Position numbers and translations under genes: made by a program
Notes under the pieces: model-generated
What the model was told of the DNA's origin: nothing
Databases searched by the model: none
What the model saw: the letters and a program-made list of their open reading frames with translations, nothing else
Part shown: piece after piece, positions 1 to 64,000 of the stretch
Numbering within the stretch: position 1 is the stretch's first letter
Layout of the letters: each line of letters opens with the position of its first letter
From: Verrucomicrobiota bacterium
GTDB lineage: Bacteria > Verrucomicrobiota > Verrucomicrobiia > Opitutales > Opitutaceae
NCBI GenBank assembly: GCA_016871775.1
Contig: VHCI01000002.1
Location: 1 to 64,000 of the forward strand
Direction: 5' to 3'
DNA length: 64,000 nt

Positions 1-687
1 GTAGGTGGGGGAGCGGGCCACCACGAGGGGCTGGCCGGGGCGCCACGTGCGCAGCGCGAAGGCGCCGTTGCCCACGAAGTGTTCCGAGCGCGTCCAGCGG
101 TTGCCCGGTTGGTCGGGCTTTCCCACGCGGGTGATGACGTGTAATGGCACCGGCAGCCATTCGGGCATCGTGAGGAGCTGCAGGAGAAAGGTGGCGGGTT
201 GCTTCAGGGTGAAGCGCAGGAGGTGATCCTCCGGCGCGGCAAAACCGGTGCGGTTGAAGTCGGTCAGGCGTCCGCGATGGAATTCCTCGGCGCCGACCAC
301 CGGGTAGAGGCGTTCCGCGTTCCGGGCGCCCAGCCCCGCGGTGAGGATCCGCTGGTACGAGGCCACGAAGTCGCGGGCGGTCAGAGGCCGTCCGTCCGAC
401 CACCGGGCTTCCCGGCGCAGCCGGAAGGTCAGTTGCAGGCCATCGGCCGATACTTCCCAGGAATGGGCGACGCCGGGGGCGAGGTTCCCGTCTGGACCGA
501 TGATCACGAGTCCCTCGCACAAGGCGCGAAGGATCCGGGCCTCGGGGATGCCGGTGATGATCTGCGGGTCGAGGTCCTGCGGATCCACGCCGACCCCGAC
601 GTGGAGGATCTTCGAGGGGGGGGCGCCGGCTTCGGCGGGGGCCAAGAGGACGAGGCCAATCGGGAGCCAACGGAGGAACACGCGCAT
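1..687 (-). CDS. Peptide/oligopeptide ABC transporter substrate-binding protein (SBP family 5), C-terminus cut by window edge
   Basis: Reverse strand reads [113 protein letters not shown]..., typical OppA/DppA N-terminal region; not in ORF track because it lacks a stop inside the window. Confidence 0.85.
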
Positions 688-730
688 CAGGTTGGGTGGG
701 GGCAGCGTGCGCCCATCGGGGTTGCGGGCA

Positions 731-764
731 AGAAAAAGGCCGGTTCCGCGAGGCGGAACCGGCC
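731..764 (-). terminator. Rho-independent terminator of the rplU-rpmA unit
   Basis: Perfect 12-bp stem ggccggttccgc/gcggaaccggcc with 3-nt loop, followed on the minus strand by a T-run (plus-strand agaaaaa). Confidence 0.8.
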
Positions 765-786
765 GTAGAGGGGTAGCGGGGATCGC

Positions 787-1032
787 TCAGGCGGTCACGA
801 CCGACACCGAGCGGTGGGCCTTGTCGTACTGCACGGTGCCGGCAGCGAGGGCGAAGAGCGTGAAATCGCGGCCGAGGCCGACGTTCTTGCCCGGATGGAG
901 CTTCGTGCCGCGCTGGCGGACGAGGATGTTGCCGGCGAGGACGGACTGGCCACCGAACCGCTTCACGCCAAGGCGCTTCGAGTGACTCTCGCGGCCGTTG
1001 GTAGATGTTCCCTGACCTTTCTTATGCGCCAT
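787..1032 (-). CDS. rpmA: 50S ribosomal protein L27
   Basis: [62 protein letters not shown]; adjacent to rplU. Confidence 0.98.
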
Positions 1033-1046
1033 GACTTTGTTTCTCC

Positions 1047-1361
1047 TTAGGCTTTGATCGAGTTGATCTTGATGACGGAAAGCTCCTGGCGGTGACCCCG
1101 TTTGCGCTCCATTCCCTTGCGCTTCTTCTTTTTAAACACGATCACCTTCTCGCCGCGCTTGTTCTCCAGGATCGTAGCCGAGACGACCGCGCCCGGCAAA
1201 GTGGGCGTCCCGACCCTGAAGGCCTCGCCCTCACCGGCCGCGAGCACATCCTTGATCTCCACGGTGGCGCCCTTCTCGGTGCCAGGATAGCGGTTGACGG
1301 TTAGGATGTCACCCTCGGAGACAATGAACTGCTGGCCTTGGGTCTTGATCGTCGCTTTCAT
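1047..1361 (-). CDS. rplU: 50S ribosomal protein L21
   Basis: [40 protein letters not shown]...[17 protein letters not shown]. Confidence 0.97.
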
Positions 1362-1407
1362 GGAGAAAAAGGGGAGTAAAGCGCTCCGGGAAAAGTTAAG
1401 GCAAGGC

Positions 1408-2340
1408 TTATTTCCAGCCGGATGCGGCCTGGAGCAGCCCGCTGCACGCCGCGAGCACTTCCGGCACGCTTAATGACTCGAGTCCGCCGGCCGCTTGCAG
1501 CGCGCGCACGTTCTCGGCCGGGGGCTTCCAGATTGCCGGATCCGTCGGCCCGAACAGGAGGAGGCTGGGTGCTCCAGCGCAAGCGGCCAGATGGCTCACG
1601 CCCGAGTCGTGGCCGAGGAAGGCGCGGGCGCCCGCCAGCCGCCGGAGCAGGTCCTCCAGCGGCGGCTGCCAGAGCAGGTCAAGTTCCCGGCCATCCACTG
1701 TCACGCGGTCCGCCCCGGCGGCACGGGCCGCGGCCAATGCAGCCGGCAGCGGCCGGGCAAGCTCGGCTTCACCGAGCAGAATCGTCAACGGTCCGGTAAG
1801 CTGGATGGCTAACTCCAGCCAGCGTTCGCCGGGCCAGTTCTTGCGCGCGGAGCCGCTGCCGAGATGAATCACGACCGGGCGCGGGCCCGGATCCGGCGCG
1901 GCGAGGGGCGCCAGCGGATGGACCAACGCCCCGGGCGGCAGGCCAAGCTCCTGCAGCGGAGCGCAGAAGTGGGCGGCGGCGGGACCGGCGGTCGGGTGGG
2001 GCGCGCCCGCAAGATACCTTTGTCCCGGCCGCAGCGGGAAACCGGCGGCGAGTTCACCGGCCGGGTCCGGCTGGAAGTTCAGGACGAGGTCGAAGCTGCT
2101 GAGCCAGGCTTGGAGGTCCGGAGGCAGGGGTTCCCGTCCGTGCAAGGGCAGCCAGCGGGCGGACGAGGCGCGATGTACCCGGTCAAGCAGGCCGCGGGCC
2201 TGAGCGAGCGCGGCCGCGACGGGGTTACCGATCAGCTCGATCTCCGCTTCCGGCCAGCGCTGCCGCAGCAGCGCGATCGCGGGCAGGGTGACGAGGAAGT
2301 CGCCGAGGGCGCCGCTCCTAAGGATAAGCAGGCGGCGCAT
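1408..2340 (-). CDS. Glycosyltransferase family 9 (heptosyltransferase-like)
   Basis: [40 protein letters not shown] start and [48 protein letters not shown] motifs of GT9. Confidence 0.9.
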
Positions 2341-3094
2341 CGCTAGGGGGCGGGCGGTGCCCGGTCAGCGTGGCGACGCCGCGGCCCACCTTGAATTCGA
2401 CGCTGAAACGAACCGGCAGCCGCCGGCGATTCTCAGCGATCCAGACGCGGACCGTGCCGCCGCGCCGGAACATCCCCTTGGGGGCGGTCTTCTCCATCCG
2501 GGGCTCCAGCACGCGGGTGGAGAAGGTGCCGAGCGAGGATGAGACGGTCTCGCGCCCGACGCAGTGGATCGTCAGCTCGTAGAATTCGTCGTTGAACAGC
2601 ACCAGGGCGTCCCGCTGTCCGCCGGGTTCGAGGTTCCAGTCGCGGGTGCGCAGCAAGCCGAGGATCATATCAGCGGGATCGCCCGGAGGGATGGGCAGCG
2701 CGAGGGTTGCGTCGGTCGCGTCTTCGGGGGTCCAGAGGGCGTGGCCAGCCGCGTAGTCGAACGCGACGTGGTGGGCGCGCTGCTCGCCCCGCTGCCGGGT
2801 TTCCTCGCGCAGCCAGCGCAGCCGGCCATCGGCCAGCGTGAAGTCTGCGGTCGCGCGGGCCTCGAAGGGCAGCAGCATCCGGGCGAGGCCGAGGGTGCGG
2901 GTGTGGGTGAGTACTCGGAGACGCGGGCCGGCGGGATCCTCCCGTCGCTCGGCGCTGAGGCGGATTTCCCCGGCGCCCGGTAGCAGGGCCCAGGCGACAC
3001 GGTATTGGAGCTCTTCTCCGGGCAGCACGGGCAGGGCGGAGACGCCGGGCAGGGCGGCGGCCGAGAGGAGGGCGGCGGCGATCAGGCCTCGCAT
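2318..3094 (-). CDS. DUF3108 domain-containing secreted protein
   Basis: Signal peptide followed by LPGEELQYRVAWALLPGAGEIRLSAERR... and RGGTVRVWIAENRRRLPVRFSVEFKVG, DUF3108-like pattern. Confidence 0.75.
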   Translation of the reverse strand: MRGLIAAALLSAAALPGVSALPVLPGEELQYRVAWALLPGAGEIRLSAERREDPAGPRLRVLTHTRTLGLARMLLPFEARATADFTLADGRLRWLREETRQRGEQRAHHVAFDYAAGHALWTPEDATDATLALPIPPGDPADMILGLLRTRDWNLEPGGQRDALVLFNDEFYELTIHCVGRETVSSSLGTFSTRVLEPRMEKTAPKGMFRRGGTVRVWIAENRRRLPVRFSVEFKVGRGVATLTGHRPPPSDAPPAYP

Positions 3095-3122
3095 ACTCCA
3101 GCGGACGGGGCGGGCGCGGCGT

Positions 3123-5900
3123 TCATTGGCGGAGGCTGCGCGACAGGTCTGGCCGGTTCAACTGCGCTTGTCTCTCGGGATCGAACCGGACCTCGGCTAG
3201 GCGCCGGCAATGGGTAAGGGTGTCGATCTCGGCGGGGGTCTTGTCGGGCCGCAGCCGGACGATCCGAGGGAAGCGCAACGCGAGCCCGGAGTTGTGGCGG
3301 GGGCTGGCCTGGATCGAGTCGAAGGCGATCTCCAGCACCACCTGCGGCAGCACTTCCCGCCGACGGCCCCGCACGGCAGTCGTGGTGGCGAGAAAATGAT
3401 CCGTCAGGCGCGCGATCTCGGCGTCGGTCAGGCCGGTGTAGGCCTTGCCGAGGACCAGCAGTTGGCCGGTGGCCTCCTCCCGGATGGCGAACGTGTAGTC
3501 GCTGAGCACGTCACGCCGCTTGCCGTGGCCCTGTTCCACCGCGACCACGACCACGTCGAGGGTGGCTCCGGCCCGCTTCAGCTTGAGCCAAGCCGTGCCG
3601 CGGCGGCCGGGCGAGTAGGGGCTGGCCGGGTCCTTGGCCATCAGGCCCTCGTTACCCCGGCGGCGAGCGGCGAGGAACGCGGCCTCGATCTCGGCCGCAG
3701 TGCCGGCCGCGCGTACCGGGGCGAGCAGAAGCGTGGGGGCGCGGCTGGCGGCAAGGAGTGCTTCGAGGCGCCGGCGGCGCTCCCGCAGCGGCTGCGCGAT
3801 GAGGGGCTGGCCGGCGTGCCAGAGCAGGTCATAGAAGGAGAGGGAAACCGGGATCTCTGCGCCGAGAAACAGGTCATCGCCCCGGCGGCCGAGGCGCCGT
3901 TGCAGGTCGGCGAAGGGCAGCGCGCGGCCGTCCCGCCAAGCCAGCAGCTCTGCATCGCCAATGAAATCCTCCGGCAGGGTCGCCGCGGCCTGGGCAAGCT
4001 CGGGAAACTGAGCCGTCAGGAATTTGAGGTCGCGTGAGTATAGTTCCACGCGCTCACCCCGGCGGTGCACCTGACAGCGGATGCCGTCGTACTTCTCCTC
4101 GAGCCAGACCGGCGGTCCGAGGCGCGTAAGGATCTCGGCCGGATCAGCGGCGGGCGTCGCCAGCATGAAGCGCAGCGGCTGGAACGGGCGCAGGCCGATG
4201 GCCCCGAGGGTCCCGGCCGCCGCGTGGGCCGCGACCTCACCTAGGTCGCCTGCGAGCAGGTGGGCGTCGCGGACCGCCGCCGAGGGGTGCGCCCAAGCCT
4301 GGGCGACGGCGTCCTCGACCAGTCCCTCTTTCAGGCCGATGCGCAGGTCGCCCAGCAGCAGCTTGATCAGGTATTTGGCTTCGGTGGGCCCGAGTTGGAT
4401 GAGCAGCTTTTGCACCTGCTCAAGCTTCGCCGCCGGCCCCCGCGCGGCGGCGATCGCGCGGAATCCCGCCGCCAGAGCCGGCAGGGTCAACCCCTGGTCG
4501 ATCACGCCTGGTTCGCGGGTGCGCAGCGCCGCCTCCGCCGCGTCGCCGGCGTCCGGGAAACGCTGGAAACTGGTGCGGTACTGAGCCTCTGTCAGCCCCG
4601 TCCGCTCGAGCAGCGCGCGGCGCAGCAGCGCCCAGCCGACCCCGGTCTGATCCTCGCTTGCGGCCGGTCCGGTCTGGGCGCACGCGCAACGCGCGGCGAT
4701 CGCGGCCGCGGATGGCGGCAGCGGGGCGAGGTACTCTGCCAGCAGCGCCACCTTGGCGTGGCGGCGAGGTTGGGCGGCAATCTGGTCCGCGACCGCGGCG
4801 AAGCGGGCGAAGGCCAGCGGGTCTGCCGCGGCAACATCCGTCACCGGCTCCGGGCCGGGAGTCACCGTCGCGGCCGGAATGGTGGCCGTGCTCCCGCACA
4901 GGGTGGACGCCGCGGAGCCCAGCCCGAGGTCGAGTTGGTTCTCTTCGCTCAGGGCCCACGCCTCGATCCCGCGCTCGCGGAGGGTCGCCGCAAAGTCGCG
5001 GGCGAAGCCGTGCAGGGTGTACACGCGTCGCGGGTTTACCTGTTCCACGAAGCGCAGGAGATCGTCGAAGTCCGCGTGGTCCGAGAGCGGGAAGGCGGCG
5101 TCGCATTGGTGGCGGTGGATCGCACCGGGATCCAGCGCCCAGCCGGTGACCACCGCCGTGCGGCAGGGACCGAGGCGCCGGAGGAAGGGCGAGGTCCGGG
5201 ACTGGGGAGGGCAGAGGACGACGTGGCCGCGGACTTTGCCGGCGGCGTATTCCTGGTGGGGCGGCACGGCCAGCCCGAGTGCAGCGTAAACCTCCGTCAT
5301 TCGACGCGTCTGCGGGTGCAGCATCACCGGCAATCCGTGCTCGGCCAGGGCCCAGAGCAACTCTTGGCTCTTGCCGAGGCTATAGGCGTAGAGCACTGGC
5401 GTCTCGCCGTCGTCGAGGGCGGCGAGGCAGAAGCCGGCGAGTGCCGCGATGACCTCGCTGGTGGGCGGGAACCGGTACTGCGGCCGCCCGAAGGTCGTCT
5501 CCATGACGAGCACTTCCGCGCGGGGCGTGGCGCAGGGTTCGGCGGCGCGGCCAGGGCGGAGCTTGAAATCGCCCGTGTAGAGGAGCCGGCCCCATTCCTG
5601 GTGCTGGAGCAGGCATTGGGCGGAGCCGTGGATGTGCCCGGCGGGATGGAGGCTGACCGCCACGTCGGGCGTGAGCGGCTCGGTCTGACCGAAGGGCAGG
5701 ACATGCTCGCGGCGATCGCCGGGCATCCGGGTACGCATCAGTCGGGCGGTGCCCGGCGAGCATAGGATCTCCCGGTGCAGCGCGAGATGGTCGAAATGAG
5801 CGTGGGAGACAAACGAGCGCTCGCGGGCATGGCGGGCGTCCAGCCACCAGCCCACTTGGGGCAACCAGACCCCCTCCGCGTATTCCACCTGCCAGGCCAT
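3123..5900 (-). CDS. Fusion protein: N-terminal metallo-beta-lactamase fold ligase-associated exonuclease plus C-terminal ATP-dependent DNA ligase
   Basis: N-part: SHAHFDHLALHREILCSPGTARLM, LYTGDFKLRPG, HADFDDLLRFVEQVNPRRVYTLHGFA (MBL/beta-CASP-like); C-part: ligase motif I EEKYDGIRCQVHRRG, GNEGLMAKDPASPYSPGRRGTAWLKLKR; one uninterrupted ORF. Confidence 0.92.
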   Translation of the reverse strand: MAWQVEYAEGVWLPQVGWWLDARHARERSFVSHAHFDHLALHREILCSPGTARLMRTRMPGDRREHVLPFGQTEPLTPDVAVSLHPAGHIHGSAQCLLQHQEWGRLLYTGDFKLRPGRAAEPCATPRAEVLVMETTFGRPQYRFPPTSEVIAALAGFCLAALDDGETPVLYAYSLGKSQELLWALAEHGLPVMLHPQTRRMTEVYAALGLAVPPHQEYAAGKVRGHVVLCPPQSRTSPFLRRLGPCRTAVVTGWALDPGAIHRHQCDAAFPLSDHADFDDLLRFVEQVNPRRVYTLHGFARDFAATLRERGIEAWALSEENQLDLGLGSAASTLCGSTATIPAATVTPGPEPVTDVAAADPLAFARFAAVADQIAAQPRRHAKVALLAEYLAPLPPSAAAIAARCACAQTGPAASEDQTGVGWALLRRALLERTGLTEAQYRTSFQRFPDAGDAAEAALRTREPGVIDQGLTLPALAAGFRAIAAARGPAAKLEQVQKLLIQLGPTEAKYLIKLLLGDLRIGLKEGLVEDAVAQAWAHPSAAVRDAHLLAGDLGEVAAHAAAGTLGAIGLRPFQPLRFMLATPAADPAEILTRLGPPVWLEEKYDGIRCQVHRRGERVELYSRDLKFLTAQFPELAQAAATLPEDFIGDAELLAWRDGRALPFADLQRRLGRRGDDLFLGAEIPVSLSFYDLLWHAGQPLIAQPLRERRRRLEALLAASRAPTLLLAPVRAAGTAAEIEAAFLAARRRGNEGLMAKDPASPYSPGRRGTAWLKLKRAGATLDVVVVAVEQGHGKRRDVLSDYTFAIREEATGQLLVLGKAYTGLTDAEIARLTDHFLATTTAVRGRRREVLPQVVLEIAFDSIQASPRHNSGLALRFPRIVRLRPDKTPAEIDTLTHCRRLAEVRFDPERQAQLNRPDLSRSLRQ

Positions 5901-5942
5901 TAGGCAGTTTGTGCCTTGGCGGACGAAGCACAAGCGGCCCGC

Positions 5943-6233
5943 TCAACTCCCGCCCCAAAGGCGGACGCCCAGAAGGCCGAGCAGCAAGAGCGCCAGCAGG
6001 GCGACGCCGCAGAGCCACCAGTACCAAGCGAGCCCGTTGACCCGCGGGGTGGGCCGCGGCGGATCCGCGCGTTCTTCCTCCCAGGAGTGGTCGGGCAGGT
6101 CGAGGCCGTCGTGGACCGAGGTCTCCCGCCAGCCGGTACGCTCGTCGGCCCCGCACTCGGGGCAGGCACGCGCCGAGGGAGAAAGTCCGGTCCCGCATTG
6201 GGCGCAGGACGCGGGCGCGCGCGGCTCAGGCAT
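5943..6233 (-). CDS. Small zinc-ribbon membrane protein
   Basis: CAQCGTGLSPSARACPECG ribbon plus a single C-terminal TM segment WYWWLCGVALLALLLLGLLGV. Confidence 0.7.
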   Translation of the reverse strand: MPEPRAPASCAQCGTGLSPSARACPECGADERTGWRETSVHDGLDLPDHSWEEERADPPRPTPRVNGLAWYWWLCGVALLALLLLGLLGVRLWGGS

Positions 6234-7368
6234 GGCGGGAGCCGAAGTACTTGCGCCGCACCAGCCGCCACGCGGTGACGACAAAGGCGGTCAACGGGAT
6301 CGCGAGGAGCATCCCGAGCAGCCCGCCCAAGGCCGTGCCCCAGAAGAAGACGGCGAAGATGATCGTGACCGGGTGCAGCCCGGTCTGGCGGCCCATGATG
6401 CGCGGCGTGAGCACCCAGCCTTCGATGGATTGGACGACCACCTTGATCAGCAGCACCAGACCGACCATCAGCCAGCCGCCGTCGGGGGCCTGGAAAAAGG
6501 CCAGCGGGAGGGTGACGGCCAGCCCTAGAATGGAGCCAAGGTAAGGGATGACATTGAGCGCCCCCAGCACGAGCCCAAGCGCGAGGCCAAACTTCAGGCC
6601 GATCAGGCTGAAGCCGAGCGCCAGCAGAACCCCCATCGCAAGCGCGATCAGCAGTTGCCCGCGGAAGAATGCCTCGACGATGGAAACGAACTCGCCGACC
6701 AGGAACACCACGTCCTCGCGCATCGCGGGGGAAAGGAACGGGAGATGTTCGCCGAGCCCGCGGGTGGAGAAGCCAGTGGCGAGCAGGAAAAAGAAGAGGT
6801 AGACCGGCACCACGGCGGCGCCGGTCAGGAAAGTCGCGGCGGTGGAGACCCCGCCGAAGGCGGTGCGGAGCGAGGGCCAGGCGTGGGCGAGCAGGACTTT
6901 TGCCTCCTCGATCGCCTTTCCCATTAGTTGGGTCCAGAGCGGCAGTCCGACCTCGCGATCCGCCAGCGCCCTACACTCCGGATGTCTCGCCTGGACGTAA
7001 ACGCTAAGCTTTTCCGCCAGCTTGGGGAGGTAGGTATCCAGATCCACGATCTGCCCCAAGACCGCCGGCGCGGCCAGCAGCAGCGCGCCAGTCACGACCC
7101 CGGTGAAGAGCGCGTAAAGCACGATCACGGCGCCCAGGCGGCCAAGGCGCAGCCGCGCTTCGAGCCAGCCCACCCACGGGCGCAGCATCAGCGCAAGCAC
7201 CCCGGCGGTGGCCAAGGGCCACAGGACGGATCCGAAATGCGCGAGGAGCCGGCCCAACGCGACCACCCCGAGCGCGAGCAGGGCCGCGATGCTCAGCACA
7301 GCGGAAAGAGTGAGGGCGGCGGCCGCGATCCGACGCTGGACGGGGGAGAGCAGGGGAGAGGGGTTCAC
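6226..7368 (-). CDS. AI-2E family transporter / predicted permease (probable GTG start)
   Basis: Multiple TM segments, conserved GALNVIPYLGSILG and VTPRIMGRQTGLHPVTIIFAVFFWGTALGGLLGMLLAIPLTA C-terminal signature. Confidence 0.9.
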   Translation of the reverse strand: MNPSPLLSPVQRRIAAAALTLSAVLSIAALLALGVVALGRLLAHFGSVLWPLATAGVLALMLRPWVGWLEARLRLGRLGAVIVLYALFTGVVTGALLLAAPAVLGQIVDLDTYLPKLAEKLSVYVQARHPECRALADREVGLPLWTQLMGKAIEEAKVLLAHAWPSLRTAFGGVSTAATFLTGAAVVPVYLFFFLLATGFSTRGLGEHLPFLSPAMREDVVFLVGEFVSIVEAFFRGQLLIALAMGVLLALGFSLIGLKFGLALGLVLGALNVIPYLGSILGLAVTLPLAFFQAPDGGWLMVGLVLLIKVVVQSIEGWVLTPRIMGRQTGLHPVTIIFAVFFWGTALGGLLGMLLAIPLTAFVVTAWRLVRRKYFGSRHA

Positions 7369-7499
7369 GCGCGGACTGGATTGAGACTGAGCAGTTCCAG
7401 AGCGGGGAGGCAAATCTCGCGTTGACGCGCCCGAGCCACCCCGTGATTTTTCTGGGCACTCCGGCCGGCTTCCGCGGTCCACGCCGGTCTACCTCCCGC

Positions 7500-8750
7500 A
7501 TGAAACGCCTCCGTTCCCTCGTTCTCGCCCTCGCGTTCACCCTCGGGGTGGCCTTCGCCCAGGACGAGGAGCGGCGCGCCCCCCCGATCGAGATCCCGGA
7601 CTTCAGCAATCTCGACGAATACATCTATGAGCCCAAGAGCGTCGTCACGATGGGTTTCCGTTACCTGACGGGCGCCAAGACCCTCTTCTCGGGCAAGGGG
7701 AGCATTCCCCGCCCCAACGACCCTGGAGCGGTCACGGGCGCGAACCTGTCCCGGGTTTACCACGATGGTGCGGTACAGCCGGATGCACGGACCGTTACCC
7801 GACTGGACTCCAGCGGTAACCCGCTGATCGATCCGCAGACCAACACGGCGGCCTTCGACCCGATCGCGCCCGATGGCCGGACGAACACCTGGAATTACAC
7901 CGATGCGAGCCAGCTCTCCCTGCCCGGTTTCGTACGCTTCAGCACGTATTCCGCGGAAATCGTTGATCCACGGGCCCGCGAGACCAAGGGTGGTGCCACC
8001 GCCGGGATGGACCTCGCCGTTTCCCGGGATATGGGAAAGTTTCTCGGGTCCCGGGCCGCTTGGAATCTCGTGGCCGGAGTCTCGATCAACGACCTCGCCT
8101 CATCGCGTAGCGACTTCGTCCGCGCCCGCATTAGCTCCTTGAGCGACTATTTCTCGCTCTATGGCGCCGTGCCGCCGGGCGCACCCTACTCCTCGCCCAG
8201 CACCTCATCCGAAAACGTTGTTGATGCGGTGGGCAATACTGTCTTGGGCGCTGATGGCCTCGCGCAGACCCTGAGCGTGGATACTTCCGTCTTGCTGGCC
8301 AACGAGCCGGCGGGACGTGTTATCAGCCAATCCGAGAATGACAGTAGCGTGCAGAATCGCTGGAAGCTGAAGGGCGCCTACTACACCTTCCGCACTGGGC
8401 CGTCCTTTTCAGTTTCCTTCAGCCCGCGTTTCCGGGCGAGCTTCAGCGCCGGTGCCGCGATGGTGTTCGCGGGCACGAGCTACACCGTCACGCAGACCCT
8501 GCAGCCGGAAATCGGCGCCGAGATCAGCAACACCAACTCCAGCGAGGCCTACAAGTTGCTCCCGGGATACTTTGCCGATGCTTCCCTGCACTTGGACCTG
8601 ACCGAGCGGGCGGGCTTCTACGCGGGCGCGGTTTTCCAGTCGGCGGGCGACTATACCCACCGGTTGGGGTCTGAGGCTGCGAACTACGCCAGCAAGGTTG
8701 ACTTGAGCAACCAGAACGGGGTGCGCGCGGGTCTTTCGATCCGCTTCTGA
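7500..8750 (+). CDS. Hypothetical secreted / outer-membrane beta-barrel-like protein
   Basis: Signal peptide MKRLRSLVLALAFTLGVAFAQ; alternating amphipathic strands and C-terminal ...NQNGVRAGLSIRF ending in F. Confidence 0.65.
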   Translation: MKRLRSLVLALAFTLGVAFAQDEERRAPPIEIPDFSNLDEYIYEPKSVVTMGFRYLTGAKTLFSGKGSIPRPNDPGAVTGANLSRVYHDGAVQPDARTVTRLDSSGNPLIDPQTNTAAFDPIAPDGRTNTWNYTDASQLSLPGFVRFSTYSAEIVDPRARETKGGATAGMDLAVSRDMGKFLGSRAAWNLVAGVSINDLASSRSDFVRARISSLSDYFSLYGAVPPGAPYSSPSTSSENVVDAVGNTVLGADGLAQTLSVDTSVLLANEPAGRVISQSENDSSVQNRWKLKGAYYTFRTGPSFSVSFSPRFRASFSAGAAMVFAGTSYTVTQTLQPEIGAEISNTNSSEAYKLLPGYFADASLHLDLTERAGFYAGAVFQSAGDYTHRLGSEAANYASKVDLSNQNGVRAGLSIRF

Positions 8751-8769
8751 AGCGGCGCGCCGCGCGCGC

Positions 8770-10503
8770 TCAGCCGATGGATGGCGCCGCCTCCGCGGGG
8801 GGCGGTTGCAGGTCGGCGAGCACGGCCTCAACGTCGCGCAGCGATCCCGCGGGAAAAAACCCGTTCAGCCGGTGGATCACCTGCTGGATGATGCCGTCCG
8901 GGCAACTGGCCCCACCGGTGACGAGGATCCGCGGCTGAGCGGGCGGGCCCTCCGGCCAGAGCGGTCGACCCTCCAGTCGGCCCTGGCCGGCCCGATCATA
9001 GACGTAATGATCGATCGTGGCTCGTGAGGGCAGGTTGGCTTCAGACTGGATGAAAAACGCCCGCTCACCGAGCTTCTCCGCGCAGAGGCGGTAGAGTTGG
9101 TAGGTATTGGAGGAATTACGCCCTCCGATCACGAACGCCGCGTCCAGCGGTCCTTCGAGCGCCCGCGCGAGGGCATCTTGGTTGACCTGCGTGGCGTAGC
9201 AGAGGGTGTCCCTCCGACCGCCGCCCCCCACCCGGGAGTCGTCCCCGTGGAGCCGGCGGAAGGTGTCCCGGAGCAGTTCGATGATCGCGAGGGTCTCGTT
9301 CATCAGGAGCGTGGTCTGGTTGACCACGGCGACGCGCTCGAGGTGGCGTTGGACGTCAAAACCGGGGGTGTGCCGGCCGGCGAAGCGCTCGTGAAGGGTG
9401 GCGCGGACAGCCGGATCGGGCGAGGCGATGAGGGTGGCGAGGTCGCGGGCCTCGGCAAGGTCGCGGACGATGACCGCGGGGGCGTGGCGCCGAGTGTAGG
9501 AGAAGGTCGCCTTGGTCTCCTCGTGCTCGTGTTTGCCGTGGATGAGGACCGTGTAGCCCTCCCGGCCGTAGGCGCGGGCGGCCTTCCAGACCTTCTCCAC
9601 CAGCATGCAGGTGGCGTCGTAGGCGCTCACGGCGAGGCCCTTGCGGACCAGACGGCGCTTGTCCTCGGCGGTGGCTCCAAATGCCGGAATGATCACGATG
9701 TCCTCGGGCGTCAGCGTGTCCCAGAGGAGCGGCGCGTCGGGTCGGTCGTCCGTGCGGTAGGGGACGCTCCGTTCCGACTGAAGGTAGCGCAGGCCGCGGC
9801 GAAGCAGGTCCTCATTGACGAACGGGTTGTGGATTAGTTCCGAGAGCATAAAGACCCGTCGCCCGGGATTGGCGGCGAGGGTCTCGTAGGCGCGTTCGAT
9901 GGCGTTGCGCACGCCGAGGCAAAACCCGAAGTGGCTGGGGATGACGTAGGCGACGCAACCGAAGTCGAGGGGCACCGGGTCCGCGGCGCTGCGCTCGTGG
10001 CGGCGGGCCAGTTCCTTGATGGCGGTGCACAGCCGGGACTGGTAGAGGGCGGCTGCGGCGGGGTCCTGCGCGTAGATGCGGGGGTTGCGCTCGGCGGCCG
10101 GACGGAACTTGTAAATAAAGTCGTTTTCGCCCAAGTGGAGGTACGGGATGTCGGCCAAGTGTGGCTCGAGGGCGGCCACCACGGCGGCGAGGGAGGGAGC
10201 GAGATCGGCCGGGGAGGCCTCTAGGGTCGCGATGGGCCGGAAAACGACCTCCGGGTCTCGGGCCGGTGCGGCCACCTGCGTGAAAAGGACGCGGTGGCTG
10301 CGCCCCCCGGCGTTGACCGTGAAGAATTCCGCGGGGGGCGTGTGGTCCGAAAAGGAGGATTCCAACCGCTGGGTGGCCATCGCAAGGTCGCTGCCGGTGA
10401 AGGCGAGGCCCTGCTTGGAACCAAGGTGCCGCACGGCGAGCTGGTTGCCCGGGTTGAAGGCAAGGATCGCGAAGAGGACCGGCGGACTGGCGGGCGGCGG
10501 CAT
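8770..10503 (-). CDS. ispH: 4-hydroxy-3-methylbut-2-enyl diphosphate reductase with long N-terminal extension
   Basis: Cys motifs FCLGVRNAIERAYE, DATCMLVEKVW, VTGGASCPDGIIQQVI; HEHEETKATFSY; GGRNSSNTYQLYRLC. Confidence 0.92.
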   Translation of the reverse strand: MPPPASPPVLFAILAFNPGNQLAVRHLGSKQGLAFTGSDLAMATQRLESSFSDHTPPAEFFTVNAGGRSHRVLFTQVAAPARDPEVVFRPIATLEASPADLAPSLAAVVAALEPHLADIPYLHLGENDFIYKFRPAAERNPRIYAQDPAAAALYQSRLCTAIKELARRHERSAADPVPLDFGCVAYVIPSHFGFCLGVRNAIERAYETLAANPGRRVFMLSELIHNPFVNEDLLRRGLRYLQSERSVPYRTDDRPDAPLLWDTLTPEDIVIIPAFGATAEDKRRLVRKGLAVSAYDATCMLVEKVWKAARAYGREGYTVLIHGKHEHEETKATFSYTRRHAPAVIVRDLAEARDLATLIASPDPAVRATLHERFAGRHTPGFDVQRHLERVAVVNQTTLLMNETLAIIELLRDTFRRLHGDDSRVGGGGRRDTLCYATQVNQDALARALEGPLDAAFVIGGRNSSNTYQLYRLCAEKLGERAFFIQSEANLPSRATIDHYVYDRAGQGRLEGRPLWPEGPPAQPRILVTGGASCPDGIIQQVIHRLNGFFPAGSLRDVEAVLADLQPPPAEAAPSIG

Positions 10504-10563
10504 AGCGGGAATCTGGCGCCGCGCCCGCGATGCCGCAAGCGCGCGCGGCGGAGGCTGTGCGGC

Positions 10564-12099
10564 TCAGAGGGTCTGACGGCGGTCGAGGCTGCGGTAATGG
10601 ATCGCCTCGAGCAGGTGGTGTTCCCCGACGGTCGCGCTGGCGTCGAGGTCGGCGATGGTCCGGGCGACCTTCAGGATCCGGTCGTAGGCGCGGGCGGAGA
10701 GGGTGAGGCGTTCCATCGCGTGCTGGAGCAGGTCCCCGAGATCGGCGGGCAGCGCGCAGTCGCGGCGGATTTGGGCGTGGGTCATCCGGGCGTTGAGGGC
10801 CGCGGTGGCCGTGCCGGCGAGGCGGGCGTGCTGCCGGGCCCGCGCGGCGTGGATCCGGCTGCGAATGCTGGCGGAGGCTTCAGCCGGCCGGTCCGCGCGC
10901 AGCTCGGCGACGCTCAGGGCCGGGGCCTCCACGTGCAGGTCGATGCGGTCGAGGAGCGGCCCGGAGATCCGGGCGCGGTAGCGTTGAATTTGGGTGGGTG
11001 AGCAGCGGCACTCCCGCTGCCGGTCGCCAAGATGCCCACAGGGGCACGGGTTCATTGCGGCCACGAGCATGAAGGAGCAGGGCAGGGTGACCTTGCCCGC
11101 GCTGCGGGAAATGGTGACCTCTCCGTCCTCCAGCGGTTGCCGCAGCACTTCAAGGGCGGAGCGCTTGAACTCAGGCAGTTCGTCAAGGAACAACACCCCC
11201 AGATGCGCGAGGGAAATCTCGCCCGGGCCGGGGATGGTGCCTCCGCCGAGCAGGGCGACATCGGACACCGTGTGATGCGGCGAGCGGAACGGCCGCGCCG
11301 GGCCCGTGGATTCCCCCTGCAGGGTGCGGCCCGCGGCGGAGTGGATGCTCAGGATCTCTAGCGCCTCCTCGGTCGTTGGCGCGGGCATCAGCGAGGGGAT
11401 GCGTTTAGCCACCATCGATTTACCGGAGCCGGGAGGCCCCATGATCAACAGGTTATGTCCGCCCGCGACCGCTACCTCCACGGCGCGCCGAAGAGCGGGC
11501 TGACCCTTCACCTCCGAGAAGTCGAGGCCCGCGTTGGTCGCCGGCGGGTCGGGCGTCGCCCGCCGTGGCAGCGGATTGAGGCGCAGGCTACCCGCGAGGA
11601 ACCGTGCCGCGGCATCCAGCGAGTCGAGCCGGTAGACCTCTAGTCCCTCCACAAGGGCGGCCTCCTCCGCGGAGGCGCCGGGCAGCAGGAGGCCTCGTTT
11701 ACCCAACCGCCGGGCCAGCCGCGCCATCGCCAGCGCGCCCCGGACCGGACGCGTGGCCCCGGAAAGACTCAGTTCGCCCGCGATCAGCCAGGGATCGATC
11801 TCCGCGGCGTGGAGTTGCTGGGTCGCCAGCAGAATGCCGAGGGCGATGGGCAGGTCGTAACACGGGCCCTCCTTGCGCAGGTTGCCGGGGGCAAGGTTGA
11901 TGGTGGTGCGCGTCCGGGGAATGCGGAACCCGCTGTTGCTGAGGGCGGAAAGCACCCGGTCGTCCGACTCCTTCACGGCCGCGTCGGGGAGGCCCACAAG
12001 GATGAGTTTGGGGTCACCGACCTCGTTGCTGTTGACCTCGACCGTGACGGTCTCGGCCGAGATGCCTTGGAGGGCAGCGGAAAGCAGGGTGGCAAGCAT
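10564..12099 (-). CDS. comM: YifB/ComM family Mg chelatase-like AAA ATPase
   Basis: [82 protein letters not shown]. Confidence 0.96.
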
Positions 12100-12167
12100 T
12101 GCGCCCCGAGCACGCGTCGGTCACGCGTGCGCGCCAAGGCCGGCTTGGCCCCGTTTCGCGGGGCAAT

Positions 12168-12479
12168 TCAGCGATCCGGCAAGGGCCGGTGGCGGCGGCC
12201 GGTGATCCGGCCGGAGCCGGACTGGCTGCTGAGTTGCCGGATCTCTTCAAACTGGCGCTGAGTGATGAGGCGGCGCGGCAACCGCCGCTCGGCCTCGGCC
12301 ACGAGCCGCGCGCGATCCTCCTCGCTGGGCTGGTGGGGTTCCCAGGGCGTGTGGTGCCCCTGGTGGCGGCGCCACTGGATGTTGCCCCCGTGCACAAGGG
12401 CCTTGACCTCATACTTGCCGGTTGCGGGATCCCGGTTCCACCAGCCGAACTCCATACCCATACCCCACCTCTCCGGCAA
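12168..12479 (-). CDS. Conserved-looking hypothetical small protein
   Basis: ORF MGMEFGWWNRDPATGKYEVKALVHGGNIQWRRHQGHHTPWEPHQPSEEDRARLVAEAERRLPRR, collinear with neighbours; no family recognised. Confidence 0.55.
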   Translation of the reverse strand: MPERWGMGMEFGWWNRDPATGKYEVKALVHGGNIQWRRHQGHHTPWEPHQPSEEDRARLVAEAERRLPRRLITQRQFEEIRQLSSQSGSGRITGRRHRPLPDR

Positions 12480-12581
12480 ACGCGCCGGGCCGGCGAGCGT
12501 AAACTCTGCGCGCAGGCTTCGGGGATGGTAGTGCGAGTCCCGCCGCGCGACCGTGCGCGCGCAGCGGATGCTCCTTCACAT

Positions 12582-13307
12582 CTACCGCCAGCGCAGCGAG
12601 GGAAGGGTGAAGGATCCGGTGCTGATAACCTCCTTCCCCTTCCCGGGGCGGCAGCAGCCCAGGTACTGCGTGCAGCCGGTCACGATGAAGCGCGGCGCGG
12701 GCCTATGCCAGGCGCCCAGATGGGCTGACCGGGCGGGCAAGACCAGCCGCGAGTGGACGATGAGCGCCCCCCGTTGCGGGGGCCTGGCGGTGTCGGCGAG
12801 AAAGCGGAGCAGCGCCCCCCAGGCCGGGCTGCCGGCGGGATAAAGCTGCGGGGTTGAAGCCGAGACGCGGCGAAATATGGCCTTCCAGTTGGCGAGGCTC
12901 CCGCGTATCCCGGGGGCGGCGTGCTGGAGTTCCTCCCGCAGCCGCCGGCGCACCGCGGGGGCTTCGTGGCTCCAAGGTACTAGGCTCGGGTAAAGGACAT
13001 CCCCGTGCTCCACGCAGACCTCGCAGTGGGCGAGCTCGAGGAGGTGGCAAGAAGAGAGATTCGGATCGTGATTGCCTGTGATTGGGCGGGGGCGCATTCC
13101 GCGCTCCGCGCAGAAGGCGAAGAGTTCCTCGCGGCAGCGAGCGGAGTGTGGAGGCTGCACCAGGGGACGGGGGTCCCCGGTGTCGCCATTGAGCATTAGG
13201 TGATCCACCCACTGCAGCAGCGGGTAAAGTATCTCGAGGCGGCGCAGGCGGCCGGCGTAGTCGCCGTAATGGAGATCGTAAAGGCTGCGGGTCAGCCCCG
13301 GGGCCAT
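12582..13307 (-). CDS. Metallophosphoesterase
   Basis: [26 protein letters not shown] and LIVHSRL motifs of calcineurin-like phosphoesterases. Confidence 0.75.
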
Positions 13308-13402
13308 CGGTCCACGGTGGCGGGGCGCCGGCCGCCCTAAATGGGACCCGCCAGCGCGGGCGGGGGCTTGCGGGCCTCGGCGCGGGAGGATTTGCTCGGG
13401 CG

Positions 13403-14137
13403 ATGTCTCTTCGTGCGCTGCTGTTTCTGTTGCTACTGCCGGCCCCAGTTGGGGCCGGGGAGGTGGCGGACTGGGTCGCGCGGCATCGGGAGGCGATCGG
13501 GGGCGCCGACCGGATCGAGGCGCTGCGGTCCCTGCGGGCGGAGGGTACGGTGCAGGCGGGTGGGAGCGCGGTGCGCTTCCATTTCCTCGCGGCCCGCCCG
13601 GCGGCGGTGCGATTGGAGACCGAGCGGGGCGGCCGGACGCTGGTGCAGGCCACCGACGGTACCGAGCCCCCGTGGGAATTCGATACCGGCCAGTGGCCGC
13701 CGACCTACCGGGCGATGGCTCCAGCGGCGGCGCGCGTGTTCGCGGCCGACGCGGAGTTCGACAACCCGCTCGTGGCAGCGGCGGATCGCGGTTATGTTCT
13801 CGAGGACGGCGGCGAGGTTCAGGCCGAGGGCCGGCGTTGGCGGCGAATCCTTGCGACGCGGCGCCTCGTCGAGACTGTGTTCCTGTTCCTCGACCCGGAA
13901 ACGGCTTGGCTGTCGCTCCGTCTGGAGGAGAAGGCGGGCCCGGGCGGCCGCAAGGTACGCGTCCTCACGCGTTACGAAGATCCCCGACCGGTGGCTGGGG
14001 TGCTTTTGCCGCACCGGGTGGTTCAGGTGGTCGACGGGATCGTCCGGCAGACCACGGTGATCACTCGGATGGAGGCGAATCCGGCACTCGAGCCCGGGCT
14101 GTTCACCCGGCCGCGTGCCCCGCCCGAGGCGCGCTGA
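13403..14137 (+). CDS. Secreted outer-membrane lipoprotein-sorting-like protein (LolA/MucB-type fold predicted)
   Basis: Signal peptide; [34 protein letters not shown]... and [53 protein letters not shown] pattern. Confidence 0.65.
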
Positions 14138-14202
14138 CGAGGAAGTTTGGGATTGCGCCGCCTCGGGTCGGGGGCTTCGCTCGGCTCCTATTCGTTAAAA
14201 TT

Positions 14203-14367
14203 ATGCAAGAACAAGTCACTCTGGAATGCACCGAGGCGAAGAAAGAGGGCAAGCCGGCCTCCCGCTACCTGACCTTCCGGAACAAGAAGACCGTCACCGA
14301 GCGCATCGAGAAGAAGAAGTATAACCCTCACCTCAAGCGGCACACCCTCCACAAGGAGATCAAGTAA
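14203..14367 (+). CDS. rpmG: 50S ribosomal protein L33 (no CxxC pairs)
   Basis: [54 protein letters not shown]. Confidence 0.93.
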
Positions 14368-14406
14368 GCGTCACGCGGACCCGCCTCCGCGGGCCTTCTT
14401 TGACGG

Positions 14407-14434
14407 AAAAGCCGGGTTGGAACCCGGCTTTTTG
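14407..14434. terminator. Bidirectional Rho-independent terminator between rpmG and the convergent small ORF
   Basis: aaaagccgggtt gg aacccggctttttgtttt: perfect stem with A-run upstream and T-run downstream. Confidence 0.85.
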
Positions 14435-14442
14435 TTTTCCCC

Positions 14443-14724
14443 TCAGGCCTGCGCCCCGGGCTTCTCGATCGAGGGGGGCGCGAAGGGACTCGCGGAGCCG
14501 CCGGACACCCCGTGCTGCTGCCGCCGGGCCGCCCGCCAGCCCTCGCGATGCTTGCGAATCCAGTCGAGCAGCGCGCGCTCGAAGCCGATGTCGTATCCCA
14601 GTCGCTCCGACTCGATCCACTTGTGCTTCAGGATCTCCTCCCGCTCGGCCAAAAACTCCTGGTAAAGGCTCGATTGCTTCACGAACTCGCGGGAAGTCTG
14701 GGACTCGGGAGGTCGCTGCGACAT
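14443..14724 (-). CDS. Small conserved-looking hypothetical protein
   Basis: KQSSLYQEFLAEREEILKHKWIESERLGYDIGFERALLDWIRKHREGWRAARR; charged helical small protein preceded by its own intergenic region. Confidence 0.65.
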   Translation of the reverse strand: MSQRPPESQTSREFVKQSSLYQEFLAEREEILKHKWIESERLGYDIGFERALLDWIRKHREGWRAARRQQHGVSGGSASPFAPPSIEKPGAQA

Positions 14725-14791
14725 GGACGGGTCGAGTCAGGCCGAGGGTTACAAGCCTGTCAATTCCCGTGGGGTAACCGTGAATAACCGC

Positions 14792-15895
14792 CTAGTTGGC
14801 CGCCGGCTTTGCCGGCAAACGTTGGAGCAGCTCTCGGCCGATCGCGGCGAACACACGCGCTGCCTCACCCTCCGGGTTGGCCACCACGACGGGCGCGCCG
14901 GCGTCGCCCCCGGCGCGGATTTCCGGGAAGAGCGGGACTTGGCCGAGGAGCGTGGTTTCGAGGCGTTCTGCTGTGGCGATGCCGCCGCCCGTGCCAAAGA
15001 GCGCGTGGCGTTGGCCGGAGGGATCGGTGAAATGGCTCATGTTCTCGGCCACGCCGAGCAGGGGCACGTTGACTTTGCGGAACATCAGCCCGCCCTTGCG
15101 GGCCACGTTGGTGGCCGCGGCCTGCGGCGTGGTGACCAGCACGGCCCCGTCCAGCGGCAGGGTCTGGACGAGGGAAAGTTGGGCGTCGCCGGTTCCGGGG
15201 GGCAGATCAATCAGCAGCAGGTCCAGTTCCCCCCAGCGCACGTTCTGCACGAACTGCTGGATAGTCTTCATGATCATCGGGCCGCGCCAGATGACCGGCG
15301 TATTGTCATCCACCAGAAAGCCCATGCTCATCACCTTCACTCCGTGGGCCTCCATCGGGATGAGCTGGGCATCGGCGCCGTCGCCCTCGACCTCGGGGCG
15401 CCCGCTCAGCCCCATCATCAGGGGCACGCTGGGGCCATAGATGTCGCAATCCATCAGGCCCACGCGGCCGGGCCTGCCCTCGGCGGCGAGCGCCCGCGCG
15501 ATGGCGCAGGCGAGGTTCACCGCGAAGGTGCTTTTGCCGACGCCGCCCTTGCCCGAGGCGATCGCGACGGCGTGGCGGATGCCACGGGCGGCGGGTGCGT
15601 TGCCGGGCAGGTTCCCGGCCGCGCCGGGGTTAGCCGCTGGGGTGGCCTTGGCCGTGGCGGAGACGGCGATCTCCACCAGAATGTCGTTCACCCCCGGTTG
15701 CCCGCGCAGGGCCTGTTCCACGGCCGCCTTCAATTGCAGCGGAATCTGCGGGTCCGTGGTCGTGAGCGCGAGGGAGACCTTGACCGTGCCGTTCAGGATC
15801 CCCGCGGAGCGCACCAGCCCGAAGGAGACGATGTCCCGGCTGAAACCGGGGTATTTGACGAGTTTGAGGCGGTCCTGGAGTTCGGCGGGAGTCAC
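14792..15895 (-). CDS. mrp: Mrp/NBP35 family iron-sulfur carrier ATPase
   Basis: IASGKGGVGKSTFAVNLA, LMDCDIYGPSVPLMMGL, IDLPPGTGDAQLSLVQTLPLDGAVLVTTPQAAA. Confidence 0.96.
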   Translation of the reverse strand: MTPAELQDRLKLVKYPGFSRDIVSFGLVRSAGILNGTVKVSLALTTTDPQIPLQLKAAVEQALRGQPGVNDILVEIAVSATAKATPAANPGAAGNLPGNAPAARGIRHAVAIASGKGGVGKSTFAVNLACAIARALAAEGRPGRVGLMDCDIYGPSVPLMMGLSGRPEVEGDGADAQLIPMEAHGVKVMSMGFLVDDNTPVIWRGPMIMKTIQQFVQNVRWGELDLLLIDLPPGTGDAQLSLVQTLPLDGAVLVTTPQAAATNVARKGGLMFRKVNVPLLGVAENMSHFTDPSGQRHALFGTGGGIATAERLETTLLGQVPLFPEIRAGGDAGAPVVVANPEGEAARVFAAIGRELLQRLPAKPAAN

Positions 15896-15963
15896 GGTGC
15901 GGGTGAAGAGCAGTTAAGGGTTGTTATCGGGAGGGGGGGCGCAAATAGAAATGCCATCCTGCC

Positions 15964-17169
15964 ATGGCCCTTTCCCGCCGTTACTTCCTCGCCTCCGGAC
16001 TCGCCGCTGCCGCCGCCCCCGCCTTCGCGGGGCAGCCCTCCCGCAACATCGGTGAGGTGCGGATCGACGTCGATACCGCGACCGTGCCGGTGCGCGTCTC
16101 CGGCGCCACGCCGGATCTGCAGTCCTTGGCGCTCACGGCCTTCCGCGCGCACGGCCGTTACCGGCTGGTTTCGGCCGGGCAAGCCTTTGACCTGAAGTTT
16201 TCCCCCGCGGGCGCCAATCAGGTGCGGGTGGAGATCACCCGGGGCGCCGCCGCGACTCCCGTGCACGCTGAGGCGGTGGCCGGAGCCACGCCCCGCCAGG
16301 CCCTGCTTAAGGCCGCGGATATCGCGGTGGTGAAGACCAACGGCCTCGGCCTGCGCGGTTTTTTCACCGCCCGCCTCGCCTTCGTGTCGCGGCGCGCGGG
16401 TCGCGGGGACATCTACACCTCTGACCTTTTCCTTGGCGAGGCCCGCCAGATCACCCGGGACAACGCCCACGTGCTCAGTCCCCGCTGGTCGCCGGACGGC
16501 TCACGCGTCATTTACACCAGCTACTTCCGCTCCAACGCGCCCGATGTCTTCGTTTCCAATGTCTCCAGCGGGGCGCGCGAGACCCTGATCAGCTTCCGCG
16601 GCACCAATAGCGGCGCCCGGTTCAGCCCCAGTGGTCAGCAGCTCGCCGTGGTGATGACGGGCGAGGGGTCCTCCGAGATCTACGTGACTAACGCCCAGGG
16701 CCGCCAACCTTCGCGCAAGACCCGTTCGGACGCCGTGAAGTCCTCCCCCTGCTGGTCGCCCGACGGCAGCCAACTGTTGTTCGCGATGGAGCCTGGTCCG
16801 CAGCTGTACCAGATGCAGGCAACGGGTGGGGTGCCCCGCCGCCTCGCGCTGAACCTCGGCACCTACGCCGCGGAGCCGGATTGGAGCCGCACGGACCGCC
16901 ACAAGATCGCCTGCACCGTCCGCGCCGGGCGCCAGTACCAGATCGGCGTCTTCGACCTGGCTAAGAGCGCGGGCAAGGTCGCCTCGAAAGCTAGCTTCGA
17001 CGGAGTGGAGCCTTCGTGGCTCGCCGACGGCCGCCACCTCGTCTACACGGCGCGCGACCGGACCTCGAGCGTCCTGTGCGTGCTCGACACGGAAACCGGC
17101 AACAGCACGCGTCTCGGCACGCCGGACTCCGCCGCGCTGCAGGGGTGCGTCTGGACCCCCGAAATTTGA
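15964..17169 (+). CDS. TolB-like WD40-type (PD40) periplasmic protein with Tat-like signal
   Basis: MALSRRYFLASGLAAAAAPAFA signal; repeated PRWSPDGSRVIYTSY, ARFSPSGQQLAVVM, PCWSPDGSQLLFAME motifs. Confidence 0.85.
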   Translation: MALSRRYFLASGLAAAAAPAFAGQPSRNIGEVRIDVDTATVPVRVSGATPDLQSLALTAFRAHGRYRLVSAGQAFDLKFSPAGANQVRVEITRGAAATPVHAEAVAGATPRQALLKAADIAVVKTNGLGLRGFFTARLAFVSRRAGRGDIYTSDLFLGEARQITRDNAHVLSPRWSPDGSRVIYTSYFRSNAPDVFVSNVSSGARETLISFRGTNSGARFSPSGQQLAVVMTGEGSSEIYVTNAQGRQPSRKTRSDAVKSSPCWSPDGSQLLFAMEPGPQLYQMQATGGVPRRLALNLGTYAAEPDWSRTDRHKIACTVRAGRQYQIGVFDLAKSAGKVASKASFDGVEPSWLADGRHLVYTARDRTSSVLCVLDTETGNSTRLGTPDSAALQGCVWTPEI

Positions 17170-17211
17170 CGGGTAGCAACGGATGCGCCCGGGCCGCCCA
17201 AGGGTGAGGGT

Positions 17212-18528
17212 TTGGGAATGAATCGTTTTGCGGGCCTGCTTTCCGGGCTGCTGATCTGGGCCGGCCCGGTCCTCCCTCGGCCGGCAGCCGCCCCAAGCCC
17301 GGCGGACCCGCGGGAGGGGGCGCCCGTATTCCAGACCGCGGCGGACCGGGAAACTGGCCTGGTCGCGGCGATGGTGGCGCGCATCGAGCTGATGCCCCAA
17401 GTGGCCGCGTGGAAACACCGCCGGGGGCAGCCTGTGCTCGATATTGACCGCGAGGCGGCGGTGTTGCGCGTCTGGCGAGCCGAGGCCGAGGCGCTGGGAC
17501 TGGCCTCCCACTCGATGGAGGAGTTTCTCCGGCTCCAGATGGCGTGGGCGCGGCGCCGTCAGGAGGGGCTCGTCACCAAATGGCGGGCGGCTGGCGTGCT
17601 CCCGGCAGAGCCTCCGGACCTGAATACCGTGCTGCGGCGACGGCTGGACGATGCGGGCCGTGAACTGCTGGCGGCGGCTTTCCTAGCGGCCGGGGAAGCC
17701 CTGCCGGCTTCGGCCGACCCGTGGGACCGGCTGGCGGGCATCGCCGGGCTCGCTCCGGAGGAACTCCGCGAACTAAAGGCGGCGCGGGTCGCCTTGCGCC
17801 GGACGGGGACCGCCACGCTGGCGGGCTTGCGCCGCGTCGGGGTCCTCCGCGTGGGCACCACCGGCGATTACGCGCCCTTCAGTTCTGATGCCGGAGGCGT
17901 GCTGCGGGGGCTCGACATTGAACTGGCGAGGGATCTCGCGGACGCACTAGGCCTGCAACCCGTGTTTGTGCCCACGTCCTGGTCGGGCCTGATGGCGGAC
18001 TTGCGCGCGCACCGCTTCGACCTAGCGCTCTCTGGCATCACCGTGACGGCGGAACGCGCCCGGGAGGCGGCCTTCTCCGTCGCCTACCTCGAGGATGGCA
18101 AGACGGCCATCACTCGCCGGGTGGACGCGCCGCGGTTCGGTTCCCTAGCCGCGATCGACCAACCCGGGGTGCGCGTGATCGTCAACCCGGGCGGGACCAA
18201 CGAGCGCTTCGTCCGGGAGCAACTGCGCCGGGCGGAGATCGTGCTCCACCCGGATAACCGAACGATCTTCGTCGCCTTGGCCGAGGGCGGGGCGGACGTG
18301 ATGTTCACCGACGGGATCGAGGTCCGCTTGCAGGCGCAGCGCGATTCCCGCCTCGGGGGATCTCTCGTTGAGCCCTTGACGCGGGCCGGCAAGGCGGTGC
18401 TACTGCCGCGGGGCGCGGAGTGGCGTGCGGCCGTGGACGCTTGGCTGGGCCCCTTGGTGGCCTCGGGCGCGGTCGCGGAACGGCTCGAGCGGGCCCTTGC
18501 GGAAGCAGCGGGCGAGAAGCGGTTTTGA
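17212..18528 (+). CDS. Secreted chorismate mutase (AroQ gamma class) fused to cyclohexadienyl/arogenate dehydratase (PheC-like, SBP family 3 fold)
   Basis: N-domain: LVAAMVARIELMPQVAAWKHRRGQPVLDIDREAAVLRVWRAEAEALGL...FLRLQMAWARRRQ; C-domain: LRVGTTGDYAPFS...LRGLDIELARDLADALGLQPVFVPTSWSGLMADLRAHRFDLALSGITVTAERAREAAFSVAYLEDGKTAI...VRVIVNPGGTNERFV...DNRTIFVALAEGGADVMFTDGIE; N-terminal signal peptide. Confidence 0.88.
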   Translation: MGMNRFAGLLSGLLIWAGPVLPRPAAAPSPADPREGAPVFQTAADRETGLVAAMVARIELMPQVAAWKHRRGQPVLDIDREAAVLRVWRAEAEALGLASHSMEEFLRLQMAWARRRQEGLVTKWRAAGVLPAEPPDLNTVLRRRLDDAGRELLAAAFLAAGEALPASADPWDRLAGIAGLAPEELRELKAARVALRRTGTATLAGLRRVGVLRVGTTGDYAPFSSDAGGVLRGLDIELARDLADALGLQPVFVPTSWSGLMADLRAHRFDLALSGITVTAERAREAAFSVAYLEDGKTAITRRVDAPRFGSLAAIDQPGVRVIVNPGGTNERFVREQLRRAEIVLHPDNRTIFVALAEGGADVMFTDGIEVRLQAQRDSRLGGSLVEPLTRAGKAVLLPRGAEWRAAVDAWLGPLVASGAVAERLERALAEAAGEKRF

Positions 18529-18562
18529 CTCCCGCGGCCCCGGCCTCATCCGTTCCCGCACC

Positions 18563-20224
18563 ATGCTGCAGTCGCTCCGCATCCGGAATCTGGCCCTGCT
18601 CGAGGCGGTGGAACTGGAGTTCACCCCAGGTTTTATCGCCGTCACCGGTGAGACTGGCGCCGGCAAAAGCATCCTGCTCGGCGCTCTGAGCCTGCTGGCG
18701 GGGGAACGAGCGGACAAGACCGTGATCCGGCAGGGCGCGCTCGCGGCCGAGGTGGAGGCGGTCCTGCATTTTGCGACCCCGGAGCGCCTCAACGCGGTGC
18801 TCGAGGAACTCCAGCTGCCGCCGTGCGAGGAGGGCACGCTGCTCCTGCGCCGCACGCTCCCGCGTGACAAGGCGCCCCGGATCACCGTCAACGGCAGCCT
18901 GGCCACCCTCGCGGCGCTGCAGCGCCTAGGCGAGGTGTGGATCGACTTCCACGGACCCAGCGAGCCGCGGCGTCTCCTGCGGGATGACTGCCAGCGGGAG
19001 CTGCTGGACCTGTTCGGCCGCCACGCTCAGGACCTGACGGCGTATGGCGAGGCCTTCGCGCGCTGGCGCGAGCGGGCGGCCGAGCAGCGGCGAGTGGCGT
19101 CCGAGGCGCGGCTCGCGCCCGACCAGATCGACTTCCTGCGGGCCCAGCTCGCTCGTTTGGATCAGCTGGAATTGACGGCCGAGGCCGTCGAACAGTTGGA
19201 ACGCGACCACCAGCGGCTGAGTCGCGCGCAGGAGTTGTCGGGTTTGACGGAGGGGCTGGGGCAGGGCCTGGCCGGCGAGGACGGAATCCAGCCCCGGTTT
19301 GCGCCCCTGTTGCGCTTGGCGCGGCAACTGGAGGAACTCGATCCGGCGAGCGCGCCGCTCGCCGGCCGGCTGGCCTCCTCGGCCGCCGAGCTGGCGGACC
19401 TGGCGGAGGAGTTCGCGGCCTTGGGTCAGACCCTTAACCTGGATCCCGAACAGGCGCAGGAGATCGAGCAGCGGATGGCGACCTGGCTGGAGGGGCGTCG
19501 CCGTCATGGCGGTGACTTGGCGGCGGTGCTGGGGGCCCGCGAGGAGATGCGGCGTCGTCTGGAGGTACAAGGGGATGTCGAGGGCGTGCTGGCCCGGTTG
19601 GAGCGGGAGGCGGCGGAGGCCCTGCGGGAGGCCCGGCGGCTGGCCCAGGCGTTGCGGGTCCGGCGGGAGAAGGCGGCCCGGGAACTGGTGCGGACGGCGG
19701 GCCGCGCGATCTCCCGGCTGGGTTTCGCCAAGGCGGATTTCCAAGTGCGGGTGACCTCCCTGCCGGAACTGGGCCCGGCGGGCGACTCCGGCGCCGAATT
19801 CCTCTTCTCCCCGAATGTCGGCGAGGCGCCGCTGCCCCTCAGCCGCATCGCTTCCAGCGGCGAACTGGCCCGGGTGATGCTCGCCCTGAAGACCGTGCTG
19901 GCGGATCTGGACGGCGTGCCGTTGCTGGTCTTCGATGAGGTGGATGCCAATGTCGGCGGCGAGATTGGCAAGGTGGTGGGCGAGAATATGGCGGGCATCG
20001 CCCGCGCGCACCAGGTGTTGTGCGTTACCCACCTACCCCAAGTGGCGGCTCAGGCGGCGGCCCACTTTGTGGTCACGAAGGACCAGAGCGGGGAACGCGC
20101 GGTGGTCCGCATCGAGCCGATCCACGAGAGCCGGAAGGCACGCGTCTTCGAACTGGCGCGGATGCTTGGCGATCGCCAAGCCCGAAGCGCCCAGCGCCAC
20201 GCCGAGGAGCTGCTCGGCGCCTGA
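18563..20224 (+). CDS. recN: DNA repair protein RecN
   Basis: MLQSLRIRNLALLEAVELEFTPGFIAVTGETGAGKSILLGALSLLAGERAD; LLVFDEVDANVGGEIGKVVGENMAGIARAHQVLCVTHLPQVAAQA. Confidence 0.97.
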   Translation: MLQSLRIRNLALLEAVELEFTPGFIAVTGETGAGKSILLGALSLLAGERADKTVIRQGALAAEVEAVLHFATPERLNAVLEELQLPPCEEGTLLLRRTLPRDKAPRITVNGSLATLAALQRLGEVWIDFHGPSEPRRLLRDDCQRELLDLFGRHAQDLTAYGEAFARWRERAAEQRRVASEARLAPDQIDFLRAQLARLDQLELTAEAVEQLERDHQRLSRAQELSGLTEGLGQGLAGEDGIQPRFAPLLRLARQLEELDPASAPLAGRLASSAAELADLAEEFAALGQTLNLDPEQAQEIEQRMATWLEGRRRHGGDLAAVLGAREEMRRRLEVQGDVEGVLARLEREAAEALREARRLAQALRVRREKAARELVRTAGRAISRLGFAKADFQVRVTSLPELGPAGDSGAEFLFSPNVGEAPLPLSRIASSGELARVMLALKTVLADLDGVPLLVFDEVDANVGGEIGKVVGENMAGIARAHQVLCVTHLPQVAAQAAAHFVVTKDQSGERAVVRIEPIHESRKARVFELARMLGDRQARSAQRHAEELLGA

Positions 20225-20254
20225 GCGCGCCGTTGCCGGTGTCTCAGCCCGCCC

Positions 20255-22609
20255 TCAGCGCGGAATGGAGGGGTGGGTCGAGCCCCGATGGCCCCGCCAG
20301 AGCCAGCGCGCCAGCGCGGGCATCACAACGATGGCGCCGACCATGTTGACGGTGAACATAAAGGTCAGCAGCAGGCCCATATCGGCTTGGAACTTGAGGT
20401 CCGAGAAGACCCAGGTACTCACTCCGATCGCGAGCGTGAGCCCGGTGAACACCACGGCGGCGCCCGCGTCCTTCAAGCCGCAGAAGAGGGCGTCCTCGAA
20501 CGGCGCCCCCGCCTTCAGCTCTACATGGAGGCGGGCAAAGATGTAGATCCCGTAGTCCACGCCGATCCCCGCCCCGAGGGCCACGACCGGGAGCGTCGAC
20601 GGCTTCAGGCCGATGTCGAGGGCGACCATCACTCCGTAGCCGAGGTAGCTCACGATCGCGAGCGGGGTCACGATGCAGAGCGCGGCGCGGACACAGCGGA
20701 AGGCGATCAGGCAGAGCGTAATGACGGCCCCGAAGACCCAGTACAGGATGGGTTTCTCCGCGGCGGCCACCACCTCGTTGGTCGCGGCCATCACGCCGGC
20801 GTTGCCGCTGGCCAGCTGGAACCGGGCCTGGGGCGAGTCGTGCCGGGCGGCGAATTCCTGCACCGCCGCCGTCACCTCGGTCAGCGTCTCTGCGCGGTGG
20901 TCGCGCAGGAAGATGAGGACGGGCAACACGGAGGAATTCGCGTTCAGCAGCCCGGTCGTGGTCTCGACCGGCGCGACGGCCTGCGCGAGGGCGTCGCGGT
21001 TGCGGGGCAGGATCCGCCACTTGAGCGATCCCTCGCAGAACCCCGCGTTAACTCCCTTTGCCACCCCGGCGAGCGAGACCACGGACTGCACGCCCGGCAG
21101 TTCCCGCATCCGCCCCTCGAACTCGTCCACCAGCGTCATCACCCCGTGGTCGACGCCCGCGTCGGGCACGGTCTCGACGATCACGCTGAGTAAATCCACT
21201 CCGATGGAGAATTTGCCCGCGATCAGCTGGCTGTCCTGGTTGTAACGGGAATCCGGCCGGAGCTCGGGGACGCCGGCCTGGGTGTCCCCGATGCGCAGCT
21301 CCTTGGAGAAGTGCACGGCCCACGCGCCGATGCCGAGGCTGACCAGCGCCACGGCGGCCGCCGGGCCAGGGGTCAGCGTGCGCGCGAGCCGTCCCCACGT
21401 GGCCTCGCCACGCTGGCGCCGGGCGGCGACCCAATCGGCGTAGGAGGGAGGCAGACGGAGGTAGGAAAGCAGCAGCGGCAGCAGGAAGAAGTTGGTGAGC
21501 GTAATCACGCTCACCCCTAGGCTGGCGATCAGCGCGAGCTCCTGAATGGTCGGGATTGGGATCACCATAATGGTGAAAAAGCCGATCGTGTCCGTGAGCA
21601 GCGCGATGATGCCCGGACCGATCAGCTGGCTGAAAGCCGCGCGCGCGGCCGCGGGGCCGTCCTGGCCCTTGAAGACCTCGTTGCGGAAGGTGCAGATCTT
21701 CTGCACCCCGTGGCTGACGCCGATGGCGAACACCAGAAACGGCACCAGAATGGAGAACAGGTCCACTCCCATCCCGAGGGCGGACACGATCCCCAGTTGC
21801 CAGATGACCGCCACCAGCGAGCACACGATGGGGGCGGCGGCCATTTTCCAGCGGCCCGCGTAGTTCCAGACCAGCAACGTGGTGACGACCAGCGCGACGG
21901 CGAACATCAGACGGATGTTGTCTGCCGCGGCGGTTACGTCCCCGGCGATCTGCGCGAAACCAATGATGTGCGCGGTCACCCGCCCGCCGGTCGCGGTGGC
22001 CACGCCCTCCCGGATCCGCTCCAGCCCCGCGGCCACGGTGGCATAATCGACACGCTGTCCGGTCGCCGGGTTGGTCTCGAGCAATTGGGCGCTGACGACC
22101 GCCGCGGTGAAATCGTGGGCCACCAACTGCCCGAGCCGGCCTGACTTGAGGATGTTGTCGCGCACGCGGGCGAAGGCGGCCTGGGTCGGCTGGAAATCCG
22201 CCGGGATCACGTTGCCGCCCGCGAAGCCGTCCTCGATCACCTCGATGAAACGGACGTTCGGCGTGAAGAGGGACTGCACCTGTGGTCGATCGACCGCCGG
22301 GAGGAAGGTCACCTCGTCCGTGACCCTCCGCAGCTGGACGAAAAACTCCGGGTTGAAGATGTCCCCCTCCCGGGCGACCAGGGCGACCAGGATCCGGTTG
22401 GCGCCCCCGAAGGCCGCCTGGTGCTTGACGAAGGTCTGGATGTACGGGTGCCCGCGGGGCAGGGACTTGTCGAAGCTGGCGTCGACGCTGACACCGAGCG
22501 CCAGCCAGAGCATCCCGGCGGTGAGCGCGGTGAAGAGCGCCACCAGCACGTTTCGGTGCCGGAACATCCAGACCGTGAAACGGTCGAGGCGCGCGGGGCC
22601 CGGGCTCAT
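20255..22609 (-). CDS. RND superfamily (MMPL-type) transporter
   Basis: 784 aa with two repeated 6-TM blocks; VVVTTLLVWNYAGRWKMAAAPIVCSLVAVIWQLGIVSALGMGVDLFSILVPFLVFAIGVSHGVQ; GAGIGVDYGIYIFARL. Confidence 0.9.
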   Translation of the reverse strand: MSPGPARLDRFTVWMFRHRNVLVALFTALTAGMLWLALGVSVDASFDKSLPRGHPYIQTFVKHQAAFGGANRILVALVAREGDIFNPEFFVQLRRVTDEVTFLPAVDRPQVQSLFTPNVRFIEVIEDGFAGGNVIPADFQPTQAAFARVRDNILKSGRLGQLVAHDFTAAVVSAQLLETNPATGQRVDYATVAAGLERIREGVATATGGRVTAHIIGFAQIAGDVTAAADNIRLMFAVALVVTTLLVWNYAGRWKMAAAPIVCSLVAVIWQLGIVSALGMGVDLFSILVPFLVFAIGVSHGVQKICTFRNEVFKGQDGPAAARAAFSQLIGPGIIALLTDTIGFFTIMVIPIPTIQELALIASLGVSVITLTNFFLLPLLLSYLRLPPSYADWVAARRQRGEATWGRLARTLTPGPAAAVALVSLGIGAWAVHFSKELRIGDTQAGVPELRPDSRYNQDSQLIAGKFSIGVDLLSVIVETVPDAGVDHGVMTLVDEFEGRMRELPGVQSVVSLAGVAKGVNAGFCEGSLKWRILPRNRDALAQAVAPVETTTGLLNANSSVLPVLIFLRDHRAETLTEVTAAVQEFAARHDSPQARFQLASGNAGVMAATNEVVAAAEKPILYWVFGAVITLCLIAFRCVRAALCIVTPLAIVSYLGYGVMVALDIGLKPSTLPVVALGAGIGVDYGIYIFARLHVELKAGAPFEDALFCGLKDAGAAVVFTGLTLAIGVSTWVFSDLKFQADMGLLLTFMFTVNMVGAIVVMPALARWLWRGHRGSTHPSIPR

Positions 22610-23541
22610 CGGAGGATCACGGGAGTGGCGCCTGCCTCGCCGAGCGCAAGCACGCCGCCGTCGGGGAGCTCAATCAGCTCGGCCACCGCGGTTGACGGCG
22701 CCCCCGGCACGAGGCTGAAGGTGCGCCCGTAGTCGCGGCTGAGGGCGAGGGCCCGGGGCGGCCCGCCGATGAGGATAAGGTTGGAACGCAGGCGGAGCCC
22801 CGTCGCGAGCAACCCGACGACCGGAGGGGCGATCTCCTGCCAGGTGTCCCCTTCGTCGGCGGAGCGGTAAAGGTGTCCGCGCAGTCCGTGCGCGATCAAG
22901 GTCCGGCGGTCGAGCGGGAGGACCCCGTGGAAGGAACCCTCGTACGGAGCCCTCAGCGGAACCCAGTTCAACCCCTCATCCCGGGAGCGGAGCAGGGTGC
23001 CCGACTCACCGGCGAGGAACAGCGTGCCGGCCGCGCTGCGGCTGATGCGGTTCAAATGGGCGTCGCCTGCGAGAACTTGGCGGCGCTCCCAAGTCGCTCC
23101 CCCGTCGCCCGTGGAGACGTAAAGCCCGTAAGCGCCGACCGCGATGGCGTGCCGGGAGTCCAGCGCGAGCACGTCGAGGAAGGAATCCTGCAGGTTTTCA
23201 CCTTGGAACTGGCGGGTCCAGATGGCGCCGCCGTCGCGGGTGCCAAGCACCAGCGCATCGTGACCAACGGCCCAGCCGATCCAGGGAGCGCCGTCGGCGG
23301 TCGGCGGGGCGAGGGCCACCCCGGTGAGAGTGGCCCGGGTGGGGGATTCCACCCGGCGCCAGCCGGCGGTGGGAGCGCGAGAGACCCAGATGCTCCCCCT
23401 CTCCCCGACGACCACGGCGACGGAGCCGCTGACGGCGCCGTCGAGCAGGAGACCCTGGGGCAAGGAGGGCTCCCCGGCGTCCAGCAACGCGGGGAGGATA
23501 CAGGCGGCGAGGCTGGCCGCGAGGGGAGCGCGGGAACGCAT
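22606..23541 (-). CDS. YCF48/HCF136-like beta-propeller secreted protein
   Basis: Signal peptide; repeats such as VVGERGSIWVSRAPTAGWRRVESPTRATLTGVA, GDGGATWERRQVLAG, GESGTLLRSRDEGLNWVPL; ATGA overlap with downstream RND gene. Confidence 0.82.
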   Translation of the reverse strand: MRSRAPLAASLAACILPALLDAGEPSLPQGLLLDGAVSGSVAVVVGERGSIWVSRAPTAGWRRVESPTRATLTGVALAPPTADGAPWIGWAVGHDALVLGTRDGGAIWTRQFQGENLQDSFLDVLALDSRHAIAVGAYGLYVSTGDGGATWERRQVLAGDAHLNRISRSAAGTLFLAGESGTLLRSRDEGLNWVPLRAPYEGSFHGVLPLDRRTLIAHGLRGHLYRSADEGDTWQEIAPPVVGLLATGLRLRSNLILIGGPPRALALSRDYGRTFSLVPGAPSTAVAELIELPDGGVLALGEAGATPVILR

Positions 23542-23548
23542 CCCGGCT

Positions 23549-24901
23549 TCAGCGGATGCCGTCGCGCCGCAGGGCCTCGGGGTTAAAGTCGGCCGGGGTG
23601 CGCTTGATGCTGAAGTCGTACATCCGGTTCTCGTTGTCGAGGCCGACGGCGAGGTAGCGCCCGTTCTGCAGGTCGTGGTGGACCTCGAGGGTGCTCCAGA
23701 AGGCCTGCACATCGTAATAATTGATGCAGTGGGCCTCGGACACGCGCCACAGCTGTCCGCGGCCGTCGTACTGGTCGGCCGCGAGGATCTGCCAAGAATC
23801 CTCGTCGATGTAAAAGGTGCGGCGGCTGTAGAGGTGGGAGGTACCGGTCTTGAGCTTGGCGTCGACCACCCAGACGCGGTGCAGCTCGTGGCGGGTCAGG
23901 TCGGGGTTGATGTGGTTGGGCTTGAGGACGTCGCCGACCTTCACGCCCTTGGCGTGGAGCTTGTAGGAGTTGTAGGGGACGAGCATCTCCTTCTTGCCGA
24001 CAAGCGTCCACTCGTAGCGGTCGGGCGCGCCGTTGAACATGTCAAACTGGTCGCTGGTGCGCTGGCCGTCCGCGGCAGTGCCGGGGTTGTCATAGGCCAC
24101 ATTCGGGGCGCGGGTCACGCGGCGGCGGCCGGCGTTGTACACCCAGGCGCGGCGGGGCTCCTTGACCTGGTCCATCGTGTCCTGCGCGAGGAGGATGGTG
24201 CCGGCAAGGCGGGCCGGGGCCGTGACGGCCTGCTTGAAGAAGATCAGGGTGTTGGAGGACTCGAGCTCGTTGGCGGTGATGTCGGGCCGGGCGTAGTTGA
24301 AAAGGAACTCGTCCTCGAACTTAACCAGCTGGAAGCCGCCGCCGCGCTCGACCGCCGCCTGATCGATGTAGCGGGTCGCGGCGACGCCGCGGAAGCGGGT
24401 GAGTGAGTTCCAGAGGACCTCGAGCCCATTTTGCGGGAGGGGGAAGGGCGCGCCAACCGTCGCCCCGGCGATGCCGTTACCGCCCGAGACCAGCGTGGCG
24501 CTGGTGGCGTTCTGCCGCGTGGCGTCATAGACCCGCTGCGGATTGGAGGCGCTCCGGCGAGTGGGGTAGACGGTCAGCTTGTACGTCGGATGGGCCTGAA
24601 GCAGCGCCAGTTGCCCAGGGGTGAGCTGGGCTTGGTACTGAGCCGCGTTGGCCGCGGTCACAGTGAAGCGGGGCTGGTCGGCCGCGAATGGGTCAGGATG
24701 GTGCATCCCGGGCTGGTAGCCGGCGGGCGGGTTGGTGATGCCGCCGGTCCAGGCCGGGATCGTGCCGTCGGCGTTGCCCTTGGCTTCAGCGCCGAGGGGC
24801 GTAAGGTCTTGGCCTAGGCGCGCGGCATCGGCGGCGGAGACGGCCGCGCAGGCGGCGCTGGCCGTGGCGGCTAGGAGGAGGGCGGAGGAGAGAACGTTCA
24901 T
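23549..24901 (-). CDS. DUF1329 domain-containing protein (outer-membrane lipoprotein-sorting-like)
   Basis: AARLGQDLTPLGAEAKGNADGTIPAWTGGITNPPAGYQPGMHHPDPFAADQPRFTVTAANAAQYQAQLTPGQLALLQAHPTYKLTVYPTRRSAS, hallmark DUF1329 N-terminus. Confidence 0.92.
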   Translation of the reverse strand: MNVLSSALLLAATASAACAAVSAADAARLGQDLTPLGAEAKGNADGTIPAWTGGITNPPAGYQPGMHHPDPFAADQPRFTVTAANAAQYQAQLTPGQLALLQAHPTYKLTVYPTRRSASNPQRVYDATRQNATSATLVSGGNGIAGATVGAPFPLPQNGLEVLWNSLTRFRGVAATRYIDQAAVERGGGFQLVKFEDEFLFNYARPDITANELESSNTLIFFKQAVTAPARLAGTILLAQDTMDQVKEPRRAWVYNAGRRRVTRAPNVAYDNPGTAADGQRTSDQFDMFNGAPDRYEWTLVGKKEMLVPYNSYKLHAKGVKVGDVLKPNHINPDLTRHELHRVWVVDAKLKTGTSHLYSRRTFYIDEDSWQILAADQYDGRGQLWRVSEAHCINYYDVQAFWSTLEVHHDLQNGRYLAVGLDNENRMYDFSIKRTPADFNPEALRRDGIR

Positions 24902-24921
24902 GGGACGGGGTCCGTGGGGGT

Positions 24922-26877
24922 TCAGAAGGAGTATTTGAGGGTGGTCGCGACGTAATCGCGGTCCGACAGCAGGTTGAATTTGCCGGCGCCGGTGAAGTTC
25001 ACGTAGCGCAGCTCGAGGGACCAGGCGTTGCGGTAGGTGAATTCGACCGCGACGTTCACGCTCTTCCGGCCGGCGATGAAGTTGCCGAGCGGGAGCGGGG
25101 TGACGCCCTTGACGTCGTGGGTGAAGGCGAGGGTGGGCTGAAGGTTCACGTTCGGCAGCACGTTGTTGTAGTCGAGGCGCGCCAGCAGCTGGTAGCCCCA
25201 GGAGAACGGATCCGCGAAAGCGGACGTCGCAGTCGCGGGCACCTGCGGGAAGCCGGCCGTGTTCAGCGCGGCCTGCGAGCCGCCGGTGAAGGTGCCGGGG
25301 CCGTCGTAACGAAGGACATCCTTCGATGGCAGGTTCGCCCACACGCCGCCAACCTCGCCGAGGACGGTCAGCTGCTGGGAGCCGAGGGTCGGCCCGAAGA
25401 CCTTGGTCAGCGTCGACTGCGCGGTCCAGACGCGGTGCCGGCGGTAGCCGCTGATCTCGCGGCCATACTGGCCGAGGTAGTTGCCCAGCTGGTTGGCGGA
25501 CGCGAACTGCGGCGCGAGGGAGGAGAGCGTCGCGAACAGGAGCTCGACGTCATCGATCTGCAGCGGGACATCATTCTTGAGCGAAACCTCGCCCTGCCAG
25601 GAGATGCCGGAGCCGCCCAGGGAGGTGTTGAAGCTGAGGCCGAAAAGGTTGAGGTCCTCGGCGTACTCCGTGAAGTAACGCCCGGAGGCGGCCGCGGTGA
25701 GCAACGCGATCTGGCGGGCGCCGGCGATTGCAGCCTGGACCTGCGGGCTCTGGAGGGTGGCGATCTCGACGGGCGTGAGGGTCGTCGGCGCGAGGGAGGA
25801 CTTCACGATTATCTGGAAGATCGCGCCCGCCTGGGCGGAGGCCTGCGCGGCCGGCAAACCACCGCGCATGAAGGCGGCGGTCAGGGGGCCGGTAAGGTTG
25901 GTGTCGATCGGCGTGGTGGGGGTGCGGGCGCTGATGATCGGGGAACGGCTGTTGTAGCGCGCGTAGTACAGGCCGAACTCGGTGTTGTTGAGGCCCTTGG
26001 CCAGGATGCGGGAGGAGACGCCGAACTGGTTGTAGTTGCCGGCGTCACGATCCTCGGCCCGGGAGATGCCGCCGATGGTGCTGCCCTGGTCGGCGATGCT
26101 GCCGAAGCCGAGCCAGACCGTGCGGCCGCCGCGGGTCGCGAAGTCGTTGGTCGAGAAGTAGGTGCCGGCGGGCTCCAACTCGTTCCGGCGGAATTCCAGC
26201 AGCCAGAAGGGCTCTACCGTGATCTCGGGCGTGAGGCCGATCGAGGCCTTCACCATATTCACCGGCAACAGGGCTTCCTTCAGCTCGGAGCCGGGTACCC
26301 GCAGCTTCGACAGGTCGGCCGCGTTGACAACGTTGATCCCGTTGGGGATAAAGGTGCTCTCGCCCAGACTCAGTACCTGCCGGCCGATGCGGAGGTCGAA
26401 GGGCAGGCCGCCGGCGACGTCCGTCTTCACCCGGCCGTAGAGATCTAGCAGCTGCGCGCCCTTGACCGTACGGTCGAGGGCCTGATCCGACAGCGGTGTG
26501 CGCAGGGTCTGGTCGGCCTTGAAGTCGTTGTACCAGTAGCCGCGGGCCAGCGCCCCGAAGTTGCCGTAGCGGACCTCAAGGTCGTGGTTGCCCTTGAGCA
26601 GCTGGGAGACCCATCCCTTGCCGTAGTTGAGGTTGCCGTCGTCGGAGTTGACCGAGTTCTGCGCTCCGGGGACGCCTTGGAAGGCGCTCGTGAAGCCGTA
26701 CATATTCCGGTCCGGGTTCTGCAGCCGGTAGAGGCCGCCAAAGGAGAGCGTGGAGTCGAAGCTCACCTTGAGCTCGCCCTCGGAGAGCTGGAGGGCGGAG
26801 GCGGACGGCAGCGCGGCGGCAAGGCCGAGGCCGAGGACGAGGCCGGAAAGGATCCGGCGGGGCGGGGGCAGGTTCAT
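24922..26877 (-). CDS. DUF1302 domain-containing outer-membrane beta-barrel protein
   Basis: LKVSFDSTLSFGGLYRLQNPD...NYGKGWVSQLLKGNHDLEVRYGNFGALARGYWYNDF; C-terminal ...SDRDYVATTLKYSF. Confidence 0.9.
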   Translation of the reverse strand: MNLPPPRRILSGLVLGLGLAAALPSASALQLSEGELKVSFDSTLSFGGLYRLQNPDRNMYGFTSAFQGVPGAQNSVNSDDGNLNYGKGWVSQLLKGNHDLEVRYGNFGALARGYWYNDFKADQTLRTPLSDQALDRTVKGAQLLDLYGRVKTDVAGGLPFDLRIGRQVLSLGESTFIPNGINVVNAADLSKLRVPGSELKEALLPVNMVKASIGLTPEITVEPFWLLEFRRNELEPAGTYFSTNDFATRGGRTVWLGFGSIADQGSTIGGISRAEDRDAGNYNQFGVSSRILAKGLNNTEFGLYYARYNSRSPIISARTPTTPIDTNLTGPLTAAFMRGGLPAAQASAQAGAIFQIIVKSSLAPTTLTPVEIATLQSPQVQAAIAGARQIALLTAAASGRYFTEYAEDLNLFGLSFNTSLGGSGISWQGEVSLKNDVPLQIDDVELLFATLSSLAPQFASANQLGNYLGQYGREISGYRRHRVWTAQSTLTKVFGPTLGSQQLTVLGEVGGVWANLPSKDVLRYDGPGTFTGGSQAALNTAGFPQVPATATSAFADPFSWGYQLLARLDYNNVLPNVNLQPTLAFTHDVKGVTPLPLGNFIAGRKSVNVAVEFTYRNAWSLELRYVNFTGAGKFNLLSDRDYVATTLKYSF

Positions 26878-26930
26878 AGTTGGATCAGGGTCGCGGCCGG
26901 TCCGGCACGGAATTTTCGCCGGCGATCGCG

Positions 26931-26950
26931 GGGTGTTAAAGGGTGTTAAA
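26931..26950. repeat. Exact 10-bp tandem direct repeat upstream of the DUF1302 operon
   Basis: gggtgttaaa gggtgttaaa, two perfect copies about 54 bp upstream of the DUF1302 start codon. Confidence 0.9.
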
Positions 26951-27077
26951 AGCCCCGAAGTCCCCGTCCCGCAAGGGCGAAAGCGCCTTGGCCCGCTATC
27001 TGGGCCATTCCCCTGCGGGGGCGGGGCGCGTCGGGAAACCGCTTTGCGCCCGCCGCGGAAACGTGCCTCGCTAGGGA

Positions 27078-28628
27078 ATGACTTGGTCCGACCCGCCCCC
27101 GCTTTCCCGCCTCGAATTCCTCCAAACCGGGGCCGCCGCCCTGCTCGCCGCGGCGCCAGTCGCCGCCGTGGCGGCTGCTGCCTCGACGCCTGGCCGCGCC
27201 GGGATCATCGCGGCCGAGAACGCGCGCGAGGGATCGCGCGACTGGCAGCTGACCCGGGTCCGGGTCGACCAAGACGGATTCCGCTCCCCTGCAGTGGAGG
27301 GCTATTGCTCACGCCAGAGCGTGCAGGCGGGGGACCGGATCGAGGTGATGATCTCGACCAATCCGCCGCGGCCGGTGCGGCTGGAGCTGTTCCGAACCGG
27401 TTACTATGGCGGCCGCGGGGCACGGAAGGTAGCCGAGTTGGGACCGCTGGAGACCCGCACTCAGCCGACACCGACCCCGGGCGAAAAGAATCTCCACGAG
27501 TGCCGCTGGGAGCCTTCTGCCGCCCTCACCATCCCCGCGGACTGGGTCAGTGGGGTCTACCTCGGACGGCTCACCACCATCCCGGCGGCGGCGGACGAGC
27601 CCTACTGGCAGAGCCACATCGTCTTCATCGTGCGGGACGACCGCCCGGCGGACATTCTCTTCCAGTGTTCGGACAATACCTGGCAGGCTTACAACCGGTG
27701 GCCGAACCGCTTTTCTGTCTACACGCATCCCAAGGGAAACCAGGGCCCGTGGGCCGACGTGAGTTTCGACCGCCCATACGGCCGCGAGGCCCAGTGGAGC
27801 AGCGTGGTCAATGATCCGCGCACCGTGGGCTCCGGCGAGTGGCTCTGCTTCGAGTTCCCGCTGGCCTACTGGCTGGAACAGCACGGCTACGACGTCACCT
27901 ATTGCTCCAACAGCGACCTGTTGACCCCCGACCGAGCGCTCCGCTGCCGCGCCTTTCTCAGCGTGGGTCACGATGAATATTGGGACATCCGGCAGTACCG
28001 AAGCGTGGAGCGGCTGCGCGACTCCGGCGTGAGCCTGCTGTTCTTGTGCGGCAACTCGGTGTGCTGGGTCACGCCCTTCCGCCCCGCGCTCGACGGCCGG
28101 CCCAACCGCATCATTTTCCGCGGCGGTCCCTTCGGCGGGGAACAATCTTACGCCCGCGAGCGGCACGAACGCCACGGGCCTTTTCCCCACCGCGGACCCG
28201 ACGAGGGCCTTTTGATGGGGGCGCGCAACGTGGAGCCGATCAACGGTGGCGGCGACTGGACCTGCCGCCTGCCGGGGCATTGGCTCTTCGGTGGCACCGG
28301 GATGCAGGCCGGCGAGAGCATCCCCGGCCTTATCGGCTGGGAGTACCATGGGCAGCCGGCGACCGAGATTCCCGGGCTCGAGGTGGTGGCGGCCGGCACG
28401 GCCTGGGTCAGCGGGGTGCGGCCCCAGCAGTGGGCGGCCACCCTTTATCCCGGGCCGAAGGACAACTTTGTTTTCAACGCCTCTACCATCTGGTGGGCGC
28501 AGGCCCTGTCGTCGCCGCCCGGACACGTTCTGCCTTGGTCGCACTGGAGCCGCCCGCACGGCCCGGACGAGCGGGTGCAGCGGATGACGCGCAACCTGCT
28601 CGCGCGCGCCCTCGGACGCGAGGGGTAG
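27078..28628 (+). CDS. N,N-dimethylformamidase beta subunit-like C-terminal domain protein, exported
   Basis: Hydrophobic signal; PVRLELFRTGYYGGRGARKV, ADILFQCSDNTWQAYNRWP, FEFPLAYWLEQHGYDVTYCSNSDLLT, FLSVGHDEYWDIRQY motifs. Confidence 0.82.
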   Translation: MTWSDPPPLSRLEFLQTGAAALLAAAPVAAVAAAASTPGRAGIIAAENAREGSRDWQLTRVRVDQDGFRSPAVEGYCSRQSVQAGDRIEVMISTNPPRPVRLELFRTGYYGGRGARKVAELGPLETRTQPTPTPGEKNLHECRWEPSAALTIPADWVSGVYLGRLTTIPAAADEPYWQSHIVFIVRDDRPADILFQCSDNTWQAYNRWPNRFSVYTHPKGNQGPWADVSFDRPYGREAQWSSVVNDPRTVGSGEWLCFEFPLAYWLEQHGYDVTYCSNSDLLTPDRALRCRAFLSVGHDEYWDIRQYRSVERLRDSGVSLLFLCGNSVCWVTPFRPALDGRPNRIIFRGGPFGGEQSYARERHERHGPFPHRGPDEGLLMGARNVEPINGGGDWTCRLPGHWLFGGTGMQAGESIPGLIGWEYHGQPATEIPGLEVVAAGTAWVSGVRPQQWAATLYPGPKDNFVFNASTIWWAQALSSPPGHVLPWSHWSRPHGPDERVQRMTRNLLARALGREG

Positions 28629-28637
28629 GCCGCGAGC

Positions 28638-29528
28638 TCAGACGGTGCAGAGGCGCACCGCCGCCCGGAGCGAGGTCAGCGGGTCGCGGGTGGGCAGGAA
28701 CTCCTGGCCGACGAAGCCCCGGTAGCCCGTCGCCTGGATGGCGCGCATGATGGCCGGGTAGTTCAGCTCCTGCGCGTCCTGCGGCTCGAATTCGTGGCGC
28801 CCGGGGTTCCCCGCGGTGTGGTAGTGGGCGATCCACGCGGCGTTCGTCTGGATGGTGCGGATGACGTCCCCCTCCATTATCTGCATATGGTAGATGTCAT
28901 AAAGCAGCTTGAAGCGCTCCGAGCCAACGCGGCGGCACAGTTCGACACCCCACGCGGTGCGGTCGCACATATAATCGCGGTGGTTCACCCTCGAGTTCAG
29001 CAATTCCATTACGAGGGTCACGCGGTGCTTCTCTGCGGTGGCCACCAGGCGGCGCAGGCCGGCCGCGCAGTGCTCCAGCCCCTGCAAGTCGTCGAGGCCG
29101 TCGCGGTTGCCTGAGAAGCAGATCAGGTTCTCGAAGCCGGCCGCGGCGACCTCAGGGATCCGGCGTTCGTAGAGCGCGATCAGAGTCTCGTGGTGTTCGG
29201 GGCGGTTGAACGCCTTCGTGATGCCACCCACGGTGACCCCCGCGGCCGTCTTGCCGGTCGGATTGCTCACCATCGCGCAATGGAGCCCGTGACGGGCGAG
29301 GGTGGGGAAGTCCGCCGGATTGAGGAGTTCCACCGATTCGAGGCCGATCTCGCGGGCGGCCGTGCAGACGGCTTCCAGCGAGATGTCCTTGTAACACCAT
29401 TTGCAGGCGGAATGGCGGATGCGACCCGGAGCGGGGGCGGGCGTGGCGGCTCGGGCGCGGAGCGCGGAGAGGCTGGCGGCGCCGGCGAGGGAGCGCAGGG
29501 CGTCACGGCGGGAGAGGCGGGGTTTCAT
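28638..29528 (-). CDS. Hydroxypyruvate isomerase-like TIM-barrel protein with Tat signal
   Basis: [27 protein letters not shown] signal; [92 protein letters not shown]. Confidence 0.9.
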
Positions 29529-29629
29529 CGGTGACGGTACGCTGCGGTGTCGGGCGTAGTTTTGGCAAGGTTGGAGCCGGGCTTGCGGCCGCGACTTGCG
29601 CCGCGCCGTGTCGATGCTACAAGCGAGCA

Positions 29630-30352
29630 ATGAGCTCTGCCGTTACCCTCTCGCGCCGCACGTTAGTCAAGACGCTCGGATCCGGCCTCGCGGTCCTCCC
29701 GGGCGCTTACCGGCTCGCCGCCGCGCCCGTCGCCGGTACGCCCCAGCCCTTCACGCTGCCGGCCCTGCCTTACGCCTATGCCGCTTTGGAGCCGCACTTC
29801 GACGCCCGGACGATGGAGATCCACCACTCCAAGCATCACCAAGCCTACATCACGAGCGCCAACACGGCGCTGGCCTCCCACCCGGCGCTGCGGAACCGGA
29901 GCGCCGAGGAACTGGTGAAGGATCTGGCGGCGGTGCCGGAGGCCATCCGCACCGCGGTCCGCAACCACGTGGGGGGGCACCTCAACCACGCGCTGTTCTG
30001 GGATGTGATCGCCCCGCGAGCCGGCGGAGCCCCGTCGGGCGCTCTGGCGGCGGCGCTGCAGGAGCGCTTCGGCTCCCTGGACACGTTTCGTGCCCAGTTC
30101 ACGGATGCCGCGATGAAGCGGTTCGGCAGCGGCTGGGCGTGGTTGACGATCAAGGCTGGTCGGCTCGAGGTCTCGTCCACTGCCAACCAAGACTCGCCGC
30201 TGATGGAGGGCGCGGTCCCGCTGCTCGGGCTGGATGTCTGGGAGCACGCCTACTACCTGCAGTACCAGAACCGCCGGTCGGATTTCGTCGCCGCCTTCTG
30301 GAACCTGGTAGCCTGGGAACGCGTCGCCGCTCGCTACACCGCCGCCCGCTGA
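29630..30352 (+). CDS. Fe/Mn superoxide dismutase with Tat-like export signal
   Basis: [33 protein letters not shown] signal; [83 protein letters not shown]. Confidence 0.95.
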
Positions 30353-30377
30353 CGGCGGTGCGGGGCGTCCGTGGCGG

Positions 30378-30884
30378 TCACCGCTGGGTCGCCGGCGGCG
30401 CGACGCCGGAAAATTCCAGCCTATGGGCGACCTCCCGGTAGCCCTTCCCGCGCAATTCCTCGCGTGCCTTCGCCGCCGCCTTCTGCAGTTCGCCGGAAAC
30501 CTCTGCGGAGAGCGGAGCAAGCTTGCCGGAGGAGCGGCAAATCACGTGATAGGTTTCCGGCTGTCCGAGGGTGATCTGGTAGAGTGACGTGCCCTCATGG
30601 ATCACCGCGCGATGCACAAGGCCGCCGCGCTCGAAGGCCGCCATGCCCCGGTAAACGGTCACAAGATTGCAGGCCGCGGCCGGCAGGCCGGCGTGGAGGT
30701 GCTCGATCGAGACCGGGCTGGTCTGCCGGCAGAGGGCCGCAAGAATTTTCATCCTCGGCTGGGTGACTCGCAACCCAGCCGACTTGAGGCGTGACTTGGC
30801 GAGGATCAGGCGCGGGTCGGTCTCCATAGGGGACGAGGCGTTTTCAGCCGAGGAGTTTTCGGCGGTGGGCAGGGTGGGGGACAT
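30378..30884 (-). CDS. Fur family transcriptional regulator (PerR/Fur-like) with degenerate metal site
   Basis: SAGLRVTQPRMKILAALCRQTSPVSIEHLHAGLPAAACNLVTVYRGMAAFERGGLVHRAVIHEGTSLYQITLGQPETYHVICRSSGKLAPL. Confidence 0.85.
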   Translation of the reverse strand: MSPTLPTAENSSAENASSPMETDPRLILAKSRLKSAGLRVTQPRMKILAALCRQTSPVSIEHLHAGLPAAACNLVTVYRGMAAFERGGLVHRAVIHEGTSLYQITLGQPETYHVICRSSGKLAPLSAEVSGELQKAAAKAREELRGKGYREVAHRLEFSGVAPPATQR

Positions 30885-30994
30885 GGGCAATCGCGTAAGG
30901 CTAGACGCTGCAAAACGGTGGGGGTTGCGCTCGCGAAATTCACGCGGTGCGGGATTGCACCGCACCGTCCCGTGTGCCTATTCGGGCGGGTATC

Positions 30995-31432
30995 ATGGAA
31001 ACTCCGGATTTCAGCGAGGTGGTCGCGCTCATCTGCAAAGAGGACGCGCGTTTCGACCGAAAGGCTTACGAATTCGTGCGACTCGGGCTGGATCACACCG
31101 TGAAGGAACTCCAGAAAAGGGACGCGACGCGCGCGGGACGTTCCCGGCACGTGTCAGGACCGGAATTGCTCCACGGGCTCCGCGTCTACGCCATCGACCA
31201 GTTTGGTCCCCTGACGAAGACCGTCCTCAATGCCTGGGGCATCCACCGCTGTGCCGACTTCGGCGAAATCGTCTTCAACCTGATCGAGTACAATATGTTC
31301 TCGAAGACCGATCAGGATCGCCGAGAGGACTTCGGAGAGGTCTTTGAGTTTGAGGAAGCCTTCGTGAGACCATTCCTGCCCTCCCGCCACTCCCGCGGGG
31401 CCTCCGGTCCCCGGGCCCGGGGAGCAACATGA
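30995..31432 (+). CDS. Minf_1886 family protein (PVC-associated conserved protein)
   Basis: METPDFSEVVALICKEDARFDRKAYEFVRLGLDHTVKELQKRD...HVSGPELLHGLRVYAIDQFGPLTKTVLNAWGIHRCADFGEIVFNLIEYNMFSKTDQDRREDFGEVFEFEEAF. Confidence 0.9.
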   Translation: METPDFSEVVALICKEDARFDRKAYEFVRLGLDHTVKELQKRDATRAGRSRHVSGPELLHGLRVYAIDQFGPLTKTVLNAWGIHRCADFGEIVFNLIEYNMFSKTDQDRREDFGEVFEFEEAFVRPFLPSRHSRGASGPRARGAT

Positions 31433-34020
31433 GGCCGCGCCGGTCTCCGGCGCGGCCGTCGGTGTGCGCCACCCCGGACACCGCTTTCCTGGAGGCTTTC
31501 TGGCGCGAGCCGGTGCAGCGGGTCGTGCTACCCAGCGGCGTGACCGTCGTCCTGAAGCCGGATGCCGCCGCGGCGCTGGCATCCGTGCAGGTCTGGGTTC
31601 GCTCCGGCAGCGTCCACGAGGGGACCCAGCTGGGCGCGGGCCTTTCCCACTTTCTTGAGCATATGCTCTTCAAGGGCACGGCGCGGCGCGCCGGGCGCGA
31701 GATCAGTGCCACGATTCAGGCCCACGGTGGGTATCTCAACGCCTACACGACCTACGACCGGACCGTGTATTACGTCGATCTGCCCAGCGAGCATGCGGCC
31801 GTGGCGATCGACGTCCTCGCGGACGCCGTGCTTCATTCCACGCTTCCGGAGGACGAGGTGGCGAAGGAGCGGGACGTGATCCTGCGGGAAATCGCGATGA
31901 CGCGCGACGATCCCGACAACCGTTTGTGGGACGCGCTGTTCGCGACGGCCTTCCGTGAGCATCCTTACCGGCATCCCATCATCGGGCACCGGGATGTCTT
32001 TGCCGCGGTCTCTCGGGAAGAGCTGCTGGCCTACTACCGCGAGCGCTACGTGCCCGACAACCTGGTGGTGGTCGTGGTCGGGGATGTGGATGCGCCCGCG
32101 ATCCTCGGGGAGATCGGGCGGCATTTCGGCTCGGTGCCACGGCGCCGGTCGGTCCCGGTGCTGGTTCCGGCCGAGCCGCGGCAGCTTGCCCCCCGGCGGG
32201 AGCATCGCGCCGAGGAGGTCGAGGTTTGCCGCTCGATCCTGGCTTGGCCTATCCCCGGTCTCAGCCACGTCGACGCCCCGGCCCTGGATTTGCTGGCCGC
32301 CGTTGTCGGTCACGGCGAGAGCTCCTTGCTGTGGCGGGAGGTTCGTGACCGTGCTGGCTTGGTCCACCAGATCGACGCGAGTGCCTGGAATCCCGGTTCG
32401 AGCGGCCTTTTCTGCGTTTCATATACCTGCGATCCGGGCAAGCGGGCCGGAGCCGAAGCGGCGATCCTCCGGGCGCTTCGCGGTTATCTGGGCCGCCCGG
32501 TCCCGGCGGCCGACCTCCGCAAGGCGCGGCGCCAGCTCGTGGTGGGGGAGATCAATTCCCGCAAGACGATGAGCGGCCAGGCCTCGCGGTTGGGCGCCGC
32601 CGAGGTCGTGGTGGGCGATCTCGACCACGGTCGCACCTATTTCGGCGAGTTGGCCCGGGTGACCGGCCGGACGCTGCAGGCGGTGGCGGCGCGCCACCTG
32701 ACGGACTCCAGCCTCATCGCGGTTTCGACCGGGCCGGCTGCGGCCGGGGCCGGTTCCGCGGCGGTTGTAAGGCGGGCCGCGCCGCCGGATTTCACCGAGA
32801 CCAAGCTCGCCAATGGCGCCCGTCTCCTGCTCCAGCCCGATCCGCGCCTGCCCAACCTGCACCTGCGCCTGCTGCTGCCCGGCGGGCCCCTTACTGAGGC
32901 TCCGGACCGGCGCGGGGCGACGGCGCTGCTGTCCACCCTGCTTACCAAGGACACCCAGCGCCGGACGGCGGCCGAGGTGGCGCGGGCGATCGAGTCCGTC
33001 GGTGGAGCTTTTTATCCCTTTTGCGGCAACAATAGCCTGGGGTTCGCGGTCGAGGTGCTGCCCAACGAGGCGGCGCTGGCGATGGAACTGCTGACCGACG
33101 CGGTCCTAGCGCCCGCGTTCCGCGAGGGCACCTTTAGGCTCGAGCGTGACGCCCAAGTGGCGGCGCTCCGTCAGGATGACGACGACGTTGTGACGTGGGC
33201 CCGCAAGCGGCTCCGGCGGCGTTTCTTCGGTGCCGACCCGCTAGGTTTGGATGCTTCTGGGGATATCCCCGGGGTCCAGGCGCTGCGGCCCGCGGACTTG
33301 GCGGTGCTACACCGGCGGTTGGCGTTGGCGGGCAATACCGTGCTAGCAGTGGCGGGGGACTTTGACCCCGCGGTCCTCCGGCGTCCCCTCGAGCGCCTAC
33401 TTTCCCGGTTGCCGGCCGGCGGCGGGGCGGAAAAAGCGGTACCCCTGGTGCCGCTGCCGGCGGAGCGTGGGGCCTTTGTGGAGTTCCAGCCCCGCGAACA
33501 GGCGGTCGTCCTGCGGGCCTATCCCGGTCCGGCGTTGCACGCGCCGGATTTCTACACCGGCGAGGTGTTGGACGAGTGCCTCAGCGGGATGGCGTCTCGG
33601 CTTTTCGAGCGCGTACGGGAGGACAAGGGGCTCGCCTATTTCGTGCGTTCCGCGCGGGTGACCGGGCTGCGATCGGGGATGTTTTCCTTCCTCGCAGGCA
33701 CCCAGCCGGGCAAGGAAGCGGAGGTACTGGCGGAAATTGACGCGGAGATCGCCCGGGTCGCTGCCGGCGGGGTGGAACCCGCGGAGCTGGCCCGCTGCCA
33801 AGCGCGGCTCAAGGCTGCGCGGCGACAGAGCCTGCAGACGCCGTCGGCCCGGGCGCTACAGGCTGGTCTCAATGCCTTGCAGGGCTTCGATCTCAACGAC
33901 TGGCGGCAGTATGATGCTAAGGTCGAGGGCGTGAGCTCCGCGATGCTGGCGGCCTTTTCGCGGGAGCGGCTCCGCCCGGAACGGTCCCTGCAGTTGGTTG
34001 TACGGCCCGAGCCGGTCTGA
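31429..34020 (+). CDS. M16 family zinc metalloprotease, two-module
   Basis: HxxEH in LSHFLEHMLFKGTARR plus AKERDVILREIAMTRDDPDNRLWDALF; second M16-like module lacking HxxEH. Confidence 0.93.
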   Translation: MRPRRSPARPSVCATPDTAFLEAFWREPVQRVVLPSGVTVVLKPDAAAALASVQVWVRSGSVHEGTQLGAGLSHFLEHMLFKGTARRAGREISATIQAHGGYLNAYTTYDRTVYYVDLPSEHAAVAIDVLADAVLHSTLPEDEVAKERDVILREIAMTRDDPDNRLWDALFATAFREHPYRHPIIGHRDVFAAVSREELLAYYRERYVPDNLVVVVVGDVDAPAILGEIGRHFGSVPRRRSVPVLVPAEPRQLAPRREHRAEEVEVCRSILAWPIPGLSHVDAPALDLLAAVVGHGESSLLWREVRDRAGLVHQIDASAWNPGSSGLFCVSYTCDPGKRAGAEAAILRALRGYLGRPVPAADLRKARRQLVVGEINSRKTMSGQASRLGAAEVVVGDLDHGRTYFGELARVTGRTLQAVAARHLTDSSLIAVSTGPAAAGAGSAAVVRRAAPPDFTETKLANGARLLLQPDPRLPNLHLRLLLPGGPLTEAPDRRGATALLSTLLTKDTQRRTAAEVARAIESVGGAFYPFCGNNSLGFAVEVLPNEAALAMELLTDAVLAPAFREGTFRLERDAQVAALRQDDDDVVTWARKRLRRRFFGADPLGLDASGDIPGVQALRPADLAVLHRRLALAGNTVLAVAGDFDPAVLRRPLERLLSRLPAGGGAEKAVPLVPLPAERGAFVEFQPREQAVVLRAYPGPALHAPDFYTGEVLDECLSGMASRLFERVREDKGLAYFVRSARVTGLRSGMFSFLAGTQPGKEAEVLAEIDAEIARVAAGGVEPAELARCQARLKAARRQSLQTPSARALQAGLNALQGFDLNDWRQYDAKVEGVSSAMLAAFSRERLRPERSLQLVVRPEPV

Positions 34021-34070
34021 AGTGGCGGTGTCCGGCCGCGCCAGCGGGGTGCCCTGCCGGCGAAAAAAAA

Positions 34071-34094
34071 GAGGCGACCCCTGCGGGTCGCCTC
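34071..34094. terminator. Bidirectional terminator between M16 gene and EF-hand gene
   Basis: gaggcgaccc ctgc gggtcgcctc perfect 10-bp stem flanked by aaaaaaaa upstream and tttt downstream. Confidence 0.85.
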
Positions 34095-34114
34095 AAGTTT
34101 TCCGAAAGGCAGGG

Positions 34115-34390
34115 TTACTTATCCTTTTTCTTTTGGCCCGCGGCGTGCTCGGCTTTGGTCAGGAAGCCGTCCTTATCTGTGTCCAGCTTGGCGAAGCGGG
34201 ACTCCGCCTTGGCGTTGCCGTTCTGCGCGGCGATGTACTCCATCTTGGAGACCTTGCCGTCCTTGTCGGTATCCATCGCGGCGAAACCGCGATTCCCCTT
34301 CTTCTCTTCAGCACCGACGAGGGTGACCGGGAGGCAAAGAACGGCGGCGAGGACCGCGACGGTGAGGTTGAGATGGTTCGTGGTGTTCAT
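34115..34390 (-). CDS. Secreted EF-hand domain protein
   Basis: Signal peptide then two EF loops DTDKDGKVSKME and DTDKDGFLTKAE. Confidence 0.88.
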   Translation of the reverse strand: MNTTNHLNLTVAVLAAVLCLPVTLVGAEEKKGNRGFAAMDTDKDGKVSKMEYIAAQNGNAKAESRFAKLDTDKDGFLTKAEHAAGQKKKDK

Positions 34391-34471
34391 TCTTGGAGTA
34401 TTCTCGAAGGCGCTTGGATTGAAGCACATGCTTGTTTTGTCAAGGTTACCCTTGATTTTGCCGGGCGCATT

Positions 34472-35311
34472 TCAGCGCTTGGCGGCGAAGCCGCCGCTCC
34501 ATCGGAGTTTGTGACGGACGACGTTAAAATGGGAATAATTAGGGACTTGAGCTAAGGGCAGGCGCCGCCGCGCGAGGGCGATCTCGACTGGCGAATGCCC
34601 GCTGACCCGCAGTTTCCGCTGGCCGTCCATCGCCACCAGTAACCGTGAACCCGGGGAGCGGTTATGAACCCGGATGCGGACATCGTCCCGGAAGATGATG
34701 GCGCGGTTGCTCAGCGTGTGTGGGCAGATCGGCGTCATCACGATGACCCCTGAGCCGGGGTGGAGGATCGGTCCGCCGGCCGAAAGGTTGTAGGCAGTGG
34801 ATCCGGTCGGGGTGGAGAAAATCAGGCCGTCGCAGAGGTAGTCCGTGACCAGCTCGTCGTCCGCAAAAACCTCGAGGCGCACGAGGCGGGAGTTCACCTC
34901 GTCCTTGATGAGCACGTCGTTGAGGGCGAGATCGCTGGTGCCGGGTCCGGTCGCGCAGCCGAGCATCGTGCGGTGATCGACCTGGAACCGGCCAGCGAGG
35001 AGTTCGGGGAAGCGGCCGCGGGCCTCCTCGGCGGAGAGTGTGGTGAGGAAGCCGAGGCTGCCGCGGTTGACGCCGATCAGCGGGACCTGCTCGCGTGCGG
35101 ATTCACGGGCGGCGCCCAGGAGTGTGCCGTCGCCGCCGATCACGCAGCAGGCGTCCATCCCCTTGAGGTAACCGGACGGCAGTGGAAAACGGCTGGTCTG
35201 CTGGAGTTGCACCCCTTTGGCGCGCGCGACGGCGGCTAGCTCGCGGGCGAGGCCTGGCGCGCCGGCTTTGTTGCGGTTTACCACGAACGCGAGACGATGG
35301 ATGGGTTTCAT
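34472..35311 (-). CDS. nadK: NAD kinase
   Basis: CCVIGGDGTLLGAARESAREQVPLIGVNRGSLGFLTTL; NDVLIKD; DGLIFSTPTGSTAYNLSAGGPILHP. Confidence 0.97.
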   Translation of the reverse strand: MKPIHRLAFVVNRNKAGAPGLARELAAVARAKGVQLQQTSRFPLPSGYLKGMDACCVIGGDGTLLGAARESAREQVPLIGVNRGSLGFLTTLSAEEARGRFPELLAGRFQVDHRTMLGCATGPGTSDLALNDVLIKDEVNSRLVRLEVFADDELVTDYLCDGLIFSTPTGSTAYNLSAGGPILHPGSGVIVMTPICPHTLSNRAIIFRDDVRIRVHNRSPGSRLLVAMDGQRKLRVSGHSPVEIALARRRLPLAQVPNYSHFNVVRHKLRWSGGFAAKR

Positions 35312-35320
35312 CGGGCTCTT

Positions 35321-36067
35321 TCAGGATGCCCTGCGGCGGAGGCACAGCAAGAACTCACGGTTGCCGTCCGCTCCCCGCAGCGGGGAGTCGATGGCCCCGC
35401 GATCTTCAACCCCGGAGAGCTGCGCGGCCGCGGTGCGCACGCGCGCCAGCGCCGCTTCCTGCACCGCTGGATCCCGGATGACGCCCCGGCCCCGGTCCAC
35501 TTCCGCCTTGCCGGCCTCGAACTGTGGTTTCACTAGAGCGACGAGGGTCCCGGCCGGGCGCAGTACGGGCCAGACCGCCGGGAGCACGGCGGTGAGAGAG
35601 ATGAAGGAGAGGTCCATCACGATCGCATCGTAATTGGGCCGGGGCAGGTCGGAGGCCCGGAGGTGGCGGGCGTTCACCTGCTCGAGGTTGGTCACCCGCG
35701 GGTCCGCCCGGAGCCGAGCGTGCAACTGGGCACGGCCAACATCGACGCAGGTCACGGCGGCGGCGCCGGCCTGGAGGACGCAATCCGTGAAGCCCCCGGT
35801 GGAGGCTCCGACGTCGAGGACCTGCGTTCCCTGCAGGTCGAGGGCGAAGTGGGCGAGGGCGGCCACGAGTTTCTCGCCGCCTCGGCTGACGAAGCGCGAC
35901 GGCTGGGCGACGGTTACCTCAAGGTCCTCCGGCACGGCCCTGCCCGGCTTCTCGAGCCGCGCGGTGCCGTGGCTGACCCGGCCCGCGAGGATCAGGGCTT
36001 GGGCCCGGGCGCGGGATTCCGCGAGGCCCCGTTGTAGCAGCAGCTCGTCGAGGCGGACGCGTTTCAC
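35321..36067 (-). CDS. tlyA: TlyA family RNA methyltransferase (S4 domain plus FtsJ-like domain)
   Basis: [28 protein letters not shown]4 domain; YVSRGGEKL-like [32 protein letters not shown]. Confidence 0.95.
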
Positions 36068-36891
36068 TTCCGTCCCTGCCGGGCGGGGCTCCAGCAGGTA
36101 GTGCGGCCGCCGATGGTGGCGCGCGCGAGCGGCTTACCGGTGCGCGGGCAACGGCCCCCGTCGCGCCAGCGGTGCAGGAACAGCCAGCTGCGGGGGATCC
36201 CGACGTTGGGGTCCGAGGGCAGGTGATCGCCCCTCCCGGCGATCGCCGCCAGGGCCTGGCGGCACACTTGCCGGCACTCGCGCCAGAGCCGGCGCACTTC
36301 GACCGGGGTAAGCGCGCCCGCGGGGCGGGCGGGTGGCAACGCCGCGCGCCAAAGGATCTCGTCCGCCATCCAGTTGCCCACCCCGGGAAACCGCTCCTGC
36401 TGGAGCAGCACCGCCTTCAGGGGGGCACGGCGCCGCCGGCGTAGGAACGCGGCGACGGCCTCGACCGTAAACGTCTCGGAGAGGATCGGCGGAGCGATGC
36501 GGCTCCACCAATCCGGGGCGGCCGGGCCTTCGTGGAACAGGATTCGTCCGAACATCCGCGGATCGCGGAAGACGAGGGCGCGCTCGTCCTGGAAGAGCAC
36601 GAGGTGATCGTGCCGGCCGGGGGAGTGTGTTGCGGGCGCGGCGAATAGTTCCCCCGTCATTCCTAGGTGAATGCCGAGCCAGCCCGAGTCCCCGGCGCGG
36701 AACAGCATCTGCTTGGCGGACGTCTGCGAGGCGCCGAGCGGCCGGCCGGTCAGCGCCCGCTGCAGCGCCACCGCGTCCGTCCCGCGGAAAACCTTCCGGT
36801 CCGCGTTCACGTGCAGCCGGCGGATCACGGACCCGGTGCCGGCAAGCGCCCAGCGTTTCCGGTAAAATTCAACCTCGGCGAGTTCAGGCAT
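36064..36891 (-). CDS. Formamidopyrimidine-DNA glycosylase family protein with degenerate (zinc-less) finger
   Basis: [14 protein letters not shown] catalytic N-terminus; [14 protein letters not shown] helix-2-turn-helix; C-terminal [32 protein letters not shown]. Confidence 0.93.
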
Positions 36892-37480
36892 CGTGGTGCC
36901 CCGCTCCGGCCGCCAGCGCGGCCACCAGCTCCGTCAGGCTCGGCCAGACCGGGGAGCCGGCCGGGAGCAGTTGCCGCCACGCCGCGGCGTCGCGTTGGCC
37001 GGTGCAGACGGCCGCGGTGCCGATGCCCGCGAGCCGGCCTGACTCAAGGTCGCTCTCGCGGTCACCCACCATCCAGCAGCGTTCCGGCGCGAGCTGATGG
37101 CGCGCCACGCATTCCTGGATGAAGCGCGGCGAGGGTTTGCGGTAGACCTGGGGGTCATCGGGGCCCTCCGGCGCAACGCAGATCGCGTCGAAGACCGGCC
37201 GGGGCAGCCCGAGCAGTTTCTCCAAGCGCTCGTTGCAGCGGTCGACGTCGGCGAGCTGGAACAGGCCGCGGGCGATGCCCGACTGGTTCGTGTGGAGAAA
37301 CAGCCGCAGGCCCAAGGCGCGGGCCGCGCGGAGGGCTTCGGCCACGCCGGGGATCAGCTCGATGCCCGCCGGATCCGAGACGTAATGACGGTCGAAATTG
37401 AGGGTTCCGTCGCGGTCGAGGAACAGCGCCCCGCCCGCAAGCGGGCCGGTGGGCGGAGGCAGGTCGTGGAGGGTGATCAT
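36884..37480 (-). CDS. gmhB: D-glycero-beta-D-manno-heptose 1,7-bisphosphate 7-phosphatase-like HAD phosphatase
   Basis: FLDRDGTLNFDRHYVSDPAGIELIPGVAEAL; HTNQSGIARG; CWMVGDRESDLESGRLAGI. Confidence 0.88.
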   Translation of the reverse strand: MITLHDLPPPTGPLAGGALFLDRDGTLNFDRHYVSDPAGIELIPGVAEALRAARALGLRLFLHTNQSGIARGLFQLADVDRCNERLEKLLGLPRPVFDAICVAPEGPDDPQVYRKPSPRFIQECVARHQLAPERCWMVGDRESDLESGRLAGIGTAAVCTGQRDAAAWRQLLPAGSPVWPSLTELVAALAAGAGHHDA

Positions 37481-38451
37481 CGCCGGCCCACATAGGCCGT
37501 GAGCTCGGCCGGGGTGACCGCGGCCGTGCCCAGCTTACCCACCACCACGCCGGCGGCGGCGTTGGCGAAATGGGCCGCCTTTTCGAGGGAGGATCCGGCC
37601 GCCAGCGCGAGCACTAGCCCGGCCAGCGCCGTGTCGCCTGCGCCGGAGACGTCGAACACCTCGCGGGCCGCGGTCGGGATCACCTTGCGGACCTTGCCGC
37701 CGGTGCTGAGCAGCATCCCCTCCTCGCCGAGCGTCACGACGAGGTGCCGCGTCGCGTGGCGCTCGTGCAGGCGGGCGCAGACTTCGGCCGCGGGAAACGG
37801 GGCGTGCGGGGAGGGCTCGAGGCCCGCGAGCTGCAGCGCCTCCCGCTTGTTCGGGGTGATGAGGTCGAGGCCGTCGAAGGCGAGGCCGCGCCGCGGCTTC
37901 GGGTCGAGGGCGATCAGCTTGCCCTTGGCCCGGGCGAGGCGCGTGAGTTCGCGGAGCACGGTGTTGTTCAGGATGCCCTTGGCGTAGTCGGAGAGGATCA
38001 CGGCATCGCAGGCGGCCAGCGCGGGGCCGATGAGCGCGGTCAGCGGTCTAAGGGGTACCTCGTAAGCTGAGGGAGCAGCCTCCCGATCGAGCCGGCAGAG
38101 TTGCTGCTGGCGCACGAGCACGCGCGTCTTCACGATCGTGGGTGCCCCCCCGGGGGTAGACACGGACTCGATGCCTCGTTCCCGGAGCAGACCCTCGAGG
38201 CGGCGGCCGCTCTCGTCGGCCCCGAAATGGCCGATGACCGTGCACTGGGCGCCCAGTGAGGCAAGGTTAAGGGCGACGTTCGCGGCGCCCCCCGCGGTCC
38301 AGGAATCGCGCGCGATGTCGATTACAGGGACGGGCGCCTCGGGGGAGATCCGGGTGGCATCACCCCAGATGTAATGGTCGAGCATCACGTCGCCCACCAC
38401 GAGGATGCGCAGGCGCCGAAGGCGCCGCAGGAGTTGGGGCAGGTCGCGCAT
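37477..38451 (-). CDS. rfaE1: D-glycero-beta-D-manno-heptose-7-phosphate kinase (RfaE1/HldE kinase domain, PfkB family)
   Basis: RILVVGDVMLDHYIWGDATRISPEAPVPVIDI; SDYAKGIL; DVSGAGDTALAGLVLALAAG; ATGA overlap with gmhB. Confidence 0.92.
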   Translation of the reverse strand: MRDLPQLLRRLRRLRILVVGDVMLDHYIWGDATRISPEAPVPVIDIARDSWTAGGAANVALNLASLGAQCTVIGHFGADESGRRLEGLLRERGIESVSTPGGAPTIVKTRVLVRQQQLCRLDREAAPSAYEVPLRPLTALIGPALAACDAVILSDYAKGILNNTVLRELTRLARAKGKLIALDPKPRRGLAFDGLDLITPNKREALQLAGLEPSPHAPFPAAEVCARLHERHATRHLVVTLGEEGMLLSTGGKVRKVIPTAAREVFDVSGAGDTALAGLVLALAAGSSLEKAAHFANAAAGVVVGKLGTAAVTPAELTAYVGRR

Positions 38452-38455
38452 CGGG

Positions 38456-39598
38456 TCAGAATTGCCAGTCGTAGGAGTAGCGGGACAGCAAGCGCGGGAC
38501 GCCCGTCGTGACGAGTGCGACGTCCTCGATGCGGCAGGCGCCAAGGCCGGGATAATAGAGGCCGGGCTCAACGGTCACGACCGAGCCTTCAGGGACGATG
38601 TAATCGACGCTGCCGCTCAGGCGGGGCAACTCGTGCACGGCCAGACCGAGACCGTGGCCGGTGCCGTGGAAGAAACCCACGGAGCCCGACTTCAGGTGGC
38701 GGGTGGCGAAGCCCGCGCGGGCGAACACGTTCACGCATTCCTGGTGAACGTCCCGCCCGTTGACCCCGGCGCGCAGCCGGCGCAAGGCAGCCCGCTGCGC
38801 CTCCCGCACGGTATGGACCAGCGCCTGCTGGCGCTCGTTGGCCCGGCCGCGCAGGAAGGTCCGCGTCATATCCCCGTGGTAGCCGTGGCGGGTCACGCGC
38901 GGGAAGATGTCCACGATGATCAGCTCATCCGGACGCAAGGGCCCATGTCCGCGCTCGTGCGGATCGCAGGCCTGGTCGCCGCCCGCGACGATGGTGTGGG
39001 CGGAGACGGCTCTGGCCTCCAGCACGGCCACCTCGATGGCCAGCTTGACGGACTCGCTGGTGACCACGCGGCCTCGGTGGTACAGGCGGCGGCCGCGGAC
39101 CCTGCTCGAGCGCAAAATGCCCTCTGCCGCCGCGAGGCCGATGGCGCTGCAGCGGTTGCCCTCGCGGATCGCGGCGATCTCGGCCGCGGTCTTGATTTCC
39201 CGTTCCGGGAACAGTGCGCCCCGCGCGACCTTGAGCTCAAGCCCGAGCGCGGTCAGCTGCGTGTATAGGCCGGTGGGGAAGATGTCCGGAATCCGGAAAC
39301 GCCGCTGACTCAGGTCGCGCGCGGCAAGCCGGATTACCTCCGCGGCGCCGGGCCGGCGTTCGGGCCATTCCCGTCGCGCCCGCTCCACGAAGGCGTCAAG
39401 CGGCTGCACGACGTCGAAGCGGGACGTGCGGCGAACGCGGCCGAACTCTAGGGCGCTCACGATGGCGTGGCGGCGGCCGCTGTGGCCGAAGCAGATGAAC
39501 GGGTCGCTCATCTCGACCCCGCCATAGTAGAGGGCGTCCGGGCAGCTGTGGGTGTCCGCGTAAAGGAGCGGCGGGATTTCGGCGGTGGTTCCGGGCAC
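38456..39598 (-). CDS. M24 family Xaa-Pro aminopeptidase-like protein (GTG start proposed)
   Basis: DIFPRVTRHGYHGDMTRTFLRGRANERQQALVHTV; GFFHGTGHGLGLAVHELPRLSG; VVTVEPGLYYPGLGACRIEDVALVT; in-frame GTG just upstream of PLLYADTHSCPDALYYGG. Confidence 0.9.
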   Translation of the reverse strand: MPGTTAEIPPLLYADTHSCPDALYYGGVEMSDPFICFGHSGRRHAIVSALEFGRVRRTSRFDVVQPLDAFVERARREWPERRPGAAEVIRLAARDLSQRRFRIPDIFPTGLYTQLTALGLELKVARGALFPEREIKTAAEIAAIREGNRCSAIGLAAAEGILRSSRVRGRRLYHRGRVVTSESVKLAIEVAVLEARAVSAHTIVAGGDQACDPHERGHGPLRPDELIIVDIFPRVTRHGYHGDMTRTFLRGRANERQQALVHTVREAQRAALRRLRAGVNGRDVHQECVNVFARAGFATRHLKSGSVGFFHGTGHGLGLAVHELPRLSGSVDYIVPEGSVVTVEPGLYYPGLGACRIEDVALVTTGVPRLLSRYSYDWQF

Positions 39599-39647
39599 GT
39601 CGAGGCGGGGATTGAGTTGCGGCGGCGTGGGGATTAGCCCTCCGCGC

Positions 39648-40172
39648 GTGAAAAACGCAAATCCGGTTTTGGCGCTCGCGCTGCTGGCGGTCTGGGCCGC
39701 GCTCGCGGGCTGCGGGCGGGGCAACTCCGGGGAGACCGCGCCGCCGGTCCCCAAGGGCGCCGCCGAGTTCTTCCCCATCGGCATGGGCGGGCGCACCGTG
39801 CGCCTGCAGCTGGCGGTGCGGTTGCCGGAGATGCAGCGGGGCCTGATGGAGCGCCGCGACCTCGGGCCGGACGACGGGATGATCTTCGTCTACGAGCGGC
39901 CCCAGCGCCTCAGCTTCTGGATGCGCAACACCCCCACGCCACTCGACATCGGCTTTTATCGCGCGGACGGCACGCTGGCGGAGGTCTACCCGCTCCACCC
40001 CTTCGACGAGACCCCGGTGGCCTCCCGCGCGGACGACCTTCAGTTCGCGGTCGAGGTGAAGCAGGGCTGGTTCCGCGAGCACGGGGTGCGGCCCGGCGCC
40101 AAGCTGGAGCTGGACACCCTGCGGGCGGCGCTGCGGGCGCGGGGGTTCGACCCCCGCCGCCACGGGCTCTAA
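39648..40172 (+). CDS. DUF192 domain lipoprotein (GTG start)
   Basis: Lipobox LALLAVWAALAGC; QLAVRLPEMQRGLMERRDLGPDDGMIFVYERPQRLSFWMRNTPTPLDIGFYRADGTLAEVYPL DUF192 signature. Confidence 0.9.
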   Translation: MKNANPVLALALLAVWAALAGCGRGNSGETAPPVPKGAAEFFPIGMGGRTVRLQLAVRLPEMQRGLMERRDLGPDDGMIFVYERPQRLSFWMRNTPTPLDIGFYRADGTLAEVYPLHPFDETPVASRADDLQFAVEVKQGWFREHGVRPGAKLELDTLRAALRARGFDPRRHGL

Positions 40173-40612
40173 CCCTGCTCTTTCGGGATTTCGTTGTCGG
40201 TGCGGATGACTAGCACGGGGGTCTTCGTCTTTACCCAGACGTCGGTCTCCTTGAGGAACTTGGCGGGCACGTGCTCGATCGCCTCGCCGACGGTCTTCAC
40301 CGGCAGCAGGCGCCCCTTCTTGGTCGTGTTGAAATCGTAGGCGGCGCGGAAGAGGCGGTCCTGCGTGGTCGCGACGCTCTCATTCTCCGGGATCTGTAGC
40401 ACCCAGCCGACGAAATCGTGCTTCGGCAGGTGCTCGTCCGGGTCACTCACCAAAATCACGAACTGCTTCTTCACGGGAGGCGGTTTCTCCTCCTCGCCCG
40501 GGTCGGGTTGAACGGCGAGGTTCATCTCCTCGACGATGCGGCGGAGGATCGCCGGCGAGATTTCGTTCTTTTTCAGGATCTCGGCGACCTTGTTGACTTC
40601 AATCTTCGGCAT
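40169..40612 (-). CDS. Conserved-looking hypothetical protein
   Basis: MPKIEVNKVAEILKKNEISPAILRRIVEEMNLAVQPD...VKKQFVILVSDPDEHLPKHDFVGWVLQIPENESVATTQDRLFRAAYDFNTTKKGRLLPVKTVGEAIEHVPAKFLKETDVWVKTKTPVLVIRTDNEIPKEQG; coherent soluble protein. Confidence 0.7.
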   Translation of the reverse strand: MPKIEVNKVAEILKKNEISPAILRRIVEEMNLAVQPDPGEEEKPPPVKKQFVILVSDPDEHLPKHDFVGWVLQIPENESVATTQDRLFRAAYDFNTTKKGRLLPVKTVGEAIEHVPAKFLKETDVWVKTKTPVLVIRTDNEIPKEQG

Positions 40613-40749
40613 AGACGTGGCGGCGAGCAAACACCCCCGGCGAGCCCCCGACCAAGCCAAATCGCGTTCCTCTTCTCGGGAAGCGCGAACTCCGCCCGGT
40701 CGGCTGGCGCGGGCTTTACAGCGTAGGTGCGTCGCGCCTTGTTGGCGCG

Positions 40750-41274
40750 ATGAGCGTTTCCGAGGAGTATTTCGACGTGGTCGATGCGCGCGACGCCGTG
40801 ATCGGCCGGGCTTCCCGGCGCGAGGTGCACGCCCGCGGGCTCTGGCACCGGGCCGTGCACGTGATGGTCTTCGATGCGGCCGGGCGGATCCTGCTGCAGC
40901 GGCGGTCCGCGCACAAGGACGTCGCGCCGCGGCTGTGGGCCTCCTCCTGTTCCGGGCACGTCGACTCCGGCGAGGAGTACGACCCGGCCGCGCTCCGTGA
41001 ACTGGGGGAAGAGATCGGGGTTTACCCTCCGGCGGGAGCGGCGCCGGCGCGCTGGTTCCGGGTGGAGGCGTGCGAGGCGACCGGCTGGGAATTCGTCTGG
41101 GTCTACCGGCTCCGCCACGACGGCCCGCTGCGCCTCGAGCCGCGGGAGATTGAGGAGGCGGCGTGGCACCCACCCGCCGACGTCGACGCGTGGCTGGCCC
41201 GCGCGCCTGGGGACTTCTGCCCGTCCTTCGGTCTGATCTGGCCGCTGGTCTCGGGGCGGTTGGCGGCGGGCTGA
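40750..41274 (+). CDS. NUDIX hydrolase
   Basis: Nudix box GHVDSGEEYDPAALRELGEEIGV; HRAVHVMVFDAAGRILLQRRSAHKDVAPRLWASSCSGHV. Confidence 0.93.
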   Translation: MSVSEEYFDVVDARDAVIGRASRREVHARGLWHRAVHVMVFDAAGRILLQRRSAHKDVAPRLWASSCSGHVDSGEEYDPAALRELGEEIGVYPPAGAAPARWFRVEACEATGWEFVWVYRLRHDGPLRLEPREIEEAAWHPPADVDAWLARAPGDFCPSFGLIWPLVSGRLAAG

Positions 41275-41282
41275 GCCCCGGG

Positions 41283-46913
<5,631 letters not shown>

Positions 46914-46970
46914 GCGCGGAGCAAGCGGGTCGCGCCGCCAAAGGCAACCGCGCTAGGAAATTTGGCGCGC

Positions 46971-47735
46971 TCAGCCGCCGGCGAGCGCGAGTCGCGCGCC
47001 CCCGGCCGTGATCGCTGCCGCGACCGCGGGGGCGGGCGGTGTGTCGGTCACGAAATTAATCCGCGGGCCGAACGGCGGGGTCAGGCTCAGCGCCTTGCGG
47101 CCGAACTTCAAGGCATCGAGGGCGAACACGGTCCAATCCGCCGCCTCGATCATCTGCCGCAGGGTGCTGATCAGCAGCGCGTTGTCGTTCCAGACGCCGC
47201 GCTCGGTGACCCCTGTGCCGGCGAGGATCGCGAGCTCCGCGCGCACCTGCTCGAGCGCGGCCCCGCAGGCGTGACCGACGGGCATTCCCTGCTGAGGGAG
47301 GATGCTGCCACCCGTGACGATCGTCTCGACGGCGCCGAAGTCCCCGAACAGGGCGACCACCGGCAGCGAGTTTGTGCTCACCTGCACCTGTTTTTTTTAG
47401 CAGGCGGGCCACGGCGAAGGTCGTCGAGCCGTCATCGAGGATTACGGGGGTGCCGGGGGCGAGCGGCTGCGCGATGACGCTGGCAATGCGGAACTTTCGG
47501 TCCGCCTAGCGCTGGATGCGGGTAAGGGAGTCGTTCTCGCGCGCGAGCGCGTCCCCTCCGACGAGCGACGCGCGCCCGTGATGCCACCGCCCCGCCCCGC
47601 GCGCCTCAAGGCCATCCAGGATGCGCCGCACCGTCGAGAGAGAGCCGCCGAAGCGCTGGCGAGGGAGAACAGGTCCGCGTACTTGTGCTCGCGCAGTTGG
47701 CGTTTGATCAGGTCGGTGCGCTGCTGGTTGCTCAT
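46971..47735 (-). pseudogene. DeoR family transcriptional regulator, disrupted
   Basis: Pieces in different frames: MSNQQRTDLIKRQLREHKYADLFSLAS / RFGGSLSTVRRILDGLEARG...RENDSLTRIQR* (TAG) ADRKFRIASVIAQPLAPGTPVILDDGSTTFAVARLLKK / QVSTNSLPVVALFGDFGAVETIVTGGSILPQQG...FGPRINFVTDT. Confidence 0.85.
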
Positions 47736-48829
47736 TTTCCGGGGGAGGGGAGCAGCCGGGTGAACAGTTCCATGTAGGCCGCGACCTGGCGATCGGGAGC
47801 GAAGTTTTCCCGCGCGAACGCCCGCGCCGCCCGGGCGCGTCTGGCGCGGATCTCCGGGCCGGCGCCGAGACACTCGCGGAGGCGTTCCCGGAACGCTGCG
47901 TGATCGCCCCGCGGGATCATCCAGCCGGTCTCGCCCGGGACGAAGCATTCGGCGATGCCCTGCGCCGCCGCCGCGACCACGGGCAGGCCGTGGGCCTGCG
48001 CCTCGATGAGGAAGTTTGAAAGCGCCTCACTTCGGGAGGCGTGGACCGCGACGTCGGCGGCCGCGTAAAGCGGCGACGGGTCCGCGAGAAAACCGGGGAA
48101 GCGCACGCGTTCCACGAGCCCGGCCTCCTCCGCGCGGCGCCGGCAGGCAGCCAGTTCCGGACCTTCCCCGGCGAGCCACAGTTGCCAAGGTGGCGCGGCC
48201 GGGAGCTCCCGCACGATCTCGATCAGCTCCGGCTGATTCTTCTCTGGGCGGAACATCGCCACGCAGACCAGCACCTGCGCCTCGGGCGGCGTGCCGAGCC
48301 GCGCGCGCCATTCCGCGCGCCGCGCCGCTGTCTGATCCGCATCTGCCTCAAGCGGGAAAACCAGCGAGTTGGGGATCACGGCGACCTGTTCCCGCGCGAG
48401 GCCGTGCCCCTGCAGGAGTTGATCGCGCGCCTCGCGGCTGTTTGCAACCACGTGCCGGCTGGCGCGCAGCGTGCGGCGGAACCAAGCGGGCAGCGGCTTG
48501 CCCGTGCGCATCGTCGCCACCACGGGCGCGAGCGGGGTTAGCCGCCAGCCGAGGCAATTCGCCATCCGCCCCATCAGCAGGATCAGGTCCGGCTGCCGCG
48601 CACGGACCTGGCGCCTGAGCCCCGGGGCGAACCAGTCGAGGCCGAGGTCCCGGGGCTGGAGCGAGGCGTGGGTCACCGCGGCCGAGACGGTCTTTGCGAG
48701 CGCTCCGCCGGGCCGGAAGGTCATCAGCGTGACCGCGTGCCCGGCCGCGGCGCAGGCGTTGGCGAGCAGGATGGATTGACGCTCCGTGCCGCCACTGCGC
48801 AGGTGATCCTGGAGAATGAGCAACCGCAT
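47732..48829 (-). CDS. Glycosyltransferase family 4
   Basis: MRLLILQDHLRSGGTERQSILLANACAAAGHAVTLMTF; AVIPNSL; VAMFRPEKNQPELIEIVREL; LAGEGPELAACRRRAEEAGL; ASRSEALSNFLIEAQAHGLPVVA. Confidence 0.94.
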   Translation of the reverse strand: MRLLILQDHLRSGGTERQSILLANACAAAGHAVTLMTFRPGGALAKTVSAAVTHASLQPRDLGLDWFAPGLRRQVRARQPDLILLMGRMANCLGWRLTPLAPVVATMRTGKPLPAWFRRTLRASRHVVANSREARDQLLQGHGLAREQVAVIPNSLVFPLEADADQTAARRAEWRARLGTPPEAQVLVCVAMFRPEKNQPELIEIVRELPAAPPWQLWLAGEGPELAACRRRAEEAGLVERVRFPGFLADPSPLYAAADVAVHASRSEALSNFLIEAQAHGLPVVAAAAQGIAECFVPGETGWMIPRGDHAAFRERLRECLGAGPEIRARRARAARAFARENFAPDRQVAAYMELFTRLLPSPGK

Positions 48830-48958
48830 CAGCCGGACGATGGGGAAGGGGCGGGCATTCGGGTCGTAGGTTGGGCGGCGCGTCGGCGTGAGGCAACCGC
48901 GGCGTCACGCGGTGGAGAATGCGTTTGACGGTTCCCGCGGCCGGCGTGACCGTGCGGA

Positions 48959-50365
48959 ATGGCTGAAAGCGTTGACTACGATCTCATCGTCATCGGCGGT
49001 GGACCGGCGGGCTACGCCGGCGCGATTCGGGCCGGGCAGCTGGGCAAGAGGGTCGCCTGCATCGAGGAGGAACGGGCCGGGGGCACTTGCCTGAACTGGG
49101 GCTGCATCCCGACGAAGGCGCTGCTGAAGAGCGCCGAGCTCTACCGCACGCTGCGCAAGGCGGACGCCTTCGGGCTGCGCGTGGGCGAGGTCGGATTCGA
49201 CTTCGCCAAGGTGATGGAGCGCTCCCGCGGGGTGGCCGGCCAGATGGCCAAGGGCATCGAGTTCCTCTTCCGCAAGAACAAGGTCGACTATTTGGTCGGC
49301 CGGGCGCAGGTCGCCGCCCCGGGGATGGTCGAGGTCACCGAGGGCGAGCACAAGGGCCGCTTCCTGCGCGCCCGCCAGATCCTCCTTGCCACCGGCTGCA
49401 AGCCGCGCCGGCTGCCCGACGTGCCCGTCGACGGCGAGCGCGTGATGACCTCGCGGGAGGCGCTGGTGCCGCGCGCGCGGCCGCCGGCCTCCCTGGTGAT
49501 TATTGGCGCCGGGGCGATCGGCGTGGAGTTCGCCTATTTTTACAGCGCCTTCGGCACCAAGGTCACGTTGGTTGAACTCCTGCCGCAGCTCGTGCCGGTC
49601 GAGGACGAGGAGGTTGGCCGCGGCCTGCAGCGGGCCTTCGAGAAATCCGGCATCACGGTGCACGTCGGCACCAAGGTCGAGGGCATCGTCGTCGGGCCAG
49701 ACCGGGTGGCAATGAAGCTGGTTCCGGCTGCGGGCGGGGCGGCGGCGAAACTTGAGGCCGAAAGCCTGCTGGTCGCCGTCGGGGTCGCACCGAACCTCGA
49801 AGGCGCCGTATCCCCCAAGGTGCGGATCGAGCTCGACCGAGGCTACGTGAAGGTCGACGACCGCTACGAGACTGGCGTGAAGGGGATCTACGCGGCGGGC
49901 GACATCATCGGCCCGCCTTGGCTCGCGCACGTGGCCACCTTCGAGGCGATCCAGGCCGTCAACGCGATGTTCGGTCACGCTCATCAGGGGCGCGTCAAGG
50001 TCTTCCCAGGCTGCACGTACTGCCAGCCTCAGATTGCGAGCACGGGCCTCACCGAGAAGGCCTGCCGGGAGAAGGGGCTGGCCTACAAGGTGGGCAAGTT
50101 CCCGTTCGCCGCCTCCGGCAAGGCTGTGGCGGCGGGTGACGCCGAGGGCTTCGTGAAGGTCATCACTGACAGCGCCACCGGAGAAATCCTTGGCGCACAC
50201 ATCCTCGGCAATGAGGCGCCAGAACTCATCGCCGAGTACGTGCTGGCGATGAACCTTGAGGGCACCGTCGAGGAAATCCATCGCTCCATCCACGCCCACC
50301 CCACGCTGAGCGAGGCGCTCGCGGAGGCTGCCGCCGCCACCAGCGGCGAGGCGATCCACATTTAA
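48959..50365 (+). CDS. lpdA: Dihydrolipoyl dehydrogenase
   Basis: YDLIVIGGGPAGYAGAIRAGQLGKRVACIEEERAGGTCLNWGCIPTKALL; GVKGIYAAGDIIGPPWLAHVA; HAHPTLSEALAEAA. Confidence 0.97.
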   Translation: MAESVDYDLIVIGGGPAGYAGAIRAGQLGKRVACIEEERAGGTCLNWGCIPTKALLKSAELYRTLRKADAFGLRVGEVGFDFAKVMERSRGVAGQMAKGIEFLFRKNKVDYLVGRAQVAAPGMVEVTEGEHKGRFLRARQILLATGCKPRRLPDVPVDGERVMTSREALVPRARPPASLVIIGAGAIGVEFAYFYSAFGTKVTLVELLPQLVPVEDEEVGRGLQRAFEKSGITVHVGTKVEGIVVGPDRVAMKLVPAAGGAAAKLEAESLLVAVGVAPNLEGAVSPKVRIELDRGYVKVDDRYETGVKGIYAAGDIIGPPWLAHVATFEAIQAVNAMFGHAHQGRVKVFPGCTYCQPQIASTGLTEKACREKGLAYKVGKFPFAASGKAVAAGDAEGFVKVITDSATGEILGAHILGNEAPELIAEYVLAMNLEGTVEEIHRSIHAHPTLSEALAEAAAATSGEAIHI

Positions 50366-50434
50366 GGTCTTGGGCCGCGCTCGGGCGGAGGCGTTGCCTG
50401 CGCACGGATGCCTCGCCCGGCGGCGCCCCAGAGA

Positions 50435-51538
50435 TCAGTTGTTGAAACGGAAGAGGGCGACGTCGCCGTCTTTGAAAACGTACTCCTTGCCCTCAAGGCG
50501 GTACTTTCCAGCTTCGCGCGCGGCCGCGACGCTGCCTAGGTTCACAAGGTCCTGATAGGATACGACCTCGGCCTTAATGAAGCCCTGCTCGAAATCGGTG
50601 TGGATCACGCCTGCGGCCTGCGGGGCCTTCCAGCCCTTCTTGATGGTCCACGCGCGCACTTCCTTCTCGCCAGCGGTGAAATAGGTCTGCAGCCCCAGCA
50701 GTTGGTAACTGGCACGGATCAGCCCGGAGACCCCCGAGTCCGCCACCCCGAGGTCGCGCAGGAAGGCGCGGGCCTCCTCCGGCTCAAGGTCGATCAGCTC
50801 CGACTCGATCTTCGCGCTGATCGGCACATAGGCGGCATCGTGATGGGTGCGCACGAACTCCGCGACCTGCTGGACAAACGGGTTGCGCTCGGCGTCCGCG
50901 AGGTCTCCCTCCGCGACATTGCACGCGAAGAGTACGGGCTTGGCCGTCAGCAGTTGGAACAGCTTCAGCTGCGCTTTCTCGTCCTCGGTCGCCGGCAACA
51001 GGTTCGCGGTCCGGCCGGCGTTGAGGTGCGGCTCAAGCCGCTGCAGCAGGGCCAGCTCGGCCTGCGCCTCCTTGTCCCCGGACTTGGCCTTTTTCTGCGT
51101 CTTCTCGATCCGCTTGGTGACCGCGTCGAGGTCCGCGAGGACCAGCTCCGTGGTGATGACCTCGATGTCCCGCACCGGCTGGATCCCGCCCATCGTGTGG
51201 ACGATGTCCGGGTTCTCGAAGCAGCGCACGACCTGCACGATGGCATCGACCTCCCGGATATTCGCGAGGAACTGGTTGCCGAGGCCTTCGCCCTTGCTGG
51301 CGCCAGCGACCAGGCCGGCGATGTCGACGAACTCGATCGCGGCGGGGACGACCACGTTGGTTCGGGCAATCTTCTGCAAGGCAAAGGCGCGTTCATCGGG
51401 CACCACTACGACGCCGACATTAGGGTTGATCGTGCAGAAGGGGTAGTTGGCGGCCTCCGCCTTGCGGGAGCGGGTGAGCGCGTTAAAAAGCGTGGATTTG
51501 CCGACGTTGGGCAGGCCGACGATGCCAGCTTTGAGCAT
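50435..51538 (-). CDS. ychF: Redox-regulated ATPase YchF (Obg-like)
   Basis: MLKAGIVGLPNVGKSTLFNALTRSRKAEAANYPFCTINPNVGVVVVPD; C-terminal AAGVIHTDFEQGFIKAEVVSYQDL. Confidence 0.97.
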   Translation of the reverse strand: MLKAGIVGLPNVGKSTLFNALTRSRKAEAANYPFCTINPNVGVVVVPDERAFALQKIARTNVVVPAAIEFVDIAGLVAGASKGEGLGNQFLANIREVDAIVQVVRCFENPDIVHTMGGIQPVRDIEVITTELVLADLDAVTKRIEKTQKKAKSGDKEAQAELALLQRLEPHLNAGRTANLLPATEDEKAQLKLFQLLTAKPVLFACNVAEGDLADAERNPFVQQVAEFVRTHHDAAYVPISAKIESELIDLEPEEARAFLRDLGVADSGVSGLIRASYQLLGLQTYFTAGEKEVRAWTIKKGWKAPQAAGVIHTDFEQGFIKAEVVSYQDLVNLGSVAAAREAGKYRLEGKEYVFKDGDVALFRFNN

Positions 51539-51641
51539 AGAGGGGCGAGGGAGGGCTTGGAAGCGGGGCTTGACAAGCTGATTGTGGAGCGGTGTTTTAT
51601 TCGCTTTTTCCACGACAGAAACGCTCCGCAATCTCCCAGAC

Positions 51642-51902
51642 ATGGCCCTTAAAATCCGTCTTACTAAGGTCGGCTCCGTCCACCAGCCGCTGTACCGTGT
51701 GGTCGTCGCTGAAGCCCGCTCCCGCCGCGACGGTGCGGCGGTCGAGAACCTGGGCACCTACACGCCCAAGGCGAAGGGCTCTCCGGTCAATATCAACCTC
51801 GAGCGGGTCGACTACTGGCTGAGCAAGGGTGCTACGCCGTCCGACACGATGCACGCAATGATCAAGAAAGTCCGCCGCGCCACCGTGGCCGCCGCGAGCT
51901 GA
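51642..51902 (+). CDS. rpsP: 30S ribosomal protein S16
   Basis: MALKIRLTKVGSVHQPLYRVVVAEARSRRDGAAVENLGTYTPKAKG. Confidence 0.97.
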   Translation: MALKIRLTKVGSVHQPLYRVVVAEARSRRDGAAVENLGTYTPKAKGSPVNINLERVDYWLSKGATPSDTMHAMIKKVRRATVAAAS

Positions 51903-51927
51903 TCCCGCCCCCCGAACCTGGATTCTC

Positions 51928-51952
51928 CGCCCGGGCCCCGCGCCCGGGCGGT
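51928..51952 (+). terminator. Hairpin between rpsP and trmD (terminator/attenuator candidate)
   Basis: Stem ccgcccgggc/gcccgggcgg, 5-nt loop, followed by tttcgttt. Confidence 0.5.
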
Positions 51953-51972
51953 TTCGTTTCCGGCCCCCGCCG

Positions 51973-52647
51973 ATGCCGCTCCTGGTCGATGTGATTACGC
52001 TGTTCCCGCGGATGCTGGACGGGTTCCTTGCCGAGAGCATTCTCGGCAAGGGCATCGCGGCGGGCAGCCTCTCGGTACGGGTCCACGACCTGCGAACCTG
52101 GACCACGGACCGGCACCGGACGGCAGACGATCGCCCCTTCGGGGGCGGCGCTGGGATGGTGCTGAAGCCCGAGCCGGTCTTCGCCGCGATCGAGCAGCTG
52201 CAGACCCCGGGCTGCCGTCGGATCTACCTCACCCCGGATGGCCGGCCCTTCTCGGCGGGGCTCGCGCAGGAGCTATCCCGCGAGTCCCACCTGATTTTCC
52301 TCAGCGGCCACTACGAGGGGATCGACCAGCGCATCCGCGACCGGGTCATCGATCAGGAGATTTCCATCGGTGATTACGTGCTCACCAACGGCACCCTCGC
52401 CGCCGCGGTCGTTATCGACGCTCTCTCGCGCTTCATCCCGGGAGTGCTTGGTCAGGAAAAGTCATTGACGCACGAATCCTTCAGCCGCAGCTTGCTCGAC
52501 TTTCCTCAATACACGCGTCCCGCCGAGTTCCGGGGCATATCCGTTCCCGAGATCCTCCTCTCCGGAAATCATGCCGAAATCGAACGCTGGCGGAACGCGC
52601 GTCAGTCAGAAAAAACCCGCCAAGTCCGGCCCGATTTGCTCAAATAA
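51973..52647 (+). CDS. trmD: tRNA (guanine37-N1)-methyltransferase
   Basis: MPLLVDVITLFPRMLDGFLAESILGKGIAAGSLSVRVHDLRTWTTDRHRTADDRPFGGGAGMVLKPEPVFAAI; SGHYEGIDQRIRDRVIDQEISIGDYVLTNG. Confidence 0.98.
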   Translation: MPLLVDVITLFPRMLDGFLAESILGKGIAAGSLSVRVHDLRTWTTDRHRTADDRPFGGGAGMVLKPEPVFAAIEQLQTPGCRRIYLTPDGRPFSAGLAQELSRESHLIFLSGHYEGIDQRIRDRVIDQEISIGDYVLTNGTLAAAVVIDALSRFIPGVLGQEKSLTHESFSRSLLDFPQYTRPAEFRGISVPEILLSGNHAEIERWRNARQSEKTRQVRPDLLK

Positions 52648-52656
52648 TCAAACGCC

Positions 52657-53082
52657 ATGAACCCGATCATCCAGGAAATCACCGCCAATCAGGTGAAGAA
52701 AGACGTCACGCCTTTCAAAGTCGGCGACGGCGTGCGCGTCCACACCAGGGTCCGTGAGGGCGACAAGGAGCGGGTCCAGATTTACGCCGGCATCGTGATC
52801 GCGCGGAAGGGTCACGGCATCCATGAGACCTTCACGGTGCGCCGCCTCAGCTACGGTGAGGGGGTCGAGCGGGTGTTTCCGGTGAACTCGCCGAATATCG
52901 AGAAGATCGAGGTGGAGCGTGAGTCGGAGGCGATGCGCGCTCGCCTGTACTACCTGCGCGGCCGCACCGGCAAGGCCGCCGTGGCGATTAAGGAGAAGGA
53001 CCGCGCCGCCGAGATCCACGCCCAGCACGAGGAGGAGAAGGCGGCCAAGGCCGCCGCCGCCGCGCCTCAGGCCGGGGCCTGA
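52657..53082 (+). CDS. rplS: 50S ribosomal protein L19
   Basis: [70 protein letters not shown]. Confidence 0.98.
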
Positions 53083-53124
53083 GCCCGGCGCCCCCTAGGG
53101 GGAATGTCCCGCCTGCAGGTGAAA

Positions 53125-53144
53125 CCGTCGCCGACCGGCGACGG
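53125..53144 (+). terminator. Weak hairpin downstream of rplS
   Basis: ccgtcgcc gacc ggcgacgg stem followed by gtcttgct (poor T-run). Confidence 0.35.
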
Positions 53145-53219
53145 GTCTTGCTCCCCTGCCACCGTACTTCAAGCTTTCCCGGTCGCGGCACGAGCTTTAG
53201 CCCTTGCCGGTTTCTGCTC

Positions 53220-55214
53220 ATGATGCTCCAGACCCTGCTCCTCGGCAAAGCCGCCAACCAAGCCCGCGGGCTCGCGATCGACGCCGTGCACGCCTGCTCC
53301 TCCGGGCACCTGGGGCTGCCGCTCGGCGCGGCCGAGATCGGGGCTGTCCTTTTCGGACACGCGCTGGTGCACAACCCCGAGCGCCCGCGGTGGATTAACC
53401 GCGACCGATTCGTCCTCTCGGCTGGCCACGGGTCATTGTTCCTTTATTGTTGGCTTCACCTGAGCGGTTACGACGTGCCGTTGGAGCAGGTGCGGAATTT
53501 CCGCGTCCTGCACAGCACAACCCCTGGTCATCCGGAATTCCGCGAGACACCCGGCGTCGAGTGCACTACGGGTCCCCTCGGGCAGGGCATCGGCAATGCC
53601 GTAGGGATGGCCCTCGCCGGGCAGATGGCCGCCGCTCGGCTCAATACCCCGGAGCACCCGATCCTCAACTACCGCGTGGTCTGCCTCGCTGGCGACGGCT
53701 GCATGCAGGAGGGCGTCGCGATGGAGGCCGTGGCCTTCGCGGGGCACCAGCGCCTCGACAACCTGATCCTCATCTATGACGCCAACGCGGTCACGCTCGA
53801 CGCGATGGCGGACAAGACCCAGAGCGAGGACACGGCGCTCCGCTTCAAGGCGCTGGGCTGGGAGGTCCAGTCGGTCGACGGTCACGCGATGGCCGATTTC
53901 CTCCGCGCCTTTCATCGGGCTCGCAAGGCGCGTTCCGGACGCCCCCAGCTGATCATAGCGCGGACCGAGATCGGCCGCGGCATCCCGGAGGTCGCCGGCA
54001 CGGCGAAGGGTCACGGCGAGGGCGGGGCCAAGTTCGCCGCTGCAGCGCGCGCCGGCCTCGGCCTGCCGGCGGAGGAGCACTTCCACGTCAGCGAGGACGT
54101 CCGGGCTTATTTCCACGGACACCGCCAGCGTCTGATTCGCGTCTGCAACAAGTGGCACCGGCAGTTCAAGGCTTGGCGCGAGGCTAACCCGGACCGGGCC
54201 GCGTTGCTCGACGGGGCGGCCCCTGAGAAGAGCCCGTCCGCCGAAGAACTCTTGGCGTTGGTGCCCGCGTTCGCCGCTGACGCCAAGCTCGCCACGCGGG
54301 CCGCTGGGCGCGACGTGCTGCAGCCGCTGGCGGCGCGCCTGCCGATGCTGATCGGCGGGAGCGCCGACCTTTACGGCTCCACCCTGAACTACCTCGCGGC
54401 CTCGAGCGACTCCGAGCCGGGCAATCGCGGGGGTCGCAACGTGCGCTTTGGCATTCGGGAACACGCGATGGCAGCGATCGCCAACGGCATCGCTTATGAC
54501 GGCCTCTTCCGGCCGAGCATCGCCACCTTTCTGGTGTTCGCCGATTATGCGCGGCCTGCGATGCGGCTTGCGGCGCTGGCGCGGCTGCCGGTGGTCTACA
54601 TTTATACCCACGATTCCGTCGGGGTGGGCGAGGACGGGCCGACCCATCAGCCCGTGGAAACCATCGCCGGGCTCCGGGTCATCCCGGGCCTCGATCTGAT
54701 CCGTCCCGCCGATCCCGAGGAGACCGCCGGCGCCTACGCGGCTGCGCTATCCCGGGTCGATGGCCCCACGGTGCTGGCGTTGTCCCGCCAGGTGCTCCCC
54801 ACGCTCGCGGTGATCCCAGCCGACACCCGACGTCAAGGTGCGCTGCGAGGAGCCTACGTGGCCGTCCGCGAGCAAGCCCCGCTCGAATGCATCCTTCTGG
54901 CCACCGGCAGCGAGTTGCAGCTGGCCCTCGAGGCTGCGCGGATCCTGGGACCAGGTACCCGGGTTGTCTCGATGCCGAGCACCCAGCGTTTTGACCGTCA
55001 GCCGGCGGACTATCGCGAGGCGGTGCTCCCGTCGTCCTGCCGCCGCCGTGTCGCGGTGGAGGCCGGTGTCACGGGCGGTTGGCACCGCTTTGTGGGGCTC
55101 GATGGCCACGTGGTGGGCATCGACCGGTTCGGGCTGAGCGCCCCCGCGCCCGTGGCCTTCCGCGAGCTTGGCCTGACGGTTGAGGCGGTGGTCGCCGCCG
55201 CCCGCGCGGGCTGA
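53220..55214 (+). CDS. tkt: Transketolase
   Basis: [97 protein letters not shown]. Confidence 0.97.
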
Positions 55215-55281
55215 GCCCGCCGCGCCCAACGAATGCGGGTTGCGCCCGGGCCTGCCCCGGGCAGGCTCCCTAATTCCTCCC

Positions 55282-56403
55282 ATGCTGAAAAAGTTTCTCC
55301 TCCTGCTCACAGTGTTCGTGGGCGTGTCGCTCGTGCTCGGCGCGGCCAAGGCGAGCCAGATCAAGAAACTCGCCGGTGCCCCGCGCATAATGCCGCCAGC
55401 GGGGGTGTCCGCGGTCGTCGCGCGGACCGAGGAGTGGAGCTCGTCCCTCCACGCGATCGGCACGCTGGCCCCGGTGGCCGGGATGACGGTCGCCGCGGAC
55501 GCGGACGGCATCGTGGTTCGGGTCGCCGTCGAGAACGGGGCGGCGGTGCGCGCCGGGGACCTTTTGGTGGAGCTGGACAGCTCAGTCGAGCGGGCGCAGC
55601 GGGAGGCCGCGCGGGCCCGGGCGGAGTTGGCGCGTGTCAACATCACCCGCCAAGAGGAACTGTGGCGGCGTAAAGCGATCGCGAAGCTCGAGTACGACAC
55701 CGCAGTCGCCGCCTGCAAGCAGGCGGAGGCGGACGTCGCGGCGCTAGACGCGGTGATCGCGAAGAAGCAAGTGCGGGCGCCCTTCGCGGGGCGCGCCGGA
55801 ATCCGATTGGTGAATCCGGGGCAGTACGTGGGGCGCGGGGCTCCCTTGCTTCCGCTGCAGCAGCTGGACCCGATGTACGTGAACTTCAGCATCCCGCAGC
55901 GGCATCTGCCCGACCTCGCGCTCGGGCGCCGGGTCGCGCTCCGGGTGGACGCCTTTCCCGACGCGTCCCCGTCGGGCGAGATCACGGCGATCAACGCTAC
56001 CGTGGACGCGGCCACGCGGAACATCACCGTGCAGGCCACGGTGGCCAACCCGGGAGAGAAGCTGCGGGCGGGAATGTTCGTGCGCGTCGAAGTCGAGCTG
56101 GCCGAGGCGAAGGCGTTGATCGTCGTGCCGGCCACGGCCGTGGCCTATGCGCCTTACGGCAATTCGGTCTTCATCGTGGAGAGGATGAAGGGGCCGGACG
56201 ACCAGGAGTACCTTGGCGTGCGACAGCAGTTCATCGAGGTGGCCGTCCATCGTGGCGACTTGGTGGCCGTAAAGGGCGGTGTGAAGGCGGGCGAGCAGGT
56301 GGTGACCGCGGGAGTCTTCAAGCTCCGCCACGGGGCCCCGGTGCAGGTGAACAACGCAAACCAGCCGCCGGCGAGCGCGAATCCGCGCCCGGCCAATTCC
56401 TGA
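55282..56403 (+). CDS. RND efflux periplasmic adaptor subunit
   Basis: ADGIVVRVAVENGAAVRAGDLLVELDSSVERAQREAARARAEL; VRAPFAGRAGIRLVNPGQYVGRGAPLLPLQQLDPMYVNFSIPQRHL. Confidence 0.95.
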   Translation: MLKKFLLLLTVFVGVSLVLGAAKASQIKKLAGAPRIMPPAGVSAVVARTEEWSSSLHAIGTLAPVAGMTVAADADGIVVRVAVENGAAVRAGDLLVELDSSVERAQREAARARAELARVNITRQEELWRRKAIAKLEYDTAVAACKQAEADVAALDAVIAKKQVRAPFAGRAGIRLVNPGQYVGRGAPLLPLQQLDPMYVNFSIPQRHLPDLALGRRVALRVDAFPDASPSGEITAINATVDAATRNITVQATVANPGEKLRAGMFVRVEVELAEAKALIVVPATAVAYAPYGNSVFIVERMKGPDDQEYLGVRQQFIEVAVHRGDLVAVKGGVKAGEQVVTAGVFKLRHGAPVQVNNANQPPASANPRPANS

Positions 56404-56422
56404 GAACCGAGCCCGCCCGCCG

Positions 56423-59400
56423 ATGCAAGAGCGCAGCTTCACCGATGTTTTCATCCGCAGGCCGGTGGTGGCCCTCGTGGTCAACATCACGCTGCTGGTG
56501 CTCGGGATCGTTTCTTTCTACCAGCTGAACACGCGGCAGTACCCGCGGAGCGACAGCGCGGTGGTCAAGATCAGCACGGTCTACTTCGGTGCCAGCGCCG
56601 AGACCGTGCGCGGCTACATCACGACCCAGCTGGAGCGGGTCGTCGCCAGCGCCGATGGCATAGAATACATCGAGTCGGAGAGCCGGGCGGGCTTCAGCCT
56701 GATCAACGTCTACCTGCGCCTGAACTACGACACGAACGCCGCACTGGCGCAGATCAGCGCGAAGATCGACCAGGTTCGCAGCGAGCTGCCCCCGGAGGCC
56801 GAGTCGCCGACAATCAGCGTCGAGACCAGCGACAACCAGTTCGCGTCGATGTACATCAGCTTCTACGGGGACCAGCTCGCCCCCAACCAAGTCACCGACT
56901 ACCTCAACCGGATGGTTCAGCCGGCTCTCTCCGCGGTCAAGGGGGTGCAGCGAGCGGACATTTTGGGTGGCCGGGTGTTCGCGATGCGGGTCTGGCTAAA
57001 GCCCGACGCCCTCGCGGCCCACGGGATCAGCCCGGCGGAGGTGCGGCAGGCGCTTGCCAGCAATAACGCGCTCGCGGCGGTGGGCTCCACGAAGGGGACG
57101 ACGCTCTCGATGAGCCTGGTCGCGAACACGGATCTGCGCAGCGCGGCCGAATTCCGCGAGCTCGTGGTCGCGCGCCGCGGTGACACCATCGTGCGGCTGG
57201 CCGACGTGGCGGAAGTGGTCCTTGGCGCTGAGAGCTACGACGACGAAGTCCGTTTCGCGGGCGAGAGCGCGACCTTCATGGGGATCTGGGTGCTCCCCAC
57301 TGAGAGCACGGCGGAGGTGGTCAAGCGGGTCCGGGCGCTGCTGCCGACGATCGAACGCGACCTGCCCGGGGGTCTGCGGATGCGCGTGGGTTACGACGCG
57401 ACCAAGTACATCGACGACGCTCTACGCGAGATCCTGCGCACTCTGCTTGAGACGCTTGTCATCGTGACCGTGGTGATCTTCCTGTTCCTTGGCTCATTCC
57501 GCTCCGTGATCATCCCGCTTGTCGCGATGCCGCTCTCGCTGCTCGGCGCGCTGGCGATGATGCTGGCCTTCGGTTTCACCCTCAATCTGCTCACCCTGCT
57601 CGCGGTGGTGCTCGCGGTGGGCATTGTGGTCGACGACGCGATCGTGGTGGTCGAGAACGTGGAACGGCACATCCGGGCTGGCCGGACGCCGTCCGATGCC
57701 GCGCTGCACGGGGCCCGGGAACTGGTCGGACCGGTGATCGCGATGACGATCACCCTCGCCGCGGTTTACGCGCCGATCGCGTTCCAGGGCGGCCTCACCG
57801 GTGCGCTGTTCCGCGAGTTCGCGCTGACCCTCGCGGGCGCCGTGGCCATCTCCGGCTTCGTGGCCCTCACGCTCTCGCCGATGATGAGCGCCCAACTGCT
57901 GCGCGGCGGCGCTTACGGGGAGCACGGGCTCGCCGGCCTGACCAACCGCCTGTTCGACCGCCTGCGGGACGCCTACGAGGGCGTGGTGGGTATGATGCTC
58001 GCTCCGCGCGCTGACCGTGGCGCGGCTTGGACCCTAGCGGCGTGGTCCCTCATTGCTTGGCTCCCGCTGTGGCCCGTCGTGGCCGGCGCGGTGTGGCTCC
58101 TGTTCGGGACGGACGGGGTCAAGGCGGCCGCGATACCCGCCGCGGCCGGCCTCCTCGGGGCCAGCGTGTTCGGCGCGGTCCTGATCTTCGCTTTCGACCT
58201 TGCGCTCGGCCGCCGTTACCGTGCGGCGCAGGTTGTGCTGGCCGGCTCAATGCTGCTCACGGCGCTGCTTGCGCCCTTCTTCCAGTTTGCCCAAAGCGAG
58301 CTCGCGCCCAAGGAGGATCAGGGTGTCGTCTTCAGCATTTTGGTCCCATCGCCCACGGCCACCATCGAGCAGAACTCCGTCTACGCCCGCGAGGTGCAAA
58401 AGATCTACGAGTCTGTGCCTGAGTATGACGCTTCGTTCCAACTGACCTCCGCCAACTTCGGGATCTCCGGGATGATCCTCAAGCCGTGGTCGGAGCGCCG
58501 GCGGACGTCCGTCGCGATCGGGGATTCCCTGCAGGCACCCGCGGCCGCGGTCGCCGGGGTGAACGTCATCGTCAACACCCCGGATCCCCTGCCCGCGGGC
58601 GGGCAGTTTCCGATCGAGTTCGTGCTCCGCTCGACCGCGGAGCACCGCGAGATGCTGGAAGTGGCCCAGCAGCTGGTGATCCACGCCAACACCCAAGCCC
58701 CTGGCGCGGGCGGCCCGCCGGTGTTCTATTTCGCGGACAAAGACCTGAAGTTCGACCTGCCGCAGGCGGAGATCGAGATCGACCGGGAGAAGGTCGCCGC
58801 GATGGGCCTGAGTCTGGTCGACGTTGCTCGCGACCTCGGCTCGATGTTGGGTGGCGGCTATGTCAATCGCTTCGTCAACGACGGCCGCAGCTACCGCGTC
58901 ATTCCCCAAGTCGAGCGCGGCCAGCGGCTCAACCCGGAGCAGTTGTTGAATTACCATATTCGCGGCCCGCAGGGGCAGTTGATCCCGCTGGGAACGATCG
59001 CCTCGATCCGCGAGACGGTGCAGCCCCGCTCCCTCAACCGGTTCCAGCAGCTCAACTCGGTCAAGATCACGGGGGTGGGGCCAAGTATCGACGCGGCGCT
59101 GCGGAAGCTGGAGGCAAAGGCGACGGAGATCCTCCCAGCGGGCTATTCGATTGATTTCGGCGGACAGTCGCGCCAGCTGCGGACCGAGGGCAAGGCGCTG
59201 GGCAAGGCGGCGCTGCTCGCGGTGCTGCTCATCTTCCTCGTGCTCGCGGCGCAGTTCAACAGCTTCCGCGATCCCTTCATCATCCTGCTCGGCTCCGTGC
59301 CGCTTGCGATCGTCGCGGCGATGCTGCCCGTGTTTCTGGGCGCGAGCTCGCTCAACATCTACTCGCAGATCGGGCTGATCACCTTGGTGGGCCTGATCTC

Positions 59401-59716
59401 CAAGAACGGGATTCTGATCGTGGAGTTCGCCAACGGGCTCCAGCGCGAGGGGTTGGGGAAGCTTGAGGCGATTCGCCGGGCTTCCGCCACGCGCCTTCGG
59501 CCGGTGCTGATGACCTCCGCCGCCACGGTTTTTGGGCACCTGATGCTCATCTTCGTCACAGGCCCCGGCGCCGCCTCGCGCAACAGCATCGGCTGGGTGC
59601 TGGTGATCGGGATGGCGGTCGGGACCATCTTCACACTCTTCGTCGTCCCCGCCTTCTACGCGCTGATCGCCCGGGAGCTCGCGCCTCGCCCGGCCGCGTC
59701 CACTCCTTTCGCATGA
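56423..59716 (+). CDS. HAE-1 type RND efflux permease with extra hydrophobic insertion
   Basis: SFTDVFIRRPVVALVVNITLLVLGIVSFYQLNTRQYPR; VVDDAIVVVENVERHI; QIGLITLVGLISKNGILIVEFAN. Confidence 0.97.
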   Translation: MQERSFTDVFIRRPVVALVVNITLLVLGIVSFYQLNTRQYPRSDSAVVKISTVYFGASAETVRGYITTQLERVVASADGIEYIESESRAGFSLINVYLRLNYDTNAALAQISAKIDQVRSELPPEAESPTISVETSDNQFASMYISFYGDQLAPNQVTDYLNRMVQPALSAVKGVQRADILGGRVFAMRVWLKPDALAAHGISPAEVRQALASNNALAAVGSTKGTTLSMSLVANTDLRSAAEFRELVVARRGDTIVRLADVAEVVLGAESYDDEVRFAGESATFMGIWVLPTESTAEVVKRVRALLPTIERDLPGGLRMRVGYDATKYIDDALREILRTLLETLVIVTVVIFLFLGSFRSVIIPLVAMPLSLLGALAMMLAFGFTLNLLTLLAVVLAVGIVVDDAIVVVENVERHIRAGRTPSDAALHGARELVGPVIAMTITLAAVYAPIAFQGGLTGALFREFALTLAGAVAISGFVALTLSPMMSAQLLRGGAYGEHGLAGLTNRLFDRLRDAYEGVVGMMLAPRADRGAAWTLAAWSLIAWLPLWPVVAGAVWLLFGTDGVKAAAIPAAAGLLGASVFGAVLIFAFDLALGRRYRAAQVVLAGSMLLTALLAPFFQFAQSELAPKEDQGVVFSILVPSPTATIEQNSVYAREVQKIYESVPEYDASFQLTSANFGISGMILKPWSERRRTSVAIGDSLQAPAAAVAGVNVIVNTPDPLPAGGQFPIEFVLRSTAEHREMLEVAQQLVIHANTQAPGAGGPPVFYFADKDLKFDLPQAEIEIDREKVAAMGLSLVDVARDLGSMLGGGYVNRFVNDGRSYRVIPQVERGQRLNPEQLLNYHIRGPQGQLIPLGTIASIRETVQPRSLNRFQQLNSVKITGVGPSIDAALRKLEAKATEILPAGYSIDFGGQSRQLRTEGKALGKAALLAVLLIFLVLAAQFNSFRDPFIILLGSVPLAIVAAMLPVFLGASSLNIYSQIGLITLVGLISKNGILIVEFANGLQREGLGKLEAIRRASATRLRPVLMTSAATVFGHLMLIFVTGPGAASRNSIGWVLVIGMAVGTIFTLFVVPAFYALIARELAPRPAASTPFA

Positions 59717-61047
59717 CCTCGTCCCGCCTCCCGCTGTTCCGGGCCCTGCGCCGCGCCGCAGCGGCCCTTGTCTCCGCGTCGCTGTCGGCCGCGCCGGCCC
59801 TGCCGCCGGGCCCGCTTGACCTCGCGGCCGCGCTGCGGTTCGCGCTGGACCATAACCTTGCGATCCAGCAGGCGCGCGAACGGATCCGGCAGCAGGACGG
59901 CGTGATGCTCGAGGTCGCGGCCCGCCGACTGCCGTCCGTGGGCGCGTCGACGCTTTACCAGCGCAACGACCCCGACGTTTCCCAGGGCTTTCCCGCCTCC
60001 GGGCAGGCCTGGCAGCTGAGCCTAACGGCGGCTCAGGTGGTGTACTCCGCCGGCGCCGTGCCCGCCGCAGTGCAGGCTTCCAAGCTGACCCGCGACGCGG
60101 CGACGCTCGAGCTTCAGGCGGTGATCAACGCCGCTCTCCTGCAGGTGCGGTCGGCCTTCCTCGAGGTGCTGCTCGCGCGCGAACAGATCAAGGTCCAGGA
60201 GTCGAACCTGGAGTTGCTTCGGGAGCAGTTGCGGACCGTTTCGGACCGTCACCAAGCCGGCACGGTTTCGAGCTTCGAGAAGCTCCGCGCCGAGGTCGCC
60301 GTTGCGAACGCTCAGGTGCCCCTGATCACCGCGCGCAACGCGCTCCGCCTCGCCGGGGAGAATCTGCGTCTCGCCCTGGGGCTCGTTTCCGCGCCGGGAT
60401 CGGGCCGCCCGGAGCTGGAGGTCATTGGTTCGCTCGCCTTCGCGCCGCAGAAGTTCGATCGCGCCGCGGTCCTTGAGGCGGCCCGGGCGCAGCGCCCCGA
60501 CCTGCAGCGGCTGGCGAAGCTCGCCGGCGCGCGGGAAGAGGGCATCACCACGGCCCGCTCCGGGCGCTACCCGAATGTCGCCGCCTTCGGGGGCTTGACC
60601 CTGCGCAAGGGGCCGACGTCCCAGTTCGGGGATTCCAACCACGGCTGGCTCCTCGGGGTGCAGTCCCAGTGGGACATCTTCGACGGCCGCGCCACGCGGG
60701 GGCGGGAACTCCAGGCGCGCTCCGCCCTGCACCAGACCCGGCTGCTGCTGGCGGAGGCGGAACTCGCGGTCGATGTGGAAGTCAGCCGCGCCCACTCGGG
60801 CTGGCAGCAGGCCTCAGAGCTGGCGGACGCCTCGGCCCGGGTGGTCGAACAGGCCAACGAGGCGGTCCGCCTCGCCAACGCGCGCTACGAGGCGGGCTCC
60901 GGCACGCAACTCGACGTGCTTTCCGCCCAAGTCGAGCTGACTACGGCCCGCACCAACCAGATCCAGGCTTTCTACCAGTACAACGTCGCGGTCGCGGCCC
61001 TGCGGAAGGCGATGGGGCAGGCGGATGAGCTGATCGCGCGGCCTTGA
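59713..61047 (+). CDS. TolC family outer-membrane efflux protein
   Basis: LDLAAALRFALDHNLAIQQARERIRQQDGVMLEVAARRLPSVGAS; ANARYEAGSGTQLDVLSAQVELTTARTNQIQAFYQYNVAVAALRKAMG; ATGA overlap with the permease. Confidence 0.95.
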   Translation: MTSSRLPLFRALRRAAAALVSASLSAAPALPPGPLDLAAALRFALDHNLAIQQARERIRQQDGVMLEVAARRLPSVGASTLYQRNDPDVSQGFPASGQAWQLSLTAAQVVYSAGAVPAAVQASKLTRDAATLELQAVINAALLQVRSAFLEVLLAREQIKVQESNLELLREQLRTVSDRHQAGTVSSFEKLRAEVAVANAQVPLITARNALRLAGENLRLALGLVSAPGSGRPELEVIGSLAFAPQKFDRAAVLEAARAQRPDLQRLAKLAGAREEGITTARSGRYPNVAAFGGLTLRKGPTSQFGDSNHGWLLGVQSQWDIFDGRATRGRELQARSALHQTRLLLAEAELAVDVEVSRAHSGWQQASELADASARVVEQANEAVRLANARYEAGSGTQLDVLSAQVELTTARTNQIQAFYQYNVAVAALRKAMGQADELIARP

Positions 61048-61138
61048 GCCGGGCTGGACGTTTCGTCGTCCGCAGGGCAGCTAGGGGGGTGGTATCCCTT
61101 GGCCTCCGCCGTGGGGCCCGCTTCTCCGCTCCCGCCCG

Positions 61139-63994
61139 ATGAGAAATACGCGCGTTTCCCTCCTGCTGCTCGCGGCGCTTGGCTTGGCGGCGTTGGGGGC
61201 GGCGCTGACGCCCGTGGTCCAGTCCGGGATTGTCCGGCAGCTTTTGCGACGCGCGCTCGATCCGGCGGTGGAGCTCGGCTCCGCCCGGATCGGCTGGAAC
61301 GGAGGCGTGCGGGTGCGGGAGCTGCGGTGGTGGAATTCATCACTGCGGCTGGCGGTCGCGGAAGCTGAAGTTCGCCTCCGTCCCGCCAGCCTGCTGGGCA
61401 AGGGTAAGCCGAGGTTCCGCACGGTCCTCCTGCGCGGGTGTGTTGTGGAGCCGCTGGCTCCGGTGGGGACCGCGGAAACCTGGCGGGAGCAGCTCCGGGC
61501 GGGGCTAGCGGCGGCCTTGGCCCCGGCGCGCCTCGAGGCGGACGGGGAGATCCGGTTGCTTGCTTCGACCGGGGTGATCGCGTTCCAAGCCGTAGGAGGG
61601 GGCGCGTCTCCCGGTCGTAACCGGGTTTTGCGCGGCGAGTTCAACTTCCGGCCGGAGGGGTCGGTCCTTCCGATCGTGGAGGCAAGGCTTCGGGTGGAGG
61701 CAATTGGTGATGGGGCGGAGGCGTCGCTACGCGCAGAGGGGGTGGCGGCGGTGCGCGGGCAGGGCTGGCCCCGGGACTTGAATGTGGCCGGGGAGCTGAC
61801 GGAACCTCTGGCTGCGGGCGGGGGCGCTTGGGCGCTCCGGGTCCGCGCCGCGGACCGGGAAATCGCGCGGTTCACGGGGACGTCACCGGCCGCGCGGGCG
61901 GAGTGGCGGGGCCGCTGGTGGGCGGATTTCGGCGACGAGGAGCTGGCGCCGTTTTTCCCCGAGCTGCGCCGATCCGGAGACCGCATCTTGGGAGAGGGGC
62001 AACTGAGTTGGTCGCCCGGATCCGGGTTGGTCGCGGTGCGGGGGACGGCCGCAGCGGAACTGGGAGCCTCCGCGCGGGCGCATGCGCTCCTCGCGCGCCT
62101 CGGAGTGACCGGTGGGGACGCGGAATTCGACTTTCGGGCCGGCCCGCGGGTGTGGGCGTTCGAAAGCCTGGCCGTGCGCCTGCGGGCGGGAGGCGCGCCG
62201 CCGGTGCTGCGGCTCACGGCCCGTCAGCCTTGGGCGGTCGACTGGAGGGCGCGCTCCCTCCAAGCGCGGGACCCGGAAGCGGACGTAATCGGTTTGGAGG
62301 TAATCGACTTCACCCTGCCGCCGCTTCCGCTGGGGGGGATCACGCTTGGCGGCGGGCCGATCCGGGGACGTCTGGTCGGCCGGGTCAGCGCGGGCGGTTT
62401 GGCGCTCCGCACGGAGGACGGCCTGCAGGCCTCTGAACTCTTTGTCGTAGCCGGAGAGGGGCGGCGGGTCGGGAATCTGGCTATGACCCTCCAAGGAGGG
62501 TTACGCGTTGCCCCTGAGGGATGGAGCGCGGAAGTGGACGAGATGAGGCTCCGCGGGAACGGGGGAGAGTTCGCGGTGCTCGAGGCGAAGGGCGGGCGCC
62601 TGACCGGCGAGCGGGAATCCTGGAAGGTGGCAGGCCGGGGCCGGGTCGAACTCCCGGCGGCTGTCGCCCTGCTTGCGGGCGGGCGCGGCGGCGTGCTGAC
62701 GGCGGGGGTCCTAGAGGTGGACGCGGGTGCGACTGGCGGCACGGTGACGGCGCTCCACGCGCACGTTCGGGCTTCCGGCCTGAGGGCAACGACGGAGTTG
62801 CCGGACCTGCGGCTCGACGCCCGGGTCGATCGTGAGTACTCGGGGCGGCTGAAGTTCCACGTGCCGCTGGAGGCGGGGTCCGGCCCGAACCTGTCCCGAG
62901 TGCTGCTCGCGGGCGCGTTGGAGCCGGCCGCCAGCGCGGGCGGGCACCTCGAGCTCGAGGTGACGGGGCCGCGACTCGACTTCCCGGCACTGGGGAGATT
63001 CCGACCGTTGTTCGCCGGCAAGGATCCCGTTCCGGGAAACGCGGCGCCGTGGGCCGGTTGGTCGGGCACCCTGAGGGTCCGGATTGACGAGTTGGTGGCC
63101 GAAGCGGGCGCACCCTGGCGCCAGACAAGGGCGCGACTCCGGTTCGACGAAGCGATGGTGCAGGCGGACGAGCTTGAGTCCGTCCTTGAGGGCGCTGCGA
63201 GCCTGCGGGCGAGCGGGAGCCTGAGCCGCGCGCCGGATGATAACGGAAGCTACCGCCTCCAGGCGGCTGTGGTGCTGCGTGACTGGAGTCCTGGTGGCCA
63301 CGAGGGCCAGCCGGGCTGGTTTTCCGGCAAACTCGACCTCGCGGGCTCCCTGCGCTCCCGTGGGACGGACCTTGAGGTCCTGAGGGCGGCGTTGGAGGGA
63401 GAGGTGCATCTGGTCTCGCGCGGCGGGACGCTTCGACTGTTTCCGGTCAACTTGCCGTCCGCGCCCGCGGGTTCCGGCCGGGTGGCTGAGATCCTCGCGG
63501 CGGCGGGAGGCGCGCTAGAGTCGCTAGGCGCGCGCCGCGAGCCCCCGCTGTCGCGCGGCCGAGCGGTAGCGGAACTTTCGTCCGTCCTGCATCCGCTCGC
63601 GTTCGACCAACTCAGCGTGGTCGCGGCCCGCGATGCCGCCGGCAACATCAGCTTGCGTCACCTCGTGGTGCTCACGCCCGAGCTGCGGCTTACGGGGGGA
63701 GGCAACCTCCTGGGACAACCGGTGAGTGGCTTTCTCGAAGGCTCCCTGGCCCTCGAACTTCAGCTTCGCGCGCGGGGGCGGCCGGCCGAGTTGCTCCGGG
63801 GGCTCGGGGCGCTCGACGAGGTGCCCGACGAATGGGGTTATGCCGCCGCCGGTTTGCCCCTGCGGGTGCGCGGCTCCCTCGCTCGGCCGGACGCCAGTGA
63901 TCTGGGCGTGCGCCTCGCTGCGCTGGCTCTGGAGCGTAACTCGATCTCCGAGCGCGCCGCCGGCTGGTTCAACCGCATCCGCCGGGCAAAATGA
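61139..63994 (+). CDS. AsmA/YdbH/YhdP-like large envelope protein
   Basis: Single N-terminal TM anchor; VELGSARIGWNGGVRVRELRWWNSSLRLAVAEAEVRLRPASLL; repetitive beta-rich body; C-terminal GGNLLGQPVSGFLEGSLALELQLRARG...AGLPLRVRGSLARPDASDLGVRLA typical of AsmA-like C-termini. Confidence 0.75.
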   Translation: MRNTRVSLLLLAALGLAALGAALTPVVQSGIVRQLLRRALDPAVELGSARIGWNGGVRVRELRWWNSSLRLAVAEAEVRLRPASLLGKGKPRFRTVLLRGCVVEPLAPVGTAETWREQLRAGLAAALAPARLEADGEIRLLASTGVIAFQAVGGGASPGRNRVLRGEFNFRPEGSVLPIVEARLRVEAIGDGAEASLRAEGVAAVRGQGWPRDLNVAGELTEPLAAGGGAWALRVRAADREIARFTGTSPAARAEWRGRWWADFGDEELAPFFPELRRSGDRILGEGQLSWSPGSGLVAVRGTAAAELGASARAHALLARLGVTGGDAEFDFRAGPRVWAFESLAVRLRAGGAPPVLRLTARQPWAVDWRARSLQARDPEADVIGLEVIDFTLPPLPLGGITLGGGPIRGRLVGRVSAGGLALRTEDGLQASELFVVAGEGRRVGNLAMTLQGGLRVAPEGWSAEVDEMRLRGNGGEFAVLEAKGGRLTGERESWKVAGRGRVELPAAVALLAGGRGGVLTAGVLEVDAGATGGTVTALHAHVRASGLRATTELPDLRLDARVDREYSGRLKFHVPLEAGSGPNLSRVLLAGALEPAASAGGHLELEVTGPRLDFPALGRFRPLFAGKDPVPGNAAPWAGWSGTLRVRIDELVAEAGAPWRQTRARLRFDEAMVQADELESVLEGAASLRASGSLSRAPDDNGSYRLQAAVVLRDWSPGGHEGQPGWFSGKLDLAGSLRSRGTDLEVLRAALEGEVHLVSRGGTLRLFPVNLPSAPAGSGRVAEILAAAGGALESLGARREPPLSRGRAVAELSSVLHPLAFDQLSVVAARDAAGNISLRHLVVLTPELRLTGGGNLLGQPVSGFLEGSLALELQLRARGRPAELLRGLGALDEVPDEWGYAAAGLPLRVRGSLARPDASDLGVRLAALALERNSISERAAGWFNRIRRAK

Positions 63995-64000
63995 CCGCCG

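Follow-up and report, generated by a model that had tools for sequence, protein, structure and literature searches.

Exported fusions of an AroQ-gamma chorismate mutase (CM) and a cyclohexadienyl dehydratase (CDT) have been described in both domain orders, with kinetics and crystal structures, by Stocker et al. 2023 (PMC10520331). The published examples come from nine proteobacterial species, CM-CDT only from gammaproteobacteria and CDT-CM only from betaproteobacteria, a split by class that was read as two independent events (PMC10520331). Both enzymatic activities have been demonstrated in vivo and in vitro, with a Km under 7 µM for chorismate and a CM kcat/Km of 1-3 x 10^6 per M per s, and neither AfCMCDT nor JbCDTCM is inhibited by Phe or Tyr (PMC10520331). 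The characterised fusions give no structural or kinetic sign of channelling and no gain from being fused; every published host also has a cytoplasmic CM-PDT, and a signalling role, or chorismate sensing, has been proposed (PMC10520331).

The window, by which we mean the whole 64,000-nucleotide stretch of DNA analysed, belongs to a lake bacterium of the Opitutaceae (Verrucomicrobiota), in which one protein, predicted to be exported, should convert chorismate to phenylpyruvate in two steps. According to the open reading frame and its translation, the fusion gene occupies positions 17218..18528 of the forward strand, stop codon included, and encodes 436 aa from an ATG start. A preliminary description had put the reading frame at 17212-18528. 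The frame is real and all the motifs quoted from it are present in the translation, but its TTG start at 17212 lies two codons upstream of the ATG at 17218, which is the better choice because the close relative G009 opens with the same MNRFAGLL. A chance reading frame, or separate genes, was rejected on account of the single open frame, its preservation in relatives and the strong matches to PDB entries.

Four parts can be distinguished in the protein, all encoded on the forward strand. A putative Sec signal peptide (17218..17295, about residues 1-26, MNRFAGLLSGLLIWAGPVLPRPAAAP, with a predicted cleavage site) is followed by an AroQ-gamma chorismate mutase domain (17338..17688, residues about 41-157), recognised from CM_2, TIGR01806, the alignment and an all-helical model. 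A helical linker (17689..17808, about residues 158-197, with model helices at 168-172 and 180-191) is the fastest-evolving stretch of the mature protein and leads into a PheC-like cyclohexadienyl dehydratase domain with a periplasmic-binding-protein fold (17809..18516, residues about 198-433). Export is predicted from the hydrophobic N-terminus with its Ala-rich end, the low pLDDT of residues 1-33 and homology to exported enzymes.

Profile scans of the two halves, a check that the preliminary description had proposed, identified both domains. Pfam CM_2 matches residues 48-116 with 44.2 bits (gathering cut-off 27) and SBP_bac_3 matches residues 210-425 with 87.4 bits (gathering cut-off 26.4). 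The NCBIfam AroQ-gamma model TIGR01806 gives E 2e-17 but, with 63.2 bits, does not reach the curated cut-off of 74.15, and no other model in the NCBIfam scan of the window protein exceeds its cut-off either. It is therefore plausible, as was expected earlier, that an automatic annotation would overlook the CM half. An identity as an amino-acid ABC transporter substrate-binding protein was rejected, since all transport models score far under their cut-offs and the adjacent genes are TolB-like and RecN.

In phmmer searches of the PDB, the published fusions 8cq4, 8cq6 and 8cq3 come first, followed by PheC (3kbr/5hpq). JbCDTCM (8cq4) matches at E 7e-72, AfCMCDT (8cq3) at E 2e-62 and PheC at E 5e-61, and AfCMCDT, covering residues 45-419, is the best full-length match. 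With the CM half alone as query, the chorismate mutases 6cnz and 5ts9 rank ahead of 8cq3, and the best models for this half are those of AroQ-gamma chorismate mutases (TIGR01806, PRK09269).

An AlphaFold2 model built on ten CM-CDT sequences has a mean pLDDT of 87.6 and a pTM of 0.83, with low confidence in residues 1-33. As with the profile scans, structure prediction had been suggested beforehand, and its outcome favours the fusion: the top two Foldseek matches in the PDB are two entries of the known fusion AfCMCDT, 8pnj and 8cq3, over about 385 columns. The CDT half of the model fits PheC 3kbr at a TMt of 0.91. The whole-chain TM against 8cq3 is about 0.5, and therefore the domain placement differs or is uncertain; the different domain orientation may reflect model uncertainty.

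In the alignment, the residues equivalent to the CM site are R55, K66, V73, D75, R78, V82, A111, R112, Q115 and R140. The exported AroQ-gamma chorismate mutases (MtCM, 6cnz, 5ts9) share the CM fold and the core Arg/Lys/Asp/Arg with the window protein, but are single-domain, and the MtCM site has Gln76, Thr105, Glu106 and Glu109 (PMC10520331). At these four positions, the published fusions carry Val, Ala, Lys (Ser in one case) and Gln (PMC10520331). The window protein follows this fusion pattern with Val for Gln76, Ala for Thr105 and Gln for Glu109. The Glu106 position is Arg, a conservative change from the Lys of most published fusions and one common to all Opitutaceae CM-CDT proteins examined, and the Ile67 position is Val.

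All nine active-site residues of the Pseudomonas aeruginosa PheC (PaCDT; 3kbr, 5hpq) are kept in the dehydratase half (Y218, W255, K295, N323, T327, N328, N347, T364 and E368), and they are retained across the Opitutaceae CM-CDT proteins examined. The CDT domain of PheC is about 50% identical to that of the window protein, with the same active site; unlike the window protein, PheC is single-domain, has a cysteine pair and lacks a CM. The CDT cysteine pair occurs in every fusion studied by Stocker et al. 2023 (PMC10520331). The window protein contains no cysteine at all, so the pair is missing. The alignment shows the same loss throughout the window clade and in G023, G025 and G209, and retention of the pair in G011, in the gammaproteobacterial proteins and in the CDT-CM proteins; the disulfide cysteines are thus absent from most Opitutaceae CM-CDT proteins. 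Because the family is defined by the fusion architecture and the catalytic residues, we regard this loss as variation inside the family, and the cysteine-free forms make it possible to ask whether CDT depends on the disulfide.

Of the described systems, AfCMCDT from Aequoribacter fuscus (8cq3, 8pnj; PMC10520331) is like the window protein in its order of CM then CDT, its nine CDT residues and its Val/Ala/Gln changes in the CM site, and it is exported. The two are about 37% identical in the structural alignment. The window protein differs from it in having Arg and not Lys at the Glu106 position, in lacking the CDT cysteine pair and in its phylum, Verrucomicrobiota. JbCDTCM and DsCDTCM from Janthinobacterium and Duganella (8cq4, 8cq6; PMC10520331) are exported and have the two activities predicted for the window protein, and their CDT half scores high in phmmer, but their domain order is opposite.

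The fusion gene lies between two genes on the same strand. A TolB-like beta-propeller gene (15964..17169, forward strand; PD40 above its cut-off, TIGR02800 below) ends 48 bp upstream and is a possible operon partner, and recN (18563..20224, forward strand) starts 34 bp downstream. The fusion recurs with conserved synteny in five further close genomes. The order mrp (reverse strand), tolB-like, fusion, recN is kept in the close sub-clade wherever the contigs extend far enough, the recN neighbour being kept in a sub-clade of six genomes. Within the sequence available on each side of recN, up to 1.5 kb, the other members of the genus have no match to the fusion or to the tolB-like gene. The neighbours give no hint of function: the window's sub-clade has the TolB-like gene and recN there, and the other fusion loci are flanked by different genes.

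Both halves of the fusion are under purifying selection. Comparison with four close relatives puts dN/dS at 0.14-0.19 in the mature protein (0.18-0.23 in CM, 0.08-0.15 in CDT); the signal region has a higher value in three of the four comparisons. Against G009, the tolB-like and recN neighbours give 0.085 and 0.076, so that the fusion gene has about twice the dN/dS of its neighbours (0.19 vs 0.08). This faster evolution, together with the lost cysteine pair, the Arg at the Glu106 position and the descent of CDT from amino-acid-binding proteins (PMC10520331 and references therein), could be taken to indicate a sensor or binding protein, in which at least one domain would still bind chorismate, prephenate or phenylpyruvate but no longer catalyse a reaction. 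We consider this improbable, given that the nine CDT residues persist across the Opitutaceae CM-CDT proteins examined, that the CM site keeps most residues of the fusions assayed as active and that dN/dS is low in both halves. An AroQ-gamma and PheC-type fusion with a putative signal peptide, as first described, is supported, and judged from its sequence it is very likely active in both steps.

The search for homologous fusions in Verrucomicrobiota, also proposed at the outset, found them in 15 of 252 Opitutaceae genomes. Eleven of these belong to the window's genus (27 genomes): nine carry CM-CDT (G000, G008, G009, G011, G014, G019, G021, G023 and G025, that of G014 being split over two contig ends) and two carry CDT-CM. 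The first CDT-CM gene (G012, L031 3700-4971, reverse strand) matches JbCDTCM 8cq4 over its full length at E 7e-146; the second is in G013 (L032 5063-6604, reverse strand). The remaining four genomes are in another genus, g40, and a sixteenth match, in G926, is confined to the CDT half. The other 16 of the 27 genomes in the window's genus yielded no fusion, not every one of these absences being certain, because several genomes are incomplete.

Contamination as the source of the CDT-CM genes was rejected. Nearly every member of the genus has a relative, 59-77% identical, of the NIPSNAP gene adjacent to the fusion gene of G012, and the G013 contig also carries genes that, by inspection, are DUF1501-like and VPDGG-anchor-like. 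By tetranucleotide correlation, a rough measure, both contigs are closer to the window (0.68-0.76) than to a gammaproteobacterial contig (0.34-0.54).

Across the phylum, 388 genomes were sampled. Leaving aside the window's genome and G209, the fusion query matched CDT alone in this sample, and TIGR01806 matches lay in other frames or proteins. A further 369 genomes were sampled from the class to which a gammaproteobacterial fusion belongs. At the threshold applied, two of them carried the fusion, namely G432 (on which the sample was centred) and G449, and G704 gave a match of CDT type. The G449 protein (L074) is a divergent CM-CDT fusion, about 43% identical both to the window protein and to L030. 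A search of plasmids gave no record with 80% query coverage, and the matches listed were confined to the CDT half. In one distant family, G198 (L059/L063) and G318 (L060/L069) each encode an AroQ-gamma CM and a PheC-like protein as two distinct polypeptides, whose genes in G198 are far apart on one contig. Other Verrucomicrobiota have single-domain PheC-like proteins (L042-L058) with Leu at the Thr132 position (NPGGLNE) and most other CDT site residues kept; many have lipoprotein-like N-termini, and their substrate may differ.

In the CDT tree, the ten CM-CDT rows from Opitutaceae cluster together (99/93), and the two Opitutaceae CDT-CM rows fall with the betaproteobacterial CDT-CM proteins and P. 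aeruginosa PheC (93/90). A topology that unites every Opitutaceae fusion is rejected with the CDT domain (p-AU 0.008), but the short CM domain does not reject it (p-AU 0.097). A clade of Opitutaceae and betaproteobacterial CDT-CM proteins is not rejected for CDT (p-AU 0.301) and is recovered for CM (93/88). Opitutaceae and gammaproteobacterial CM-CDT proteins as one clade are rejected in neither domain (p-AU 0.475 and 0.108), nor is a single clade of all fusions rejected for CDT (p-AU 0.09). The deep placements are unsure because the gammaproteobacterial rows have long branches.

These sequence comparisons suggest that the window's genus likely acquired the fusion on two separate occasions, by transfer or by repeated fusion. 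From the trees and the distribution it follows that domain order does not, on a wider view, keep to the division seen between proteobacterial classes; this genus breaks that division and adds a second phylum. The fusion itself is not new, since kinetics and structures were published in 2023 for exported fusions of both orders (PMC10520331). What is new here is the presence in another phylum and the occurrence of both orders inside one genus; the open-access literature searched contained no account of the fusion from Verrucomicrobia. The protein is of an ordinary kind and is well supported as an enzyme; as an extension of a rare family it is mildly informative.

Taken as a whole, the protein is very probably an exported bifunctional periplasmic enzyme that converts chorismate via prephenate to phenylpyruvate at independent sites, in a role other than housekeeping. 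Once the signal peptide is removed, the mature protein would reside in the periplasm, where the helical AroQ-gamma domain would rearrange chorismate to prephenate and the PheC-like domain would dehydrate and decarboxylate prephenate to phenylpyruvate. The two active sites probably work separately, with no channelling between them. The channelling of prephenate put forward earlier is unsupported, because the tested relatives show no structural or kinetic sign of it (PMC10520331). The escape from cytoplasmic feedback control suggested along with it would agree with the absence of Phe or Tyr inhibition in AfCMCDT and JbCDTCM (PMC10520331).

The same genome encodes an ordinary cytoplasmic CM-PDT-ACT protein of 393 aa with CM_2, PDT and ACT domains (G000:C4, L080 2406-3584). 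For this reason, and because the fusion ends at phenylpyruvate with no transaminase attached, the idea of a one-protein route to phenylalanine is not supported. A hidden overflow pathway making phenylalanine in the periplasm, as proposed for AroQ and PheC of P. aeruginosa, would involve the same two activities in the same compartment, and the tested relatives lack feedback inhibition (PMC10520331). Given the cytoplasmic CM-PDT-ACT, the TolB-like and RecN genes in place of any adjacent aminotransferase, and the 16 of 27 genus members in which the fusion was not found, we think such a pathway more doubtful still than a sensor. That the AroQ-fold half acts on isochorismate as a PchB-like lyase, or on another chorismate relative, is hardly credible: PchB is indeed an AroQ-fold enzyme and the site is changed relative to MtCM, but the best models are of AroQ-gamma chorismate mutases, the fusion partner uses prephenate and the closest solved relatives are chorismate mutases.

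The best reading of the role is a periplasmic chorismate-to-phenylpyruvate converter outside housekeeping phenylalanine synthesis. The leading but unproven candidates for its purpose are the scavenging and the sensing of external or leaked chorismate, sensing being the proposal of Stocker et al. The fusion may have been acquired at least twice, in opposite orders, in one Opitutaceae genus, by repeated fusion or cross-phylum transfer, which would tentatively point to strong recurring selection for periplasmic conversion of chorismate to phenylpyruvate, for example in sensing or consuming chorismate leaked by other cells. The close genomes with CM-CDT, CDT-CM or neither form a natural comparison for the enzyme's purpose, and bear on why cells place shikimate-pathway enzymes outside the cytoplasm.

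Elsewhere in the window, a cluster on the reverse strand (20255-26877) contains MMPL transporter, YCF48-like, DUF1329 and DUF1302 genes. Further along the same strand (41283-46913) lies a gene for a UvrA-like protein of 1876 aa, roughly double the normal size, which contains UvrA interaction and DNA-binding domains as well as several matches to ATPases.
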